In this document: one piece after another, positions 1 through 64,000 of the stretch
How the letters are laid out: each line of letters starts with the position of its first letter
How positions within the stretch are numbered: the first letter of the stretch is position 1
NCBI RefSeq assembly: GCF_031624495.1
Contig: NZ_JAMQOP010000001.1
Span: forward strand, 930,001 to 994,000
Direction: 5' to 3'
Source of the DNA: Halogeometricum sp. S1BR25-6
Lineage (GTDB): Archaea > Halobacteriota > Halobacteria > Halobacteriales > Haloferacaceae
Length of the DNA stretch: 64,000 nucleotides
Position numbers and translations under genes: made by a program
The notes under the pieces: model-generated
Databases searched by the model: none
What the model was told of the DNA's origin: nothing
The model's input: the letters and a program-made list of their open reading frames with translations, nothing else

Positions 1-240
1 GTTCCGTTCGCCGCCGCCCTGTTCGTCGCGCCCGCGTCGGGTCTCGTCGGGTGGTCGCCGCTGCCGGGCGGGTCCGGCGGCGTCGAAGTCGCCGTGACCA
101 CGGGTCTGGTCGCCGCGGCGGGCGTCCCCGTCAGCGCCGCCGCCGCAGTCGCCCTGCTCTACCGCGTGTGTAGCTACTGGTCGGTCGTCTGCGTCGACGC
201 GGCCGCGACGGGGCTGCTCGCCGTGTTGTACGCGGAGTGA
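1..240 (+). CDS. flippase-like (UPF0104/LPG-synthase TM) membrane protein, C-terminal fragment
   Basis: This is the last 79 codons of a gene cut by the window edge. The frame is open from base 1 and ends at TGA 238-240. The peptide has two hydrophobic stretches separated by the segment PLPGGSGGVE and followed by LLYRVCSYW. A PGG-x-G-x-x-E turn followed by a Y-R-x-x-(S/T)-Y-W helix is typical of the C-terminus of UPF0104/YbhN-like proteins, which are polytopic membrane proteins related to lipid flippases. The substrate cannot be inferred. A complete relative of this domain is fused to the glycosyltransferase at 41151-42983. Confidence 0.6.
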   Translation, partial: VPFAAALFVAPASGLVGWSPLPGGSGGVEVAVTTGLVAAAGVPVSAAAAVALLYRVCSYWSVVCVDAAATGLLAVLYAE

Positions 241-251
241 GCGCCGGACGG

Positions 252-812
252 TCAGCCGTCCTCGGACGGGCCGTACCGCTCGGCCGCCGAACTGAACCCG
301 TACTCGTCGACCTCGCGGGACCGGCGCTCCTCGCGCGCGGCGAACGCTTCGGGGTCCGGCGAGGCGTCGTCGTCGACGCGGGCGAACGATTTGTGCACCT
401 TCGTGTGACACCATCGGCAGAGCGCGACCGTCACCTCGTGGGAGGGGTCGGCGCCGGCGCTCGCGCCTCCGTCGTCCCCGTCTCCGGACCCCCCGTACGA
501 GAGGTGGTGCTCTTCGAGGAGGGGGCGCGCGCCCGTCTCGTGGGCCATGCGAACCTCTTCGAGGCCGCACCGGACGCACTCGCGGCCGTCGGTGGTCGAG
601 CGGTAGTGCGGGCAGTCGCGGAACTCACATTCCTCGTCGGCGGCGACGCAGGCATAGTCGTCGGCGCGCCGGGCGGCCGCGAACGAGGGGTCGTCGCCGG
701 CCCGGTCGAGGGCGAATCGACACCGGCCGTCGCCCGTGAGGTGGTCGCAGACGCCCGCGTGGTCGTACGGGTCGTCCACGCCGACGGGCGTCCCCGTGGG
801 CGTCTTCTCCAT
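252..812 (-). CDS. Zn-binding HNH-like conserved haloarchaeal protein
   Basis: A 186-aa soluble acidic protein rich in Cys and His. Visible are an N-terminal group with CDHLTGDGRC and CEFRDCPHY, a CVRCGLEE knuckle, then EEHHLSY and LCRWCHTKVHKS. The pattern CxxC ... HH ... CxxCH ... H resembles an HNH/endonuclease VII-type zinc fold in which the last His residues would bind metal. I recall a haloarchaeal family (DUF7097) of this form but did not verify it. Nuclease activity is inference only. The ATG at 812 gives a sensible N-terminus. The gene converges with the upstream plus-strand membrane gene and is divergent from the DUF192 gene. Confidence 0.7.
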   Translation of the reverse strand: MEKTPTGTPVGVDDPYDHAGVCDHLTGDGRCRFALDRAGDDPSFAAARRADDYACVAADEECEFRDCPHYRSTTDGRECVRCGLEEVRMAHETGARPLLEEHHLSYGGSGDGDDGGASAGADPSHEVTVALCRWCHTKVHKSFARVDDDASPDPEAFAAREERRSREVDEYGFSSAAERYGPSEDG

Positions 813-968
813 AGCGGTCGGTGGGCGTCGACCGTCTTCAATGCGGGGTCCGGAACCGACCGCTCGTGGCGGAACCCCCGACGACCGAGCGTTCGAATCG
901 CCGTTACGCCGTCACCGCCCGTCGGGAGGGGGCGGGCGGTTCTCGCCGGCGAGATTCGGCGCGAGAGA

Positions 969-976
969 TTTATGTA
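969..976 (+). promoter_or_regulatory. TATA box for the DUF192 gene
   Basis: TTTATGTA preceded by a purine-rich BRE-like CGAGAGA. Its centre lies about 27 nt before the GTG at 999, which supports a leaderless transcript starting there and argues against the in-frame ATG at 972 inside the box. Confidence 0.6.
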
Positions 977-998
977 TCCGCTGGATGACACCCCGGTC

Positions 999-1346
999 GT
1001 GCACGTCGAACACCGTCGGAACGGAACGCCCCGAACCCTCGCCAGCGACGTGGAAGTCGCGGACAGTTTCCTCTCGAAGTCGCGCGGGCTGATGTTCCGC
1101 CGGAGGGTTCCCGACGACTACGCCCTCGTCTTCGAGTTCGACAGTCCCGACAGGCGGAGCCTCCACATGGTGTTCGTTCCCTTCCCTATCGACGCCCTGT
1201 GGCTGGTCGGCGAGGAGGTGACGAAGAAGAAGCGCCTGCGCGGGTGGGTCGGTATCGGGTTCGGACTCGCCGACCGAATCGTCGAACTGCCGGCCGGGGC
1301 CGCCGAGGACGTCGAACGCGGCGACACCGTCCGCCTCGTCGAGTGA
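999..1346 (+). CDS. DUF192 family protein
   Basis: A 115-aa protein with the DUF192 signature: LSKSRGLMFRR near the N-terminus, then SLHMVFVPFPIDALWL, and an acidic C-terminal half ending DTVRLVE. DUF192 proteins are small beta-rich domains of unknown biochemical role, often exported in bacteria. No signal peptide or membrane segment is visible here, so this one is probably cytoplasmic. I chose the GTG at 999 because a TATA box at 969-976 places the transcript start there. The alternative ATG at 972 would add nine residues and lies inside the TATA box. Confidence 0.8.
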   Translation: MHVEHRRNGTPRTLASDVEVADSFLSKSRGLMFRRRVPDDYALVFEFDSPDRRSLHMVFVPFPIDALWLVGEEVTKKKRLRGWVGIGFGLADRIVELPAGAAEDVERGDTVRLVE

Positions 1347-1402
1347 CGGGAGCGCGTCGTTGGGGGCGGAACCGAACGGCGAAAACTGTCGGGAGGCGCT
1401 TG

Positions 1403-1410
1403 TTTAAGTA
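1403..1410 (+). promoter_or_regulatory. TATA box for the citramalate synthase gene
   Basis: TTTAAGTA lies about 27 nt before position 1433, so the transcript should start just before the ATG at 1439 and the GTG at 1446. The very short leader contains a nine-codon reading frame (see findings). Confidence 0.5.
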
Positions 1411-1445
1411 CGTCGACGGTAACGAAGCGTGTGAGCACATGACTC

Positions 1446-3014
1446 GTGGTCGATTTATTCGGGGGTAACCCCACAACACCCCTCGCATCCGTTCTGGATT
1501 CTGACGACACGGTACAGCTCTTAGATACGACGCTGCGCGACGGCGAGCAGGCGCCGGGCATCTCGCTGTCCCCCGAGGAAAAGGCGGACATCGCCCGCGC
1601 GCTCGACCGGGCGAACGTCCCGTTCATCGAGGCGGGCAGCGCCTGCACCGGCGAAGGCGAGCGCGAGACCATCAGGCGGGTCACGGACCTCGGTCTCGAC
1701 GCGACGATAACCAGTTTCGCCCGCGGCGTGCAGAAGGACGTCGACCTCGCCCTCGACTGCGACGTGGACGGCGTCACCATCGTCGTTCCCGCCAGCGACC
1801 GCCACGTCGAGGACAAGGTCGGTACGACCCGCGACGGCGTCGTCGAGACGACCGGCGACCTCGTCGCCTACGCGAAGGACCACGGCCTCTGGGTCGAGGT
1901 CATCGGCGAGGACGGCTCCCGCGCGGACCTCGATTTCCTCGTCGACATCGCGGAGTCGGCCTTGGACGCCGGCGCCGACCGGACGTGCTACGCCGACACC
2001 GTCGGGCACGCCAGCCCCGAGACGACGTACGAGTACGTCTCGGCGCTCGCGGAACTCGGCCCGGTGTCAACGCACACTCACGACGACCTCGGACTGGCGA
2101 TGACGAACGTCTACGCCAGCCTCGCCGCCGGGGCCGACATGGTCCACGGCACGGTCAACGGCATCGGCGAACGCGCCGGCAACGTCGCTCTCGAAGAGGT
2201 GGCCATCGCGCTGTCGCACTGCTACGGCGTCGAGACGGCCAAACTCGACGAACTCTACCCGCTCGCGCAGAAGGTCGCCCGCTCGACGGGCGTTCCGCTG
2301 CCGCCGAACAAGGCGGTCGTCGGCGAGAACGCTTTCACGCACGAGAGCGGCATCCACACCGACGGGACGCTGAAGGACGACGCGATGTACGAGCCGTATC
2401 CGCCGGAGACGGTGGGTCGGGAGCGCCGCCTCGTCCTCGGCAAGCACGCCGGCCGCGCCGGTGTCGCCGCCGCCCTCGACGAACACGACGTGGACGTGAG
2501 CGACGAGGACCTCGCGGCCGTCGTTCAGCGCGTGAAGACGCTGGGCGACCGGGGCAAGCGCGTCACGGACGCCGACCTCCTCGCCATCGCGGAAGACGTG
2601 CAGGGCAGAGACCGGAACCGACGGGTCGAACTGCTCGACCTCACGGCCGCCTCCGGCGGCGGCACGCCGACGGCGTCGGTCCGCCTCCGCGTCGACGACG
2701 ACGAACGCGTGGCGTCGGGTACCGGGAGCGGACCGGTCGACGCCGCGGTCAAAGCCGTCCGCTCGGCGCTCGGTCCGGACGCCGACGCGCAGTTGGACTC
2801 CTACCACGTCGACGCCATCACCGGCGGCACGGACGCCGTCGTCACCGTCGAGGTGGAGATGTCCTACGGCGACCGCTCTGTCACCGTGGCGACCAGCGAC
2901 TCCGACATTACGCGGTGCAGCGTCGAGGCGATGGTCGAGGCGCTCGACCGACTGCTCGTCGCCGCCGACGACGCCGACGGAACCGCCGAGTCGCCGCCGC
3001 GCGCGGACGACTGA
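1446..3014 (+). CDS. cimA: (R)-citramalate synthase / 2-isopropylmalate synthase family enzyme
   Basis: A 522-aa alpha-acyl homoserine-type synthase condensing acetyl-CoA with a 2-oxoacid: pyruvate for citramalate (isoleucine route) or 2-oxoisovalerate for leucine. The DRE-TIM barrel starts with LLDTTLRDGEQAPG (about residues 25-38). HTHDDLGLA and NGIGERAGN carry metal and active-site residues. GENAFTHESGIHTDG marks the linker domain. The last 120 or so residues form a LeuA-type allosteric dimer domain that binds the end-product amino acid. Family assignment is firm; the choice between citramalate and isopropylmalate synthase rests on resemblance and is less sure. It stands alone, with no ilv or leu genes beside it. 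The start is ambiguous: GTG 1446 is in frame, but an out-of-frame ATG at 1439 precedes it. Confidence 0.85.
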   Translation: MVDLFGGNPTTPLASVLDSDDTVQLLDTTLRDGEQAPGISLSPEEKADIARALDRANVPFIEAGSACTGEGERETIRRVTDLGLDATITSFARGVQKDVDLALDCDVDGVTIVVPASDRHVEDKVGTTRDGVVETTGDLVAYAKDHGLWVEVIGEDGSRADLDFLVDIAESALDAGADRTCYADTVGHASPETTYEYVSALAELGPVSTHTHDDLGLAMTNVYASLAAGADMVHGTVNGIGERAGNVALEEVAIALSHCYGVETAKLDELYPLAQKVARSTGVPLPPNKAVVGENAFTHESGIHTDGTLKDDAMYEPYPPETVGRERRLVLGKHAGRAGVAAALDEHDVDVSDEDLAAVVQRVKTLGDRGKRVTDADLLAIAEDVQGRDRNRRVELLDLTAASGGGTPTASVRLRVDDDERVASGTGSGPVDAAVKAVRSALGPDADAQLDSYHVDAITGGTDAVVTVEVEMSYGDRSVTVATSDSDITRCSVEAMVEALDRLLVAADDADGTAESPPRADD

Positions 3015-3031
3015 ACCCGCACCCTTCGTTC

Positions 3032-3214
3032 TTACCGACGCTCGTCCGCGAGGAGATACGTCGCTCCCGGACGGCGCTGAAAGCGCACGTCTGCGTCGCC
3101 GTCGAAGCGCCTCGCGGCGTAATTGAGGACCTGCGTCGTCCGGTGGTCGGTGACCTCGATTCGGTGCGTTCGCTCCCTGCCGTCCGTCGGTCGCTCCGCG
3201 GCGAGCGCGTTCAT
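3032..3214 (-). CDS. small conserved-looking hypothetical protein
   Basis: A 60-aa protein with alternating charged and hydrophobic residues (HRIEVTDHRTTQVLNYAARRF, then DADVRFQRRPGATYLL), suggesting a compact beta-alpha-beta fold. The haloarchaeal third-position GC bias holds, and a TATA-like TTACTTAT lies about 28 nt before the ATG on the minus strand, fitting a leaderless gene. It converges with the citramalate synthase gene. No function is recognised. Confidence 0.55.
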   Translation of the reverse strand: MNALAAERPTDGRERTHRIEVTDHRTTQVLNYAARRFDGDADVRFQRRPGATYLLADERR

Positions 3215-3333
3215 GTCCTAACGTTCACGAGAACGGATAAGTAAGCGAGCCTAGCGGGGCGAAAGTGAAGTCGGGGGACCGCGTCCGGGTGGTGTCGAGG
3301 CGGCGTCGAACGACTGTCCGCGGAGGGGAATTC

Positions 3334-4974
3334 TCAGCCGGCGATAGTCTTCGATACCCACCCAGTCGCACCGCTCGGGTACGGTCCCTCCTCCTCGCGC
3401 GGTTGGAGCGCTCCGGTGCCGTCGGTGGCGCGGACGACGACGGTGTGTCGGACGCCGGGGTTCTCGTAGGTGTACTCCCACTGTCGCCAGGCGTCCTCGG
3501 CCGCGTCGCCCTCCTCGTCGGTGCCGGCGGGAAGCGGATCCGACAGCGTCGCGTCGCTCCACGTCTCGCCGCCGTCGGTGGAGACTTCCACGCGGTCGAT
3601 GCCGCGCACGCCGGCGTAGGCGTGACCCGCGACCTGAATCTCGCCGTCGCGCCGGTTCGTGGCGTGGAGTTTGGCGACGGTGTTCACCGGGCCGGTGCCG
3701 TGCCAGCCGCGCTTCTCCCAGAAGCCCTTTTCGGCGTTTTCCAGCACTTCTATCTCGGTTATCCACTTGGTGTTGACCTCGCCCCAGTGGCCGGGAATGA
3801 GCGCCCGCACGGGGTGGCCGTGCGCCCGCGGGAGCGCCTCGCCGCCCTTCCCGTAGGCGAGAAAGCCTGTCTCCATGGCGTCGAGCGGAAAGCCCACGAA
3901 GTAGTCGTCCGCCGCGCGGAGCATCACGTAGTCGCCCTGCGGGTTCGCCCGCTCTAAGATTTGAGAGACGGGGACGCCCGTCCAGAGGTCGGTGTCCATC
4001 AGCTTCGCGTTTATCTTGTCGCTGACGCAGCGCAGCGTGACGAACCGCTGTTCGGCGCCCATCCCGCGCAGGTCCTCGTAGGCGAGCGTCAGTTCCTCTT
4101 CGACGGCGCCGGTGACCGATAGCGACCACTCGTCGGCGCTCACCTTCGGGTCGACGTTCCCGATGTCGACGGTGTAGAAGTCGTCGCCGCTGACGAGGCT
4201 CTCCAGTCCCTCGACGTCGAGCGCGCGGTTCTCGGCTGCTTCTAAGTAGCGCGCCGTGACCTCCGGGTCGCCGAAGCGCGCGTCCGCCTCGCCCTCGCTC
4301 GCGTCCGAATCCGCGTCCGCGGCGTCCGCTCCGCCGCTGCCGCCGTCGTTCGCGCCGCCCGCCTCGACGGCGGCGCTCGGACCGCTCGCTCCGTCGGCGT
4401 CCGCGGGCGCGGGCGACCGACCGAGGAGGAATCCGACGGCGCCGACGCCGACGGCGGTACCGACGCCGCCGAGCAGTTGTCTCCGCCGCACCGCGTCGGC
4501 GCCGCCGGACGGGGCACCGGTCGACGCGGCGGCGAGTCCGGCGCCGGCGACGACGAGTGCGCCGCCGACGCCCGCGCCGAGTGAGAGCACCGGCGCGCCC
4601 GTGAGCAGCGCGGTGACCCCCCACGCGAACAGGCCCGTCAGACCGACCGACGCGAGCGCGGAGTCGAGGCGCCGTCCGACGGCGAGACCCGCCAGCGCCG
4701 CGCCGGACAGGAGCGCCGCGGCGAGGCCGAACGCCATCGTCAAGTTGAGCAACTGTCCGAAGTGGTCGATGCCGGCGAACGTCCCGAGGGTGGTTATCGC
4801 GAACCGGAGCACCGCGTCGGGCACCGTCCGCGTGAGGAACGCCTCAACCGGCGCGACGACGAACGACGGGGTGAACCCGGCGGCGGCGTACGACCCGGCG
4901 ACGGCGGCGATTCCCGCGAACAGAGCGACGAGGAGCGTCGGTCCGCGACGCCACTCGAAACGGTTCCGTGCCAT
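3334..4974 (-). CDS. membrane-anchored sulfite-oxidase-like molybdopterin oxidoreductase
   Basis: A 546-aa protein. Residues 1-150 hold about five hydrophobic helices. They are followed by a twin-arginine stretch RRRQLLGG (about 163-170) with another hydrophobic helix, then an Asp/Ser/Ala-rich acidic linker. From about residue 235 comes a sulfite-oxidase molybdopterin domain: DFYTVDIGNVDPKV, then FVTLRCVSDKINAK, whose Cys316 is the expected Mo ligand, and HGHPVRALIPGHWGEVNTKW. A C-terminal Mo-co dimerisation domain has AYAGVRGIDRVEVSTDGG. The catalytic part is inferred to face outward through the Tat route. The substrate is unproven (sulfite or another S/N-oxide). Start: ATG at 4974; an upstream in-frame start adds 17 less plausible residues. 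No heme or cytochrome partner gene adjoins it. Confidence 0.85.
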   Translation of the reverse strand: MARNRFEWRRGPTLLVALFAGIAAVAGSYAAAGFTPSFVVAPVEAFLTRTVPDAVLRFAITTLGTFAGIDHFGQLLNLTMAFGLAAALLSGAALAGLAVGRRLDSALASVGLTGLFAWGVTALLTGAPVLSLGAGVGGALVVAGAGLAAASTGAPSGGADAVRRRQLLGGVGTAVGVGAVGFLLGRSPAPADADGASGPSAAVEAGGANDGGSGGADAADADSDASEGEADARFGDPEVTARYLEAAENRALDVEGLESLVSGDDFYTVDIGNVDPKVSADEWSLSVTGAVEEELTLAYEDLRGMGAEQRFVTLRCVSDKINAKLMDTDLWTGVPVSQILERANPQGDYVMLRAADDYFVGFPLDAMETGFLAYGKGGEALPRAHGHPVRALIPGHWGEVNTKWITEIEVLENAEKGFWEKRGWHGTGPVNTVAKLHATNRRDGEIQVAGHAYAGVRGIDRVEVSTDGGETWSDATLSDPLPAGTDEEGDAAEDAWRQWEYTYENPGVRHTVVVRATDGTGALQPREEEGPYPSGATGWVSKTIAG

Positions 4975-5169
4975 ATCGGAAGGAGGGACGCGAGCGGGAT
5001 GTACCTTCTTCAGATTCTCTCCCAAATTCTGGTCGGGTTCGTGATATTTCGGCGCGCAACGGGTCGCGACGGCGTGAGACGTTCGCCGAGTTCGAACGAG
5101 AGGGACGAATCACCGGACTGTTCCTGATTTCTGAACAACACTTACGCTCCGGAACCCCGATGCGAACCT

Positions 5170-5940
5170 ATGACACTCGCGGATTCGATACCGGGCATGC
5201 GCGCGGGTTCGACGGCCAGAAACGCCGTCGTGGGGGTCGTCTATCTGGTCCTATCGCCGCTGCTGGTCGGGTTTTTCCCGGTGACGGTCGGAGTCGCCGT
5301 CGGCGCGAACGTCGGCGGGACCGCGGACAAACTCTCGGCGCTTCCGGGTATCGGCGGTCGGGGGGCCGTCACGGGTATCGCCGCGACCGCGTACTCGTTC
5401 GCGCTGTTCGGCGTACTCGGAGGCGTTCTCCCGAGCGGTGACTCTCCGGACCGGGGCCAGCGGAACATCGAAGGCGCGGCGGCGACCGCCGCGGACGGCG
5501 AGCCCCGAGCCACGATTTCCGCGCCGGCGCCGACGTCGAGACCTGCAACCGCCACGGCAGCGACGACGGCACCCACGCCCGAACCGACGGCGGCGGATAC
5601 AGCGACCGCAACCTCCGCGCCGACGCCGACTGCAACGCCGACCGGGGTACCGATGTCCACCGAGACACCGACCCCTACGGCGACGCCGACAGCCACCCCA
5701 ATGCCGACACAGACTCCGACGCCCACGCCGACCCCGACTCCGACGGCCACCCCTACACCGTCACAGACGCCCGTTCCGCTGGACGAGGGGGTGTCGGTCC
5801 CGCCGCTCCCGTCGGACGGCGACTACGACTGCGGCCACTTCGACACGGGGCGGCAGGCGCAGGAGGTCTACGAACGGGACACGAGCGACCCGCATGGACT
5901 CGACGGTGACGACGACGGTGAAGCCTGCGAGTCGTTGTGA
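5170..5940 (+). CDS. membrane protein with PT-rich stalk and C-terminal Excalibur calcium-binding domain
   Basis: A 256-aa protein. Residues 17-42 and about 64-88 are two membrane segments. Residues 105-205 are almost only Pro, Thr, Ala and Ser, the pattern of an extended, possibly O-glycosylated stalk. The last 38 residues are an Excalibur domain: [17 protein letters not shown], then [15 protein letters not shown], with an EF-hand-like DxDxDG calcium loop. In bacteria this domain sits on cell-surface and nuclease proteins. The role here is unknown; cell-surface exposure is inferred from the stalk. The gene is divergent from the molybdoenzyme, with promoters in the 195-bp gap. Confidence 0.75.
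5561..5775 (+). repeat. PT-codon microsatellite-like tract
   Basis: Imperfect repeats of ACGCCGACN/CCGACG-type codons encode the Pro-Thr stalk of the Excalibur protein. Such tracts are prone to length change by slippage. The antisense strand reads as a Val/Gly-rich open frame with no gene character. Confidence 0.6.
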
Positions 5941-6042
5941 CGGAACGGTCCGCGGGGTGACGCCGCGGGGAGACACGCCGCTCTGCGGTGAACCTACGGA
6001 TACGGACGGCTCCTCCGGACGAATCCCGACCACGAATCGCCC

Positions 6043-6942
6043 CTACCGCCGTTTCAGCAGCCTCGCGAGGCCGGCGCTCGTGACCATCTCGACGACGCCG
6101 AAGGCGACGGCGGGCACCGACGCGATGGGTGGAAGACCGGCCGCGACGACCAACGCGGCCGCGACGGCGAAATCGCGCATCCCCACTGACAGCATCGACG
6201 CGATTCGCGTCGGCCGCGGGGCCGAATAGCCGAGGAGGTATCCCGAGAGGTAGCCTACGCCGTTCAGAGCGACGGCGCCGATGCCGACGTCGACGAGCAG
6301 CGACGCGTTCGAGCGGATCACCGTCGCGTTCGCGGCGGTCACTCCGCCGATGACGAGGATAACCATCAGGGCGGACACCGCCGGATAGGAGGCGTCGTAG
6401 CGGGCGACCCGGTCGGGGAAGCGCGCTCTGGCACCGATGGCGACCAGTATCGGTGCGACGACCGCCACGAGTAACTGCTCGACAATCGGTGCCGTCGGAA
6501 CGTCGATTTCACCGACGAGAAGGGAGAGGACGGCCGGAACGAATCCCGCGCTCCCGACGCCGATGGCGACCAACGCGGTCGTCGACAGCGCGGTGTCGCC
6601 GCCCGCGAGTTCGGTCATCACCGGCGTCACGAGTTCCGGCGTCACCGCGCCGAGGATCACGAACCCGACCGTCAGATGCGCCGAGAGACCGAGGCCGCGG
6701 GCGACTCCGAAGGCGACAAACGGCATCGTGACGTGCCCCGCGAGGACGAGGCCGAGCGTCCGGACGTCGATTCGACGGAACTGCTCGACCGAGAGCGTTA
6801 GCGAGATGCTGCCGATCATCACCGCGAGGATGAGTGTCGACGCCCGGGTGATGACCGACAGTCGGGGAAGAGCGACGCCGACGCCGACTGAGAGGAGGAT
6901 CCACAGGAGGAGGTAGTCCTCGACCGCGTCGGTCAGTCTCAT
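6043..6942 (-). CDS. bile acid:sodium symporter (BASS/SBF) family transporter
   Basis: A 299-aa integral membrane protein with nine or ten hydrophobic helices, a typical length for the SBF family. Diagnostic stretches are the paired crossover motifs: VILGAVTPELVTPVMTELAGGDT in the first half and LSVGMRDFAVAAALVVAAGLPP in the second. Family members import organic anions with Na+, or move arsenite in the related ACR3 branch. No arsenic genes or regulators adjoin it, so the substrate is open. It converges with the Excalibur gene. Confidence 0.8.
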   Translation of the reverse strand: MRLTDAVEDYLLLWILLSVGVGVALPRLSVITRASTLILAVMIGSISLTLSVEQFRRIDVRTLGLVLAGHVTMPFVAFGVARGLGLSAHLTVGFVILGAVTPELVTPVMTELAGGDTALSTTALVAIGVGSAGFVPAVLSLLVGEIDVPTAPIVEQLLVAVVAPILVAIGARARFPDRVARYDASYPAVSALMVILVIGGVTAANATVIRSNASLLVDVGIGAVALNGVGYLSGYLLGYSAPRPTRIASMLSVGMRDFAVAAALVVAAGLPPIASVPAVAFGVVEMVTSAGLARLLKRR

Positions 6943-7045
6943 CGAGCGAATCGTCCCTCCGTCGGTACCGCCGCGGTATCATCGTGTCGGACTGGCCGAG
7001 GTGGCACCGAACGGTTTCGGGGGGTCTCTCGCGGACTGAGTTCGC

Positions 7046-7076
7046 TGAGAAAGCGCCGAGGGTGAGATTTGAACTC
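7046..7076. repeat. 31-bp direct repeat, copy 1 (att-like tRNA-Ser 3' end)
   Basis: Bases 7046-7076 are identical to 7184-7214. The repeat holds the last 23 nt of tRNA-Ser(CGA) (T-arm 3' half, acceptor 3' strand, discriminator) plus 8 nt beyond the gene. This copy lacks the rest of the tRNA. Such a partial duplication of a tRNA 3' end is what site-specific integration of a plasmid or virus leaves. No integrase gene is in the window. Confidence 0.6.
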
Positions 7077-7115
7077 CACTCGCTCCCTGCGGTCGCTCGC
7101 TAGTTCAAATCTCAC
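7062..7115. repeat. inverted repeat built from tRNA-Ser T-arm fragments
   Basis: The 14 bases 7062-7075 are the exact reverse complement of 7102-7115, giving a 14-bp stem around a 26-nt centre. Both arms are T-arm sequence of the neighbouring tRNA-Ser, one in each orientation. The centre reads CTCGCTCCCTGCGGTCGCTC, a word common in haloarchaeal intergenic DNA. Confidence 0.6.
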
Positions 7116-7183
7116 GTAGGCGTTACCCGACGACTCACGCGTACCGCGGCGCGACGAGACGCGCCGCTTTGTGGGTAAGTCTG

Positions 7184-7214
7184 TGAGAAAGCGCCGAGGG
7201 TGAGATTTGAACTC
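7184..7214. repeat. 31-bp direct repeat, copy 2 (within the intact tRNA-Ser)
   Basis: Second copy of the 31-bp repeat; 7192-7214 belong to the intact tRNA. The two copies start 138 bp apart. The DNA between them holds the T-arm inverted repeat and a GC-rich hairpin, GCGGCGCG ... CGCGCCGC, at 7147-7168. Confidence 0.6.
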
Positions 7215-7276
7215 ACGTGTCCGAATGGACAGTAGATTTCGAATCTACCGCCTTGGCCAGGCTAGGCTACCTCGGC
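7192..7276 (-). tRNA. tRNA-Ser (anticodon CGA)
   Basis: An 85-nt class II tRNA without encoded CCA. The acceptor stem is GCCGAGG/CCTCGGC with discriminator G. The anticodon stem is GTAGA/TCTAC with loop TTCGAAA, so the anticodon is CGA, reading UCG. The long variable arm TGTCCATTCGGACAC is typical of tRNA-Ser. The T-arm is GTGAG-TTCAAAT-CTCAC. No intron is seen. A TATA-like GATTAAAC lies upstream on the minus strand near 7312-7319. Confidence 0.95.
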
Positions 7277-7379
7277 TCGCATCTACACGTGGAACGGCCC
7301 GAGTTTAATCGGTTTCGATTTCGACGGACCACGTGGGTCCCACCCGGAGTACTAAGTCGCACGACGACGCGAGCATCGT

Positions 7380-8342
7380 ATGGATATCCCCGAAGCGAGC
7401 GAGGCGTGCGGCGACGTCCTCGCCGAGGTGTCGAAGGCGGTCATCGCCGACCGAGAGTTCCTCGAACGCGTCATGCTCGGCGTCCTCTCGCGCGGCCACG
7501 TCCTCCTCGAAGACGTCCCCGGAACGGGCAAGACGCTCAGCGCCCGCAGCATCGCCACGGCGCTCGGACTCTCCTTCTCCCGCGTGCAGTTCACGCCGGA
7601 CCTCCTCCCCTCCGACGTGACCGGCACGAACGTCTTCAACGAACGCGAGAAATCCTTCGAGTTCTCCGAGGGGCCCATCTTCGCCAACGTCGTCTTGGCC
7701 GACGAGATAAACCGCGCGCCGCCGAAGACGCAGGCCGCCCTCCTCGAAGCGATGGAGGAGGGACAGGTGACGGTGGACGGCGAGACGCACGACCTCCCGA
7801 AACCGTTCCTCGTCATCGCCACGCAGAACCCCGTCGAGAGCGAGGGCACTTTTCCCCTCCCCGAGGCGCAGATAGACCGCTTCGTCGTCAAGACCGAAAT
7901 CGGCTACCCCGACGCCGACGGCGAGGTCGAACTGCTCCGCCGGCGCGTCGGCCGCGAGGCCCGCAGTCCGAGCGTCGGGCCCGTGCTGAACCGAGACGAG
8001 GTGCTCGACGTGCGACTCGTTCCGGAGGACGTCCGTGTCGACGAGGACCTGTTACGGTACATGGCGGAGGTGGCGCGGGCGACGCGCGTCGACCGGCGCG
8101 TTGAGGTGGGCGTCTCTCCCCGCGGAACGCAGCGACTCCTGGAGGCCGCCCGCGCCCGGGCGGTCCTCTCCGCGCGCGCGTTCGTCACCCCCGACGACGT
8201 CAAGCGCGTCTCCCCCGCCGTCCTCGCGCACCGACTCGTCCTCACGCCGGACGCGCACGTCAACGACGTGGACAAGGGGGACGTCGTCTCCGAGGTGCTC
8301 GGACGGGTCGAGGTGCCGACGGTGGATTCGGACTCTGAGTAG
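7380..8342 (+). CDS. MoxR-family AAA+ ATPase
   Basis: A 320-aa protein with Walker A EDVPGTGKT (44-52), Walker B VVLADEIN (104-111), a sensor-like IATQNP, EGTFPLPEAQIDRF typical of MoxR, and a C-terminal lid with RASSRGTQRLLEAARA-like helices (here SPRGTQRLLEAARARAVL). MoxR ATPases act as chaperone-like factors that activate or assemble metalloenzymes or membrane complexes. They normally sit next to DUF58, DUF4129 and transglutaminase-like genes. Those partners are here too, on the opposite strand at 9788-13156, separated by a pseudogene and a dehalogenase gene. A TATA-like TACTAAG lies about 30 nt before the ATG. Confidence 0.92.
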   Translation: MDIPEASEACGDVLAEVSKAVIADREFLERVMLGVLSRGHVLLEDVPGTGKTLSARSIATALGLSFSRVQFTPDLLPSDVTGTNVFNEREKSFEFSEGPIFANVVLADEINRAPPKTQAALLEAMEEGQVTVDGETHDLPKPFLVIATQNPVESEGTFPLPEAQIDRFVVKTEIGYPDADGEVELLRRRVGREARSPSVGPVLNRDEVLDVRLVPEDVRVDEDLLRYMAEVARATRVDRRVEVGVSPRGTQRLLEAARARAVLSARAFVTPDDVKRVSPAVLAHRLVLTPDAHVNDVDKGDVVSEVLGRVEVPTVDSDSE

Positions 8343-8381
8343 GGTCCCGAGGAGTTTGAGGCCGCACGACGCGGTCCGCGT

Positions 8382-8768
8382 ATGCCGGATGTCGTCACCC
8401 CGCCGCCGGTGGAACGCGGCGACCGGGTCGCGGTACTCGTCCCCGCGTCGAACGCCTCGCGGTACTCGCCCCCGCGTCGAACGCCCCGGAATCCGCCCGC
8501 TTCGTCTACGAACTCGGTCTCGAACGGTTCGACGGCGTCCTCGTCGGACGGGTCGCCGCGCGTTCGCACGTCGAGGGCCATCTCCCGGAGTGGCGGACGG
8601 CGTACCGGGAGCGACAGCGGAACGCTATCGAGGGCGTCTTCGAGACGTACAACCCGGACGCCGCTCGTCTTCGACTGCGAGTTCGGCCACACCTACCCGA
8701 CCTGTTCGATACCCGTCGGCGGCGAGGTCCGAATCGCCCCGGCAGCGGAGACGATACGGTTCGGCTGA
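8382..8768 (+). pseudogene. decayed LD-carboxypeptidase (peptidase S66) gene
   Basis: The first 25 residues (TPPPVERGDRVAVLVPASNA) and the last 26 (LVFDCEFGHTYPTCSIPVGG and on) in one frame are S66 LD-carboxypeptidase ends. The middle is in another frame and reads ESARFVYELGLERFDGVLVG then RSHVEGHLPEWRTAYRERQR, also S66-like. Three lesions explain this: a 29-bp tandem duplication (8428-8456 and 8457-8485, one mismatch) shifts the frame; about 200 residues are missing between the N-terminal GLER and the C-terminal ERFDGVL; and a 2-nt loss near 8660-8664 restores the frame. A functional S66 enzyme is about 340 residues, so this cannot be active. Confidence 0.75.
8428..8485 (+). repeat. 29-bp tandem duplication inside the S66 pseudogene
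   Basis: Two adjoining 29-base units, 8428-8456 and 8457-8485, differ at one base (T/C). Because 29 is not a multiple of three, the duplication breaks the reading frame. Confidence 0.85.
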
Positions 8769-8833
8769 CGGGTGGTCTCCGGGGTCGCCGTTCGCGTCGC
8801 CCGCCGAATCGACCTGTCGGGCAGGACACCTAC

Positions 8834-9745
8834 GTGCGTCCCGACCGAGACGTCGGTGTGGACACCGACCAGCAACTGCACGAGACGGACGCCCGCGGGT
8901 GGCGCCGCGGCGTCTACGACGACATCAAGCGGACGTTCCGCGCACCCATCGTCAACTGGATCTTCCGAACGGCGATGGCGAACGAACCCGAGTTCACGCG
9001 GTACGCGTGGGGGCAGGTCAAACCGCTCTTCGAGACCCGCGCGTTCGCGCGGCTGACGGTCGAGTACCGCGACGCCGTCCTCTCGGAACTCGAATCGGAG
9101 ACGCCGATTTCGACGTACCGGGCGGCCGAGGCGGGCGTCGACCCCGCGGCCTACCGCGAACTCCGTGGGCAACTCGCCACCTACGACGTGGTCGCGCCGC
9201 GGTTGGCCGTGCTGTTCGAGACGATGGACCGAGCGCTGCGCGACGAGGCGGTCGGTTCGGACCCCGTCGACGGACGAGCGGCGACCGAACCGTTCCCCGA
9301 GTGGTTGGACCGCGACCGGGGGCACGCGCCGACGCTGCGCGATGTCGCCGACGTGCCCGAGGAGCTATCGGAGACGGTCGAGTCGGTCCAGGCGTTCCAC
9401 GGATTCGACGGGGACACGCTGCCGAGCATCTACCGGACGCTCGCGCAGTGGCCCGCGTTCTTCGACCCGATGTGGGCGGACCTCGAACCCCGACTGGAGA
9501 GCGACGCCTTCGAGCGCGCCTGCGAGCGGACCGACGACCTCGTCGGGTCGTTCGTCGACGCCGCGCCGTACCGGCCGCGACTCGGCCCCGACGACCTCGA
9601 ACGCGCCGGGTTCGACGAGGACACTGCGACGGGCGCGCGTGAGCTCTTCGGCCAGTTCGCGTCCGGTCCCGTCTCGACGGTCCTACCGGCGCTCCCGGCG
9701 TACGCCGCGACGGTGGACGCCACTGGGGAGCGCGACCTGCGCTGA
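8834..9745 (+). CDS. DehI-type halocarboxylic acid dehalogenase family protein
   Basis: A 303-aa soluble helical protein. The stretch YDDIKRTFRAPIVNWIFRTA and ANEPEFTRYAWGQVKPLFET match the DehI family, whose members hydrolyse 2-haloacids of either stereochemistry using a water activated by an Asp. A second half-repeat starts near VYRTLAQWPAFFDPMWADLE-like sequence (here SIYRTLAQWPAFFDPMW), as expected from the pseudo-dimeric DehI fold. The start is uncertain: GTG 8834 or GTG 8858 (nine residues in) both fit. No clear TATA box is seen upstream, where the S66 pseudogene has lost sequence. In halophiles the true substrate is unknown. Confidence 0.8.
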   Translation: MRPDRDVGVDTDQQLHETDARGWRRGVYDDIKRTFRAPIVNWIFRTAMANEPEFTRYAWGQVKPLFETRAFARLTVEYRDAVLSELESETPISTYRAAEAGVDPAAYRELRGQLATYDVVAPRLAVLFETMDRALRDEAVGSDPVDGRAATEPFPEWLDRDRGHAPTLRDVADVPEELSETVESVQAFHGFDGDTLPSIYRTLAQWPAFFDPMWADLEPRLESDAFERACERTDDLVGSFVDAAPYRPRLGPDDLERAGFDEDTATGARELFGQFASGPVSTVLPALPAYAATVDATGERDLR

Positions 9746-9787
9746 CCTGCGAGCGCCGGCCGGAGTGCGGAAGCGCCCCGAGAACGG

Positions 9788-10327
9788 CTACCGTCGCCGC
9801 CGACCCCGGTTCGACCCGCCGTCGTCACCGCCGCCGCGGAGCGCCGCGACCAGCGCGACGACGCCGAAGAGCAACAGCACGAGCGACGCGACGGGCTGAC
9901 CGCCCCCGACCGAGAGAGACACCGCGTAGGCGACGGCGGCGCCGACGACGCCGACGGCCAGCGTCGTCGCGGAGTGGACGAGGGTCAGACGCGTCGTGTC
10001 CGCCTCGCGACCGAGTTGCTCGCCGACGCCGATGGCGTACTCGGCGGCGTCCCACGAGACGACCGTTCCGAGCGCGCCGAGGAGGAGAGGTTCGGGCGCC
10101 CCGCCCCGCGCGCCGGCGTAGAGAACGCCGAGGAACAGCGCCGTCGCCCCGAGCGTCACGACGCGGCGCGAGGCGCGGACCAGTCCCGCCGCGAGGACGA
10201 GGACGCCGACGCCGGCGGGGGCGAGCGCCCCGGTCGCGGCGACGCCGACGCCCGCGAACCCGAGCGCGGCGGCCCCGAGGGCGACGGAGAGTCCCGCCAC
10301 AGTCGGCCGTCGGGTTATTTCGGTCAC
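9788..10327 (-). CDS. DUF7519-like membrane protein of the MoxR/DUF58 cluster
   Basis: A 179-aa protein with five hydrophobic segments and a charged GGGDDGGSNRGRRRR tail at the cytoplasmic end. The start is a GTG (10325-10327) that overlaps the DUF58 stop by four bases, so the two are translationally coupled. It is the last gene of a four-gene operon. I recall haloarchaeal DUF7519 proteins in this place; the name is unverified. No enzymatic motif is visible. It probably contributes to the membrane complex served by MoxR. Confidence 0.7.
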   Translation of the reverse strand: MTEITRRPTVAGLSVALGAAALGFAGVGVAATGALAPAGVGVLVLAAGLVRASRRVVTLGATALFLGVLYAGARGGAPEPLLLGALGTVVSWDAAEYAIGVGEQLGREADTTRLTLVHSATTLAVGVVGAAVAYAVSLSVGGGQPVASLVLLLFGVVALVAALRGGGDDGGSNRGRRRR

Positions 10328-11592
10328 CGCGACCACCGCCGACCGGCGCGGGCGAGTTCGATCGCCAGCGGTCGCTCCCCCCAATCGACGACGCGCAGTC
10401 CGGCCCGTCGGAGGCGCGCGAGGCGGTTGCGTCGCTCGACGCGCGCGAGTCGGTGGCCGGCCGTGTCGTCCGTCGTCGGGTCCGGGCTGACGACGGTGAC
10501 GAGGTGCCCGTAGGCGTCCAGCCGCCGCGCCGCGGTGACCGCGAGGTCGTCCGCCAGCGGCGAGAAAAAGAGCACCTGCGCGTCCGACGGGAGTCGGCGT
10601 CGCAGGCGCCGGAGCGCGACGATGGGGTAGTAGGGGTCGTTCGGCGGCGTCGGCGCGAGCGCGGGGTTCGCCGCGAACAACTCCCGCGCGCGCGCTCGGT
10701 GGTCCGCGCCGGTGGCGGGCGCGAGCCAGCACTCCCGCGGCGACAGCGCCGCCACGCCGACCCGGTCGCCGCTGTCCAAGAGCGAAGAAAACGCCCGCGT
10801 CGCGGCGTCGACGCTGCGCTCGACGGCGTTCTGTCCGCCCGCCTCCCCGGCGACGTACGACTCCTCCCTGGCGTCGACGACGAGGACGACGGTGGCCGCG
10901 CGCTCCTCGCGGAACTCCAGCGTCGCCATCTCCCCGGTGCGAGCGCGGCGGTTCCAGTCGATGCGGTTGAGCGGGTCGCCTCGGCGGTACTCGCGGGTGG
11001 AGTAGAACTCCAGTCCGTCGCCGGCGACGTCCGTCGCGACCCGGCCGGTGTACTGCGTCGTCAACCCCCGGAGCGGCAGGTCCGACGTGGCCTCCAGCGA
11101 CGGCGCACACCGGAGCGTCGTCTCCTCGGCCGGCGCGAACGCCTCGCTGTGCTCCCGTTCGGCGCTGGGGCTGCGGACCACGGCCCGAAGCGGTTCCCAG
11201 ACGTGCTCGCCGCGGACGGCCTCGACGGCGTAGGAGAACGTCGCGGACTTGCCCGCTCGGAGCGCCGTGCCGTGGCGCGCGGCGCCGTCGGTCACTTCAA
11301 GGGCCGGCGGGACGCCGTCTATCAGTCTGAGGTCGGTGAGCGCGGCACCCTCGTTCGTGACCGTGACGGTGACGCGCACCTCCTCGTCGGCGTCCGGCGT
11401 CGCCTCCGAGAGCGTCCGCTCGACGTCCAGTCTCGGCGTCGGCGCGTCGGAGAGCCACGCGTAGGCGGTGTAGGCCACGCCGACGCCCGCGACGAGGAGT
11501 AACGACGGCTGTTGGAGGACGACGCCCGCGGCGCCGGCGAGGAGGGCCGCCCCCTCGATGCCGGTCCAGCGGTTCGTGTCGATATCCCTCAC
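10324..11592 (-). CDS. DUF58 domain membrane protein
   Basis: A 422-aa protein. Two N-terminal hydrophobic helices (about 10-45) are followed by a beta-sandwich region (DADEEVRVTVTVTNEGAALT) and the DUF58 core: FYSTREYRRGDPLNRIDWN, then a von Willebrand A-like part starting TVVLVVDAREES. DUF58 proteins are partners of MoxR ATPases; the VWA-like fold is thought to bind metal or protein clients. The GTG start at 11590-11592 overlaps the previous stop as GTGA, and its own stop overlaps the next start. It is the third gene of the operon. Confidence 0.85.
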   Translation of the reverse strand: MRDIDTNRWTGIEGAALLAGAAGVVLQQPSLLLVAGVGVAYTAYAWLSDAPTPRLDVERTLSEATPDADEEVRVTVTVTNEGAALTDLRLIDGVPPALEVTDGAARHGTALRAGKSATFSYAVEAVRGEHVWEPLRAVVRSPSAEREHSEAFAPAEETTLRCAPSLEATSDLPLRGLTTQYTGRVATDVAGDGLEFYSTREYRRGDPLNRIDWNRRARTGEMATLEFREERAATVVLVVDAREESYVAGEAGGQNAVERSVDAATRAFSSLLDSGDRVGVAALSPRECWLAPATGADHRARARELFAANPALAPTPPNDPYYPIVALRRLRRRLPSDAQVLFFSPLADDLAVTAARRLDAYGHLVTVVSPDPTTDDTAGHRLARVERRNRLARLRRAGLRVVDWGERPLAIELARAGRRWSR

Positions 11593-12224
11593 GCGCGGCC
11601 CTCCTCGACCGGGTTGGACGCCGGGTTCGGTTCCGGTTCTCGTTCCCGTTCGCGCTCCCGCCTCCGTTCGGCGACGGAGCCGTCGCCGTCGTGTATCGCC
11701 TCGACGGCCGCGACGGTCCGCGCGACGCGCGCCGGCGCCGACGACTGGCGGCGGACGAGGAGGCTGAGCCGCCGCCGCCACGAGAGCGGGACGTCCGCAC
11801 CGAGGTAGCGGGCCGCGATGGGGTCGTCCGTCCACGTCCCCTCGTCGACGTGCGCCTCGGCCGCCTCCGGCGAGCAGTTGTCGTGCAGGACGAGCGACTC
11901 GACGGCCGCCTCCCGGAGGCGCGCGCGGAGGTTCGACGCCCCCGAACCCCGCCACCCGTCGGCGCTCCCCGCTCGCCGGTCCGCGTCGTCGCCGGGCGTC
12001 GGCACCCGGTAGCGGAGTTCGGGATTACCCGTGTCGGTCGCGCGGTAGTCGACGTTCCGGCGGCCGAGCGCGTAGCGGAGGCCCTGCACGCCGGCCACGA
12101 GGCCGACGACGGTGACGAACACGAACGTCACGTTCAGACCGGGGACGACGAACCCCGCGAGGGCGGCGAGTCCTCCGAGGACCGCGACGACGCCGGCGCC
12201 CGCGACGAACGACCCGGTGTTCAC
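11589..12224 (-). CDS. DUF7269-like membrane protein of the MoxR/DUF58 cluster
   Basis: A 211-aa protein. Two hydrophobic helices at residues 5-50 are followed by a soluble region with ARLREAAVESLVLHDNCSPE, EEGTWTDDPIAARYLG-type text (here HVDEGTWTDDPIAARYLG), and a basic/acidic C-terminal tail of repeated RER and PEP. GTG 12222-12224 overlaps the DUF4129 stop by four bases, and its stop overlaps the DUF58 start. I recall this position belonging to DUF7269, unverified. The function is unknown beyond membership of this operon. Confidence 0.7.
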   Translation of the reverse strand: MNTGSFVAGAGVVAVLGGLAALAGFVVPGLNVTFVFVTVVGLVAGVQGLRYALGRRNVDYRATDTGNPELRYRVPTPGDDADRRAGSADGWRGSGASNLRARLREAAVESLVLHDNCSPEAAEAHVDEGTWTDDPIAARYLGADVPLSWRRRLSLLVRRQSSAPARVARTVAAVEAIHDGDGSVAERRREREREREPEPNPASNPVEEGRA

Positions 12225-13156
12225 GAGTCGTCCCCCGCGTCGGCGTACGCCGACTCGATGCGTCTGAGCGCCGTGACGGCCCGTTCTTCTCTCTCTTCGG
12301 TCGGCGACTCGCCGCCGTACCGGACCTCCTCGAACAGGCGGGTGAGTTCGTCCACGTCCTCGCGGGCCATCCCCGCCTCGACGGCCGCCGAGGCGAACTC
12401 GCCGGGCGTGCTCGTCCGCGGGTTCGGGATGTCGAGGAGCGTCGTCATCTCCCGCCACGCGCGGTACACCTCGTTGCCCACGTCGGCGTCCTCCTCGATG
12501 CGGTCCGCTGCGGCGCCGGCCGCCCGGCCGATTTCCCCCACGTCGACGTCCGGGTCCTCCTCCGGGACCGTCTCCCGGCCGGCCGCCTCGTCGTCGCCGG
12601 TCGAGAGGACGAGGAGGGCGACGGCCCCCACGAGTGCGACGACCAGGAGAACGCCGAAGACGGCCGTCGGCGCGGCGACGGCGCCCTCGCCGGACCCGCC
12701 GAGTTGCCCGCCCCCTTCCGGAAGCGAGAACGACCCGTTTCCGGCGCTCGCCCCCGCGCCGCCGAACTCGATGGGACCGCAGGTGGTCAGCAGCACCCAG
12801 AACACGTACCCCGGCAGGCCGAACGTGAATCCCACGGCGGCGACGGGCAGCAGCGACCGCGTGTCGCGGTATATCAGCGCTAGCAGGCCGACGAACACGA
12901 GGAGCAGTCCGGCCACCACCGCCGGATTCGTCAGTATCGGCAGGCAGAACGAGATGACCGGAGCGCTGCCGCCGCTCTGCGTCTCCGAGAGGCCGGCGTC
13001 GCCCTCGTCGGACGGACCGATACCGGGGACGTCGGACCCCCCGCCGAACCCGCCGCTGCCGCCGGTGACGGCGGTGTCGATGGTCGCCGCCGCGATGCCC
13101 AGAGCGAGGACTGCGAGGAGAGCGAGGCCGACCGTGCGGGCGGCGTCTCTGTCCAC
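12221..13156 (-). CDS. DUF4129 domain membrane protein
   Basis: A 311-aa protein. An N-terminal membrane helix (8-28) is followed by a Gly/Ser-rich outside loop, two or three more helices between about 68 and 185, and a C-terminal cytoplasmic DUF4129 region: GNEVYRAWREMTTLLDIPNP, then STPGEFASAAVEAGM. DUF4129 is usually the C-terminal tail of bacterial transglutaminase-like membrane proteins. Here the transglutaminase domain is absent and only the tail and membrane part remain. First gene of the operon. The start codon is GTG. Confidence 0.8.
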   Translation of the reverse strand: MDRDAARTVGLALLAVLALGIAAATIDTAVTGGSGGFGGGSDVPGIGPSDEGDAGLSETQSGGSAPVISFCLPILTNPAVVAGLLLVFVGLLALIYRDTRSLLPVAAVGFTFGLPGYVFWVLLTTCGPIEFGGAGASAGNGSFSLPEGGGQLGGSGEGAVAAPTAVFGVLLVVALVGAVALLVLSTGDDEAAGRETVPEEDPDVDVGEIGRAAGAAADRIEEDADVGNEVYRAWREMTTLLDIPNPRTSTPGEFASAAVEAGMAREDVDELTRLFEEVRYGGESPTEEREERAVTALRRIESAYADAGDDS

Positions 13157-13236
13157 GACACGATGTACCGAGACCCACAGTAAAGGCGTTTCGAGGCGGT
13201 CCGCCGCCGTTCTCGGACGCTACCGTTCCTGTCCGA

Positions 13237-13250
13237 CTGGAACGTTCCAG
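13237..13250. promoter_or_regulatory. perfect 14-bp palindrome, candidate operator
   Basis: CTGGAACGTTCCAG is a perfect palindrome. A further half-site CTGGAA follows at 13256-13261. It lies between the divergent DUF4129 operon (start 13156) and regulator gene (start 13577), upstream of the operon's predicted TATA (CTTTACTG on the minus strand, near 13185). Confidence 0.45.
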
Positions 13251-13261
13251 CCGAGCTGGAA

Positions 13262-13576
13262 TACTACCGTCTCCCTTAACGAATATTCAAGTGAGACGGC
13301 GCGTTGTACCCGACCGCCCCGACGGACCCTGCATCCGACCGCATCCGTCGGGGCGCGGGACGTCCGCGGTTCGGTCGTCGTCGCACATCCGCCCCGCGTC
13401 CGCCGCCCGCCTCCCCGCTTTCTCGCTTCGCTTCGGCCCTCCCGGGACCGGACCCCGGTCCGGTCCGCTCGACGAACGCGAGTCCCTCCGTCCGCGGGCG
13501 CCGCCCATCGACCGCCACCGCCGACTGCCAACCGCCGACCGCTGGGTTTAGTTCGGACCGCGTCGACGCTGCGAAC
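13262..13576. other. intergenic region without a supported gene
   Basis: The rest of the 420-bp gap between the DUF4129 and regulator genes. It contains the AT-rich palindrome GAATATTC (13281-13288). Its open frames are Pro/Arg/Ser-rich and look like GC-rich noise. A TATA-like TTTAG near 13548 fits a leaderless start of the regulator at 13577. Confidence 0.5.
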
Positions 13577-14371
13577 GTGACCGACAGTTCGGAGGGGGGA
13601 CCCGTCGAGTACGTCGAGAGTTCGCGGACCCGCGAGTCCGTCGTCGTCGCCCTCCGGTTAGAGGCGCGACCGGTCCGGGAACTCTGCGCCGCCCTCGACG
13701 CCAGCGAGTCCGGCGTGTACGCCGCGACGAACGGCCTCCGGGACCGCGACCTCGTCGAAACCGCCGACGGACGCGTCCGCCTCACCGGCCTCGGACGCGT
13801 CGTCGCCGACGCGGTGGAACGCCGACGGCGAGTGGAGACGCTGTTGGAGACCGACTCCGGCTACTGGCGGACGCACGACGTGCGTGCCCTCCCCGACGCC
13901 TTCCGCGCCCGTCTCGGCGAACTCGCGGGGGCGGAGGTGTTCCGCGCGTCCGAGACCGACCCCGGAGGCGCGGTGCGTCTCGTCGACGACCACCTCCGCG
14001 ACGCCGACGCGGTATCCGTCGTCTCGCCCGTTCACCTCCCGGGTCTCGGACGGACGCTCCGGGAGGTATGCGCCGACCGGCCGGGGGGACTCCTCGTCAC
14101 CGAAGCCGTCGTCGAGGAGATTCGCCGCCGCGAGGGGGCGGTCCCCCTCCCGGAACGCCTCTCCGTCCGGGTCGCCGACGCGTCGTTCGCCCTGGCGGCG
14201 GTCGACGGACGGACGCTCCTCTCGCTGCCGCGACTCGACGGGACGTATGACCCGCGCACCGAACTCGTCGCGGACACCGACGCCGCCGCGGCGTTCGGCG
14301 AGGACCTGTTCAACCACGTCTGGGCGGGCGCGACGCCCGTTGAGGACGTGGCGTCGACCCGACCGATCTGA
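13577..14371 (+). CDS. wHTH transcriptional regulator with FilR1-type sensor domain
   Basis: A 264-aa soluble protein. Residues 20-85 form a winged helix (RPVRELCAALDASESGVYAATNGLRDRDLVE, here quoted only in part: ESGVYAATNGLRDRDLVE). The C-terminal 150 residues resemble the methanogenesis-regulator FilR1 middle/sensor domain (DUF1724): DADAVSVVSPVHLPGLGR and FALAAVDGRTLLSLPR. The target is unknown. The neighbouring antiporter downstream is a candidate, as is the divergent DUF4129 operon. GTG 13577 was chosen because a TATA-like element lies about 28 nt upstream and the longer frame upstream looks non-coding. Confidence 0.75.
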   Translation: MTDSSEGGPVEYVESSRTRESVVVALRLEARPVRELCAALDASESGVYAATNGLRDRDLVETADGRVRLTGLGRVVADAVERRRRVETLLETDSGYWRTHDVRALPDAFRARLGELAGAEVFRASETDPGGAVRLVDDHLRDADAVSVVSPVHLPGLGRTLREVCADRPGGLLVTEAVVEEIRRREGAVPLPERLSVRVADASFALAAVDGRTLLSLPRLDGTYDPRTELVADTDAAAAFGEDLFNHVWAGATPVEDVASTRPI

Positions 14372-14459
14372 GCAGCGGCGTCTCGGACGCCGGCCGCAGG
14401 CCCGACGGGACCCCGAAGGGCCACCGCACCTATCCGTCGCCGTCGAAAACGTTCCCGTA

Positions 14460-16271
14460 ATGCCGACGAGCGCAATCGAGCAACAACTCATCGACCTGCT
14501 GACCGTCTTCCTCATCGCCGGGGGTGTGGGCGCGCTACTGGCGAAAATCGGACGCATCCCCTACACCATCGCGCTCCTCATCGCCGGGTTCGCCGCCTCT
14601 ATCGTCGGTCTCGGGATAGATATCACCCTGACGCACGACATCATCCTGCTCGTTGTCCTCCCGCCGCTCCTGTTCGAGGGGGCGGCGACGACCGACATCG
14701 ACGAGTTCAGGGCCAACTTCCCCGTGATGGCGACGATGGCGACGGTGGGGTTGGCAATCTCCATCGTCATCGTCGGACTCGTCTCGACCCGTCTGTTCGG
14801 CTATACGCTCCTGTTGGGACTCCTGTTCGGCACCATCATCCTCCCCACCGACCCCGTCTCGGTGCTCTCACTGTTCAAGCAGGTCGGCGCGCCCGAACGG
14901 CTCTCGGTCCTCGTGGAGGGCGAGAGCCTCATGAACGACGGCATCTCCGTCGTCATCTTCTCGGCGCTGCTCGCACTGATCGAGGCGGGCGACAGTGCCG
15001 CGGACCTCGCGACGCTGGACGGCGTCACGGAACTCGTGAGCGGCATCGTCGTCTCCGCTGGCGGCGGCGCCGTCGTCGGCCTCGCCTGCGGCTACCTCGT
15101 CTACCGCGTGATGGCGAACCTCGACGAGCACATGACCGAAATCGTCCTGACGGTCGTGCTCGCCTACGGCGCGTTCCTCGTCGCCGAGCACTACCTCCAC
15201 GTCAGCGGCGTCATCGCCACCGTCGCCGCCGGCCTCCTCATCGGCAACCGCGGCCGAGAGTACGCCATGTCGCCGCAGACGAAGACCGCGGTGTTCAACA
15301 CGTGGGAGACGGCCGCCTACGTCGTCAACACGTTCATCTTCGTCCTCCTCGGCGTGAAGACGCCCATCCGGCAGATTCTCGCCGAGGTCGAGGTGCTGAT
15401 TCCCGCTATCGTCCTCGTCCTCGCCGCGCGCGCCATCGCCGTCTACCCCCTCACCGAAATCGTCAACCGACTGTCAAACGCGAACGTCTCGCGGCAGTAC
15501 CAGCACGTCCTCGTCTGGGGCGGCCTCCACGGCTCCATTCCCATCGCCCTCGTCCTCGGTCTCCCCGAGGCGGTCGGACCGCGACAGCAGATGCGCGTCC
15601 TCGTCTTCGGCATCGCGGCGTTCAGCCTCGTCGTGCAGGGCCTGTCGATGAAGCGGTTCCTCCGCACCGTGGGCGTTCAAACCTCCGGGGAGGAACAGAA
15701 GCTCTACAGCCTGCTGCTCACCCGCGCGAAGGCCGTCGACGAAGCGCTCGACGAGGCCGAGCGACTCCACGAGCGCAACATGATCCGAACGGACGTCTAC
15801 GAGCGGTTCCGCCGCGAGTACGGCCGCGAGAAGAAGGAGCTCGACCACGTCGTCCGGTCGCTGTTGGAAGCCGAACCGTCGCTGTTGAAGCAGGAACTCC
15901 TGCAGGGTGAGACGCGCATCCTCCAGGCCGAGGAGAGCGCCATCACCGAGGCGGAACTGAGCGGTCAGTTGTCGACGGACCTCGCCGAGGACCTCATCGC
16001 CGAGGTGCGCGAGAAGGAGGCCCGCGTCGAACGCGGCGAGACGACGGTGACCAGCGACGTCGAACACGAGGGATACCGGGAGTTCTGGCGCGAACGCGCC
16101 GAGGAGTTCGGACTGACCGTCGGCGACGAGGTGCTCGACGAGGCGGACAAAGAGGAGATAACCCACGAACCCCAGATGGACATCCCGCCGATAGAGGGCG
16201 ACGAGCGGCTACCGAGAACCGGCGGCGAACGGGACGACACCGATACCGACGACAGAACCGAGAGCGAGTGA
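14460..16271 (+). CDS. nhaP: Na+/H+ antiporter (CPA1, NhaP type)
   Basis: A 603-aa protein. About 12 membrane helices fill residues 10-400, with the CPA1 ion-site motifs TIILPTDPVSVLSLF (TDP) and VEGESLMNDGISVVIF (ND), and the late GGLHGSIPIALVL helix. The last 190 residues are a soluble, Glu-rich, coiled-coil-like tail (EEALDEAERLHERNMIRTD-type) ending in an acidic DTDTDDRTESE. Role: Na+ extrusion coupled to H+ entry at the cytoplasmic membrane, central to ion homeostasis in salt. The ATG at 14460 follows the regulator by 88 bp. Confidence 0.93.
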   Translation: MPTSAIEQQLIDLLTVFLIAGGVGALLAKIGRIPYTIALLIAGFAASIVGLGIDITLTHDIILLVVLPPLLFEGAATTDIDEFRANFPVMATMATVGLAISIVIVGLVSTRLFGYTLLLGLLFGTIILPTDPVSVLSLFKQVGAPERLSVLVEGESLMNDGISVVIFSALLALIEAGDSAADLATLDGVTELVSGIVVSAGGGAVVGLACGYLVYRVMANLDEHMTEIVLTVVLAYGAFLVAEHYLHVSGVIATVAAGLLIGNRGREYAMSPQTKTAVFNTWETAAYVVNTFIFVLLGVKTPIRQILAEVEVLIPAIVLVLAARAIAVYPLTEIVNRLSNANVSRQYQHVLVWGGLHGSIPIALVLGLPEAVGPRQQMRVLVFGIAAFSLVVQGLSMKRFLRTVGVQTSGEEQKLYSLLLTRAKAVDEALDEAERLHERNMIRTDVYERFRREYGREKKELDHVVRSLLEAEPSLLKQELLQGETRILQAEESAITEAELSGQLSTDLAEDLIAEVREKEARVERGETTVTSDVEHEGYREFWRERAEEFGLTVGDEVLDEADKEEITHEPQMDIPPIEGDERLPRTGGERDDTDTDDRTESE

Positions 16272-16619
16272 GGAGACGGGACTCGGTGGCGGGTTGCGCC
16301 TCTGTCGGGTGGCGTCACCGTCCCGACGAGCGTCGCGGTCCGTCGTCGCGCCTCCGGAACAGAGACGGACGGTAGCCGGGGTGCCGAACGCCGGAGAACG
16401 GGAGTCGGTTCGCTCGCTCGCTTTGGTCGCGGCCGGTCGCTCCGCTGTACCGAGTGATTCGCAGGTTCGGGACGCGCCGGCCGTGCCCGCCTCCGCGAGA
16501 CGGAAGGAGAAGAGACCCGATGCCACGCCTCGCCGGAGCGGTTCGCGCGTTCGAATTCCTCCCGGTCCGCTCTCCGCGGGCCTTCGGGAACTCCTCGCGC
16601 GACGGGTCGTCAGAAGCCG
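16272..16619. other. intergenic region, nothing recognised
   Basis: A 348-bp convergent gap between the antiporter and TRAM genes. Frames here are Arg/Pro/Ser-rich with no start signals, RNA motif or repeat that I can support. The word GGTTCGCTCGCTCGCTTTGG is the usual haloarchaeal intergenic type. Confidence 0.5.
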
Positions 16620-17030
16620 TTAGAAGTCGTCCTCTATCACTTCGCCGACGGCGAAGTTGGATTTGACCTCGGTTACCTCTATCTTGACCCGGTCGCCCAC
16701 TTCCGCGCCCGGGACGATGATGACGTAGCCGCGTTCGACGCGAGCGATGCCGTCGCCCTGCTTACCGATGTCCTCGATTTCGACGTACCGGAGTTCGCCG
16801 ACTTCGACGGGCGGTTGCGGTTCGGACGAGGGCGTCGTCGACGCGGTGCTCGTGTCCGCGGACTCCTCGGAGTCGACCGATTCGCGGGAGATGAGAGCGA
16901 CGCGATACGTCTCGCCGGGTTCGACCGTGCCGGACTCGACTTCGCGCTTCGGAACTTCGACCACGTACCGGTCGTCCTCCGCGCGCACGTCGGTGTTGAA
17001 CAGACACAGGAGTTTATCTGAGATTTCCAC
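16620..17030 (-). CDS. TRAM domain protein
   Basis: A 136-aa soluble protein. The N-terminal 45 residues are a small beta unit (KLLCLFNTDVRAEDDRYVVE), then a Ser/Thr linker. The C-terminal 60 residues form a TRAM RNA-binding beta-barrel: VEIEDIGKQGDGIARVERGY, then VIIVPGAEVGDRVKIEV. TRAM domains bind tRNA and other RNA, and free-standing archaeal ones are proposed RNA chaperones. The ATG at 17030 gives the usual N-terminus. Confidence 0.9.
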   Translation of the reverse strand: MEISDKLLCLFNTDVRAEDDRYVVEVPKREVESGTVEPGETYRVALISRESVDSEESADTSTASTTPSSEPQPPVEVGELRYVEIEDIGKQGDGIARVERGYVIIVPGAEVGDRVKIEVTEVKSNFAVGEVIEDDF

Positions 17031-17127
17031 CGTGATAGACCTCCACGCAAAACTCTCGTGGAACTGTTAAATGTGTACCGCCGGCGTCGGACGTCCGAGC
17101 GGTCGAGCGACTCCTCCCCGCTCCGGT

Positions 17128-17889
17128 TCAGTCGTCGAGGGCCGACCCGTCCGGTCGCTTCGCACCCTCGGAGTCGTGGACGACCACCTCGCCGGGTCCC
17201 GTGTCGACGTGACGGTACTCGTCTCTGACGCCGACGGCCTCCTCCAGTTCCCGAATCGCGCGTTCTTTCAGCGCCTCGGCCAGTTCCTCGGCACTCTCGC
17301 GGGAGATGTCGCGGCCGAGGCCCTCGCACTCGTGGGCGCGGAGCGTCTCCTCTCCGCTGCCGGCCTCGTCGGCGTCTCCCTGCGCCGGAAGCGCGACGCT
17401 GTCCACCGCCTCGCCCATCGGCTGACTCGTCCCGTCGAGGCCGACGCTGAACGGGTACGTCTCGCAGATGAGCGGTCGGTCGTCGTGGACGGTGCAGGCG
17501 CCCTTCGTCCCCTCCTCCGTCGCCGCCTCTTCGTAGAAGACGCAGTCGCCGCAGGCGTCGGTCTGGAGCGCCCACTCGAACGTCTCGCCCTCCGGCCCGT
17601 CGTCGCCCTCCGAGAGGCCGTACGGCATCGGCCGGGCGACGTCCCGCCACTCGGAGCGGTCCTCCGATGCCTCCTGTATCTCCCGTACCTCGTCGGGGAA
17701 CACCGTCGCGGTGTGCGGTTCTCGGTCGTCGGTGTCCTCGCCCCCGTCTTCGTTCCCGTGGCCCTTACAGCAGGCGCCGCACCGGGTACACTCGAAGCCG
17801 ATGGACTCGATGGCGTCCGCGATATCGGAGACCGACAGGTCGCGGGCGCGTTCGAGTTCCTCCTCCAAACTGGGTCCGGCGTGGCTCAC
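17128..17889 (-). CDS. YkgJ-type cysteine cluster (zinc/iron chelating) protein
   Basis: A 253-aa soluble acidic protein with the YkgJ/UPF0153 pattern: FECTRCGACCKGH, then CGDCVFYEE, GACTVHDDRPLICETYPF and a late HECEGLG. The eight or so Cys are positioned to bind Zn or an iron-sulfur cluster. The biochemical role of the family is unknown. A GTG at 17887-17889 (SHAGPSLEEEL follows) is preferred over an upstream Arg-rich extension that overlaps the next gene. It shares its strand with the MBL-fold gene 62 bp upstream. Confidence 0.85.
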   Translation of the reverse strand: MSHAGPSLEEELERARDLSVSDIADAIESIGFECTRCGACCKGHGNEDGGEDTDDREPHTATVFPDEVREIQEASEDRSEWRDVARPMPYGLSEGDDGPEGETFEWALQTDACGDCVFYEEAATEEGTKGACTVHDDRPLICETYPFSVGLDGTSQPMGEAVDSVALPAQGDADEAGSGEETLRAHECEGLGRDISRESAEELAEALKERAIRELEEAVGVRDEYRHVDTGPGEVVVHDSEGAKRPDGSALDD

Positions 17890-17951
17890 ACCGTCGCTTC
17901 GGCGCGCGGTCGAAAAACACTCTCGGTCGGTCGACCCCCCGCGGACGCCGC

Positions 17952-18743
17952 TCAGACGGGTTCGACGCACTGGGTGTCCGCGTCGTACCGGAGGCGCCCC
18001 TCGGCGTCAAGTTTCTCGACGTGCGCGATGACCGTCGCGCGCGCGAGGTCGCGGACCCCCGTGAGGTCCTTCCCGTAGGCGGCGTCGACGACGGCGTCGA
18101 CGTCCGCCGCACCCCCGTCGACGGCCGCGAGGACGCTCCGCTCGCGGTCCAGGCGGTGCCGGAGCAGGCGTTCGCACGTCGCCCGCGGGTCGTCGATGAC
18201 CGGGCCGTGTCCCGGGTAGAGCGCGGACGGGTCGCGGGCGTGGAGGCGGCGGAGAGCGACGAGGTAGGCGCGGAGGTTGCCCTCGGGCGCGCCGACGACG
18301 ACGCTGCCCTCGGCGACGGCGAGGTCGCCGCAGCAGACGCCGAAGTCGCCCTCGAACGCGACGTGGTCGGGAGCGTGCCCCGGCATGTCGAGGACGGTCA
18401 CGCCGCCGTCGTCTCCGCCGACCGGAATCCGCTCGCCCTCGGCGAACGTCCGGTCGGGTTCGACCCCCGTCGCGCCGGCGAAGCGAGTCTCGCGGCCGCG
18501 CCGACACCAGACCGTCGCGTCGGTTTCCTCGGCGTACGCCCGCACCGCGCCGGTGTGGTCGGGGTGAGTGTGGGTCACCGTCACGTGCTCGACGCTTCGC
18601 CCGGCGACGAGTTCGTCCAGTTCGTCCGTCCGGTCGGCCGGGTCGACGAGCAGCGCTCGGTCGGACCCGACGACGTAGGCGTTCGTCGCCCCCGCGGGCG
18701 CACGAGTGGTGACCGGGACCGGTTCGCGAACGATTGGCGTCAC
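17952..18743 (-). CDS. MBL-fold metallohydrolase
   Basis: A 263-aa protein with the metallo-beta-lactamase motif THTHPDHTG (HxHxDH) near residue 57, DMPGHAPDHVAFE, CCGDLAV and LYPGHGPVI. The C-terminal helical part (LLRHRLDRERSVLAAV and TVIAHVEKLDAEGRL) resembles LACTB2-like or glyoxalase-II-like hydrolases that end in a winged-helix tail. Substrate unknown. The ATG at 18743 begins MTPIVREPVPVTTRAPAG, typical for this group. Confidence 0.87.
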   Translation of the reverse strand: MTPIVREPVPVTTRAPAGATNAYVVGSDRALLVDPADRTDELDELVAGRSVEHVTVTHTHPDHTGAVRAYAEETDATVWCRRGRETRFAGATGVEPDRTFAEGERIPVGGDDGGVTVLDMPGHAPDHVAFEGDFGVCCGDLAVAEGSVVVGAPEGNLRAYLVALRRLHARDPSALYPGHGPVIDDPRATCERLLRHRLDRERSVLAAVDGGAADVDAVVDAAYGKDLTGVRDLARATVIAHVEKLDAEGRLRYDADTQCVEPV

Positions 18744-18850
18744 GACTCCCGGTTCGCGAGGGTCTGAAAAAACCGTACTGGTGGACGGCGGGAGGTGGCT
18801 TGGTCAGTCCGTCCTGCAGTCGCCGTCCACGGTCGTTCTCCGAGTCCGCG

Positions 18851-19123
18851 TTACGTGTTCAGGAAGTAAACCTGCTTTCGGGCGTCTTTGAAGCTGTAGC
18901 GCGACCCGACGAGGTCCGACTCCTCCAACCGGTTCAGCGCGTAGCGGACGGTCCGGTCCGGGAGCAGGGACTCCTCCGCGAGTTCCCCCTGCGAGAGCGG
19001 CGCGTCGCCCTCCAACACTTTGGCGACGAGCTTCGCGCTCGGGGGTAGCTCTCGGAGTCGTTCGCGGAACTCGCCCTCCGAGAGGGGGTCCTCACGGTTC
19101 ATCTCTGCGGTACTGGTGCTCAT
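18851..19123 (-). CDS. small winged-helix (MarR-like) transcriptional regulator
   Basis: A 90-aa protein that is almost only a winged helix: LPPSAKLVAKVLEGDAPLSQ, then GELAEESLLPDRTVRYALNR, then a wing with VGSRYSFKDARKQVYFLN. This compact form is common in haloarchaea as an abundant, conserved regulator. I chose the ATG at 19123; a TATA-like CTTTACCA on the minus strand near 19151 predicts a leaderless start exactly there. It is divergent from the F420-type oxidoreductase. Confidence 0.82.
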   Translation of the reverse strand: MSTSTAEMNREDPLSEGEFRERLRELPPSAKLVAKVLEGDAPLSQGELAEESLLPDRTVRYALNRLEESDLVGSRYSFKDARKQVYFLNT

Positions 19124-19261
19124 ACTCCACGCGAACACGTCTGCCGTGGTAAAGCTTGGCTACAAGTGTGTCAAAACAATGCAGTCACATTATACACAAA
19201 TAAGGTCATACTAGGGCTATGGGACCGAACCGTTTTCTCGCGCCGCGGCGACGGACGGCAC

Positions 19262-19654
19262 GTGATTCCCGAATCGCACGTCGACATCTTCGAGAAGAAG
19301 TCGTTCGCCCACTTCGCGACGGTCATGCCCGACGGAACGCCGCAGGTGACGCCCGTCTGGGTCGGTCACGAGAACCGGGAGTACGTTCTCCTCAACAGCG
19401 CGTACGGCCGACGGAAGGTGAAGAACGTCCAGCGAGACCCGAAGGTCGGCGTCTCGGTCCTCGACCCGGACGACCCGTACCGGTACGTCTCCGTCCGCGG
19501 CGAGGCGGAGTTGGTCGACGAGGGCGCCCGCGAACACATCGACGAACTCGCGCGGCGGTACATGGACGTCGACGAGTACCCCTACCACGACGAGGAGTCC
19601 GGCGGACGGGTCATCGTCCGCATCCCGGCCGAGAACGTCGTCACAAGCGGCTAG
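19262..19654 (+). CDS. PPOX-class (FMN/F420-dependent) oxidoreductase
   Basis: A 130-aa single-domain split-beta-barrel protein: FEKKSFAHFATVMPDGTPQV, TPVWVGHENREYVLLNSAYG, RRKVKNVQRDPKVGVSVLDP and a C-terminal IVRIPAENVV. This is the pyridoxamine-phosphate-oxidase-like fold, whose archaeal and actinobacterial members use F420. The exact reaction is unknown. The start is GTG 19262. The 138-bp divergent promoter region is AT-rich, with TATA-like CATTATAC near 19188 and GTTTTC near 19232. Confidence 0.83.
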   Translation: MIPESHVDIFEKKSFAHFATVMPDGTPQVTPVWVGHENREYVLLNSAYGRRKVKNVQRDPKVGVSVLDPDDPYRYVSVRGEAELVDEGAREHIDELARRYMDVDEYPYHDEESGGRVIVRIPAENVVTSG

Positions 19655-19778
19655 CCGGGCGGACGCGGGCGGAACGCGACGCGGCCGGTCCGCCCCGCCG
19701 TCGGCGCGCCCGGCGGCGGTCGGTCGTCCGGCCGCATCCAGTACGGTTTTAGGCCGTCGGCGTGCAGTACGGTGTAGT

Positions 19779-20501
19779 GTGAAAGGAAAGGAGTGGTACC
19801 AGGCGGACGACGTCGCCCAAGAGTACGACTCGAAGCGATTCTCCCGCGGCGGGCGACTCATCGACCACCGAGAGAAGCAGGCCGTCCTCGACGCCGTCGG
19901 TCCCGTCGAGGACAAGAACGTCTTGGAGATAGCCTGCGGTACCGGTCGGTTCACCGTCATGCTCGCCGAACGCGGCGCGAACATCGTCGGACTCGACATC
20001 TCTCGGGCGATGATGACGCAGGGACGCGAGAAGGCGCGGCGGGCGGGGTCCGAAGTCGCAGAGCGCATCGAGTTCCTCCGCGGCGACGCGGCGCGTCTGC
20101 CGTTCCCCGACGACCACTTCGACGCCGTGTTCGCGATGCGGTTCTTCCACCTCGCGGACACGCCCGCGAAGTTCCTCGCGGAGATGGCGCGCGTCTCGAA
20201 GGACGTGGTGTTCTTCGACACGTTCAACGACACCAGCGCGCGCCTCGTGTACAACTGGCTGTTGCCGATGGGGTCGCGGCTCTACGGCGAGTCGGAGGTG
20301 GACGGCCTCCTCCGCGACGCCGGTCTCAGACTGACCGAGGCGAACCACGACTTCGTCGTCCCGTACGGCGTCTACCGAAAGATGCCGAACGGCGTCGCAA
20401 GCGAACTCCGCGGTCTCGACACCTCGTTCGGCGGGACGTCGCTCGGCGAACGTCTCGCGTCGGTGTCCTACTGGACGGCCTCGGTCCCCGACGCGGACTG
20501 A
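19779..20501 (+). CDS. class I SAM-dependent methyltransferase
   Basis: A 240-aa protein with the SAM-binding Rossmann motifs NVLEIACGTGRFTVMLAE (motif I), IVGLDISRAMM, GDAARLPFPDDHFDAVFAMR (motif post I/II) and a helical C-terminus. Related enzymes methylate quinones or small molecules, but no partner gene indicates a substrate. GTG 19779 is preceded by a TATA-like GGTTTTAG about 28 nt upstream, so the transcript is probably leaderless. Confidence 0.85.
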   Translation: MKGKEWYQADDVAQEYDSKRFSRGGRLIDHREKQAVLDAVGPVEDKNVLEIACGTGRFTVMLAERGANIVGLDISRAMMTQGREKARRAGSEVAERIEFLRGDAARLPFPDDHFDAVFAMRFFHLADTPAKFLAEMARVSKDVVFFDTFNDTSARLVYNWLLPMGSRLYGESEVDGLLRDAGLRLTEANHDFVVPYGVYRKMPNGVASELRGLDTSFGGTSLGERLASVSYWTASVPDAD

Positions 20502-20548
20502 TTCCGGCTTCTTCTTCCGTCCGCCGGAGCGGCGGCATTTAAGTCGCT

Positions 20549-20564
20549 CCGTCCGTACGGACGG
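20549..20564. promoter_or_regulatory. perfect 16-bp palindrome in the glycosyltransferase promoter
   Basis: CCGTCCGTACGGACGG is a perfect palindrome between the TATA-like ATTTAAGT (20537-20544) and the ATG at 20567. This is where a repressor would block the transcript start. Confidence 0.45.
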
Positions 20565-20566
20565 GT

Positions 20567-21469
20567 ATGCATCTCTCGGTAGTGGTTCCGACGCTCAACG
20601 GTCGGGACCGCCTCGCGGCCGGCCTCGACGCTCTGGCCGAGGCCGCCCCGGACGCCGAAGTCGTCGTCGTCAACGGCCCGTCGGCCGACGGCACCACGGG
20701 GATGGTGCGCGACCGAGACGACGTGGACGTCCTCGTCGAGATCTCCGACCGGACGCTGAACGTCGCCCGCAACGCCGGCATCCGCGCCACCTCGGGCGAC
20801 GCCATCGCGTTCCTGCGCTACGACTTCGCCGCCGAAGAACAGTGGCTGGACGGGGTCACCGACGGACTGGAGGAGGCGGCGGCGGTCACCGGCCCCTCCC
20901 ACCGAACGCTCCGCGCCGGGATGACCACCGAGACGCTCGAACGGCGGACCATCTGCGGCCGCGACGTGACCTACTTCAACGGCGGCAACGTCGCCTTCCA
21001 CCGCGACGCCTTGGAGGAACTCGACGGCTTCGACGAGTACCTCCTCACCGGCGGCGCACGCGACGTCGCCCACCGACTTGCGGGAGTCGGAGAGACGGTG
21101 ACGTGGCGCCCGGAGATGAGCGTCCGGACGGAGTACGAGGCCGACGGCGGCGTGAAGGAACGCGATTGGGGCTGGAAGTACCGTTCGCTCGGCTACCGTC
21201 TCGCCAAGAACTACGGTCTGCGCCCGACCGTCGCCCGACGGACGCTCAGGCACGCCTGGACGGACGCGTTCTCGGCCGCCCGCGACGTGATTCGCGGCGA
21301 CGGGTCGCCGACGGGGTGGTTCGGAACGGGCAAGGACGTCGTCGGCGGGATGGCAACCGGCATCTCGGATGGTCTCGTCGCCCGCGCCCGCGACCGAACG
21401 ACGACGCGGAACCCCCACGGTTGTTCGAAGCGGACCGACCGCGCCGTGGCCACCTACGACTGGCGCTGA
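20567..21469 (+). CDS. family 2 glycosyltransferase
   Basis: A 300-aa soluble protein. The GT-A N-terminus is LSVVVPTLNGRDRLAAGLDA, with VVVVNGPSADGT and ARNAGIRATSGDAIAFLRYD in place of the usual DxD region. NGGNVAFHRDALEELDGFDE is the acceptor-side motif. No membrane helices. The usual D-x-D is changed to R-Y-D, which may affect metal use. It is likely to act in S-layer or lipid glycosylation, but nothing here names the sugar. Leaderless ATG. Confidence 0.82.
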   Translation: MHLSVVVPTLNGRDRLAAGLDALAEAAPDAEVVVVNGPSADGTTGMVRDRDDVDVLVEISDRTLNVARNAGIRATSGDAIAFLRYDFAAEEQWLDGVTDGLEEAAAVTGPSHRTLRAGMTTETLERRTICGRDVTYFNGGNVAFHRDALEELDGFDEYLLTGGARDVAHRLAGVGETVTWRPEMSVRTEYEADGGVKERDWGWKYRSLGYRLAKNYGLRPTVARRTLRHAWTDAFSAARDVIRGDGSPTGWFGTGKDVVGGMATGISDGLVARARDRTTTRNPHGCSKRTDRAVATYDWR

Positions 21470-21503
21470 CTTCTCGGTCTCACTCTCACTCTCGCTCTCA
21501 CCC

Positions 21504-22334
21504 TCATCCGTCGCCCGGCCCGAGTTCCGGCACGACGCGCGCGGCGTTCTTCGAGAACGCGCGGCGCATCGCGTCCTCCGAGACGTCGAGCGTCAGTAGT
21601 TCCATCACGCCGACGTTCGGGTGCGCCTCGGGCGCACCGCTCCCGAACAGCACCCGGTCGGGATGTTCCAACAGCGCCCGTTCCATGACGTCGCGGAAGC
21701 GGACGAAACTCGTGTCGAGGTAGAGGCCGTCGGACTCGTCCAACAGGTCGATGCTCCGGTGCATCAGGTCCCGTTCCAGCGGGTACCCGCCGAACCCGGC
21801 CAGAATCACGGGAAACTCGCGCCGGAGGAGCGTCTCGGCGGCGTCCTCGGGCGTGAACTCCCGGCCGCCGTGGACGAGGACGGGCAGACTTACGTCGTCC
21901 AACCGGTCGAGCGTCTCCTCGTCGGGCAGGCCGTCGACGGCGGGCGCGAGTACGAACCCGTGGAACCGGTCGTCGTAGGCGTACTGTTCGATGTCGTCGG
22001 GGTCCGCGTGACTGTCGTCGCGCGAGGCGGTAAGGTTCCGCAGGCGCGCGCTGGCGCGTCCGCTCGGGTCTCGCGGGCCGTTCACGCGCGCGAACGCCAC
22101 GAACGGCCGGTCGACGCTCATCCGCGCGACGGCGTTGTTCGCGCGGAGGTATCCCTCCCCCTCGGCGCGCCGCCCCGGCGAGACGACGGCGCGGACGACC
22201 CCCGCCTGGTGGAGTTCCCGCTCCAACCGCTCGGGGCGTATCTCCCGCCCCCGCGCGGCCACCGACTCCTCGCCGTCGGGGTCCAACCGCGCGTGGACGT
22301 CCACCACCCGGAACCCGTGATTCAGTTCGAGCAC
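21504..22334 (-). CDS. amidohydrolase-like TIM-barrel protein
   Basis: A 276-aa protein. VVDVHARLDPDG at the N-terminus replaces the usual HxH metal motif by HxR. Other segments are FVAFARVNGPRDP, RFHGFVLAPAVDGLP, LPVLVHGGREFTPEDA, FPVILAGFGGYPLERDL and DRVLFGSGAPEAHPNVGV, as in the amidohydrolase_2/TatD-like barrel. The first metal His pair is partly lost, so catalysis is uncertain. GTG 22334 (LELNHGFRV follows) is preferred over the ATG at 22382. It is divergent from the thermosome gene. Confidence 0.72.
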   Translation of the reverse strand: MLELNHGFRVVDVHARLDPDGEESVAARGREIRPERLERELHQAGVVRAVVSPGRRAEGEGYLRANNAVARMSVDRPFVAFARVNGPRDPSGRASARLRNLTASRDDSHADPDDIEQYAYDDRFHGFVLAPAVDGLPDEETLDRLDDVSLPVLVHGGREFTPEDAAETLLRREFPVILAGFGGYPLERDLMHRSIDLLDESDGLYLDTSFVRFRDVMERALLEHPDRVLFGSGAPEAHPNVGVMELLTLDVSEDAMRRAFSKNAARVVPELGPGDG

Positions 22335-22449
22335 GGTTCGACCTTCTCGGGCGGGGTCAAATAGCTTATCAGCACTGTTCATCCAAACGACCAGTTCGAT
22401 TTAGGGCGGTTTCGGTGGCCAAATGATTTTTGTATCACTTATCTCAAAA

Positions 22450-22538
22450 CCCGGCGCCGGGCTGCGACAGAGTAGCACCCTTATACGGTCTCTGTCGTGC
22501 GATTTCTCGACACAAAGTCAGCGAAATGTATTTATAGA
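22450..22538 (+). promoter_or_regulatory. thermosome promoter region
   Basis: CCCGGCGCCGGG, a 12-bp palindrome, lies at 22450-22461. Two TATA-like boxes follow: CTTATACG near 22481-22488 and the stronger TTTATAGA at 22531-22538, the latter preceded by a CGAAA-type BRE. The second box predicts a start near 22561 and a leader of about 13 nt with a GAGGT Shine-Dalgarno-like run before the ATG. Confidence 0.55.
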
Positions 22539-22573
22539 ACCGCTGGCGTCTACAGGGGTGAGGTTTCATACTC

Positions 22574-24145
22574 ATGTCATCACGAATGCAGCAACCCCTG
22601 TACATTCTCTCCGGCGGTAGCTCCCGAACGCGCGGTCAGGCCGCCCAAGACTCGAACATCCGAGCGGGCAAGGCCGTCGCGAGCGCCGTCCGGACGACGC
22701 TCGGCCCCCGCGGGATGGACAAGATGCTCGTCGACTCCTCGGGCGAGGTGGTCATCACCAACGACGGCGCGACCATCTTGGCGAAGATGGACATCGAACA
22801 CCCCGCCGCGCAGATGATCGTCGAGGTGGCCGAGACCCAAGAGGAGGCGGTGGGCGACGGCACCACGACGGCGGCCGTCCTCACGGGCGAACTCCTCGTG
22901 CACGCCGAGGACCTCCTCGAAGGGGACCTCCACCCGACCGTCATCGTGGAGGGCTACACCGAGGCGGCCCGCCTCGCGCAGGAGGCCATCGACGCGCAGG
23001 TACTCGACGTCGACCTCGACGACGACCTCCTCGAGACGGTCGCCGAGTCCAGCATGACCGGCAAGGGAACCGGCGACGTGACCGCCGACGTCCTCGCACA
23101 GCACGTCGTCCGAGCGGTCCGCATGGTCCACGCCGAAAACGGTCGGTTCGACCGCGACGACGTCCGCGTGCTGACCCGCACGGGCGCGTCTTCCTCGGCG
23201 ACGGAACTCATCGAAGGCGTCGTCATCGACAAGGACCCCGTCAACGACACCATGCCCACGTCCGTCGAAGATGCCACCGTAGCGGTTCTCGACGTCAAAC
23301 TCGACGTCCGCAAAGGTGAGGTCGACACCGAGTACACCATCTCCTCCGTCGAGCAGTTGGACGCGGCTCTGAAGGCCGAGGACGACGAACTCCGCGGCTA
23401 CGCGAAGGCGTTCGCCGACGCCGGCGTCGACGTGGTGTTCTGCACGAAGTCCATCTCGGACCGCGTCGCCGGCCACCTCGCGAACGCGGGCATCCTCGCG
23501 TTCAAGAGCGTGAAGAAATCCGACGCGCGCGCCATCGCCCGCGCGACGGGCGCCAAGCGCCTCGGCTCCGCCACCGACCTCGACGAGTCGGACTTCGGCC
23601 GCGCCGACTCCGTCTCCATCGAGACGTACGGCGACGACGACCTCGTGTTCGTCGAGGGCGGCGACGCCTCGAAGGCAGTCACGCTGTTCCTCCGCGGCGG
23701 CACCGAGCACGTCGTGAACGAGCTCGAACGCGCCATCAACGACGCCATCGACGTGACCGTCGCGGCGCTCGACAAGGGCGGCGTCGTCCCCGGCGCGGGC
23801 GCGACCGAAATCGCCATCGCCGACCACGTCCGCGCCGAGGCCGCGGGTATCGAGGGTCGCAAGCAACTCGCCGTCGAGGCGTTCGCGGACGCTGTCGAGG
23901 CGCTCCCGCGTACCCTCGCGGAGAACACCGGCATGGACCCCATCGACGCCCTGGTCGACCTGCGCGCGCGCTACGAGAACGAGGGCATCGCGGGCGTCAT
24001 CTCCAGCGGTCGCAGCGGCGAAATCGGCGACCCCGTCGAGCACGGCATCCTCGACCCCGCCGCGGTCAAGCGCGAGGCGGTCGAGTCCGCCACCGAAGCC
24101 GCGACGATGATCGTCCGCATCGACGACGTCATCGCCGCCGAGTAA
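22574..24145 (+). CDS. cct3: thermosome (group II chaperonin) subunit
   Basis: A 523-aa ATP-dependent folding subunit. The ATP site includes LGPRGMDKM (43-51), NDGATIL and GDGTTT (94-99). [15 protein letters not shown] lies in the C-terminal equatorial domain. The C-terminus ends [11 protein letters not shown] with no Gly-Gly-Met tail, unlike most archaeal thermosome alpha and beta chains. H. volcanii CCT3 is the short, tail-less paralogue, so the cct3 label is likely but unverified. It would assemble in hetero-oligomeric rings with other subunits encoded elsewhere. Confidence 0.93.
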
Positions 24146-24167
24146 GACCGTAGCGTCGCAGACTGTC

Positions 24168-24191
24168 GTTTTCTCTCTCTTTCTTTCTCTC
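24168..24191 (+). terminator. pyrimidine-rich terminator after the thermosome gene
   Basis: A run of T and CT starting 22 bp after the stop codon (GTTTTCTCTCTCTTTC and on) with no C/G hairpin. T-rich tracts of this kind are the archaeal termination signal. The TRIC gene ends just beyond on the other strand. Confidence 0.5.
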
Positions 24192-24221
24192 GCCGTCACC
24201 CTCGGAGCGACCGGCGCGTCG

Positions 24222-24932
24222 TCAGACCTGCGGAAGTCGCCACTCGCGCCGGAGCGCCAGCATCCGCAGGGCGAAGACGACGCCGGCGCAGGCGCCGGCG
24301 GAAACCCCGGTCGGCGCGCCGACGACGCGCGCGAACAGGAAGACGCCGCCGCCGAGGAGGGCGGGCGTCGCGTAGAAGTCCTCGCGCAGGACGACGGGCA
24401 CGCGACCGAGGAACACGTCGGCGAACGACCCGCCGCCGACGGCCGTCACCGCGGCGAGGACGACCACCCCGTACGGCGCGAGTCCGGCGTCCGTGCCGAC
24501 GAGCGCCCCCGTCGCGGCGAAGGCCGCGAGGCCGACGGCGTCGCTCACGAGGAACGCGCGACTGTCGAGGATACGAACGTGTTCGGGGGCGCGCCGCGCG
24601 AGGACGACGGCGAGAGCCACGCCGACGAGGGCGACGGTCATGTCGCCCGTCGTCGTCAGCGACGCGGGGGGTCGGTTGACCAGGACGTCGCGGACGGTGC
24701 CGCCGCCGAGGGCCGTGAGAACGCCGAGGACGGCCACGCCGAACAGGTCGAGACCGGCGTCGGACGCCTTCAGCGACCCCGCGACGGCGAACGCGAGCAG
24801 ACCGACGACGTTCATCACGACGAACGGGTCGGGGGCGGTGACGGCGATGGCGGCGATGGCGGCGGGGGCGAACGGGGGAACGGACGGCGCCGAAACGACG
24901 GGCAGCGCCGGCGGGCCGAGCGGAACCGACAC
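24222..24932 (-). CDS. TRIC-type (UPF0126) cation channel family membrane protein
   Basis: A 236-aa protein made of two repeats of three helices: FVVMNVVGLLAFAVAGSLKA, TALGGGTVRDVLVNRPP, and again SDAVGLAAFAATGALVGTDA, TAVGGGSFADVFLGRVP. The GGGT-x-RD motif is the TRIC signature; in repeat two it is GGGS-x-AD. The first 40 residues are an extra hydrophobic Pro/Ala stretch, possibly another helix or a wrongly early start. A start near MNVVGLL (residue 40) is possible. TRIC proteins form trimeric K+ channels. The gene starts four bases after the nadM stop and is likely cotranscribed with it. Confidence 0.82.
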   Translation of the reverse strand: MSVPLGPPALPVVSAPSVPPFAPAAIAAIAVTAPDPFVVMNVVGLLAFAVAGSLKASDAGLDLFGVAVLGVLTALGGGTVRDVLVNRPPASLTTTGDMTVALVGVALAVVLARRAPEHVRILDSRAFLVSDAVGLAAFAATGALVGTDAGLAPYGVVVLAAVTAVGGGSFADVFLGRVPVVLREDFYATPALLGGGVFLFARVVGAPTGVSAGACAGVVFALRMLALRREWRLPQV

Positions 24933-24936
24933 CCCG

Positions 24937-25476
24937 TTACGACGGCGAGGGGTAGTCGTCGCGCCCGCCGTTCGAGTCGGTGTCGCTGACGCGTTGCAGG
25001 CGTTCGATGCCGCCCACCTCGTCGATGATGCGCTCGACGGGGTCGGGGACCAAGTCGCGCCAGTTCTCGTCGTGCACCATCCGGTCGCGGAGTTCGGTGC
25101 CCTCCAGCACGTCGCGGTTGAACATCGGCGACTGGTGCACCTCCACGCCGGCCTCGGAGAACAGTTGGATGACGAGGGGGTTGTTCGAGTACGCCACGTC
25201 GAAGGCGGGAGACATGCTCTGAACGTGGCTCACCCAGACGGAGTTTCTGTCCAGGTCCTCGATGGGGACGGCGTAGGTGGTGATGTCGAAGTCCGCGACG
25301 GACTTCGTCACCATCATGACGCGTTCGCCCGCCGTGAACGGGTTTCGCGGCGAGTGGGAGTCGCCGGCGGAACCGATACCGAGGACGAGTTCGTCCACCT
25401 CTTTGGCTATCTCTTCGACCATCCGGTGGTGGCCGTTGTGAAAGGGCTGGAAGCGACCGATGTAGAACCCCCGCAT
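24937..25476 (-). CDS. nadM: nicotinamide-nucleotide adenylyltransferase (archaeal type)
   Basis: A 179-aa enzyme making NAD+ from NMN and ATP. The N-terminus MRGFYIGRFQPFHNGHH has the nucleotidyltransferase GRFQPFHxGH site. SPRNPFTAGERVMMV and the later FSEAGVEVHQSPMFNRDV are typical of archaeal NadM. The C-terminus is Asp/Ser-rich. The gene is leaderless: TATA 25498-25506 sits 26 nt before the ATG. It is the first gene of a probable nadM-TRIC operon and is divergent from lonB. Confidence 0.93.
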   Translation of the reverse strand: MRGFYIGRFQPFHNGHHRMVEEIAKEVDELVLGIGSAGDSHSPRNPFTAGERVMMVTKSVADFDITTYAVPIEDLDRNSVWVSHVQSMSPAFDVAYSNNPLVIQLFSEAGVEVHQSPMFNRDVLEGTELRDRMVHDENWRDLVPDPVERIIDEVGGIERLQRVSDTDSNGGRDDYPSPS

Positions 25477-25497
25477 GCTTTCGATTTCTTCGGCTGC

Positions 25498-25506
25498 CTT
25501 TATAAA
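25498..25506 (-). promoter_or_regulatory. TATA box for nadM
   Basis: TTTATAAAG on the minus strand, centred 26 nt upstream of the nadM ATG, predicts a leaderless transcript. Confidence 0.65.
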
Positions 25507-25599
25507 CCCGGCGAGTCCGTCTAATCCGCGATTTCACGATGTACGAGGTCTGAATCCGCTGAATGGCGTCTGGGTAGGGGGAACGCACGTGGGGAGAAA

Positions 25600-25607
25600 G
25601 TATATCA
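25600..25607 (+). promoter_or_regulatory. TATA box for lonB
   Basis: GTATATCA preceded by a purine-rich BRE (GGGAGAAA). It predicts a start near 25630, some 15 nt before the ATG at 25645. Confidence 0.5.
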
Positions 25608-25644
25608 GTCGTGCAGCCTTTCTTTGAAGTAGCGAAACAGTTCT

Positions 25645-27735
25645 ATGAGTAACGACATGGATACCGACGAAAACTCCTCGGAAGAGGGGGTCGACATCCC
25701 CGAAGAGGCCCCCGACTCCTCCGCCGGCAACGGGGAGGCCTTCCCGGAGTCGGACCCCGACGACGGGACCGACGACGTCGACAAGCGGACCATCGACGAC
25801 CTCGGGAGCGACGTGGAAGTCGACGCCGACGTCGACGACGACGTCGACGAAGACGACCTCCTCGGCGGGCTCCAGATCGATTCGACGAGCGAGATCGAGG
25901 TGCCGGATCGCCTCGTCGACCAAGTCATCGGTCAGGAGCACGCCCGCGACGTAGTCATGAAGGCCGCCAAACAGCGCCGCCACGTCATGATGATCGGGTC
26001 GCCCGGGACGGGCAAATCGATGCTCGCCAAGGCGATGTCCGAACTGCTGCCCAAAGAGGAACTGCAGGACGTTCTCGTCTACCACAACCCCGACGACGGC
26101 AACAACCCCAAGGTTCGAACGGTCCCCGCGAGCAAGGGCGAACAGATAGTCGAGGCCCACAAGGAAGAGGCGCGCAAGCGCAACCAGATGCGCTCGTTCC
26201 TCATGTGGATCATCATCGCCATCGTCCTCGGCTACTCGCTCATCATCGCCGGGCAGATACTGCTCGGCATCCTCGCGGCCGGCGTCATCTACCTCGCCTT
26301 CCGCTACGGTTCCCGCGGCAGCGACGCGATGATTCCGAACCTCATCGTCAACAACGCCGACGGCGCGGCCGCGCCGTTCCAGGACGCCACGGGCGCGCAC
26401 GCCGGTGCGCTCCTCGGCGACGTCCGGCACGACCCGTTCCAGTCCGGCGGGATGGAGACGCCGAGCCACGACCGCGTCGAACCCGGCGCCATCCACAAGG
26501 CGAACAAGGGCGTGCTGTTCATCGACGAGATAAACACGCTGGACATCCGCTCCCAGCAGCACCTGATGACGGCCATCCAGGAGGGCGAGTTCTCCATCAC
26601 GGGCCAGTCCGAGCGCTCCTCGGGCGCGATGGTCCAGACCGAACCCGTCCCGACGGACTTCATCATGATCGCCGCCGGGAACCTCGACGCGATGGAGAAC
26701 ATGCACCCCGCCCTGCGCTCGCGTATCAAAGGGTACGGGTACGAGGTGTACATGGACGACACCATCGAGGACACCCCCGAGATGCGGCGCAAGTACACCC
26801 GATTTATCGCACAGGAGGTGCAGAAGGACGGCCGCCTGCCGGACTTCAACACCGAGGCCATCGAAGAAATCATCCTCGAAGCCCGCCGCCGCGCGGGTCG
26901 CAAGGGCCACCTCACGCTCTTGCTGCGTAACCTCGGCGGACTGGTCCGCGTCTCGGGCGACATCGCCCGCGCGGAGGACGCCGACATGGTCACCCGCGCG
27001 CACGTGCTGCAGGCGAAGGGCCGCAGCCGGTCCATCGAACAGCAGCTCGCGGACGACTACATCGAGCGCCGCAAGGACTACGAACTGCAGGTCGCTGACG
27101 GCTACCAGGTCGGCCGCGTCAACGGCCTCGCCGTCATGGGCGAGGACTCCGGCATCATGATGCCCGTGATGGCCGAGGTCACGCCCTCGCAGGGGCCGGG
27201 CGAGGTCATCGCCACCGGGAAGCTCCAAGAGATAGCGATGGAGGCCGTCCAGAACGTGTCGGCCATCATCAAGAAGTTCTCCGACGAGGACATCTCCGAG
27301 AAGGACATCCACATCCAGTTCGTGCAGTCCTACGAGGGCGTGGAGGGCGACTCCGCGTCCGTGACGGTCGCCACGGCGGTCATCTCCGCCCTGGAGAACG
27401 TCGGCGTGGACCAGTCGCTCGCCATGACCGGCAGCCTGTCGGTCCGCGGGGACGTGCTCCCCGTCGGCGGCGTCACGCACAAGATAGAGGCCGCCGCGAA
27501 ATCCGGCTGCTCGAAGATCATCATCCCGCAGGCGAACATGCAGGACGTGATGATCGAAGAGGAGTACGAGGAGATGGTCGAAATCATCCCCGTCAGCCAC
27601 ATCAGCGAAGTGCTCGACGTGGCGCTCGAGGGCGAACCCGAGAAGGACTCGCTCGTCGACCGCCTCAAGAGCATCACCGGCTCCGCGTTCAAGCCGGAGC
27701 AGGTGTCCGGGCCGTCGAGCCCGAGCCCGCAGTAA
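25645..27735 (+). CDS. lonB: archaeal Lon protease, membrane-anchored (LonB)
   Basis: A 696-aa ATP-dependent protease. Order: an acidic disordered N-terminus (1-80), Walker A GSPGTGKS (118-125), an insert with two membrane helices (about 185-235) that ties the ring to the inner face of the membrane, Walker [10 protein letters not shown], and a C-terminal protease domain. The Ser-Lys dyad is S570 in EGDSAS and K613 in [10 protein letters not shown]. LonB is the only Lon in archaea and is essential in H. volcanii, where it controls phytoene synthase levels. The next gene starts 7 bp downstream and is probably cotranscribed. Confidence 0.96.
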
Positions 27736-27742
27736 CCGCCGG

Positions 27743-28678
27743 ATGCCCGATTGGGCGACGTTCGCCGCGTTTGCGAGCGTCGTCACGGCAGGGCTGCTGA
27801 TTCTCTCGTTCGCCTCCCGAGGCGCTATTTTACCCGACGACGAGCGGCCGCACCGCGCGGTCGGCGACGGGAGCGAAGACGAGGACGGGGACGGCGACGT
27901 TCGAGCGGCGCCGGCCGACCCCGAGGGGTCGTCGGACCGAGCGCGGAAGCCGTCCGGGGGCACCCCAGACCACCGGGAAGTCGTCCTCCCGAAGTCCGGC
28001 GTCCGCTACCGGTTGGACCCGGTACGCGAGGACGAAGACGAAGACGGAAACGGGGTCGAAGCCGGAGGCATTCCGGAGCTATCGACCGCCGAACTGCTCG
28101 CCAACGTCGCGTTCTCGCAGGGACTATTCGCCGTCTTCCTCCTCGCGGGCGCGTGGTACGCGCAGGTTCCCCGCTCGGCGTTCGGCGCGGGACCGGATTC
28201 CCTCTCCGTCCCGGCCCTCGTCGGCGGCGCCGCACTCGGCGTCGTCCTCTACGTCGTCAATCAGGTCGGGGCCGCGCTGGGGGCCGCACGCGGACTCGGG
28301 AACGCCGAGGAACTCAGGGAGGCGCTCGCGCCCGACACCCCCGCCGGCTGGGTCGTCCTCCTCTTCTTCGTTCTCCCGCTCATCGCGGGGTTCGAGGAAC
28401 TGCTCTTCCGCGGCGCCCTTATCGGCGCCTTCGCCGCCGGGTTCGGCGTCTCGCCGTGGCTCCTCGCCGTCGTCTCGTCCGTCGCGTTCGCCCTCGGACA
28501 CAACGCCCAGGGGCGCCTCGGCGTGCTCGTCACCGGGGCGCTCGGGTTCGTCCTCGCGGCGGCGTACGTCCTCACGGGAAGCCTGTTCGCCGTCGTGTTA
28601 GCACACTACCTCGTGAACGCCCTGGAGTTCGTCGTCCACGAGGGCCTCGAACTCGACTGGGCAGGGCGGCTGACGTAG
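27743..28678 (+). CDS. CPBP-family intramembrane metalloprotease
   Basis: A 311-aa membrane protein. An N-terminal helix (5-25) is followed by a long acidic charged loop (30-110), then about six helices. Protease motifs: GFEELLFRGALIG (EExxxR), FALGHNAQGRLG (H) and VVLAHYLVNALEF (HxxxN). This is the CAAX-protease/bacteriocin-processing Abi family, whose Glu and His residues bind a catalytic metal inside the membrane. The substrate is unknown. It follows lonB by 7 bp, suggesting a joint role in membrane protein turnover. Confidence 0.88.
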   Translation: MPDWATFAAFASVVTAGLLILSFASRGAILPDDERPHRAVGDGSEDEDGDGDVRAAPADPEGSSDRARKPSGGTPDHREVVLPKSGVRYRLDPVREDEDEDGNGVEAGGIPELSTAELLANVAFSQGLFAVFLLAGAWYAQVPRSAFGAGPDSLSVPALVGGAALGVVLYVVNQVGAALGAARGLGNAEELREALAPDTPAGWVVLLFFVLPLIAGFEELLFRGALIGAFAAGFGVSPWLLAVVSSVAFALGHNAQGRLGVLVTGALGFVLAAAYVLTGSLFAVVLAHYLVNALEFVVHEGLELDWAGRLT

Positions 28679-28691
28679 CCTCGAGAGCGAG

Positions 28692-29144
28692 CTACTCCGA
28701 TTCCAGCGCCCGCAGCCGTCGAGCCACCTCGTCGGGCGTCGCTCCCGCGGCGTCCGTGAGGCGGTGGTCCGGGACGAACAGCGGCACCGGGTTCTCCCGC
28801 AACGCGGTTCGCGCCGTCGACACGTCCGCCTCGTCGTCGGGGTCCAGCCCCGCCATGCGGACGACGCGTCGGAGTTCGACCGTCTCCCCGTAGGGGACGT
28901 TCCCGACGGCGTCGAGGACGCGCCGGTGCTCCGTCGGCACGGTCAACGCCACGGGCGCGTCCTCGAAGTGGTCGGCTTCCCCCTCCAAGTAGTCGAACAC
29001 CCTGTCGAGCAGCGAGTGCTCGGACTCGGCATCCGGCGGCACCTCGGCGGGAAAGGAGACGCTGATGATGCTACCGCTGGCGACGCCTATCTGCACCGCT
29101 CGCCCGAGCACGTCCGACTGTCGGGCGAACACACCGGCGTTCAT
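28692..29144 (-). CDS. MGMT/alkyltransferase-like protein lacking the active cysteine
   Basis: A 150-aa protein. The C-terminal half has the O6-methylguanine-DNA methyltransferase fold: NVPYGETVELRRVVRMAG, then ALRENPVPLFVPDHRLTDAAG. In true transferases the motif is (I/V)PCHR with the alkyl-acceptor Cys; here it is VPDHR, with Asp126 in its place. The helix-turn-helix Arg region is present in reduced form. It cannot be a methyltransferase. It may bind damaged DNA like ATL proteins, which carry Trp or Ala at this place. The ATG at 29144 gives MNAGVFARQSD. Divergent from trpC. Confidence 0.75.
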   Translation of the reverse strand: MNAGVFARQSDVLGRAVQIGVASGSIISVSFPAEVPPDAESEHSLLDRVFDYLEGEADHFEDAPVALTVPTEHRRVLDAVGNVPYGETVELRRVVRMAGLDPDDEADVSTARTALRENPVPLFVPDHRLTDAAGATPDEVARRLRALESE

Positions 29145-29194
29145 GCTTCCCGATTCTCCCGGTCGCCCTTGAACGTTGACGACGACGCGCAAGC

Positions 29195-29202
29195 CTTATG
29201 TG
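29195..29202 (+). promoter_or_regulatory. TATA box for trpC
   Basis: CTTATGTG centred about 27 nt before 29225, so the trp transcript should begin within a few bases of the ATG at 29228. Confidence 0.5.
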
Positions 29203-29216
29203 CAGATGAGTACGTT

Positions 29217-29226
29217 AGTGTACACT
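29217..29226. promoter_or_regulatory. AGTGTACACT palindrome at the trp transcript start (TGTACA element)
   Basis: A perfect 10-bp palindrome containing TGTACA covers the predicted start site of the trpCBA transcript. TGTACA is the TRP box bound by the repressor TrpY in Methanothermobacter; whether a TrpY-like protein exists in this organism is unknown. Confidence 0.5.
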
Positions 29227-29227
29227 G

Positions 29228-30061
29228 ATGAACGCTAGTGAGGATTCGCTTGCAGCCGAGGTCCGCTCCATCCTCGACGCCGCGCGGGAGCGACCCGGCG
29301 GCGACGAACGGGTCTCGGTGGCGGCGCGGTCGTTCCCCGACGCCGTCGCGGAGACGGAGGCGGCGGGCCGGGTTCCGGTCGTCGCGGAGGTCAAACCCAC
29401 CAGTCCGACGACTGACGGCGAACGGACCGACGACCCGGTCGAACTCGCGCGGGAGATGGTCGCCGGCGGCGCGACGGCGCTGTCCGTGCTGACCGAACCC
29501 GACCACTTCGGCGGGTCGACGGAGAACCTCGAACGCATCCGCGAGGCCGTCGACGTGCCGGTCCTGCGGAAGGATTTCGTGGTGAAGGAGTCGCAGTTGG
29601 ACGCCGTCGAGGCCGACCTGGTGCTCCTCATCGCGCGCTTCGTGGGAGATGACCTCCCGGACCTCGTGACGGCGGCGCGCGAGCGAGGGTTCCAACCGCT
29701 CGTGGAGGTCCACGACCGGTCGGAACTCGAATCGGCCGTGGCGGCGGGCGCGGAGATTATCGGCGTGAACAACCGCGACCTCGGGAAACTCGAAGTGAGT
29801 CTCGAAACGTTCGAGTCGGTCGCGCCCCACGCTCCGGACGACGTGACGCTCCTGGCGGAGAGCGGCGTGAAAACGGTCGAGGACGCGAGACGGATGCGCG
29901 CGGCGGGCGCGGACGCCCTCCTCATCGGCACGGCCATCATGGACGGCGACGTGCGCGCGAACACCGAGCGGTTCGCGCGGGCGACGGACGCCGACGAGGA
30001 TGCGAAGACGGACGCGAGTGCGGACGCGGAGAAGACGGAGACACCGGAGACGACAGAATGA
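29228..30061 (+). CDS. trpC: indole-3-glycerol phosphate synthase
   Basis: A 277-aa TIM-barrel enzyme closing CdRP to indole-3-glycerol phosphate. Visible: [13 protein letters not shown] (substrate Lys), [28 protein letters not shown] (catalytic Lys and Glu), [34 protein letters not shown] and a phosphate-binding C-terminus. The last 30 residues are a polar [16 protein letters not shown] tail typical of salt adaptation. Its stop overlaps the trpB start by four bases (ATGA), so the genes are coupled. Confidence 0.96.
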
Positions 30062-31305
30062 GCGAAACCACCTTCGACGGCAAGTTCGGCGACTACGGCG
30101 GACAGTACGTTCCCGAGGCCCTCATGCCGGCCATCGAGGAACTGAACGACGCGTACCAGCGGTACGTGTTGGAGAACGAGGACGGCTTCATGGACGAGTT
30201 CCGGCGCCGCCTCCGCGACTTCGGCGGGCGGCCGACGCCCACTCAGCACGCGGAGCGACTCTCCGAGCGATACGGCTGCGAGGTGTACCTCAAGCGCGAG
30301 GACCTCCTCCACGGCGGCGCGCACAAACTCAACAACGCCCTCGGACAGGTCCTCCTGGCGAAGTACATGGGCAAAGAGCGCATCGTCGCCGAGACGGGCG
30401 CGGGTCAGCACGGCACCGCGACGGCGATGGCCGCCGCGCACCTCGACATGCCCTGCGAGGTGTACATGGGCGAACGCGACATCAACCGCCAGCGACCCAA
30501 CGTCTTCCGGATGCGCCTGAACGGGTCGGAGGTGAACCCCGTCACCGTCGGCCGCGGCACCCTCAAAGAAGCCATCTCCGAGACGATGCGCGACTGGGCG
30601 ACGAACGTCGAGAATACCCACTACGTCATCGGGTCGGTCGTCGGCCCGCACCCGTTCCCGGCGATGGTCCGCGACTTCCAGTCGGTCATCTCCGAGGAGG
30701 CGCGCGCGCAGATGCGCGAGAAGACGGACGGTCTGCCCGACGCGGTGCTGGCCTGCGCCGGCGGCGGGTCGAACACGATGGGCGCGTTCGCCGAGTTCGT
30801 GGACGACGAGGGCGTGGGTCTCTACGCCGTCGAGGCCGGCGGATCGTCGCTCGACGTGGACGAGGAGGCGGGCGTCGCGCCCAACTCCGCGTCGCTGTCG
30901 ACGGGGTCGGAGGGCGTCCTCCACGGGGCGCGCACGAAACTGCTTCAGGACGGGGACGGCCAGATAATGGAGAGCCACAGCGTCTCCTCCGGATTGGACT
31001 ACGCGGGCGTCGGCCCGGAACTCGCCCATCTCGTCGACGAGGGGCGCGTGACGGCCGTCAACGTCGACGACGACGCCGCCCTCACCGCCTTCCACCGCCT
31101 CTCGCAGTTGGAGGGGGTCATCCCGGCGCTGGAGACGGCGCACGCGTTCGCCTACTTGGAGGAACACGCCGACGAACTCGGCGAGACGGTGCTCGTGAAC
31201 GTCTCCGGTCGCGGCGACAAGGACCTGGAGTCGGTCATCGAGGAGACGTCGAAGCGCGACATCGACATCGCGCCCGACATGGACGCGTTCGCGGGGGGGT
31301 TCTGA
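30058..31305 (+). CDS. trpB: tryptophan synthase beta chain
   Basis: A 415-aa PLP enzyme joining indole and serine. [15 protein letters not shown] at the N-terminus, then the PLP lysine K90 in [25 protein letters not shown] (phosphate/indole tunnel), [12 protein letters not shown] (PLP phosphate loop), and [13 protein letters not shown] (Ser binding PLP N1 region). It is the TrpB1 class that works with TrpA. It overlaps trpC by four bases and precedes trpA by one base. Confidence 0.97.
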
Positions 31306-31306
31306 G

Positions 31307-32149
31307 ATGGGCAACCCCGCACTTGACGCCGCCTTCGAGGGCGGCGCGGCGTTCGTCCCCTACCTCGCGGCGGGCGACCCCGACTTCGACTCTTCGGTCG
31401 AGTACGTCGAAGCGCTCGAACGCGGCGGCGCCGACGTCATCGAACTCGGCCTCCCCTTCTCGGAACCCATCGCCGAGGGGCCGACCATCCAGAATGCCGT
31501 CGTGCGGTCGCTCGAAGGCGGGATGACGCCCGACCGTTTCTTCGAGTTCGTCGAGGCCCTCGACGTCGACGTTCCCCTCGTCTGCATGACCTACTACAAC
31601 CTCATCTACAGATACGGTGCGGAGGAGGGACCGCGGCCGTTCGTCGAGAAGGCCGCGGAGGTGGGTCTGTCGGGGTTCGTCGTCCCCGACCTCCCTGCAG
31701 AGGAGGCCGACCCCCTGCGCGAGGCGTGCGACGAGTTCGGCTTGGACCTCGTGTTCATCGTCGCGCCGACGACGACGGGCGACCGACTCGACCGTATCAT
31801 GGACCGGGTGTCCGGCTACGTCTACGTGCAGGCGCGACTCGGCGTCACCGGCGCGCAGGACGACGTCTCCGGGCAGACCGCGTCGAGTCTCGACAGACTC
31901 TCAGAGTACGACGTGCCGAAGGCCGTCGGGTTCGGTATCAAGACCGGCGACCACGCCGAGCGAATCGTCGCGGGGGGCGCCGACGGCATCATCGTCGGGA
32001 GCGCCCTCGTCGACATCGTAGCGGAGGGGCACGAGAACGGCGACGACGTCGGAGCGGTGGCGTCCCGACTGGAGGAGAAAGCGCGGGAACTGAAACAGGG
32101 GGCGGAGCGCGGGTTCGCGCAACGTGCGCCCGAAGCGGAACGCACATAA
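31307..32149 (+). CDS. trpA: tryptophan synthase alpha chain
   Basis: A 280-aa TIM barrel splitting indole-3-glycerol phosphate. Catalytic Glu46 is in [11 protein letters not shown]. The second catalytic acid, Asp60 in enteric TrpA (ADGPTIQ), is Glu57 here (AEGPTIQ). [26 protein letters not shown] and [12 protein letters not shown] contact TrpB and substrate. [13 protein letters not shown] and [10 protein letters not shown] bind phosphate. It follows trpB after one base, and aroA' follows 37 bp later, so all four genes may be one transcript. Confidence 0.96.
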
Positions 32150-32186
32150 CGCCCTATTTGCTACACACTACCATACTGACCACACC

Positions 32187-32981
32187 ATGGACGTAGGAAT
32201 CACATCACGGCTCGAACGCATCTCGACAGGGGGACGATACCTCGTCGTCCCGATGGACCACGGAATCACGCTCGGCCCGGTGAAGGGACTCGTCGACCTC
32301 GAAACGACCGTCGACGCCATCACGCGCGGCGGGGCGGACGCCGTCCTCACGCAGAAGGGCGTCGCGCGGCGCGTCCACCCCAAGAAGAACGGCAAGGGCT
32401 TCATCGTCCACCTGAACGGGTCGACGGTCATCGGCCCCGAATCGAACGACAAACGCATCACGGGTTCGGTCGAGGAAGCCCTCCGCGCCGGCGCCGACGC
32501 CGTCTCCTTCCACATGAACGTCGGCAGCGAGTACGAACCCGACCAGATAACTCAACTGGGCGAACTCACCGAGAAGGCCCACCGCTTCGGCGTCCCCGTC
32601 CTCGCGATGAACTACGCGCGCGGCCGCGACACCGACCCGCACGACGCCGAGAACCTCGCGCACGCCGTCCGCCTCGCCGAGGAACTCGGCGCCGACGTGG
32701 TGAAGACGGCCTACAGCGGTAACCCGGACACCTTCGACCGCGTCTGCGAGGCGACGCGCCTCCCCGTCGTCATCGCGGGCGGCAGTCGCGGGACGGACCG
32801 ACAGACCATCGAGATGGTCCGCGGGGCGATGGACGCCGGCGCGGCCGGCGTCTCGATGGGTCGCTCCATCTTCCAGCACGACGACCCCGAGTCCATCACG
32901 CGCGCGGTGAGTTCGGTCATCCACCGCGACGAGGACGCCGAGACGGCCCTCCACGAGGCGGGCTTGGAACTCGAAGCGTAA
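32187..32981 (+). CDS. aroA': 2-amino-3,7-dideoxy-D-threo-hept-6-ulosonate synthase
   Basis: A 264-aa class I aldolase-like enzyme, first of the archaeal route to 3-dehydroquinate from aspartate semialdehyde and a deoxy-fructose phosphate. Features: LVVPMDHGITLGPVKGL, GADAVLTQKGVARRV, VLAMNYARGRDTDPHDAENL, DVVKTAYSGNPDTF with the expected Schiff-base Lys, and IAGGSRGTDRQTIEMVRGAM. The ATG at 32187 gives MDVGITSRLERIST. The downstream enzyme of the route lies at 35477, beyond three unrelated genes, and trpCBA lie just upstream. Confidence 0.92.
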   Translation: MDVGITSRLERISTGGRYLVVPMDHGITLGPVKGLVDLETTVDAITRGGADAVLTQKGVARRVHPKKNGKGFIVHLNGSTVIGPESNDKRITGSVEEALRAGADAVSFHMNVGSEYEPDQITQLGELTEKAHRFGVPVLAMNYARGRDTDPHDAENLAHAVRLAEELGADVVKTAYSGNPDTFDRVCEATRLPVVIAGGSRGTDRQTIEMVRGAMDAGAAGVSMGRSIFQHDDPESITRAVSSVIHRDEDAETALHEAGLELEA

Positions 32982-33083
32982 TCGGACGCGGCCGGTCGCT
33001 CTTCTTCGCTCCGTCGTCGGAACGAATCGGCCCCGTAGCGGCGACACTGAAGAGAATCCCACTGCAAGTTAACATACTTCGGT

Positions 33084-33209
33084 GTGGAGGACATCCCCGG
33101 CGCGGGCCCGTCCCGGATACCCTCGGACCCCGGCGACGACTCGAACCTCCTCCTGGCGTTCGTTCCGGCCGTCGTCGTTCTCGTACTCGTCGGCGTCTTC
33201 GTCCTGTGA
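33084..33209 (+). CDS. small single-helix membrane protein
   Basis: A 41-aa frame starting at GTG 33084: a short Pro/Gly/Asp-rich N-terminus (EDIPGAGPSRIPSDPGDD) followed by a hydrophobic helix of about 21 residues (LLLAFVPAVVVLVLVGVFVL) that runs to the stop. The sharp soluble-to-hydrophobic shift and Val/Leu composition differ from the noise frames around it. The TATA box is unclear (AT-rich GTTAACATAC lies only about 12 nt upstream). Function unknown; it may be a tail-anchored micro-protein. Confidence 0.5.
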   Translation: MEDIPGAGPSRIPSDPGDDSNLLLAFVPAVVVLVLVGVFVL

Positions 33210-33294
33210 CGTTCGGCGACGTTCGGGGTCGCCGCTCCGGCGCCCGTCCGCCGGTGCCGCGGCGCCCGTCGCGTTCCCGCCGTCTCCGTCCGAC

Positions 33295-34089
33295 CTACTC
33301 CGTCAGTTTCTCCGCGTCCAGCGACGACGACTCCTCCCAGTACCGCTCGAACCGCGCTTCGGCCCACGCCAGCACCTCGGGGTCGTCCGAATCGATGGCC
33401 GCCCGGAGCAGGCCGTTCTCGTCGCGGAGGAAGAGGTGCGCCACGTCGTCGGTTATCGTCACCGCCAGCGGAATCTCCCCGTCGTACAGGCGCACCGCGG
33501 CGTCCTCGTGGTCGGTCAGTTCGTGGAGTCGGCGCCGAAGCGCGGAATCGTGCGCGAGGGCGTCCACCGCCGCCGGCGAGAACACCCCTCGGAACGTCTG
33601 TCCCTCCTCGACGGTCCGCCGGCGAATCACGTCGAGGCTCTGTTCGTTGAACGCGTACGAGAAGATGCGAACCGACTCGGCGCGTTCGAGCAGTTCCAAC
33701 ACTCGCTGGACCGGCGCGCCGGGGCGGGTCTGACTCGGCGTCGTGATGGTCGCATCCGAGAGGCGCCGGAGGTCGAACCCCATCTCCTCGGTGAGGAGCC
33801 ACTGCACCACCTCGCGGAGTTTCTTCTCGGTTTCCAGCGTCTCCAGGAGGTCGGTGAACTCCGCGGCGACGAGTCGCCCCGTCGCCGTCGCCGCGTAGCC
33901 GTCGCCGTCGCGTTCGATCCAGTGCCGGTCGGTGAAATCACGCAGGATGCGTCCCAGCGTCGGCTGAGACGCCCCCGTGCGTTCGACGAGTTCGCGCCGC
34001 GTCTGCCGGCCCTCGCGCAACGCATCGAGCACCTGCACCCGGTTGGCCGACAGCGCCAGGAACTCTATCTCTTCGAGCGCGGTGTCCAT
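33295..34089 (-). CDS. wHTH transcriptional regulator with C-terminal sensor domain
   Basis: A 264-aa protein. Residues 5-75 form a winged helix (FLALSANRVQVLDALREGRQ, then ELVERTGASQPTLGRILRDF). From residue 110 on there is a phosphate/ligand-sensor-like domain (RVLELLERAESVRIFSYAFN; GVFSPAAVDALAHDSALRRR) of the FilR1/HVO_A0261-like group common in haloarchaea. It is divergent from the EamA transporter gene across a 198-bp gap that contains GGTTTGAAACC (palindromic) and two direct copies of CGTCGCGGCG, so it probably controls that transporter. Confidence 0.8.
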   Translation of the reverse strand: MDTALEEIEFLALSANRVQVLDALREGRQTRRELVERTGASQPTLGRILRDFTDRHWIERDGDGYAATATGRLVAAEFTDLLETLETEKKLREVVQWLLTEEMGFDLRRLSDATITTPSQTRPGAPVQRVLELLERAESVRIFSYAFNEQSLDVIRRRTVEEGQTFRGVFSPAAVDALAHDSALRRRLHELTDHEDAAVRLYDGEIPLAVTITDDVAHLFLRDENGLLRAAIDSDDPEVLAWAEARFERYWEESSSLDAEKLTE

Positions 34090-34287
34090 CTACTCCCTCC
34101 TTGTCGCGCCCCCCACATAGCGCTTTTCGAGGGATGAAAGTTCGTCAAGGTTTGAAACCTCGTCGCGGCGGGACAGCGCGTCGCGGCGTGACAATTCTGC
34201 AGTTATCGAATCTATTTCTGAACAAGTATAAGCGTGAAACGCCACTACGTAGAATTACTTGATGACCTCCACACTCGCACGGAACGA

Positions 34288-35349
34288 ATGCATCGGCACG
34301 AGACGGCCGACCCGGGGAGGACGGCGATAGTGGCCGCGTCGAAGTACCGACTCCTCGCGTTCTTCCTCGCGGCGAGCGTCTTCTTCGGCGGCACGTTCGT
34401 CGCCGCCACCGCCGGCGCGGCGTACTTTCCGCCCCTACTCTTCGTCTCGCTCCGGTTCGACATCGGGGCCGTCCTGCTGTTGGGCTACGCGGCGTACCGC
34501 TTCCCCCGCGAGCAGTGGCTCCCGCGGACGCGTTCGGACCTCGCGGGCATCCTCGCGGCGGGCGTGTTCGCCATCGGACTGACGAACGCCTTCATCTTCG
34601 TCGGCCAGACGTACGCCTCCAGCGGCGTCGGCTCCATCATCTACAGTCTCAACCCCATCCTGACGCCCGTCCTCGCGGCCTTTCTGCTCTCGGACGAACG
34701 GCTCTCGAAGGCGGGCGCCGTCGGGATGGCGCTCGGCTTCCTCGGCGTCGCCCTCGTCGTCGGCGTCAGCCCCTCGAACCTGCTCGGTGGCGCCCTCCTC
34801 GGGAAGGCGCTCCTCCTCGCCGCCGCCGTCTCCGGTGCGCTGGGCGCCGTGCTCATCCGCCGCGCGGACGCCTCGCTCCCGAGCACGGTCCGCACTGCGT
34901 GGGCGCTCCCCGTGGGTGCGCTGGTCTGCCACCTCTTGAGTCTGGGCGCCGGCGAGTCGTTCGCCGCCATCCAGTGGACGCCCGCCGCGTACGTCGCTCT
35001 CGGCTACGTGGGCGTCTTCTCGGGGGCGCTGGCGTTCATCGCCTACTTCGGCCTGCTCGACGAGGTGGGCGCCATCCGCGGCAACCTCGTCTTCTACGTC
35101 GTCCCCGTCGTGGCGACACTCGGGGGGTGGGCGTTCCTCGGCGAGACCATCTCCGCGACGACGCTCGCCGGGTTCGCCACCATCTTCCTCGGCTTCACGG
35201 TGCTGGGCCGCGACGCGATAGCGACCGAACTCTCGCGCCTCCGCGCCGCCCTCGCTCGGGAGGTGGCCGTCGACGTCGACGTGGCGGCGGACACCGACAC
35301 GCTGTCGGCCGCCGTCCACGGCGACGTCCGCTGGAACGAACAGGACTGA
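34288..35349 (+). CDS. EamA/DMT-superfamily transporter
   Basis: A 353-aa membrane protein with ten helices in two EamA repeats: LLAFFLAASVFFGGTFVAAT through GQTYASSGVGSIIYSLNPIL in the first, and VSGALGAVLIRRADASLP to VVATLGGWAFLGETISATT in the second. DMT transporters export amino acids, nucleotides or other small metabolites. The C-terminal 40 residues are acidic and cytoplasmic. The start is uncertain: ATG 34288 is preferred, with a TATA-like AGTATAAG near 34225-34232; GTG 34234 would add 18 residues. Likely regulated by the divergent wHTH protein. Confidence 0.87.
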   Translation: MHRHETADPGRTAIVAASKYRLLAFFLAASVFFGGTFVAATAGAAYFPPLLFVSLRFDIGAVLLLGYAAYRFPREQWLPRTRSDLAGILAAGVFAIGLTNAFIFVGQTYASSGVGSIIYSLNPILTPVLAAFLLSDERLSKAGAVGMALGFLGVALVVGVSPSNLLGGALLGKALLLAAAVSGALGAVLIRRADASLPSTVRTAWALPVGALVCHLLSLGAGESFAAIQWTPAAYVALGYVGVFSGALAFIAYFGLLDEVGAIRGNLVFYVVPVVATLGGWAFLGETISATTLAGFATIFLGFTVLGRDAIATELSRLRAALAREVAVDVDVAADTDTLSAAVHGDVRWNEQD

Positions 35350-35353
35350 GCGC

Positions 35354-35406
35354 TCTTCGCTTCTCTCCTCGCCTCTCTCCGTCTCGCCTCTTTTCGCCCT
35401 CCTTCC
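35354..35406 (+). terminator. pyrimidine-rich tract between transporter and aroB'
   Basis: A run of almost only C and T with several TCTC/CTTTT groups begins a few bases after the EamA stop. It probably terminates that transcript before aroB', whose TATA-like CTTTAACC lies at 35446-35453. Confidence 0.4.
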
Positions 35407-35476
35407 GTCGCCGCGCCGTCCGGCAAACCTCCGGAGAGTCGCCACGCTTTAACCCCGTCACCGAGTCTCTCCGACG

Positions 35477-36667
35477 ATGACACGGAGCGTCTGGTTGAAG
35501 GCCGACGACAGCGTCGGCGACTGGGAGGCGCGGAAGCGACGGATAACGGCGGGTCTCGAAGCCGGCGTCGACTGGGTCCTCGTCGACGAGGCGGACGTCG
35601 GACGCGTCCAGTCGCTGGGCGAGGTCAACGTGGCCGCCTTCCGGACGGACGCCGACGCGAGCCTCATCGACGACGTCGACGAGGCGGAGAACCCCGACGC
35701 CGAGGCCGGGGCCGTCGCCGACGCCTACATCGTCGGTAAGGACGGCGAGGGCGACGGCACCATCGACCTACCGGGCGACTTCTCCGGGTCCGCTGACCTG
35801 ACGACGCTCCGCCGCGCGGACAACCGCGCGAACGGCGCCTACGTCCGCATCCTCTCGAAGGAGTACGAGTCGTTCGCCGAGACGGCCGCCGAGGACGCCG
35901 ACTACACCATCGTCGTCGGCGAGGACTGGACTATCATCCCCCTCGAGAACCTCATCGCCCGCATCGGCGAGGAGACGGACCTCATCGCGGGCGTCACGAC
36001 GGCCGAAGAGGCGCGAACGGCGTTCGAGACGCTCGAACTCGGCGCCGACGGCGTCCTCCTCGACAGCGACGACCCCGACGAGATTCGCAAGACGACCGAG
36101 GCGCGCGACGCCGCCGAACGCGAGACGCTCGACCTCAGTTGGGCCGAGGTGACCGCCGTCGAGCGGACGGGGATGGCCGACCGCGTCTGCGTCGACACCG
36201 GCAACCTCCTCGAACACGACGAGGGGATGCTCGTCGGCAGCATGGGCCGCGGCCTCTTTTTCGTCCACGCGGAGACGGCCGAGTCGCCGTACGTCGCCTC
36301 CCGCCCGTTCCGCGTCAACGCCGGCGCCGTCCACGCCTACGTGCGCACCCCCGACGGCGGGACGAAGTACCTCTCCGAACTGAAGAGCGGCGACGAGGTG
36401 CAGGTCGTCGATAGCGAGGGTCACACCCGCGAGGCCATCGTCGGCCGCGTGAAAATAGAGAAGCGGCCGATGTTCCGCGTCGAGGCCGAACTGGAGGGCG
36501 ACCGCGTGGAGACGCTCCTCCAGAACGCCGAGACCATCAAGGTGCGGACCCGCGAGGGCCGCAAGGCCGTCACGGACCTCGAAGCCGGCGACGAGATTCT
36601 CCTGTACTACGAGGACACCGCCCGGCACTTCGGCGAGGCCGTCGAAGAGAGCATCATCGAGAAGTAG
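35477..36667 (+). CDS. aroB': 3-dehydroquinate synthase II (archaeal)
   Basis: A 396-aa NAD-dependent enzyme that oxidatively deaminates and cyclises the aroA' product to 3-dehydroquinate. Family text: RSVWLKADDSVGDWEARKRR, GLEAGVDWVLVDEADV, VVGEDWTIIPLENLIA, MLVGSMGRGLFFVHAETAES, PFRVNAGAVHAYVRTPDGGT and KYLSELKSGDEVQVVDSEG. It completes the shikimate entry begun at 32187. Unlike many archaea, the two genes are separated by about 2.5 kb, including a transporter and its regulator. Leaderless ATG. Confidence 0.93.
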   Translation: MTRSVWLKADDSVGDWEARKRRITAGLEAGVDWVLVDEADVGRVQSLGEVNVAAFRTDADASLIDDVDEAENPDAEAGAVADAYIVGKDGEGDGTIDLPGDFSGSADLTTLRRADNRANGAYVRILSKEYESFAETAAEDADYTIVVGEDWTIIPLENLIARIGEETDLIAGVTTAEEARTAFETLELGADGVLLDSDDPDEIRKTTEARDAAERETLDLSWAEVTAVERTGMADRVCVDTGNLLEHDEGMLVGSMGRGLFFVHAETAESPYVASRPFRVNAGAVHAYVRTPDGGTKYLSELKSGDEVQVVDSEGHTREAIVGRVKIEKRPMFRVEAELEGDRVETLLQNAETIKVRTREGRKAVTDLEAGDEILLYYEDTARHFGEAVEESIIEK

Positions 36668-36752
36668 CGTCGACGCAGGCGTCGCGCGACCACCGGTCGG
36701 TACGCGCGTTCACGAACTTCGCCCGCCTCTCTCCGTTCGTTTCCCGCCTCGA

Positions 36753-37211
36753 CTACTCCCGCTCCGAGCGTCCGCTTTCGCCGTCCGGCGATGCGTCGAC
36801 CGGCGTCGGGTCGGGGTCGACCGCCGGCCGGCGTTCGAGTTCCGTCGCGCACCACGGACAGAACCGAACCTCCGGGTCGAGTTCGCCGCCGCAGGCGGGA
36901 CAGCGCGGTCCGGTCTCGTCCCGTGCGTCGCGGCCGGCGACGTAGTAGGCGTCGAACGTGCTGAGAAACAGCAGGACGAACAGCGGCCCCGTCACCTCGG
37001 AGGGAACCTGATCGAGCGTCGCGAACGTGACCGCCGTCGGGTCGGCGAACACCGACAGGAGAACCAGTCCCGCGCCGACGACGAAGGCGAACCACGAGGC
37101 GGCGCGTCGCCACTCGCGGAGGTAGACGTGGCCTGCGCCGGCGATACCGACGCTGGCACCCAGCACGCCCACGAACGCGGCCACCATCGCGCGGCGTCGT
37201 GTATCCGCCAT
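36753..37211 (-). CDS. membrane protein with C-terminal zinc ribbon
   Basis: A 152-aa protein. Residues 8-28 and 38-58 are hydrophobic helices, with a third (GPLFVLLFLSTFDAYYVAG) near 75-92. The segment RCPACGGELDPEVRFCPWCA is a CxxC...CxxC zinc ribbon, followed by an acidic, Pro-rich tail. Ribbon-plus-membrane proteins are frequent in haloarchaea; I recall DUF7575 for similar ones, unverified. Function unknown. It lies 115 bp beyond tfb on the same strand. Confidence 0.75.
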   Translation of the reverse strand: MADTRRRAMVAAFVGVLGASVGIAGAGHVYLREWRRAASWFAFVVGAGLVLLSVFADPTAVTFATLDQVPSEVTGPLFVLLFLSTFDAYYVAGRDARDETGPRCPACGGELDPEVRFCPWCATELERRPAVDPDPTPVDASPDGESGRSERE

Positions 37212-37326
37212 CGTCCAGTCCCGAAGCGCCCCCCGTGCTTAACTGTCGGGTTTCGCCGTCGCTCTCCGGGCGAAGAAATCGAGAATCGGCTCGGTCGGTC
37301 GCCGTGCGTCGAACGCGGCGTCCGGA

Positions 37327-38385
37327 TCAGGCGAGGCCGAGGCTCTCCTCGGCTTCGAGCAGTTCGTGATAGCGGTTGCGGATGGTGACCTCCGAGATGT
37401 CGGCCACCTCGCTGACGGCGGCCTGCGTCGTCTTCTCGTTCGTGAGGAGGGCGGCGGCGTAGACGGCCGCGGCGGCGAGGCCGACGGGCGATTTGCCCGA
37501 GTGGACGCCCTTCTCCTTGGCGTTCTGCAGCAGTTGGCGCGCGCGCATCTTCGCCTCGTCGGAGAGGCCGAGTTCGGAGCCGAACCGCGGGACGTACTGC
37601 TCGGGGTCGGCCGGTTTCACTTCGAGCGAAAGCTCCCGCGCGATGTAGCGGTACGTGCGGGCGACCTCGCTCTTCTCGACGCGGGAGACCTCCGAAATCT
37701 CGTCCAGCGAGCGCGGGACGCCGGCCATCCGAGCGGCCGCGTAGACGCAGGAGGTGGCGACGCCCTCGATAGAACGGCCCGGAAGCAGGTCGTCGTCCAG
37801 GGCGCGGCGGTAGATGACCGAGGCCGTCTCGCGGACGTTCTCGGGCAGGCCGAGCGCCGACGCCATGCGGTCGATTTCGCCGAGCGCCTGCTTGAGGTTG
37901 CGCTCCTTCGAGTCTCTCGTTCGGAAGCGCTCGTTCCACTTGCGCAGGCGCTGCATCTTCTGACGCTGGTTCGACGACAGCGAGTTACCGTACGCGTCGC
38001 GGTCGCGCCAGTCGATGTTGGTCGACAGTCCTTTGTCGTGCATCGTGTTCGTCGTCGGCGCGCCGACGCGGGACTTCTGGTCTTTCTCTTGGGAGTCGAA
38101 CGCGCGCCACTCGGGCCCGCGGTCGACGGAGTCCTCGGTGATGACGAGACCGCAGTCGTCGCAGACCGTCTCGCCGTGTTCGTCGTCGACGACGACGTTA
38201 CCGGCGCACTCGGGGCAGGTCAGTTCCTCTGCGGCGCTCTCGGATTCGGACTCCGTCTCGGATTCGTCCTCGTCCCGACGGCCCCACTTCTGTCCCATCG
38301 ACCGCTTCGATCCGCTCTCGTTGGTATCCGCTCGTTCCTCTTTCGTTCTCGCGTTCTGGCGAGTGAAGGTACTCTTCTCACTCAT
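37327..38385 (-). CDS. tfb: transcription initiation factor IIB (TFB)
   Basis: A 352-aa general transcription factor. A charged N-terminal extension is followed by the zinc ribbon LTCPECAGNVVVDDEHGE ... VCDDCGLVI, a B-finger/linker (EWRAFDSQEKDQKSRVGAPT), and two cyclin-like repeats (SALGLPENVRETASVIYRRA; LGLSDEAKMRARQLLQNAKE) ending with the recognition helix AAVSEVADISEVTIRNRYHE that reads the BRE. Haloarchaea carry several TFBs with different promoter preferences, so this is one of a set. The start MSEKSTFTRQ is used; MGQKWGRRDE (residue 30) is an alternative. Its leader holds a uORF. Confidence 0.95.
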   Translation of the reverse strand: MSEKSTFTRQNARTKEERADTNESGSKRSMGQKWGRRDEDESETESESESAAEELTCPECAGNVVVDDEHGETVCDDCGLVITEDSVDRGPEWRAFDSQEKDQKSRVGAPTTNTMHDKGLSTNIDWRDRDAYGNSLSSNQRQKMQRLRKWNERFRTRDSKERNLKQALGEIDRMASALGLPENVRETASVIYRRALDDDLLPGRSIEGVATSCVYAAARMAGVPRSLDEISEVSRVEKSEVARTYRYIARELSLEVKPADPEQYVPRFGSELGLSDEAKMRARQLLQNAKEKGVHSGKSPVGLAAAAVYAAALLTNEKTTQAAVSEVADISEVTIRNRYHELLEAEESLGLA

Positions 38386-38452
38386 GGATGTAGCGACGAA
38401 TGCTCCAGAGCGCAGGCACGGCTGGCGAAAAGGCCCGGAGCGTTCCGTACAT
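38378..38452 (-). CDS. possible 24-codon upstream ORF in the tfb leader
   Basis: ATG 38452 opens a 24-aa frame (MYGTLRAFSPAVPALWSIRR and on) whose stop overlaps the first bases of tfb out of frame. It lies downstream of TATA-like boxes on the minus strand (CTTATGTA near 38477; TATATAAA near 38555). It may act by translational coupling, or may be chance. There is no protein evidence. Confidence 0.25.
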   Translation of the reverse strand: MYGTLRAFSPAVPALWSIRRYIHE

Positions 38453-38550
38453 CACAGACAGAGTATCACTACATAAGACGTTCGGAATCGCTCGCGCGAA
38501 CGCGGCGCACAGCCCCTCGAATCGTCGTCTGCGAAGGCGTATCTATCATG

Positions 38551-38558
38551 TTTATATA
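38551..38558. promoter_or_regulatory. strong isolated TATA box in the tfb-gldA gap
   Basis: TTTATATA is a near-perfect archaeal TATA box in a 290-bp divergent gap. On the minus strand it would start tfb with a leader of about 140 nt; on the plus strand it would lie about 90 nt before gldA. The direction is not decided. Confidence 0.5.
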
Positions 38559-38675
38559 CTCTCGCCGTCGAAACGACCGGAGAACCCGGCGTTCGTTCTC
38601 GTGGACTCCTCCCGAGTTCGACTGACGCACGACCTGCATGACAACGGCTATTGATTCGCCCGGGCTATTCGAACC

Positions 38676-39776
38676 ATGGAGAAACTGTTCGCGTCTCCGG
38701 CGAAGTACGTACAGGGACGAGGCGTCGCGTCGCAGTTGGGCGACCACGCGAGTTCGCTCGGGGAGTCGGCGCTGCTGCTCGGCGACGAGACGGTTCTGGG
38801 TCTCGTCGAGGACTCGGTGACGGCGTCGCTCGAATCCGCCGGGTTCGAGACGCGCGCGGTGACGTTCGACGGCGAGGCGTCGCAGACGGAGATCGAACGG
38901 ATCGTCGACGTCGCCGAAGCCGAAGGGTCGGACGTCGTCGTCGGGGCCGGCGGCGGCAAGGGAATCGACACGGCGAAAGCGGTCGCCGACGCCACCGGCG
39001 CCGCCACCGTCTCGATGCCGACCGTCGCGTCGACCGACGCCCCGACGAGCAGTCTCTCGGTCATCTACTCCGACCACGGCGAGTTCGAGGCCTATCGGTT
39101 CTACGACCGCCACCCCGACCTCGTCCTCGTCGACACCGAACTCATCGCCGCCGCGCCGACGCGGTTTTTCGTCTCCGGCATCGGCGACGCGTTGGCGACG
39201 TGGTACGAGGCGGACGCCGCCCGACGCGACACCGACGGCGAGAACTTCTTCGGCGGGCGACCGACGCGCGCGGGCACCGCGCTCGCCGAACTCTGCTACG
39301 AGACGCTGCAGGACCACGCCGCCTCGGCGGTCGAGGCGGTCGAACGCGACGCCGTCACCGAGAGCGTCGAGGCCGTCACCGAGGCCAACACCCTGCTAAG
39401 CGGACTCGGGTTCGAGAACGGCGGCATCGCCGCCGCCCACTCCATTCACAACGGTCTGACGCAACTCGAATCCACGCACGACGCCTCTCACGGCGAGAAG
39501 GTGAACGTCGGAACCATCTCGCAGTTGGTGCTCGAAGGCAAACCCGACGGACAGGTCGCGGAGACCATCCGGTTCACGAGCGAACTCGGTCTGCCCGTCA
39601 CGCTCGCGGAAATCGGCGTCGACGACGTCGAAGCGGCCGACCTCGACGCGGTCGCCGAGGCCGCCTGCGCCGACGACGAGACGATTCACAACGAACCGTT
39701 CGCGGTCGAACCGGCGGCCGTCCGCGACGCGATTCTCACCGCGGACGCACTCGGCCACAAGCACGGCGCGAACTGA
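38676..39776 (+). CDS. gldA: glycerol dehydrogenase (GldA-like, iron/zinc ADH family)
   Basis: A 366-aa NAD-dependent dehydrogenase of the DHQS-like fold. EKLFASPAKYVQGRGVASQL at the N-terminus, DVVVGAGGGKGIDTAKAVAD (NAD site), VSMPTVASTDAPTSSLSVIY, FFVSGIGDALATWYEADAAR (metal Asp), and AHSIHNGLTQ plus THDASHGEKV with the metal His residues. These match bacterial GldA rather than the archaeal sn-glycerol-1-phosphate dehydrogenase EgsA. It oxidises glycerol to dihydroxyacetone, a main carbon source in hypersaline water. Leaderless: TATA CTATTGAT about 27 nt upstream. Confidence 0.83.
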   Translation: MEKLFASPAKYVQGRGVASQLGDHASSLGESALLLGDETVLGLVEDSVTASLESAGFETRAVTFDGEASQTEIERIVDVAEAEGSDVVVGAGGGKGIDTAKAVADATGAATVSMPTVASTDAPTSSLSVIYSDHGEFEAYRFYDRHPDLVLVDTELIAAAPTRFFVSGIGDALATWYEADAARRDTDGENFFGGRPTRAGTALAELCYETLQDHAASAVEAVERDAVTESVEAVTEANTLLSGLGFENGGIAAAHSIHNGLTQLESTHDASHGEKVNVGTISQLVLEGKPDGQVAETIRFTSELGLPVTLAEIGVDDVEAADLDAVAEAACADDETIHNEPFAVEPAAVRDAILTADALGHKHGAN

Positions 39777-39854
39777 GCCGAACCGAACGGACCGCCGAAG
39801 TATCGAAGAGTCGCCGACGAACCGTTTTATCAGAGGACGACCCCATGGTCGCGT

Positions 39855-40598
39855 ATGACCGACCGAATCGTCTCCCTGGCGCCGAGTGCGACAGCGACGC
39901 TCGACGCGATGGGCGCGGCGGACCGCCTCGTCGGCGTCACCGCCCACTGCGACGTCGACGTCGACGCGCCGGTCGTCGGCGGGTGGCTGAACCCCGACTA
40001 CGACCGACTCGCGGAGTCGGACCCCGACCTCGTCTGCACCAGCGACGCCCTCCAGTCGGACGTCCGCGCGGAACTGCGGGACCGGGGATACGAGGTGTGC
40101 CACGTCGAACCCGCGCGACTGGCGGACGTGCTGGAGTCCTTCGAGACACTCGGCGCCGCCGTCGGCCGCCCGGACGCGGGGGAAGCGCTCGCCGCCGACT
40201 GCCGGGAGCGACTCGCGGCCGTCGAGGCGCGCACGCCCAACGAACCCGATTCCGCCCCCGTCGTCTACTGCGAGGAGTGGTCGGACCCGCCGATGGCCGC
40301 CGGTAACTGGGTGCCCGACGCCGTCGCCGCCGCGGGCGGGCGCTGTCCGTTCGTCGACGCCGGCGACCGCTCGCGCGAAGTCGACCGGGAGGCGGTCGAG
40401 CGCGCCGACCCGGACCACGTCGTCTTGCACCTCTGCGGCCGCGGCGACCGCGTCTCTCCCGAATCGTTCCGCGACCGCAGGTGGGACGTCGATGCAGCGG
40501 TGCACGTCCTCGACGACTCCCTCCTGAACCAGCCGAGTCCCCGACTCGTCGAGGGTATCGAGGCGCTCGCCGACCTGCTCCACCCACCGGGCGCGTAG
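39855..40598 (+). CDS. BtuF-like cobalamin-binding domain protein without signal peptide
   Basis: A 247-aa protein of the class III periplasmic-binding (TroA/BtuF) fold: RIVSLAPSATATLDAMGAAD, LVGVTAHCDVDV, VGGWLNPDYDRLAESDPDLV, VVYCEEWSDPPMAAGNWVPD and FRDRRWDVDAAVHVLDDSLL. Such proteins normally deliver vitamin B12 to an ABC importer, but this one has no signal sequence or lipobox and no btuC/btuD genes nearby. A cytoplasmic role in binding B12 or another ligand is inferred. TATA TTTTATCA about 29 nt before the ATG. Confidence 0.8.
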   Translation: MTDRIVSLAPSATATLDAMGAADRLVGVTAHCDVDVDAPVVGGWLNPDYDRLAESDPDLVCTSDALQSDVRAELRDRGYEVCHVEPARLADVLESFETLGAAVGRPDAGEALAADCRERLAAVEARTPNEPDSAPVVYCEEWSDPPMAAGNWVPDAVAAAGGRCPFVDAGDRSREVDREAVERADPDHVVLHLCGRGDRVSPESFRDRRWDVDAAVHVLDDSLLNQPSPRLVEGIEALADLLHPPGA

Positions 40599-40634
40599 CG
40601 ACACGCCCAATGCGGTCGCCTCGTACCTCCGGGT

Positions 40635-41141
40635 ATGCATGTTGCAGTCGGCAGCAGCAACCCGGTCAAGCGCGACGCGACCGTCCGCGTTTTCCCCGAG
40701 GCGACGGTCGCGGCCGAACCCGTCCCCTCCGGCGTCGGCGAGCAACCCACGGGCCACGCCGAGACCCGAACCGGCGCGGAGAACCGCGCGGAGGCGTGTC
40801 TCGACGCGGGCACGTACGACCTCGGCGTCGGTATCGAGGGCGGCGTCGCCCGCTTCGAGGGCCGCGAGGACCTGTTTCTCGTCATGTGGGCCGCGGTCAC
40901 CGACGGCGACCGCTGGGGCCGCGGGGCGGGGCCGAGCCTCCGACTCCCGGACGAAATATCCGAGCGAGTCGCGGCGGGCGAGGAACTCGGCCCCGTGATG
41001 GACGACGTGCTGGGGACGAACGACGTGGCGAAAAAGCAAGGCGCAGCGGGCGCGTTCACCGGCGGGAAACTGTCGCGGACGGACGCGCTCGAATCGGCCG
41101 TCGTCGCCGCCGCCGCGCCGTTCCTCTGCGAGTTGTACTGA
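40635..41141 (+). CDS. inosine/xanthosine triphosphatase (YjjX/DUF84)
   Basis: A 168-aa NTPase removing ITP and XTP from the nucleotide pool. HVAVGSSNPVKRDATVRVFP at the N-terminus binds the triphosphate, then GHAETRTGAENRAEACLDAG, DLGVGIEGGVARFEGREDLF and GPVMDDVLGTNDVAKKQGAA, GAFTGGKLSRTDALESAV. Length and motifs match the family. It starts 36 bp after the BtuF-like gene and may be cotranscribed. Confidence 0.9.
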   Translation: MHVAVGSSNPVKRDATVRVFPEATVAAEPVPSGVGEQPTGHAETRTGAENRAEACLDAGTYDLGVGIEGGVARFEGREDLFLVMWAAVTDGDRWGRGAGPSLRLPDEISERVAAGEELGPVMDDVLGTNDVAKKQGAAGAFTGGKLSRTDALESAVVAAAAPFLCELY

Positions 41142-41150
41142 CGCCGACGC

Positions 41151-42983
41151 TCAGTCCAGTTCGGCCGGCTCCGCCTCGCGGCTCTCGCGGACCTCTTTGC
41201 TCTCCTCGACGGCCGTCGTCAGCGAGACGTTCAGCCCGACCATCGAGGCGTAGCCACCGATGACCGTGACGATGTTCTTCACCGCGTGGTCGAGGACGGC
41301 CGCGCCGAGCGCCAACTCCGGCGAGATGCCGGTCAGGCCGATGACGAGGAGCGTGAACGCGCCCTCGTAGAGGCCGACGCCGCCCGGCGAGAGCGGCAGC
41401 ACCTTCGCGAGGTTGCCGACGCTGACCGCGAAGAAACACACCGAGACGAACTCTATCGGCGCCAGACCGGGGTCGAACGCCGCGAGGACGAGCATCGCCG
41501 TCGCCACGTCGAGCATCCAGATGCCGAGGCTGGAGACGCCGATGCGGGCGAACCCGCGGCGCGTCCCGGCGACGGCCTGCAGGTCGTCCACGAAGCGTTG
41601 GACGATTTCGGCGACGAACTCCGCGTAGGAGTCCGAACTCGCCCGGTGGACGAGTCGGCCGGCGAGGTTGCCGTCCGACTGCGCGGAGGCGACGATGACC
41701 GCCACCGCGAGGATGGCTGCGAGGGCGACGCCGACGGCGACGAGGACGGCGACCTGTCCGGCCCCCTCCGCGCCGACGACGGTCTGCGCCAGTTCGGCGG
41801 TCTGTCCGGTGGCGGTGTAGCCCACGAGGACGACGCCCGCGAGCGCCGTGATGGTGAGCAGGTCGAAGACGCGCTCGGCCGCCAGCGAGGCGAAGCCCGA
41901 GGGGTACGGGATGCCGCGGCGGGCCTTCACGATGTACGCGCGGATGACGTCACCCAGTCGCGCCGGGAACACGAGGTTGCCGGTCTGGCTGATGAACACC
42001 GCGCCGGTCAGGAACGACGCCTTCTCTTTGAACCCCAACTCGGCGAGGATGTCGCGGTAGCGCACCCCGCGAACGGGCCACGAAACCAGGTACACGAGGG
42101 CCGCGACGGCGACGAGGACGGGGTCGGCGGCCTGCATCTGGTTGACGACGGCGCCGAAGCTGATGTACTGCGTCATCAACAGCAGCGCGAGAATCGTCAG
42201 AATCGCGCCAGCGGCCATCGCGACGCGTTGCGTCACGCGCGGTTTGACGGCGACCTGCCACCACGTCCGGACGATCTGACTGCCCATCCCGAACACGTCG
42301 CGGACGAGGTCGACTTTCGTGTCGCCCTTCGGCGTCCAGTCGACCGGGAACTCGTCGACGCGGTAGCCGGCGCGCTGAGCGCGGACGAGCATCTCCGTGT
42401 CCCAGAACCAGTGTTCGTCCTCCACCTGCGTCCGCAGGTCCTCGAACACCTCGCGGCTGAACGCCTTGAATCCGCACTGGTGGTCGCGGAGCGACGACCC
42501 GAGGAAGAGACGCACGAGGAGGTTGAACGCGCGACTCGGCACGCCCCGCTTGGCCGGGCGGTCGGCGACGCGTCCGGGCATCCAGCGTGACCCGGTGGCC
42601 ACGTCGTACCGGCCGGACCGAACGCGGTCGACAAGTTCTTCGAGGTGGTTCATGTCCGTCGCGAGGTCGGTGTCGAAGTAGACGAGCACCTCCCCGTTCG
42701 CGGCGGCGAAGGCGTGTTCGAGCGCGCCGCCGCGCCCGAGTCGCTCGTCGCTGTGAAAGTGTCTCACTCGGTCGTCGTTGGCGGCCATCTGCTCGGCCAG
42801 TTCCGGCGTGCGGTCGTCGCAGCCGTCCTCGGCCACGATGACCTCGAACGAGTCTGCGGGAAGAAACGACGACAGCGTCCTGAGCGTCTCTCCCACCGTC
42901 TGCTCGATGGTGTCCTCCTCGTTGTAGGCGGGGAGAACGACGCTCACTTCTGTCACCGACTGCTCGGTGGTCGGGCGACCCAT
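41151..42983 (-). CDS. aglD: AglD-like dolichol-phosphate glycosyltransferase with flippase-like domain
   Basis: A 610-aa protein. Residues 10-240 are a GT2 domain: VSVVLPAYNEEDTIEQTV, VIVAEDGCDDRTPELA, RLGRGGALEHAF and VLVYFDTDLATDMNHL with the DTD at 104-106. From residue 275 on come about eight helices of the UPF0104/LPG-synthase type, ending LPLSPGGVGLYEGAF. H. volcanii AglD has this exact build and charges dolichol phosphate with the last sugar (mannose) of the S-layer N-glycan. The ATG at 42983 is chosen over an extended frame. Downstream YjjX converges. Confidence 0.88.
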   Translation of the reverse strand: MGRPTTEQSVTEVSVVLPAYNEEDTIEQTVGETLRTLSSFLPADSFEVIVAEDGCDDRTPELAEQMAANDDRVRHFHSDERLGRGGALEHAFAAANGEVLVYFDTDLATDMNHLEELVDRVRSGRYDVATGSRWMPGRVADRPAKRGVPSRAFNLLVRLFLGSSLRDHQCGFKAFSREVFEDLRTQVEDEHWFWDTEMLVRAQRAGYRVDEFPVDWTPKGDTKVDLVRDVFGMGSQIVRTWWQVAVKPRVTQRVAMAAGAILTILALLLMTQYISFGAVVNQMQAADPVLVAVAALVYLVSWPVRGVRYRDILAELGFKEKASFLTGAVFISQTGNLVFPARLGDVIRAYIVKARRGIPYPSGFASLAAERVFDLLTITALAGVVLVGYTATGQTAELAQTVVGAEGAGQVAVLVAVGVALAAILAVAVIVASAQSDGNLAGRLVHRASSDSYAEFVAEIVQRFVDDLQAVAGTRRGFARIGVSSLGIWMLDVATAMLVLAAFDPGLAPIEFVSVCFFAVSVGNLAKVLPLSPGGVGLYEGAFTLLVIGLTGISPELALGAAVLDHAVKNIVTVIGGYASMVGLNVSLTTAVEESKEVRESREAEPAELD

Positions 42984-43230
42984 TGCCTCTCTATTCGGCC
43001 ACGACCCCGTATGTAGTTTCTGGCTTCCGACGAGCGTGATCACCCGTCTCACCCCCGGTAGCGTCTCTCTACGGCGTGATACTCACGATTAGGTGGATGT
43101 TAGACGACCGTACCGCCGCGCCGCCGGTGACCGTCGACGTCGACCGCGTGTAGGGGCGAAATCGGGAGCCTGCGGTCTGTTAAGCTCCCGTACCAAACCC
43201 CTCATACCGGTCTCACCCCTTCGTAGAGGT

Positions 43231-43479
43231 ATGAGCGCAACCGCGTCCACCGCCGACCCCGTCGCAAACCTCTCGGAGAAACAGCAGAGCATCCTCCAGT
43301 ACCTCCGCACGAACGCCGCAGAGCAGACGTACTTCAAATCCCGCCTCATCGCCGAGGAACTGGGCCTCTCCGCGAAGGAAGTCGGCGCGAACATGCGCGC
43401 TATCATCGACGGCGAACACGACGTGACCATCGAGAAGTGGGGCTACTCCTCCGGAACGACGTGGAAAGTCACCGTCTGA
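43231..43479 (+). CDS. small wHTH-like haloarchaeal protein (DUF7123-like)
   Basis: An 82-aa soluble protein: NLSEKQQSILQYLRTNAAEQ, TYFKSRLIAEELGLSAKEVG, ANMRAIIDGEHDVTIEKWGY and SSGTTWKV. The pattern helix, helix-turn-helix, short wing suggests DNA binding. I recall the haloarchaeal family DUF7123 for this sequence, unverified. Inverted copies of CTCATACC flank and include the start codon (43201-43208 and 43229-43236). TATA-like TGTTAAGC near 43179. Confidence 0.78.
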   Translation: MSATASTADPVANLSEKQQSILQYLRTNAAEQTYFKSRLIAEELGLSAKEVGANMRAIIDGEHDVTIEKWGYSSGTTWKVTV

Positions 43480-43612
43480 ACGGACGCTAGACGTCCGTAC
43501 CACTCGGACGGTCGCCGCTCCGGGACCGACGCGGTTCAGCGCGGGTTCGGCGCGGACGGCCGCGCCGCCGGACCGTCGCCTCCGTCCCGGTCCCCGCGAC
43601 CGCTCGGCTCTT

Positions 43613-43658
43613 CGACCGCGGTTCGCTCCGCTTGCCGTCGAGCGGTCGCTCTCTTTTT
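43613..43658 (+). terminator. hairpin plus T-run
   Basis: CGACCGC (43613-43619) pairs with GCGGTCG (43642-43648), followed by CTCTC and TTTTT (43654-43658). It lies 135 bp after the DUF7123-like gene, before the convergent wHTH gene. It looks like a bacterial-style terminator, uncommon in GC-rich haloarchaeal DNA. Confidence 0.4.
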
Positions 43659-43729
43659 ATCGTAGAATCGAACGAACGGCGAGCGGAGGCGCCGGACCGG
43701 GCGGCGGTTCGATTCGGACCCGCGCCCGC

Positions 43730-44356
43730 TCAGGGGTTGTAGCTGATGAAACTCGCGGCGTCGTCCGCCAGCGAGACGGCCGCCGGGTCGAACGAGTCGG
43801 CGTAGCGAACCAACAACGTGATGAGCGTCTCCGGTCGGACGACGGTGTAGCCGTTCTCGCGGGAGAGAAGTCCCGCCTCGTCGAGTTTCCGGGCATAGTT
43901 GCTCACCGTCGCGCGCGAGACGTCGAGTTCCGCGGCGAGCGCCGACCCGGTGGCGTCGGGGTTTCGGAGGAGGGCGACGAGCATCCCGCGCGGCGTGTCG
44001 CGGCGGAGATACCCCAGCGCCGTCTGCTCGAAGGGGGTGAACCGCTCGGCGGGGAAGAAGCGCTTGTAGTCGCCGTCGCGGCTGAACTCCACGACACCGT
44101 CGTCGACGAGGCGCCGCAGGTGATACTGAGTCTCGCCGGTTCCGAGCCGTAGGTCGTCGCGAACCTTCGAGAAATGCGCGCCCGGCGTCGAGGCGACGTA
44201 GCCGACGATGGCGTCGCGCGCGTCGCTACCCGACTCCGGGGTACCCTCTTCGTCGGACTCGGCCGCTCCGAGTCCAGCGAACGGCGTCGCCGCCCCGAGG
44301 GCCGCGAAGCGTCGGAGGGTCGCGCGTTTCTCTTCGTCTACGCCTCGGTTCGTCAT
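43730..44356 (-). CDS. double wHTH regulator with Tat-signal-like N-terminus
   Basis: A 208-aa protein. Residues 10-32 are KRATLRRFAALGAATPFAGLG, with a twin Arg (15-16) and a mildly hydrophobic stretch, like a Tat signal. Then come two winged helices: 45-100 (IVGYVASTPGAHFSKVRDDL, GETQYHLRRLVDDGVVEFSR) and 115-170 (FEQTALGYLRRDTPRGMLVA, ELDVSRATVSNYARKLDEAG). A DNA-binding protein should stay inside, so the signal-like part is either a remnant or a membrane-association element. A TATA-like CTTTTGAC near 44390 fits a start at 44356. Confidence 0.78.
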   Translation of the reverse strand: MTNRGVDEEKRATLRRFAALGAATPFAGLGAAESDEEGTPESGSDARDAIVGYVASTPGAHFSKVRDDLRLGTGETQYHLRRLVDDGVVEFSRDGDYKRFFPAERFTPFEQTALGYLRRDTPRGMLVALLRNPDATGSALAAELDVSRATVSNYARKLDEAGLLSRENGYTVVRPETLITLLVRYADSFDPAAVSLADDAASFISYNP

Positions 44357-44483
44357 CGGTTCTCGTCCTCAATACGACGGTTAGCGGTCAAAAGCTCTTC
44401 GCTCCGACGGATCACGGCCGACATATCTCTTTTCGTGAGATTTATCGCCGGTAGCGCGCTCTTACCGGCTCTTCGAATTTCGG

Positions 44484-44515
44484 AAAAAACGGTCGACGGC
44501 GCGGCACTCAGAGTT
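44484..44515 (-). terminator. terminator after the stomatin-like gene
   Basis: On the minus strand a run of six T (44489-44484) follows a GC-rich GCCGCGCCGTCGACCG segment within 30 nt of the stop codon. Confidence 0.5.
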
Positions 44516-45742
44516 TCACAGCTCTTTTTCCGTCTCGCGCTGCTCCTCGTCGGCGTCGTCGGAACCGCTCGCGGATTCGGCGTCTTCCTCGTCGGCCTCG
44601 GCGACCACTTCGTCCGGGTCCTTGATGTCGGATTTGTCCGCCGCGTCCGCTTCGGCGACGACTTCGTCCGCGCTCTTCATGCCGGGGTCCGACCCCTCCT
44701 TGATGGCCTGGGCCTCCTGTTCGAGTTCCTCGACGTTCATCTCGGCCGCCTCGTCTATCTGGCCGAGTATCTCCTCGATGTCGTCGAGGCCGATGAGTTC
44801 GCGCGTCTCCTCGTCGAACTCTAGGCTGTCGAGACCGGCCTGTTCCTGCACGTCGGAGTTGCTCAACTGCCGGCCGTAGCGGCCGAGGAGGCTCGTGAGT
44901 TCCTGCGGGAGGACGAACGTCGTCGACTCGCCTTGGCCGATCTGTTCGAGCGTCTCCATTCCTTTCTCGATGATGGCGCGTTCGCCCATCGACTCGGCGG
45001 ACTTCGCGCGGAGGACCGTCGAGATGGCGTCACCCTGCGCTTCGAGAATCTGACTCTGCTTTTCACCCTGCGCACGGATGATGTTCGACTGCTTCTCACC
45101 CTCGGCCTCTTCGACGGCGGAGCGCCGTTCACCCTGCGCCTCGAGAATCATGGCGCGGCGGCGACGCTCGGCGGACGTCTGCTGCTCCATCGCCTGCTGG
45201 ACGTCCTGGGAGGGGTTCACTTCGCGGACTTCGACGCTCTCGACGCGGACGCCCCACTCGTCGGTGGGTTCGTCCAGTTCCTTGCGGATTCGCGCGTTTA
45301 TCTCCTGTCGCTTGTTCAGCGTGTCGTCGAGTTCCATGTCGCCGAGGACGGCCCGGAGCGTCGTCTGCGCGAGGTTGGAGACGGCGCGCTTGTAGTCGTC
45401 GACCTCCAGAAAAGCCTTCCGCGCGTCCATCACCTTGATGTAGACGACGGCGTCGGCGGTGACAGGCGAGTTGTCGCGGGTGATGGCCTCCTGACGCGGC
45501 ACGTCGAGCGTCTGCGTCCGCATGTCGAACGCGTACGTCCGCGAGACGAACGGCGGGATGAAGTTGATACCTGGTTCGAGCAGTTTCCGGTACTCGCCGA
45601 ACACCGTAAGCGCCTTCTTCTCGTAAGCGTCGACGATTTCGACCATCTGGTAGACGGTCACGATGGCGAGGAGGAGCACCAACAAGCCGACGGCGTAGGC
45701 TCCGAACGCCGCCGCCTGTAGTGCCACGGGGTCCACTAGCAT
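44516..45742 (-). CDS. SPFH/stomatin-like membrane protein
   Basis: A 408-aa protein. An N-terminal hairpin helix (12-32) anchors it. The SPFH/Band 7 domain follows: EYRKLLEPGINFIPPFVSRT, YAFDMRTQTLDVPRQEAITR, DNSPVTADAVVYIKVMDARK. Then comes a long coiled coil with repeated AQGE-K (residues 190-260) and an acidic, partly repeated C-terminal tail (DEVVAEADAADKSDIKDPDE). Stomatin-like proteins build ring-shaped membrane microdomains and usually pair with NfeD, whose gene lies 83 bp upstream on the same strand. Confidence 0.92.
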   Translation of the reverse strand: MLVDPVALQAAAFGAYAVGLLVLLLAIVTVYQMVEIVDAYEKKALTVFGEYRKLLEPGINFIPPFVSRTYAFDMRTQTLDVPRQEAITRDNSPVTADAVVYIKVMDARKAFLEVDDYKRAVSNLAQTTLRAVLGDMELDDTLNKRQEINARIRKELDEPTDEWGVRVESVEVREVNPSQDVQQAMEQQTSAERRRRAMILEAQGERRSAVEEAEGEKQSNIIRAQGEKQSQILEAQGDAISTVLRAKSAESMGERAIIEKGMETLEQIGQGESTTFVLPQELTSLLGRYGRQLSNSDVQEQAGLDSLEFDEETRELIGLDDIEEILGQIDEAAEMNVEELEQEAQAIKEGSDPGMKSADEVVAEADAADKSDIKDPDEVVAEADEEDAESASGSDDADEEQRETEKEL

Positions 45743-45825
45743 AGTCGGTGATTAGTGTGTCGGCCAAATAAGGCTTCGCACACCACGGCCGCGTACGACG
45801 TTCGCGCCGCGTCTCCGTCGCGCGT

Positions 45826-46452
45826 TCAGGCGCGTTCGGTTTCGGTCTCCGTCTCGGTCGTCTCCTCCCGCCGTTCGCCGTCGTCATCGTCATCGTCGCG
45901 GTTCTCCCGTCGCCGACGCTCCCGTTCGAGTTCCCGGTCGATATCGTCCAACCCGCCGTCGAGCGATTCGACAGTGATGACGTTGCCGCCGCCGGGGTCG
46001 ACGACGATGACCTCGCTCCCCTCGGAAATCTCGCCGCTCACCGACCGGGCCGCGTAGTAGGGGTTGAACCCGCCGCCCTCGTCCAGTTTCACCTCGCCCT
46101 CCGTCGGCGTCACGCGCTCCGTGACGCGCGCGGTGCGCCCGCGGAGCGACGCCGAGTCGCTGGTCTTTCCGCTTCCCTTGCCGCCGTAGAGGTCGAGTTC
46201 GCGGTAGCCGTACAGCGCGAGGGCGCCGAACACGAGCACGAGAACCCCGAGGACGACGGGGCTGGCCGCCGGGCCGAGCAGGAGGCCGACCAATCCGGCG
46301 GCCAACAGCGCGACGCCGAGGACGACGAGGTGCGCCCCCGGCGCCAGCGCCTCGGCGAGGGAGACGCCAACGCCCGCGACGACGAGCAGGTACGGCAGAA
46401 GCTCTGGCGGGATAACGGGCTGGAGGAACGCCGTGAGCGGCGACCGGAGCAT
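45826..46452 (-). CDS. NfeD-like membrane protein
   Basis: A 208-aa protein. Three or four helices (17-95) with GVGVSLAEALAPGAHLVVLG and ALYGYRELDLYGGKGSG; then an OB-fold: SLRGRTARVTERVTPTEGEV, DEGGGFNPYYAARSVSGEIS, EGSEVIVVDPGGGNVITVES. The C-terminal tail is a run of charged residues (ERERRRRENRDDDDDDGERR). NfeD proteins partner stomatins in membrane quality control. It lacks the N-terminal ClpP-like protease of the long NfeD form. It precedes the stomatin gene. Confidence 0.87.
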   Translation of the reverse strand: MLRSPLTAFLQPVIPPELLPYLLVVAGVGVSLAEALAPGAHLVVLGVALLAAGLVGLLLGPAASPVVLGVLVLVFGALALYGYRELDLYGGKGSGKTSDSASLRGRTARVTERVTPTEGEVKLDEGGGFNPYYAARSVSGEISEGSEVIVVDPGGGNVITVESLDGGLDDIDRELERERRRRENRDDDDDDGERREETTETETETERA

Positions 46453-46554
46453 AGGGGACCTAGGGAAGGAGGTCGATTAAGCGTTGTCACGTCGCACGGG
46501 TGGAGACGGGCGGTCGCGTCGGGCGGCGACGGTCGCACCCGCACTGCGAACCAA

Positions 46555-47808
46555 TCACGCAGCGGCCACCGTCGCCTCCGCCTCGACGGTGCCGTCGCGG
46601 ACGAACCGGACGAACTCGTCGCCCCGGAGCACGAGCGTCGCGCTTTCGGCGTCGTCGGGGACGGAGAAGACGACCCACACCTCCCGCGGGTCGTCCGGGG
46701 CGAACAGCCCTCCTTGGTCGAAGCCGACGACGCCGTCCAGCGGCTGGTGGCCGTACCGCTCGCCGGCGACCTCCAGCGCCAGCGACGACTCGTCCATCGA
46801 GAGCGGCGACGACCCGACGTTGCTCACGTTCATCCGCACGAGGACGAACGTCTCGTTCGGCGGCGCGTCGTAGGTGGTTCCGTTCACCGTCAGCGACTCG
46901 GCCGTCCGCGCGTTCCACCGCACCTCTGCCGTCGCGTTCGCCCCGGCCGTCGAGAGCGCCGAAACCGCGAGGTCGCCCCCGCCGCCGGCCCCGCCGATGG
47001 CCGGGAGTCCGAGCGCCGGGCCGACGGCCGACCCGAGCAGGAAGACGACGAGGACGACGAGCGCCGCCGGAAGGACGACGTTCGGCCGCGGTAGACTCGT
47101 CAGCGGGCCGGGGAGCGCGCCCGCGATGTCCCGCCCGCCGTCGTCCCCGCCTCCGTCCGCGCCGTCGCCGGACTCACCCGAGTTCCCGGCGGCCGCATCG
47201 GCCGGGGTCTTCGAGGTCGAATTCGATTTTGGCTCCGGGTCCCGGTTCGCTCCGTCGGGGCCTCCTTCACCGTCCTCGTCTCCACCGTCACCTCCACCTC
47301 CGTCGCCGCCGACCGGCAACCGGTCGAGGAGCGCCGCGAAGTCGAACGGAAGCGCCTCGGGGACCGGGACGCCGTACGAGCGCAGGGTGGCGAGCAGTCG
47401 GTCCAGCGGTCCGTGGTCGCCCCCGCCGGTGTAGGTCCGGAGGACGTGCTCGAAGCCGCCCTCCTCGACGGTTCCGGCGAGCGTCTCGCGATCCAAGAGG
47501 TGGATGCCCTTCGACTCGGCTATCTCCCTGGCCTCGCCGGCGTAGGCACCCTGCGTCGCCACGACGGCCACGTCGATGCCCTTCTTGCGGCAGAAGCCGA
47601 CGAACCGCTTCACGTGCTGGGTCGACACGTGCGACTCCGCCGTCGGGAAGACGTACAGGACGCCCCGCTTGCCGTCGCCGCGCCGTCCGACGATGAAGTA
47701 CGTCTCGTCGGGGCGCTGCTTGACCGAGGTGTCCCACCCTCGCTCGTCCCACAGGTCGGCCAGGAAGGAGACGAACGCCTCCGGTTCCAGTTCCGGTAGG
47801 TTCTCCAT
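46555..47808 (-). CDS. degenerate Mrr-like endonuclease-fold domain fused to membrane anchor and outside domain
   Basis: A 417-aa protein. Residues 8-115 resemble the Mrr/restriction-endonuclease fold: FVSFLADLWDERGWDTSVKQ, VKRFVGFCRKKGIDVAVVAT, GEAREIAESKGIHLLDRETL. The strand that should carry (Q/E)xK reads RGVLYVFPTAES, so the catalytic Lys is missing. Next comes a Gly/Asp/Ser-rich linker (165-235), one helix (244-262), then a beta-sandwich-like domain (278-417) with LVRMNVSNVGSSPLSMDESS. The inside part may bind DNA or protein; the outside part resembles DUF4352-type domains. It is 37 bp after the surface-protein gene. Confidence 0.75.
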   Translation of the reverse strand: MENLPELEPEAFVSFLADLWDERGWDTSVKQRPDETYFIVGRRGDGKRGVLYVFPTAESHVSTQHVKRFVGFCRKKGIDVAVVATQGAYAGEAREIAESKGIHLLDRETLAGTVEEGGFEHVLRTYTGGGDHGPLDRLLATLRSYGVPVPEALPFDFAALLDRLPVGGDGGGGDGGDEDGEGGPDGANRDPEPKSNSTSKTPADAAAGNSGESGDGADGGGDDGGRDIAGALPGPLTSLPRPNVVLPAALVVLVVFLLGSAVGPALGLPAIGGAGGGGDLAVSALSTAGANATAEVRWNARTAESLTVNGTTYDAPPNETFVLVRMNVSNVGSSPLSMDESSLALEVAGERYGHQPLDGVVGFDQGGLFAPDDPREVWVVFSVPDDAESATLVLRGDEFVRFVRDGTVEAEATVAAA

Positions 47809-47845
47809 CAGTGCTCCCCCCGTTCGTTCGAGTCGCGTGTGTCCA

Positions 47846-49651
47846 TCATTCGTCGTCCTCCCCCGTCGTTCCGCGCGCGAACAGCCCTGCCGCCGCCAGA
47901 ATCGCCGCGACGGCGACGGCCGGTGACAGCGGTACGCCCGTCCCGGAGGTGCCGTCGGACGGCCCCAGCGGCGTCTCCGACAGCACCGGGTAGGGCGTCG
48001 CCGTCGGGGCCGACGTGGCCGCGACCGTCGCAGTCGGCGTCCCCGTCGCGGCCGCCGGCGTCTCGGTCGGCGGCGACTCGAAGGCGACGCGCGCGGTGTC
48101 GCCGACGACTCGTCCCGACCGGGTGTACTCGCTGTCGTTCCGCGAGTACGCCGCGTCGCCGTCCGAGTCGTTCACGAGTTCGGCGCGGAGCGTCTGCTCC
48201 TCGTACAACGGGAGCGACAGACCCGCGCTGACGTTCTCGTGTCGCCCCGGCGCGAGGTAGTCCGAACGGCCGACGCCGTTCCCGTCCGCGTCGTGGATGC
48301 GGACGAACCCGCCCTCGGGCGCTTCGACGAACGCGAGGGTTACCGCGGCGTCGCGGGCGGACTGGTCGTCGAACCGAACGGTCGCGTTCGGGGCGACGAG
48401 CGTCACCTCCTGGGCCGTTCCCGGGTAGAACTCGTCCGTCCACAGCGTCGCGGTCACGCCGCGCGTCACGCCGTAGAGGTCGATGGTCGTCTCGTACTCG
48501 CGGTTCGCGTCCACCGTGGCCTCGCTAATGAGGAGGAACGCGTCGGGCCGCGGCGACCGGAGGCGAACCTCCAGCGTCGCGTTCGGCGCGCGCGTCGTCT
48601 CCCCGCGGACGACGAACGTGTCGTTCTCCCACGGGTACTGCACCGTGTCGTTCACCGGTTCGAGCGACGCCTCGGCCTCGACGAGTCGGAACGTCGTCGC
48701 CGCGACGACGGTGTCCTCCTCGACCAGTCCGTTCGCCGCGGTGAGCGTCAGGCGCGCCTCGTACTCGTTGCGTTCAGGGCGGTCCTCGTCGGCTTCGACC
48801 GCGGAGGTGTCCCAGACGAAGTACACCGTGCCGTCCTCGAAGGCGGGGAGGACGGTGACGTTCGCCTCGTCGTCCAGTCCCGCGGTGTACGCGCCCGAGT
48901 CGCTGTTCGGGGCGGGCGACACCTGCGAGACGGACCACTCGACGCCGTTCGCCGCCGCGCCGCCGGTCAGGTTCTCGACGTTCAGCGCCGACTCCAGCCC
49001 CGACTCTTCGACGCGCATCACGGCGTAGTCGCCGACGGCGACGACGTTCGAGTCGGACATCACGTCGGTGAGCGCCCCGACGTCCGCATCGTCGCCGTCG
49101 GCGCCGGTGGCGTACTCGGTCACCTCGAACTCGGCGGGCGCGACGAACGACTCGGCGCGCATCTCCTCGCGGGGTTCGACGGTGAGCGTCGCCACGGCGC
49201 GTTCGTCGCCGTCGACGCTGACGTTCATCAGGTACCGCGACGGCATGAGCGACTTCGAGAGCGGTTTCGACAGGAGCGTCGCGTCGCCGCCCTCGACGAA
49301 CTCGTCGGGGTCGGCGGCCGTCGACGCGTAGGTGTCGATGGTCACCTCGTCGGTGCCGCTCCCACCGAGGGCGACGATGAGGTGGAAACCGCTGCCGGGT
49401 TCGCCGACGGTGACGTTCGCCGGGCCGGAGTGGCTGACGGTGAACGTCACCTCGTCGCCGCGGGTGACGGTCAGGTCGCCGCCGATGGAGGCGGAGGCGG
49501 CGTCGGCGGCGAAGACGGCGGGCGCGTCGGCGTCCGTGTCGGGGACGACCGACCGCGTCCGCTCGTCGGGCGGGAGGGCGAGTGCGGGGGCGGCGGTGGC
49601 GACGAGCAGGAGCGCCGCGACCAGCGCCGCGAGGGGGCGTATCGGATGCAT
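47846..49651 (-). CDS. secreted/surface protein with BGTF-like and DUF7282-like modules
   Basis: A 601-aa protein. A Sec signal peptide (PLAALVAALLLVATAAPALA, to about residue 26) is followed by a beta-rich ectodomain with RGDEVTFTVSHSGPANVTVG, NDTFVVRGETTRAPNATLEV and a module GGFVRIHDADGNGVGRSDYL, APGRHENVSAGLSL. Many N-x-S/T sequons suit N-glycosylation. A Pro/Thr/Ala stalk (530-565) leads to a C-terminal helix (572-590) and acidic end. No PGF sorting motif is seen, so it is probably anchored by the helix. It precedes the Mrr-like membrane protein, in the same direction. Confidence 0.8.
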   Translation of the reverse strand: MHPIRPLAALVAALLLVATAAPALALPPDERTRSVVPDTDADAPAVFAADAASASIGGDLTVTRGDEVTFTVSHSGPANVTVGEPGSGFHLIVALGGSGTDEVTIDTYASTAADPDEFVEGGDATLLSKPLSKSLMPSRYLMNVSVDGDERAVATLTVEPREEMRAESFVAPAEFEVTEYATGADGDDADVGALTDVMSDSNVVAVGDYAVMRVEESGLESALNVENLTGGAAANGVEWSVSQVSPAPNSDSGAYTAGLDDEANVTVLPAFEDGTVYFVWDTSAVEADEDRPERNEYEARLTLTAANGLVEEDTVVAATTFRLVEAEASLEPVNDTVQYPWENDTFVVRGETTRAPNATLEVRLRSPRPDAFLLISEATVDANREYETTIDLYGVTRGVTATLWTDEFYPGTAQEVTLVAPNATVRFDDQSARDAAVTLAFVEAPEGGFVRIHDADGNGVGRSDYLAPGRHENVSAGLSLPLYEEQTLRAELVNDSDGDAAYSRNDSEYTRSGRVVGDTARVAFESPPTETPAAATGTPTATVAATSAPTATPYPVLSETPLGPSDGTSGTGVPLSPAVAVAAILAAAGLFARGTTGEDDE

Positions 49652-49772
49652 CGGGGCGGCAGTTACCCCTCTCTACCCGGTATCCAGCATAAAAGACTAC
49701 GGTCGAGTACTCAGAACTGATAATCTCGGTGTCCGACAGGACGTCTCGGAGGTTCCGCCCGGCGCGGCCCTC

Positions 49773-50075
49773 TCAGAGCAGTGTGGCGACCAGCGCCACG
49801 GTGGCCAGCGCGCCCAGCACGACGAAGAGGACGTTCTCCGGGGTCGGCGACCCCGGTTCGAGCGGTCCGAGCGGCGGGCGGTCCTCGCCGACGGCCTCCG
49901 CGATGCCCACCTCGTCGTCTCCGTCGTCGCGGGCGTCCGGACCGTGGTCTCCGTTCTCGGCGTCGTTGCGGCGGTCCTCTCTCGGGTCGGCGGGCGCGCG
50001 GGTCGGGTCGCCGCGCCGGTCGGCGTGGGCGTCGACGTCGTCCCGTCGGTCGTCGCCGTCGTCGCGCGTGTCCAT
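49773..50075 (-). CDS. small acidic tail-anchored membrane protein
   Basis: A 100-aa protein. Residues 1-75 are highly charged (MDTRDDGDDRRDDVDAHADR) and likely disordered. One helix, TPENVLFVVLGALATVALVA, runs to the C-terminus, so it is tail-anchored with the charged part inside. I recall similar short haloarchaeal proteins (DUF7312), unverified. It lies between pyk and the surface-protein gene on the same strand. Confidence 0.65.
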   Translation of the reverse strand: MDTRDDGDDRRDDVDAHADRRGDPTRAPADPREDRRNDAENGDHGPDARDDGDDEVGIAEAVGEDRPPLGPLEPGSPTPENVLFVVLGALATVALVATLL

Positions 50076-50144
50076 CGAGTCGACCTAGGCGACGGGTCGG
50101 CAAAGGCCTACCGACCCGCTCCGTTCGGGACGCCCCGCGGCCGT

Positions 50145-51929
50145 TCAGTTCCCGGGCCGCTCTCTCGCCGAGCGAATCCGGTCGGACTCGTGTTTGATGA
50201 CGTTGCCCTCGTAGACGATGCCGCGCTCGGCGTGCAGGGTGATTTCGGTACCGGCGGCGACGCTGTTGGGGATGGGGGCGCCCGAAATCATCGGGAGGTC
50301 GAGTTCGCGGGCGACCAGCGCGGGGTACCCCGTCATGCCCGGGCGGGCGTCGATGATGCCGCCGAGTTTCTTCGCGTCGCCGTCGAACTCGCCGTCGAAG
50401 GCGGCGGTGAGAGCGAGCAGCGCCCCCTCCGGGACGTCCGAGAGGTCGCCGTCGTCGGAGACGGCCAGCGGTCCGGCGACCCGGCCGCCAACGACCTTCC
50501 GCCCCGTCGCGACGGCCTCGGCGGCGACGTGGACCTTCAGCATGTTCGTCGTGTTCGTCCCCTCCAGTTCGGTCATCATCCCCGAGAGGACGACGAGCGT
50601 GTCGCCGGAGGCGGCCACGTCGGCGTCGAGGGCCGCGTCGACGGCGTCGTCCATGATGTCGTTGATGCCGTTGCGGTAGTCGGCGTACTTCGGGATGACG
50701 CCCCACGAGAGCGTGAGTTGGCGGCGCACGCGGTCGTTCGGCGTCGTGGCGACGACGGGCACGCTGGGGCGGAACTTCGCCGTCTTTCGGGCGGTGTACC
50801 CCGACTCCGAGGCGGCGACGATGGCGCTGGCGTTCACGTCGCGCGAGAGATAGCGCGCCGAGCGAGCGAGCGCCTCCGTCCGCGACTCGCCTTCGGCGAC
50901 GGGGACGTGCTGTTCTTGATTCTCGGCGTACTCCTCGCTGGACTCGACCTGTCGGACGATGCGGTCCATCGTCTGGACGACGCGCACCGGGTTGTCGCCG
51001 ATGGCCGTCTCGCCCGACAGCATCACGGCGTCGGTGCCGTCGAGGACGGCGTTGGCTACGTCGGAGGCCTCCGCGCGCGTCGGCCGCCGGGAGTGGACCA
51101 TCGAGTCGAGCATCTCCGTCGCCGTGATGACTGGGGTCCCCGTCGCGTGGCACTTCCGAATGATGCGCTTTTGGATGATGGGCACCTCTTCGAGCGGCAT
51201 CTCCACCCCGAGGTCGCCGCGGGCGACCATCACGCCGTAGGACGCCTCGATTATTTCGTCGAGGTTCTCGACGGCCCCCGCTCGCTCTATCTTGGCGACG
51301 ACGGGGATGTCGGCGCCGAGGTTTTCGAGGGCGTCGCTGATGGTGTAGATGTCCTCGGCGGAGCGCACGAACGAGGCGGCCACGAAGTCCGCCCGCTTCT
51401 CGGCGGCGACTTCGAGTTCGCGCTGGTCGCCTTCCGTGATGAGGTCGATGTCGAGTTTGACGCCCGGGAGATTGACGCCCTTCCGCGCCCCGAGTTCCCC
51501 GCCCGACTCGATGCGCGCGATGACGGCGTCGCCCTCGACGCGTTTGACCGTCGCCTCGATGCGGCCGTCGTCGAGCAGGATGGTGTCGCCCGCCTCGGCG
51601 GCCGAGATGGAGTACGAGAGGCCCACCTCTTCCGGCGTCGCGTCCTCACCCTCGAGGAAGCGGACTTCGCTCCCGGTGTCGAGGCGGATGGAGCCGTCGA
51701 TGGGGGCGGTCCGGACTTCCGGTCCCTGCAGGTCGACCATCGCGGCCAGCGGTTCCGTGGTTGCGTCGTCGACGGTGCGAATGCGGTCTATCACTTCCTC
51801 TCGGTGCTCCGGCGTGCCGTGGCTGGCGTTCAGGCGCGCGACGCTCATACCGGCGTCGGACAGCGCCCGAATCGTCGCTCGGTCGTCGGAGGCGGGACCG
51901 AGCGTACAGACGATTTTCGCATTTCTCAT
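50145..51929 (-). CDS. pyk: pyruvate kinase
   Basis: A 594-aa enzyme making pyruvate and ATP from PEP and ADP. N-terminal RNAKIVCTLGPASDDRATIR, AGMSVARLNASHGTPEHREE, then the family motif DFVAASFVRSAEDIY, PVVAKIERAGAVENLDEII, VMVARGDLGVEMPLEEVPII and TATEMLDSM. The last 110 residues add a PEP-utiliser-like phosphohistidine fold (LPMISGAPIPNSVAAGTEIT), found in some pyruvate kinases, but its usual His is not in the expected TGGxTSH context. The start is ATG 51929, not the longer frame. TATA TTTTTTATG lies about 27 nt upstream. Confidence 0.95.
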   Translation of the reverse strand: MRNAKIVCTLGPASDDRATIRALSDAGMSVARLNASHGTPEHREEVIDRIRTVDDATTEPLAAMVDLQGPEVRTAPIDGSIRLDTGSEVRFLEGEDATPEEVGLSYSISAAEAGDTILLDDGRIEATVKRVEGDAVIARIESGGELGARKGVNLPGVKLDIDLITEGDQRELEVAAEKRADFVAASFVRSAEDIYTISDALENLGADIPVVAKIERAGAVENLDEIIEASYGVMVARGDLGVEMPLEEVPIIQKRIIRKCHATGTPVITATEMLDSMVHSRRPTRAEASDVANAVLDGTDAVMLSGETAIGDNPVRVVQTMDRIVRQVESSEEYAENQEQHVPVAEGESRTEALARSARYLSRDVNASAIVAASESGYTARKTAKFRPSVPVVATTPNDRVRRQLTLSWGVIPKYADYRNGINDIMDDAVDAALDADVAASGDTLVVLSGMMTELEGTNTTNMLKVHVAAEAVATGRKVVGGRVAGPLAVSDDGDLSDVPEGALLALTAAFDGEFDGDAKKLGGIIDARPGMTGYPALVARELDLPMISGAPIPNSVAAGTEITLHAERGIVYEGNVIKHESDRIRSARERPGN

Positions 51930-52075
51930 GGCAGCGACTACAGGGCAACGCATAAAAAAGCCCGACGATGCCACTACTTCCGTGGTAAAAATAATCACCG
52001 TTACGGCTCGGGTCTCTCGGGGACCCCTCCGCCCCGCCGTCACGCTTTAGCGCCGCGCGGGAGACAGCGGGAGGC

Positions 52076-52306
52076 GTGCAGCACATCACGGACGACATCG
52101 TCGGCAAGCGCGTCGTCGGTCCCGACGGCGAGCGCATCGGCAAGGTGACGGGTGTACAGGACGGCAAGGCGATGCTGAAGGCCGAGACGGGCGTCGCCGC
52201 CGAGATGGAGGACGCCCTCAGCGGCGCGGACGACGAGACGCTCTCGGTCACCGCCGACCAAGTGGTCGAGGTGACCGACGAGGAAGTGCACGTCTCGCGC
52301 CCCTGA
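52076..52306 (+). CDS. PRC-barrel domain protein
   Basis: A 76-aa protein that is one PRC-barrel: ITDDIVGKRVVGPDGERIGK, VTGVQDGKAMLKAETGV, then ETLSVTADQVVEVTDEEVHV. PRC-barrel domains occur in photosynthetic reaction centres, in RimM and as free-standing archaeal proteins tied to RNA or cell division (CdpB family). It has no extra domain. Leaderless GTG start: TATA GCTTTAGC about 27 nt upstream. It converges with metG and is divergent from pyk. Confidence 0.85.
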   Translation: MQHITDDIVGKRVVGPDGERIGKVTGVQDGKAMLKAETGVAAEMEDALSGADDETLSVTADQVVEVTDEEVHVSRP

Positions 52307-52328
52307 GAGACTCAGGCCGCGTCGACGA

Positions 52329-54416
52329 CTACCGGACGCGCGTCCCCGGTTCGGCGTCGCCGTGGGTCGTCAGCAGGTCCGCCTCTTCGCCCGCGGCCAG
52401 CACCATCCCGTTCGACTCGACGCCGAACAGTTCGGCCTTCTCCAGGTTGGCCACGACGACCACCTTCTTTCCGGGCAGTTCCGAGAGGTCGTGGAGCTGT
52501 TTCAGCCCCGCCACGATCTGACGCTCCTCGAACCCGACGTCGACGGTGAGTTTCGCCAGTTTGTCCGCGCCGTCGATGCCCTCGGCGTCGAGAATCTCGG
52601 CGACGCGGAGGTCGAGGTCCTGGAACTCCTCGAAGCCGATACGGTCCTCGACGAGCGGTTCGAAGTCGCCGCTCGCGTCCGCGTCTCCCCCGCCGCTCCC
52701 GGCGTCGTCGGACTCGCCCGCGTCGCCGTCTTCGTCGTCCGCCTTGGTCTCCGCGACGCGCGCTTCGAGCTTCTCGTTGAGTTCCTCGACGCGCTCTTCG
52801 TCTATCTTCTCGAACAGTTCGGAGGGCTCGCCGAAGGACGCCGCGGGCGCGTCGAGGGCGGCGTCGACGCCAACCTCGTGGACGTCCCCGTCCTCGTTCA
52901 GGTCCGCCCAGAGGCGTTCGGCCTTCGTCGGCGCGATGGGTTCGAAGAGGACGCCGACGGCCTTCGCCACCTGCACGCAGTCGCGGATGACCCGCTCTTT
53001 CTCCTCGCCGTCGTCGAGTTTCCATGGTTCGTTTCGCTGGATGTACTCGTTGCCGAACTGCGCGAGTCGGACGGCGGCGTTTCCGACTTCGCGGACGGAG
53101 TAGTCGTTGACGCCCGCGCGGAACTCCTCGATGGCCTCCTCAATGCGGTCGCGCACCTCCTCCGATAGCTCCGCCTCGGGCGTCCCCTCGTACTCGCGGT
53201 GGGCGAACAGCAGCGACCGGTAGAGGAAATTTCCGACGGTGCCGACGAGTTCGTTGTTCACCCGGTCGCGGAACTTCTCCCACGAGAAGTCGACGTCCTG
53301 CTGGAACCCGCCGTTGGTGGCGAGGTAGTAGCGGATGAGCGCCGGGGCGAAGCCCTCGTCCAGATACTCGTCGGCCCAGACGGCGCGGTTGCGCGACGTG
53401 GAGAAGCCCTTGCCGTTCAGCGTGATGAACCCGGAGGCCATCACGGCGCGGGGTTCGACGTACCCCGTCGCGCGCAGCATCGCCGGCCAGAAGACGGTGT
53501 GGTGCTGGATGATGTCGCGACCGATGATGTGGACGACGTCGCCCTCCTCGCGCCACGCCTTCTCCCAGTCGAAGACGTCCGCGCCGACTCGCTCGGAGTA
53601 CTGCTTGGTGGAGGAGATGTACTCGATGGGGGCGTCGACCCAGACGTAGAGGACCAGGTCGTCTTCGGTGTCGCCCGGGTAGTCGATACCCCAGTCCATG
53701 TCGCGAGTGATACACCAGTCCTGCAGTTCGCCCTCGATCCACTCGCGGGGCTGGTTCTGGGCGTTCGAGGTTCCTTCCAACCGGTCGATGAACTCCTTCA
53801 GGTAGTCCTGCAGTTCGGAGACGCGGAAGAAGCGGTGGCTCCGCTCGCGGTACTCGGCGGGGTTGCCCGTCAGCGTCGACTCGGGGTCCTCTATCTCGCC
53901 GGGTTCGAGGTGGCGGCCGCACCCCTCGTCGCACTCGTCGCCGCGGGCGTGCGCGCCGCAGTAGGGGCAGGTGCCCTCGACGTAGCGGTCGGGGAGCCAC
54001 TGGTCGGCCTCGGGGTCGTAGGCGATCGGAATCTCCTTCTCGTAGAGGTAGCCCTCCTCTTCGAGGGTGCGGACGAGGTCGGTCGTCAACTCCGTGTTCG
54101 TCTCGTCGTGGGTGTGCCCGTAGTTGTCGAACTCGATGTCGAACTTCGGGAACGCCTCCTCGTACTGTTCGTGGTGGCGGAGGGCGAACTCCTCGGGCGT
54201 GACGCCCTCCTTCTCGGCGTTGACGGCGACGGGCGTGCCGTGCATGTCGGACCCGCTGACGAACGCCGTCTCCTGGCCGAGTCGTTTCAGCGCGCGACTG
54301 TAGACGTCGCCGCCGACGTACGTCCGGAGGTGGCCGATGTGCAGGTCGCCGTTCGCGTACGGCAACCCGCAGGTCACCACCGCCGGGTGCTCCGTGGGGA
54401 ACGGTTCGTGGCTCAT
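52329..54416 (-). CDS. metG: methionyl-tRNA synthetase
   Basis: A 695-aa class I enzyme. HIGH is at 26-29 (DLHIGHLRTYVGGDVYSRAL), a zinc knuckle in CPYCGAHARGDECDEGCGR, MDWGIDYPG, the KMSKS loop as NGKGFSTSRN, the anticodon domain, and an acidic Asp/Ser linker. The C-terminus adds a tRNA-binding OB-fold (EMAP-II/Trbp111 type): DRIGFEEFQDLDLRVAEILD, VVVANLEKAELFGVESNGMV. Length and domain order are usual for haloarchaea. Leaderless: TATA GATTTAGG about 27 nt before the ATG at 54416. Confidence 0.97.
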   Translation of the reverse strand: MSHEPFPTEHPAVVTCGLPYANGDLHIGHLRTYVGGDVYSRALKRLGQETAFVSGSDMHGTPVAVNAEKEGVTPEEFALRHHEQYEEAFPKFDIEFDNYGHTHDETNTELTTDLVRTLEEEGYLYEKEIPIAYDPEADQWLPDRYVEGTCPYCGAHARGDECDEGCGRHLEPGEIEDPESTLTGNPAEYRERSHRFFRVSELQDYLKEFIDRLEGTSNAQNQPREWIEGELQDWCITRDMDWGIDYPGDTEDDLVLYVWVDAPIEYISSTKQYSERVGADVFDWEKAWREEGDVVHIIGRDIIQHHTVFWPAMLRATGYVEPRAVMASGFITLNGKGFSTSRNRAVWADEYLDEGFAPALIRYYLATNGGFQQDVDFSWEKFRDRVNNELVGTVGNFLYRSLLFAHREYEGTPEAELSEEVRDRIEEAIEEFRAGVNDYSVREVGNAAVRLAQFGNEYIQRNEPWKLDDGEEKERVIRDCVQVAKAVGVLFEPIAPTKAERLWADLNEDGDVHEVGVDAALDAPAASFGEPSELFEKIDEERVEELNEKLEARVAETKADDEDGDAGESDDAGSGGGDADASGDFEPLVEDRIGFEEFQDLDLRVAEILDAEGIDGADKLAKLTVDVGFEERQIVAGLKQLHDLSELPGKKVVVVANLEKAELFGVESNGMVLAAGEEADLLTTHGDAEPGTRVR

Positions 54417-54450
54417 AATCGTGTCTGGTGGTTCGGAGGGGCGAGGCCTA

Positions 54451-54531
54451 AATCCCGTCGGGTTCGTTCGCTTCCCTCACTCCCCGACGACTTCCCGCTC
54501 GCTTGCGCTCGCGGGAATCCCGTCGGGTTCG
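54451..54531. repeat. imperfect tandem repeat beside the metG promoter
   Basis: AATCCCGTCGGGTTCG occurs at 54451-54466 and 54516-54531; each copy is followed after 30-50 bases by CCCCGAC. The units are about 65 bp. The first overlaps the metG TATA region. Otherwise this 215-bp gap holds no gene. Confidence 0.55.
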
Positions 54532-54632
54532 CTCGGACTCGCTTCGTTCGTCCTCGGTCCCCGACACCGAACGGGGCCGCGCGGACGGCCGACACCACCG
54601 CGGTTTTGGCGGGCGGTCTCGAACCGCCGGGC

Positions 54633-55145
54633 ATGGAACTCGCGTCCGCCGCCCTCGGGTTCGGTGCCGTCGTCGCCCTGCTGCTGTGCAGCGCCTTCTT
54701 CTCCAGTTCCGAGACGGCCATCTTCTCGCTTCCGGCCGCGTGGGTGGACGAACGCGCCGCGACGGGCGACCGTCGCGCGACGACGCTGAAACGCCTGCGC
54801 CAGGACCCGCACCGACTGCTCGTCACCATCCTCGTCGGAAACAACCTCGTGAACGTGGCGATTTCGAGCATCGTGACGGTACTGCTCGTTGAGCGGTTCT
54901 CGGCGGGCGTCGCCGTCTCCGCCGCGACGCTTCTCGTCGGCACCGTCGTCCTCGTTTTCGGCGAAATCGTGCCGAAGTCCTACGGCCTCGGCAACGCGCG
55001 GCGCTGGTCGCTCGTCGTGGCGGGCCCCGTCTCCCTCGTCGAACGCGCCATCTCGCCGCTGGTCTCGCTGTTCGACGCGCTGACTCGGCGGCTGACGGCG
55101 TGGCTCGGCGGCGAGTCGGACATCGAGAAATCGTACACCGAGTGA
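54633..55145 (+). CDS. DUF21-only (CNNM-type) membrane protein
   Basis: A 170-aa protein. Helices at 2-24, 55-85 and 90-115 carry the CNNM/DUF21 signature SAFFSSSETAIFSLPAAWVD, LLVTILVGNNLVNVAISSIV and VVLVFGEIVPKSYGLGNARR (the EhxPK motif). Related HlyC/CorC or CNNM proteins have CBS and CorC domains after this part; here the protein stops after DUF21 with an acidic tail. It may be a Mg2+ or Na+ transport unit on its own or need a partner. The promoter has GGTTTTGG about 27 nt upstream. Confidence 0.83.
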   Translation: MELASAALGFGAVVALLLCSAFFSSSETAIFSLPAAWVDERAATGDRRATTLKRLRQDPHRLLVTILVGNNLVNVAISSIVTVLLVERFSAGVAVSAATLLVGTVVLVFGEIVPKSYGLGNARRWSLVVAGPVSLVERAISPLVSLFDALTRRLTAWLGGESDIEKSYTE

Positions 55146-55296
55146 CCGGTCGCGGGCCGCGCCTCAGTCCGCGTTCGGTCGCATCCCGGTCGGTACGGAA
55201 AGTCGCTCACGGGGCAGCGCCGCTCGCGAGCGACGAACGGCGACGAACTTCCCCGGCGGGCCGCCCGGAGGAGACGGAGTTACGCCGCGCGGCCGG

Positions 55297-55914
55297 TCAG
55301 AACAGCGTCGACAGCGCCTCGACGCCGACGAGCGTCACTATCAGTCGCCCGACGCTTCCGACGAACGTGGCGGCGGCGAACTTCACATAGTCCTCTTCGA
55401 GGACCGAGAAGGCGTAGATGGAGAGGGTGTCGGGGAATGCCGGAACGCAGAGCGCCGCGGCGAGGCCGGCGTACCCCCACGTCTGGGCTATCTCCAGCGT
55501 CTTCTCCTCGGTCCACTCCATGATGCCGAAGCGCGACTCCCGGAGTTTCCGCTCGACGAACCCGGAGTTCTTCGCCTCCTGGCCGATGTGGAACGCGAAG
55601 ACGCTCCCCGCCGCCTTGCCAACGCCGCTGACGAGAATGATGACCGCGTACCGCGCGTTCTGCGAGAGCCCCAACTCGAGCGGCGCCAGGAGGACGACTT
55701 CGCTCACGCCGGGGAGTGCGAACGCGATGAGAAACGAGTAGACGAAGATGATGACCAGCCCGAACCATCCGGTCGCCGTCTCGACGACCGACCGCAGACC
55801 GAGGTTCGGAAACAGCCCCCCGATGCCGCTCGCCGCGAAGTCGGCAACTGCGCCGGCGAGCGAGGGTGAACTCGGAATCGACGACAGCGCGTCGAGGGCG
55901 GCGACGAGGGACAC
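55297..55914 (-). CDS. DedA/YqaA-like (VTT) membrane protein
   Basis: A 205-aa membrane protein with four or five helices. FLIAFALPGVSEVVLLAPLE, VSGVGKAAGSVFAFHIGQEA and GLAAALCVPAFPDTLSIYAF are typical of the VTT/SNARE-associated family, whose DedA members flip polyprenyl phosphates or other lipids. The GK/GS and (F/Y)PDT motifs are at the expected re-entrant places. Function here is not known. Regular ATG at 55914. It precedes no partner; mfnA lies downstream on the same strand direction, upstream in transcription. Confidence 0.8.
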   Translation of the reverse strand: MSLVAALDALSSIPSSPSLAGAVADFAASGIGGLFPNLGLRSVVETATGWFGLVIIFVYSFLIAFALPGVSEVVLLAPLELGLSQNARYAVIILVSGVGKAAGSVFAFHIGQEAKNSGFVERKLRESRFGIMEWTEEKTLEIAQTWGYAGLAAALCVPAFPDTLSIYAFSVLEEDYVKFAAATFVGSVGRLIVTLVGVEALSTLF

Positions 55915-55992
55915 GGCTATCGGTCTCTCCCGGACGAGAGGACGTAAGTCTTGAGATTCGGCCCACGCTCGGGGCGCTTCGGAGCGTCGAGA

Positions 55993-57054
55993 TCAGCGGA
56001 CCGCGTCGAGGTCGGCGAGGAACGACGAGAGCGAATCACGCGTGACGTGCGGCATGCAGACGACGCGGAGGAGGTCCGACCCGGTGCGCGAGACGCGCCA
56101 CCCTCGTTCGCGGAGGGCCTCGAAGAGGGGGCCGGGCACGTCGGCGGCGACGAGGGGGAGTTCGGGGTCCACCACCTCGATTCCCCGCCCCCGCAGTTCG
56201 CCGGCGAACCACGCGGCGAGGTCCGCGGCGCGTTCGTACTCGCGGCGGTAGCCGTCGGGCCACAGAGCGTCCATCGCGGCGGCGGCGGAGGCGACGCCCG
56301 CGCCGCTTCTGGTGCCGGTGAGCGTCGCCTGCGACGTCGATTCGAGGTACGGCGTCTCGACGGCCAGCGCGTCCAGTCCCGCGCGCTCGCGGAACAGGAG
56401 ACCGCCGGCCGGGATGCACGCCCGCCCGCACTTGTGCGGGTCGACGGTGAGCGAGTCGATGGGCGCGTGCGCGAAACTCCACGCCGTCTCGGCGAACGGG
56501 AGGAGGAAGCCGCCCCACGCGGCGTCGACGTGGCAGAACGCGCCGGCGTCGTGCGCGATGTCGACCAGGTTCGGGATGGGGTCGACGCGCCCGAACTCCG
56601 TGCTGCCGGCGACGCCGACGACCAGCACGGTGTCGTCGTCGACGGCGGCGCGCACGGCGTCGAGGTCGGCGCGATGGTCCGCGTCGGTGGGGACGAGGCG
56701 GAGTTCGACGCCGAGCACGTCGGCCGCCTTGTTGAACGAGAAGTGCGCGCTCTCGGGGGCGACGACGTTGGGATTCGACGTCCGGTCTCGGCTTCGGTTC
56801 CGCGCCGCGCGGACGGCCTGGATGTTCGCCTCGGTGCCGCCGCTGGTGACGTAGCCGTTCGGGTCCGAGAGGCCGGCTATCTCGCCGAGGGTGTCGACGG
56901 CGTCGGCCTCCAACGTGGCCACCTCCTCGTACGTCGCGGGGTCGCCGGGGTTGGTGGCGAGGAATCGCTCCGCCGCGTCGCGCGCCGCGGGGTGCGGTTC
57001 GGTGCACATCGACGAGAGAACGCGGTCGAACGTCTGCGGCGCGGACCGCTGCAT
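55993..57054 (-). CDS. mfnA: tyrosine/aspartate decarboxylase (MfnA)
   Basis: A 353-aa PLP enzyme. [77 protein letters not shown] (Asp and His of PLP site) and [18 protein letters not shown] with the PLP Lys. In methanogens MfnA makes tyramine for methanofuran. In haloarchaea, which lack methanofuran, the aspartate activity making beta-alanine for coenzyme A is the likely role. Start ATG 57054. Spaced 85 bp after ppsA's stop, same strand. Confidence 0.9.
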
Positions 57055-57138
57055 AGTCCCCGAGTGGGCGCCGCGGCGTTTATCAATTCCGTTGTACGTC
57101 GGCGGGGGAGCGACCGATTCCCGCCGTCCGAGTTGACC

Positions 57139-59454
57139 TCAGCGCACCGAGTCGAGCACGAGTCGCTGCTCCTCCCGCTTGACCTCGTGTTGCACGTCGC
57201 GGACGGCGTCGATGTTCGCCGAGATGGAGGAGACGCCCTCGTTGACGAGGAACTGGACCATCTGCGGTTTCGACGCCGCCTGCCCGCAGATGCTCGTCTT
57301 CACGTCCAACTCCCTGCACGTCTCGATGGTGTCGCCGATGAGTTTCAACACGGCGGGGTGGAGTTCGTCGAACCGGCCGGCGACGTTCTCGTTGTTCCGG
57401 TCGACGGCGAGGGTGTACTGCGTGAGGTCGTTCGTCCCGAACGAGACGAAGTCGAGTCCCGCTTCGGCCATCTCCTCGACGCCGAGCGCCGAGGCGGGCG
57501 TCTCTATCATCACGCCCCACTCGCGCTTCTCGGGGTCGATGCCCGCCTCGCGCATGAGTTCCCTCGCCTGAATGACGTCCTCGGCGTCGTTGACGAGGGG
57601 GAACATCACCTCGACGTTGTCGTAGCCCATCTCGAACAGCCGTCGGAACGCCTCCAACTCGTGTTTGAACAGGTCGGGCTTGTCGAGGCTTCGTCGGATG
57701 CCTCGGTAGCCGAGCATCGGGTTGTGCTCGCGCGGTTCGTCCTCGCCGCCCTCCAACTGCCGGAACTCGTCGGTCGGGGCGTCGAGGCTCCGAACGCGTA
57801 CCGGTCTGGGGTAGAACTCCTCGGCGACGCCGCGGATGCCGTCGACGAGTTCCTCGATGTAGGCGCGTTCGCCGTTGTCCTCGATGTACTTCGTCGGCGT
57901 CTTGCCGAGCGACAGCACCATGTGCTCGATGCGGAGGAGGCCGACGCCGTCGGCGCCCGTCGCGGCGGCGCGTTCGGCGGCTTCGGGGATGGAGACGTTC
58001 ACTTTCACCTCCGTGGCCGTCATCGGCTTGACGGGCGTCTTCGGCCGCGCCTCCTCGATGGGTTCTCGCTGTTCCTCCGTCTCTTCGGCGCCCTCGCGGA
58101 CGGTGCCCTTGTCGCCGTCGATGGTGATGGTCTCGCCGTCGGGTATCTCCCGGGTGCCCGACCCGGTGCCGACGACGGCGGGCACGCCGAGTTCGCGCGA
58201 GACGATGGCCGCGTGGGAGGTCATTCCCCCCTCGTCGGTGACGATGCCCGCCGCGCGCTTCATCGCGGGCACCATGTCCGGCATCGTCATCTCGGTGACG
58301 ATGATGTCGCCCTCGGCCACCTGGTCGAGGTGGTCGAGTTTCGTGATGATGCGAGCCTCGCCGGCCGCGATGCCGGGACTCGCGCCGAGGCCGCGCAGTA
58401 TCATGTCGCCGGACCCCGAGGCCCGGTCCTCTCCCGCCTGACCCTGCTGGCCGTTCTCGGACCCGCCGTCGCCGGCGGCGGCCTCGCGGGCCGCCGACTC
58501 CTCCTCGCCGTCGGAGATGGTGGTGATGGGGCGGGACTGCAGCATGTACACGTCGCCGTCGTAGACGGCCCACTCGACGTCCTGCGGTTCGCCGTAATGG
58601 TCCTCGACGCGTTCGCCGAGTTCGACGAGGCGAGCGATTTCGCTCTCGTCGAGGACGCGCGCGTCACGCATCTCCTCCTCGACGTCGAGTTCGACCGTCT
58701 CGCCGGTCTCCTCGTCTTTGACCATCTTCGTCTTCTTGTCCGCGATGGTGGCCGTCTCCACCTCCCCCGAGTCGCGGTCGACGACGTAGTTGTCCGGCGA
58801 GACGGACCCCGAAACCACGGCCTCGCCGAGACCCCACGCCGCCTCGATGATGATTCGAGGGTCGCCCGTCGAGGGGTGCGAGGTGAACATTACGCCGGAC
58901 TTCTCGGCGTCGACCATCTCCTGGACGACGACGGCGATGTCGACGTCGCGGTGCGGGAACCCCTTGCGGTTGCGGTAGTAGATGGCGCGCTGAGAGAACA
59001 GCGACGCCCAGCACTCCTTCACTCGCTGGAGCAGGTTGTCCCGCTGAACGTTCAGGTACGTCTCCTGTTGGCCGGCGAACGACGCGTCCGGGAGGTCCTC
59101 GGCCGTCGCGGAGGAGCGCACCGCAACGAACGCCCCGCCCTCGCCGATGTCGTCGTAGGTGGCGAGAATCTCCTCGCTCACCTCCTCCGGTATCGGCGTC
59201 TCCATGATGAGTTCGTGCGCTCGTTCGTGCGCCGTCTTCAACGCCGCAGAGTCCTCGTGGTCGACGTCGACGGCGTCGAAGAGTTCCTCGTCGATACCCG
59301 CTTCCTCGATGAACGAACGGTACGTCCCGGCGGTGACGACGAACCCCGGCGGCACGGGAAGACCCGCCGAGGTCAGTTCGCCCAGTGAGGCGCCTTTACC
59401 GCCGACTGTGTCGATGTCGTCGGCGCGTACGTCGTCCAGCCAAACTACAGCCAT
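57139..59454 (-). CDS. ppsA: phosphoenolpyruvate synthase
   Basis: A 771-aa three-domain enzyme making PEP from pyruvate and ATP for gluconeogenesis. The N-terminal ATP-grasp part starts VVWLDDVRADDIDTVGGKGA, SLGELTSAGLPVPPGFVVTA, with VAVRSSATAEDLPDASFAGQ. The central phosphohistidine domain has His414 in GGMTSHAAIVSREL. The C-terminal PEP/pyruvate barrel has LLRIEHMVLSLGKTPTKYIE, FVSFGTNDLTQYTLAVDRNN and SICGQAAS with the catalytic Cys. A Ser/Gly/Glu linker of about 35 residues sits before the phosphohistidine domain. The promoter carries a TrmB-type site (59521-59538). Confidence 0.96.
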   Translation of the reverse strand: MAVVWLDDVRADDIDTVGGKGASLGELTSAGLPVPPGFVVTAGTYRSFIEEAGIDEELFDAVDVDHEDSAALKTAHERAHELIMETPIPEEVSEEILATYDDIGEGGAFVAVRSSATAEDLPDASFAGQQETYLNVQRDNLLQRVKECWASLFSQRAIYYRNRKGFPHRDVDIAVVVQEMVDAEKSGVMFTSHPSTGDPRIIIEAAWGLGEAVVSGSVSPDNYVVDRDSGEVETATIADKKTKMVKDEETGETVELDVEEEMRDARVLDESEIARLVELGERVEDHYGEPQDVEWAVYDGDVYMLQSRPITTISDGEEESAAREAAAGDGGSENGQQGQAGEDRASGSGDMILRGLGASPGIAAGEARIITKLDHLDQVAEGDIIVTEMTMPDMVPAMKRAAGIVTDEGGMTSHAAIVSRELGVPAVVGTGSGTREIPDGETITIDGDKGTVREGAEETEEQREPIEEARPKTPVKPMTATEVKVNVSIPEAAERAAATGADGVGLLRIEHMVLSLGKTPTKYIEDNGERAYIEELVDGIRGVAEEFYPRPVRVRSLDAPTDEFRQLEGGEDEPREHNPMLGYRGIRRSLDKPDLFKHELEAFRRLFEMGYDNVEVMFPLVNDAEDVIQARELMREAGIDPEKREWGVMIETPASALGVEEMAEAGLDFVSFGTNDLTQYTLAVDRNNENVAGRFDELHPAVLKLIGDTIETCRELDVKTSICGQAASKPQMVQFLVNEGVSSISANIDAVRDVQHEVKREEQRLVLDSVR

Positions 59455-59480
59455 TAGCGTTTGTCAATGATTACGATGCC

Positions 59481-59489
59481 TCATAAGTA
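59481..59489 (-). promoter_or_regulatory. TATA box for ppsA
   Basis: TACTTATGA on the minus strand with a CGGAAAG BRE-like run before it; it predicts a start near 59458, four bases before the ATG. Confidence 0.6.
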
Positions 59490-59520
59490 CTTTCCGACCG
59501 ACGAAGGCGTGAATAATGCC

Positions 59521-59538
59521 GTACTCGGCTCCGAGTAC
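59521..59538. promoter_or_regulatory. TrmB-type operator, TACT-N7-GAGTA, upstream of ppsA
   Basis: GTACTCGGCTCCGAGTAC has 8-bp inverted arms and an exact TACT-N7-GAGTA core. This motif is reported for the sugar-sensing regulator TrmB of Halobacterium. It lies about 45 nt upstream of the ppsA TATA box, the placement expected for activation. Confidence 0.65.
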
Positions 59539-59557
59539 GTAATTCTCGCCGTAATCG

Positions 59558-59787
59558 TCACTCCTCTCCCCACCGCTCTCGACCATGGGCTTCGCAGAAA
59601 GTTTCGCCGGAACCGAAATCCGGATAGAACGCCTCGCCGGCCGCGACGGCCTCACCGCAGACCGCACAGCAGTCGTCGTGGCGCAGGAAGTACTTCCCGT
59701 CCGGCCGTCCCGTCTCCAGTCGCCCGGTCCGGACGGCGGGACGGGTGAGTCCCTCGCCGATAGTAGCGTCTGCAACTGTCTACTCAT
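59558..59787 (-). pseudogene. broken gene for a small zinc-ribbon protein
   Basis: A frame with clear protein character (GKYFLRHDDCCAVCGEAVAA, FYPDFGSGETFCEAHGRERW) ends at 59558. It has CxxC ... CxxH residues for one zinc. Upstream it runs into TAG with no ATG, GTG or TTG. An ATG at 59787 lies in another frame. Removing two bases just after it (ATGAGTA[GA]CAGTTGCAGAC) gives a complete 75-aa protein, MSTVADATIGEGLTRPAVRT and on. So a 2-bp insertion probably inactivated it. A rare CTG start is the alternative. The insertion lies inside an 85-bp palindrome. Confidence 0.55.
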
Positions 59788-59843
59788 CCGACCGCGCCCT
59801 GTCGTGCGGTCGAGTGAGTGATGACTTGCAGACGCTTACTATC
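59759..59843. repeat. 85-bp imperfect palindrome
   Basis: GATAGTAGCGTCTGCAA (59759-59775) pairs with TTGCAGACGCTTACTATC (59826-59843) with one bulged base. Inside, CGACCGC pairs with GCGGTCG near the centre, with partly matching ACTCA/TGAGT parts between. About 29 of 36 positions per arm match. It covers the start region of the broken zinc-protein gene and could be a folded RNA, a small inverted-repeat element or an inverted duplication. Confidence 0.6.
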
Positions 59844-59985
59844 TCTACGTCCGCTCCGGTCCATCGGCCTCGTCGAATCGAATCGGTTGCACGCGGGGAG
59901 ATAGGCCGCCGGACGGGAAACCTCCGCGGCCGTGTCGCACCCGCGCGGCGAGAGGTTCTTTACGTCGGAACCCCACCGATTTCCT

Positions 59986-60600
59986 GTGCAGTCCGACTTG
60001 GTGTCGGCGTTCCCGCCGTGGCTCCTCCTCGGCGTCGCCGGCGGCCTCCTCGCGTCTGTGTTCGTCGCGGGCGCGTTCGTCGTGGGGAGACGCCTCTTCC
60101 CCGACGAACCGACGGCGAGAGCCGTCGTCGACGGCGCCGGCCGCCGACGGACGGAGATACGCGACTACCTGCGAGAGATAGGCGAACCGTTCGCCGAGGA
60201 CCACCCGGTCCGCGGCGAGACGGTGGAGTTCTACCTTCCCGGCCGCGACGTGGCCGTGACGTTCGACGCGATGGCGTACTTCCGACTCGAACGCGCCGGG
60301 ACGTACACGGTGCTGTGCGAACACGAGATGCCGGCCCGCGGCCTCGGCCGCCGCCTCCCGTTCGACGTGCCGGAACCCGAACCCGTCGTCCCGAACGCCG
60401 CCGACCCCGTCGCGGCGGCGTTCGACCACCTCGACCTGCCGCGGAGCGCCGACCCCTCCGAGGTGAAAGGCGCCTACCGGGACAAGGTGAAGACGGCGCA
60501 CCCCGACCACGGCGGGTCCCGGCCCGAGTTCCAGCGGCTTCAAGAAGCGTACGCGACCGCCAGAGAACACGCCGAGAGCGGTCCGCCCGCCCGCGTCTGA
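59986..60600 (+). CDS. membrane-anchored J-domain protein
   Basis: A 204-aa protein. One N-terminal helix (WLLLGVAGGLLASVFVAGAF, 10-30) is followed by a mixed alpha/beta region (GRDVAVTFDAMAYFRLERAG, TYTVLCEHEMPARGLG). A C-terminal J-domain has FDHLDLPRSADPSEVKGAYR, DKVKTAHPDHGGSRPEFQRL and the essential HPD. It should recruit DnaK to the inner membrane surface. No dnaK or grpE adjoins. GTG 59986 fits a leaderless start: TATA TTCTTTAC (59957-59964) is 26 nt upstream. Confidence 0.87.
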   Translation: MQSDLVSAFPPWLLLGVAGGLLASVFVAGAFVVGRRLFPDEPTARAVVDGAGRRRTEIRDYLREIGEPFAEDHPVRGETVEFYLPGRDVAVTFDAMAYFRLERAGTYTVLCEHEMPARGLGRRLPFDVPEPEPVVPNAADPVAAAFDHLDLPRSADPSEVKGAYRDKVKTAHPDHGGSRPEFQRLQEAYATAREHAESGPPARV

Positions 60601-60604
60601 CGGT

Positions 60605-61399
60605 CTATTCTGCGACCCGCGCCGCCTCCGTCACTTCGTACAGTACGTCGCCGTCGCGGAGGGCGTCGGTCACGCGCCCCACGAGGTCCGTCGTCGCCAC
60701 CACCACGGCCGCGAGGCCGCGCGCCGCGCCCGCCGCCGCCACCTCGCCCGCGGCCAGCGTCGTCTCCACCTCCACGCCGGCCTTCCGGAGCGACACGACG
60801 GCTTCGACGCCCGCCGCGACGACCACGTCCGCGTCGGCGCACGCCTCGGCGAGGCGGTCCAGTTCGACGGCACGGCTCCCGCCCGACCGCGCGGGCGGTA
60901 CCTGCACGACGGTGACGCTTCCGGGGTCCATCTCGATGACGCCCTCGAACCCGGTGATGCTCACGTCCTCGTCCGCCTCGGCGGCCGTTGTCGTCACACC
61001 CGTCGCCGGGCCGTCGTCGCCGGGCGTGGCGCGGAGATGCCCCCCGCGGAGCGACAGCGTCACCGTCTCGCCCGCCTCGACGGCCGCCGTCGCGAGGGCG
61101 GCGTCCTCCTGCACGCTCTCCAAGACGTCGTCGGTGACGTGGTCGGCGAACCGTCGAAGGTCCTTCGCCTCTTGAAAGAGCCAGTCGACGCCCTCCTTCG
61201 TCACGCGGTAGCGCGAGCGCCCCTCCTTCTCCACGTACCCGTCCTCGACGAGTTGTCGGGTGTACTCGCTGACCGCCTGACTCGTCACGCCCACCGCCTC
61301 GGCCACCTCGCCCTGACTCACCGCCGGCTGCCGGTCGGCGATTTCGACGAGGATGCGGAGGCGCGTCGCCGTCCGTTTGTCTTCGAGGGCACCGCTCAT
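60605..61399 (-). CDS. MarR-type HTH regulator with C-terminal sensor-like domain
   Basis: A 264-aa protein. Residues 8-75 form a winged helix: RLRILVEIADRQPAVSQGEV, AEAVGVTSQAVSEYTRQLVE, DGYVEKEGRSRYRVTKEGVD. The rest (100-264) is Ala/Val/Asp-rich and may bind an effector: ETVTLSLRGGHLRATPGDDG, DVVVAAGVEAVVSLRKAGVE, ARGLAAVVVATTDLVGRVTD. This architecture is common in haloarchaea but has no assigned ligand. ATG 61399 is chosen over an Arg/Pro-rich extension. Its stop lies only 4 bp from the J-domain stop. Confidence 0.82.
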   Translation of the reverse strand: MSGALEDKRTATRLRILVEIADRQPAVSQGEVAEAVGVTSQAVSEYTRQLVEDGYVEKEGRSRYRVTKEGVDWLFQEAKDLRRFADHVTDDVLESVQEDAALATAAVEAGETVTLSLRGGHLRATPGDDGPATGVTTTAAEADEDVSITGFEGVIEMDPGSVTVVQVPPARSGGSRAVELDRLAEACADADVVVAAGVEAVVSLRKAGVEVETTLAAGEVAAAGAARGLAAVVVATTDLVGRVTDALRDGDVLYEVTEAARVAE

Positions 61400-61529
61400 A
61401 CGCGCTCGGAGGCGACGAGCGATGAAAAATCCCCCCGGCGTCGGTCGGGGAGCCCCCGGTCCGCGCCGGCGTCCGTCGCGTCCCGTCCGGAACGCCACCG
61501 CTTTGCTCGCCCGCGCCGTCGGTGCTCGC

Positions 61530-62228
61530 GTGCACGACGTGACCTACCGCGACCGGGCGGCGTACCTCCCGTTCGCGGACGCCCTCGTCGTCGCGGACCT
61601 CCACGTCGGCCGCGCCGAGGCGTCGAACGTGGAGTTTCCCCTCGGCGAGGAGGCGGACCTCGGAGAGCGACTCGCCGCCCTCGTTGACGCGTTCGACCCC
61701 GCCGAGGTGGTGTTCGCCGGCGACCTGCTCCACCGGTTCGACGGCGCGACGGTCCGCGCGGCCGAGGGCGTGTCCGACCTCGTCGCGGTCTGCCGCGAGC
61801 GAGGCGCCCGGCCCGTGGTGGTCCGCGGCAACCACGACACCGCCCTAGAGACGGCGTGGGACGGCGACGTCCACGGCGAGTACGCCCTCACCGATGACCC
61901 GCGGACCGTCGTCTGTCACGGCCACGTCGCACCGGAGGCGGACGCCTCGCTGTACGTCGTCGGTCACGTCCACCCCGCCATCACCATCGAGTCCGTCCGC
62001 CGGCCGTGCTACCTCTACGGCGAGGGCGTCCACCGGGGTGCGGACGTCCTCGTCCTTCCGGCGTTCACTCGGTTGGCCGCGGGCGTCCCCGTTGAGGGGC
62101 TTTCCGGTGAGAAATCGGGGTCCCCGCTCGTGACCGACGTCGACGCGTTCCGCCCCGTCGTCTACGACGAGGACGCGGGCGAGGTGCTGTCGTTCCCGCC
62201 GCTAGGGGAGTTCCGACGGATGCTGTGA
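61530..62228 (+). CDS. metallophosphoesterase
   Basis: A 232-aa calcineurin-like phosphoesterase. Metal motifs: VVADLHVGRAEAS (D-x-H), VVFAGDLLHRFDG (GDLxH), VVVRGNHDTALE (GNHD), VVCHGHVAPEADA and VVGHVHPAITIES (GHVH). The sequence resembles archaeal YpbG/SbcD-like single-domain enzymes that sit near helicase genes, but no such gene is beside it. Substrate unknown. GTG 61530 is preferred, since the upstream extension is Arg/Pro-rich and overlaps the divergent regulator. Confidence 0.87.
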   Translation: MHDVTYRDRAAYLPFADALVVADLHVGRAEASNVEFPLGEEADLGERLAALVDAFDPAEVVFAGDLLHRFDGATVRAAEGVSDLVAVCRERGARPVVVRGNHDTALETAWDGDVHGEYALTDDPRTVVCHGHVAPEADASLYVVGHVHPAITIESVRRPCYLYGEGVHRGADVLVLPAFTRLAAGVPVEGLSGEKSGSPLVTDVDAFRPVVYDEDAGEVLSFPPLGEFRRML

Positions 62229-62268
62229 GGGCGGTGGAGACCCGGCCGGTCGTCGGTTCGGCGTGCGA

Positions 62269-63585
62269 CTACCGCTCGGCGTCGGCGCGGACCTTCTCCG
62301 CGGCCTCGCGACCGCTCCGCATCGCGCCCTGAACCGACGACCACGCGGTGTACTCGCCGGCGAGGTACGTCCGGCCGTCGGGTTCGCGGTGGTCCGGGAG
62401 GGCGTCGTGGATTCCCGGCGGTTGGGCGAACTGTGCGAACTCGACCCGCTCGGTGTGCAGCGACTTCAGCGCCGGGAAGTCGCTCTCGTACCACGATTCG
62501 AGCGCGTCCCGCGTCGCTTCGAGCAGGTCGGAGGCGTCGCGGTCCATCGCGGCCGACCCGAGGAACGTCGCGCACAGCAACTGGTCGTCGCCGTCGGGGG
62601 CGTATTCGGGGGCCACGTCACTCACGGGAACGACGATGTTCGGCGCGTCGTCCGCGGCGTTGAGGAGTATCTTCTTCCGCGTGCCCAGTTTCTCGCGCTT
62701 CGGCAGCCGATAGTACTGCGTGACGCTGGTGCGCGCCCCGGTCGGAATCAGTTCCACGCCCGTCAGGCGCCGCGCCTCCTTCGGGTCGGTGGCGACGACG
62801 ACCCGGTCGGCCTCCACTTCCTCCCCGCCCGCGGTGACGGTCACCGGACGGGCGTAGCCGTAATCGACCGGTTCCTCGTCGTCGCGCGTCTCGTCGTCGA
62901 TGGCCTCGACGCCGGCGTCCGTGACGATTTCGGCGCCGGCCGCGCGCGCCTTCGCGGCCAACTGGTCGGTGACGGCGCCGATGCCGTCGGCCGGGAGACC
63001 GATTTCGCCCTCGCTCATCGCCTTGAACGTATACTCGAAGACGCGCTTTGAGGTCGACAGCGACCGGTCCAACGTGATTCCGCCGTAGAACGGCGCGACG
63101 AAGTTCTCGATGTAGCCCTCCGAGAACCCCCACTCCGCGAGGTACTCCCGAATCGAGTCGTCCTCGGCGGCGAAAATTTCGTCCTCGGATTGGGAGGCGA
63201 CGTGCTGGCGGAGCAGCAGGGTGCGGAGTTTGTCGGTGACGGTCACCTCGTCGTTCAGAAGCGTCGGCAGCGTCGCCCGCGGGTTGCGAACGGGGTCCGA
63301 CAGCGTCGAGCGCTTCCCCGGACGGGCGATGACCGCGCCGGGCGAGAAGTAGCGCATATCGAGCGCATCGAGGTCGAGTTCGCGCCGCACGGCGGGGTAG
63401 CCCGTGAACAGCACCTGAAACCCGCGGTCGAAGGTGAAGCCGTCGCGCTCCCGCGACCGGACCCGGCCGCCGACCTCGGGTCGTCGCTCGAACACGGTCA
63501 CGTCCGCTCCGGCCTCGGCGAGGTGTCGCGCCGCGACGAGGCCCGCGAGGCCCGCGCCGGCGACGACGACGGTTTCTCCGTCCAT
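62269..63585 (-). CDS. FAD-dependent oxidoreductase (amine oxidase / protoporphyrinogen oxidase-like)
   Basis: A 438-aa flavoprotein. ETVVVAGAGLAGLVAARHLA with the GxGxxG and DVTVFERRPEVGGRVRSRE bind FAD. FTFDRGFQVLFTGYPAVRRE, FVAPFYGGITLDRSLSTSKR and the C-terminal DGRTYLAGEYTAWSSVQGAM, RSGREAAEKV close the FAD site. It belongs to the NAD(P)/FAD-dependent group near phytoene desaturase and protoporphyrinogen oxidase; the substrate is unknown. ATG 63585 gives the usual N-terminus just before the GxGxxG. Confidence 0.87.
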   Translation of the reverse strand: MDGETVVVAGAGLAGLVAARHLAEAGADVTVFERRPEVGGRVRSRERDGFTFDRGFQVLFTGYPAVRRELDLDALDMRYFSPGAVIARPGKRSTLSDPVRNPRATLPTLLNDEVTVTDKLRTLLLRQHVASQSEDEIFAAEDDSIREYLAEWGFSEGYIENFVAPFYGGITLDRSLSTSKRVFEYTFKAMSEGEIGLPADGIGAVTDQLAAKARAAGAEIVTDAGVEAIDDETRDDEEPVDYGYARPVTVTAGGEEVEADRVVVATDPKEARRLTGVELIPTGARTSVTQYYRLPKREKLGTRKKILLNAADDAPNIVVPVSDVAPEYAPDGDDQLLCATFLGSAAMDRDASDLLEATRDALESWYESDFPALKSLHTERVEFAQFAQPPGIHDALPDHREPDGRTYLAGEYTAWSSVQGAMRSGREAAEKVRADAER

Positions 63586-63672
63586 ACGGAGTCGGTGGAA
63601 CGGCGGGCACAAAGAGGCGCGGGGTTCGGGAGGAGTACGGGCGGTCGGTTCTGGGCGGCCGTCCGCGAGCGA

Positions 63673-63978
63673 CTACCGTTCGCTCACTTCCGATACCCGT
63701 CTCACCAACTCGTTCACCGGGAACTCGCCGTCGTAATCGAAGGACGCGAAGACTCCTTCGTATCGGTCCGACGGGAAGAAGAAGACAACGACGTCCTCGA
63801 AGAAGAGCGTCTGCGCGTCGAACCGACGTTTCCCGATGAGCGTCTTGAAGTCGTCTCCCGAGACGTGGTTCGCCATGATTAGCTTGTACGCGTCGTCGAG
63901 GTCCTCGTCCGAATAGATCCTCTCCACGTCGTCGCGAATGTACTCTATCTGCCAGTCGACGCTCCGGAGGTCTGCCAC
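63673..63978 (-). CDS. conserved-looking hypothetical protein
   Basis: A 101-aa soluble acidic protein: WQIEYIRDDVERIYSDEDLD, DAYKLIMANHVSGDDFKTLI, GKRRFDAQTLFFEDVVVFFF, PSDRYEGVFASFDYDGEFPV. The alternation of helices and a hydrophobic strand pair suggests a small alpha/beta sensor-like fold. I do not recognise a verified family (possibly the haloarchaeal DUF7522). The start is ATG 63978, near the window end. Confidence 0.65.
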   Translation of the reverse strand: MADLRSVDWQIEYIRDDVERIYSDEDLDDAYKLIMANHVSGDDFKTLIGKRRFDAQTLFFEDVVVFFFPSDRYEGVFASFDYDGEFPVNELVRRVSEVSER

Positions 63979-64000
63979 GACACGCGGTGTGAAACCCTCG

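Follow-up and report, generated by a model that had tools for sequence, protein, structure and literature searches.

A predicted TrmB operator upstream of the phosphoenolpyruvate synthase gene ppsA of Halogeometricum and its conservation in related haloarchaea

The 18-mer GTACTCGGCTCCGAGTAC at positions 59521-59538 of the window (the whole stretch of 64,000 nucleotides analysed here) lies upstream of the ppsA gene and is very probably a docking site of the sugar-sensing regulator TrmB. It is quite likely that this inverted repeat serves as an operator of the haloarchaeal TrmB, through which ppsA would be activated when glucose is scarce. The presence of the site and of trmB, where the site lies, how far it is conserved, and the sister sites before gapII, trmB and a malic enzyme gene can be read from the sequences compared below; occupancy, sugar response and activation would follow from published work on Halobacterium. 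The features concerned are:

59521..59538, no strand assigned: predicted TrmB operator, GTACTCGG-CT-CCGAGTAC; core at 59522-59537, motif on both strands, footprint in relatives
59490..59496, minus strand: BRE-like CGGAAAG of the ppsA promoter; with CGNAA conserved there
59483..59489, minus strand: predicted TATA-like TACTTAT of the ppsA promoter; first base at -35
57139..59454, minus strand: ppsA, phosphoenolpyruvate (PEP) synthase, open reading frame of 771 aa with its ATG at 59454; 958.5 bits on NF005057 and 951 bits on TIGR01418, both above cut-off
50145..51929, minus strand: pyk, pyruvate kinase, the opposing enzyme; start at 51929; 513.4 bits on TIGR01064, above cut-off (range beginning one codon earlier)

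The Site and Its Promoter

The repeat has two 8-bp arms that flank a CT centre, and because this centre is non-symmetric the 18-mer is not a perfect palindrome. The initial annotation described an exact TACT-N7-GAGTA motif before ppsA, and the motif is indeed present, on both strands, as TACTCGGCTCCGAGTA at 59522-59537. Haloarchaeal TrmB operators are expected to have the form TACT-N(7-8)-GAGTA, with which the ppsA site agrees exactly. No other exact copy occurs within the 64-kb window, where the remaining matches have one mismatch. Genome-wide (4,516,345 bases in 9 contigs), the exact motif is found at 12 distinct places, and its strand matches number 19 versus 11 for a reversed-pattern control. 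With 12 distinct exact places in 4.52 Mb, one would be expected by chance to lie no more than 150 nt from a given gene start about 4 times in 10,000.

On the ppsA coding strand the core occupies -83 to -68 relative to the ATG, and it lies upstream of the predicted BRE/TATA elements (59483-59496), the order toward the ATG being the site, then CGGAAAG and then TACTTAT. The distance of about 45 nt that had been given from the site to the TATA box is right if measured between their centres (43.5 nt), and 31 nt lie between their facing edges. Between the site and the BRE-like element is a T-rich stretch resembling TTTTATTCAC (window 59497-59520), which is kept in many relatives. Among the matches listed, the closest relative is from Halogeometricum limi, with 89% identity.

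Conservation of the Site Before ppsA

The ppsA loci compared here come from named genomes, the best 80 of 201 relatives, and they make 81 rows when the window is included. The published motif (TACT/GAGTA with a spacer of 7 or 8) was scanned for its best match in the 250 nt upstream of each start, and reversed sequences were the control. The upstream regions had 0 mismatches in 10 rows, 1 in 34, 2 in 21 and 3 in 16, and the reversed control had 0 mismatches in none, 1 in 5, 2 in 31, 3 in 40 and 4 in 5. At most one mismatch was therefore found in 44 of 81 upstream regions versus 5 of 81 controls. A few of the one-mismatch matches have another position, as in three Halorientalis loci, where the match precedes the start by 18 nt.

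A symmetric core, WACTCR-N4-YGAGTW, is apparent in the unaligned rows. This core was picked post hoc from the alignment, and the scan with the unchanged published motif is the unbiased test; allowing two mismatches, the core is present 64-99 nt before the start in 66 of 77 rows, compared with 4 of 231 control windows farther upstream. All but one of the 66 have it at 76-84 nt, and the remaining one at 92 nt. The 77 rows omit three of the 80 loci (L050, L070 and L074), which are without a start codon at the alignment edge. When L074 is re-anchored the site is present, so that 67 of 78 usable loci have it at a near-fixed distance. L050 and L070, scanned with shifted starts, have no site (best matches with 4 and 5 mismatches), and counting both as site-less gives 67 of 80.

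By genus-level label, the site is present in 27 of 33 (78 loci). It is missing in Halorientalis (0 of 4) and Halorarius (0 of 2), in Salinigranum, Halolamina and two MAG labels (one locus each), and in one of the four Natrinema loci. The gap from the site to a CGNWA BRE-like element has two common values, 24-25 nt in 47 of 68 rows and 18-19 nt in 16 of 68. The half-site columns have a mean pairwise identity of 0.80, compared with 0.29 for the inner N4 and 0.28 for the 20-nt flank upstream; that is, the flanks are near saturation and the half-sites are held. The footprint excludes a chance origin of the site, and its conservation argues that the site matters in most of the lineages examined. 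The ppsA site is real and conserved and is probably a functional TrmB operator, and the earlier interpretation is well supported for binding and position.

Comparison with Known TrmB Systems

The ppsA promoter of Hbt. salinarum is occupied by TrmB when the cells grow on amino acids; after glucose is added, TrmB departs within 2 min and ppsA drops 3.6-fold (as given in PMC3794607). The operators of that regulator (VNG1451C), that of ppsA among them, have the form TACT-N(7-8)-GAGTA, and the site described here matches this published motif exactly. The target gene is the same, the site is on the side of the BRE/TATA elements described for activated genes, and the TrmB ortholog of this genome belongs to the same NCBI equivalog model. 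According to a review, TrmB sites upstream of the promoter bring about activation and those downstream repression (PMC4158304). We infer activation of ppsA under sugar scarcity in this species because both the sequence and the upstream arrangement are the same as at the published Halobacterium sites.

The TrmB of Har. hispanica (HAH_1548) recognises a 19-bp partially palindromic motif (PMC10817205), which is similar by its description. It binds the promoters of ppsA and gapII, both of which carry sites here, and its activated genes have their sites upstream of the predicted initiation elements, as at ppsA here (PMC10817205). TrmBL1/Tgr with the glycolytic motif of the Thermococcales follows the same logic, activating gluconeogenic genes from upstream of BRE/TATA and repressing from downstream, but its recognition sequence, TATCAC-N5-GTGATA, differs (PMC4158304).

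It is conceivable that TrmB binds the ppsA site with little effect on expression, occupancy having been retained without strong regulation. This would resemble the situation in Har. hispanica, where there is a ChIP peak at ppsA and no differential expression of the gene was detected in a trmB deletion (PMC10817205). It is for this reason, and because the evidence for this genome is one of sequence, that activation is put conditionally here. However, the effect in Hbt. salinarum is strong, as noted above, and selection for function is suggested because the half-sites and their spacing have been kept while the flanks are near saturation. We therefore consider binding without much consequence to be unlikely, and activation of ppsA by TrmB remains the preferred reading.

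The Regulator

A trmB gene was to be expected if the initial annotation was right, and the genome does encode an ortholog, at 231232-231933 of contig C2, which scores 588.8 bits on NF047392, the NCBI haloarchaeal TrmB equivalog model (cut-off 500). It carries both TrmB Pfam domains, PF01978 (DNA-binding) and PF11495 (sugar-binding). In a PF11495 search of the genome, the sugar-binding domain is near-complete in five proteins, and three further matches are weaker. Four full-length paralogs besides the ortholog reach 117.5-154.7 bits on NF047392, below the cut-off of 500, and these could share or compete for the ppsA site.

Given these four proteins, the site might in truth be used by a different regulator that recognises a similar sequence, such as one of the paralogs. 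The motif is that of the Hbt. salinarum TrmB ortholog (PMC3794607, PMC4158304), however, and is similar to the one in Har. hispanica (PMC10817205). The trmB promoter of this genome also contains the exact motif, at C2:232294-232309, and a PWM scan of the four paralog loci, the glucose dehydrogenase loci and two porA/kor-like loci found no site convincingly placed in a promoter. Use of the ppsA site by a regulator other than TrmB is accordingly quite improbable.

In the trmB promoter the site lies downstream of a TTATAT (TATA-like) element, which is the repressor arrangement for the TrmB family (PMC4158304). This differs from Har. hispanica, whose trmB is reported to be without autoregulation (PMC10817205).

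Co-occurrence of TrmB and the ppsA site was followed in 49 genomes, of which 46 have a TrmB above the cut-off. The three with none above it (those of L067, L079 and L070) are also without the ppsA site. TrmB is present in all 37 site-bearing genomes searched and in 9 of the 12 site-less ones, and therefore TrmB does not require the ppsA site. Fisher's test gives p = 0.012 (0.042 without L050 and L070) for genomes that were hand-picked to include site-less ones, with shared ancestry uncorrected. The finding of site and regulator together in related species is not independent evidence species by species, and the co-occurrence is supportive only.

The site is absent in L042, L044, L056, L057 and L088, which belong to Halorientalis and Halorarius litoreus; all four of these genomes that were searched (L044, L056, L057 and L088) have a TrmB above the cut-off. 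Since TrmB is present and the site is absent, ppsA may be wired differently in these organisms.

DNA Adjoining the Site

Two other elements are found in the adjoining DNA. An 83-bp MITE-like element (window 59760-59842) has long inverted ends (GATAGTA..GCGTCTGCAA) and a strong predicted hairpin (z -8.44); sequences matching it at 80-100% identity occur at 23 distinct places in the genome. A 73-codon open frame (window 59558-59779, minus strand) with a zinc-finger-like CxxC...C..H pattern lies immediately upstream of the ppsA site. As this frame lacks an ATG and runs into the MITE-like element at its 5' end, it may be a remnant; its cysteine pattern was found upstream of ppsA in none of 80 relatives.

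The region of the repeat folds well as RNA (z -3.38) and an ORF terminates 20 nt before the core, but a terminator or RNA hairpin of this small ORF is rejected because the cysteine motif of the ORF was matched upstream of ppsA in 0 of 80 relatives, most of which retain the site, and the repeat has no T-run after it; with a chance palindrome excluded by the footprint, either origin is very improbable.

Sister Sites

Three of the 12 exact sites in the genome are tied to promoters consistent with TrmB, namely those of ppsA, the malic enzyme gene and trmB, and the others are in or near open reading frames. In addition, the gene for the gluconeogenic glyceraldehyde-3-phosphate dehydrogenase, gapII (TIGR01546, above cut-off), has TACTCGCCGCGGAGTT 74 nt before its start. 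Among 30 gapII loci of the family, out of 57 genomes with a match, 24 have a similar site at 72-74 nt, and behind most of these sites stand TTAATTTC and a constant promoter that resembles CGAAATAACTAT. When up to two mismatches are allowed anywhere in 200 nt, the site is found in 27 of 30 loci versus 2 of 30 coding controls. In Har. hispanica, gapII is listed as a direct TrmB-activated target (PMC10817205, Table 2). The fbp gene of this genome has partial half-sites only in its upstream region.

The malic enzyme gene at C2:364616, which encodes PF00390 and PF03949 and, where the sequence is cut, the beginning of a PTA domain, has the exact motif 90 nt before its start. The comparison used 30 loci, 59 of 60 genomes having a match. 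With at most one mismatch the site is present in 7 of 30 loci, chiefly in the nearest relatives, versus 0 of 30 coding controls; with at most two, the numbers are 10 of 30 and 4 of 30. The second malic enzyme copy, on contig C4, has no site upstream (best match with 3 mismatches). A literature search, which missed the original regulon paper, found no statement of malic enzyme as a TrmB target, and the words malic and malate are absent from the main text of PMC10817205.

Many malic enzyme promoters of the family (L117-L146) have a second inverted repeat, of the GTCGAA-N(6-9)-TTCGAC type, directly before a TATA-like element and about 30-75 nt before the start, also where the TrmB-like site is missing. 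This repeat is a candidate operator of some other regulator.

Pyruvate Kinase and Carbon Flow

The pyk gene displays a different pattern. As the initial annotation had it, there is no TrmB site before this gene; the best match in the 300 nt upstream has 3-4 mismatches, which is not comparable to the ppsA site. In Hbt. salinarum, by contrast, pyk is also a TrmB target, and a repressed one, so that the two-sided ppsA/pyk switch of that organism is lacking its pyk site here. Har. hispanica, where pyk is not a TrmB target (PMC10817205), agrees with the site-less pyk found here. A different activator of pyruvate kinase and of GAPDH I, GfcR, has been described in H. volcanii (PMC11519228).

H. volcanii is also reported to be without PEP carboxykinase and to make PEP via malic enzyme and PEP synthase (PMC7746861). 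A search of the present genome for PEP carboxykinase of the ATP type did not find one.

Conclusions

The control of ppsA would operate as follows. When glucose is scarce, TrmB, probably as a dimer, would bind both ACTCG/CGAGT half-sites, which immediately precede the BRE/TATA elements, and assist the initiation machinery, so that PEP synthase is made and pyruvate can be directed to sugars. Once sugar binds to its C-terminal domain, TrmB would depart and ppsA expression would drop.

A switch of this kind is already known, and because ppsA is a TrmB-bound gene in two species, finding it here was largely expected. The additions are modest: how widely the site is conserved, a sharper consensus that is symmetric, and the malic enzyme gene as a candidate target. 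On a wider reading, TrmB control of ppsA would be ancient and common across the haloarchaea rather than specific to Halobacterium, and in Halogeometricum and its close relatives one of the two malic enzyme genes would have come under it as well. TrmB would then co-activate the steps from malate to pyruvate and from pyruvate to PEP, together with the gapII step, as one gluconeogenic module, and pyk would be left to another regulator. We regard this wider reading as evenly balanced between holding and failing.

In conclusion, the ppsA half of this TrmB switch is predicted to extend more widely than would appear from the two species studied by experiment, and its pyk half is missing here. The pattern WACTCR-N4-YGAGTW, set at either of two distances from the BRE-like element, would provide a sharper model for predicting TrmB regulons. 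A shared TrmB switch on malic enzyme, at present a candidate target, and PEP synthase would, if true, make sense given the route to PEP described for H. volcanii (PMC7746861).
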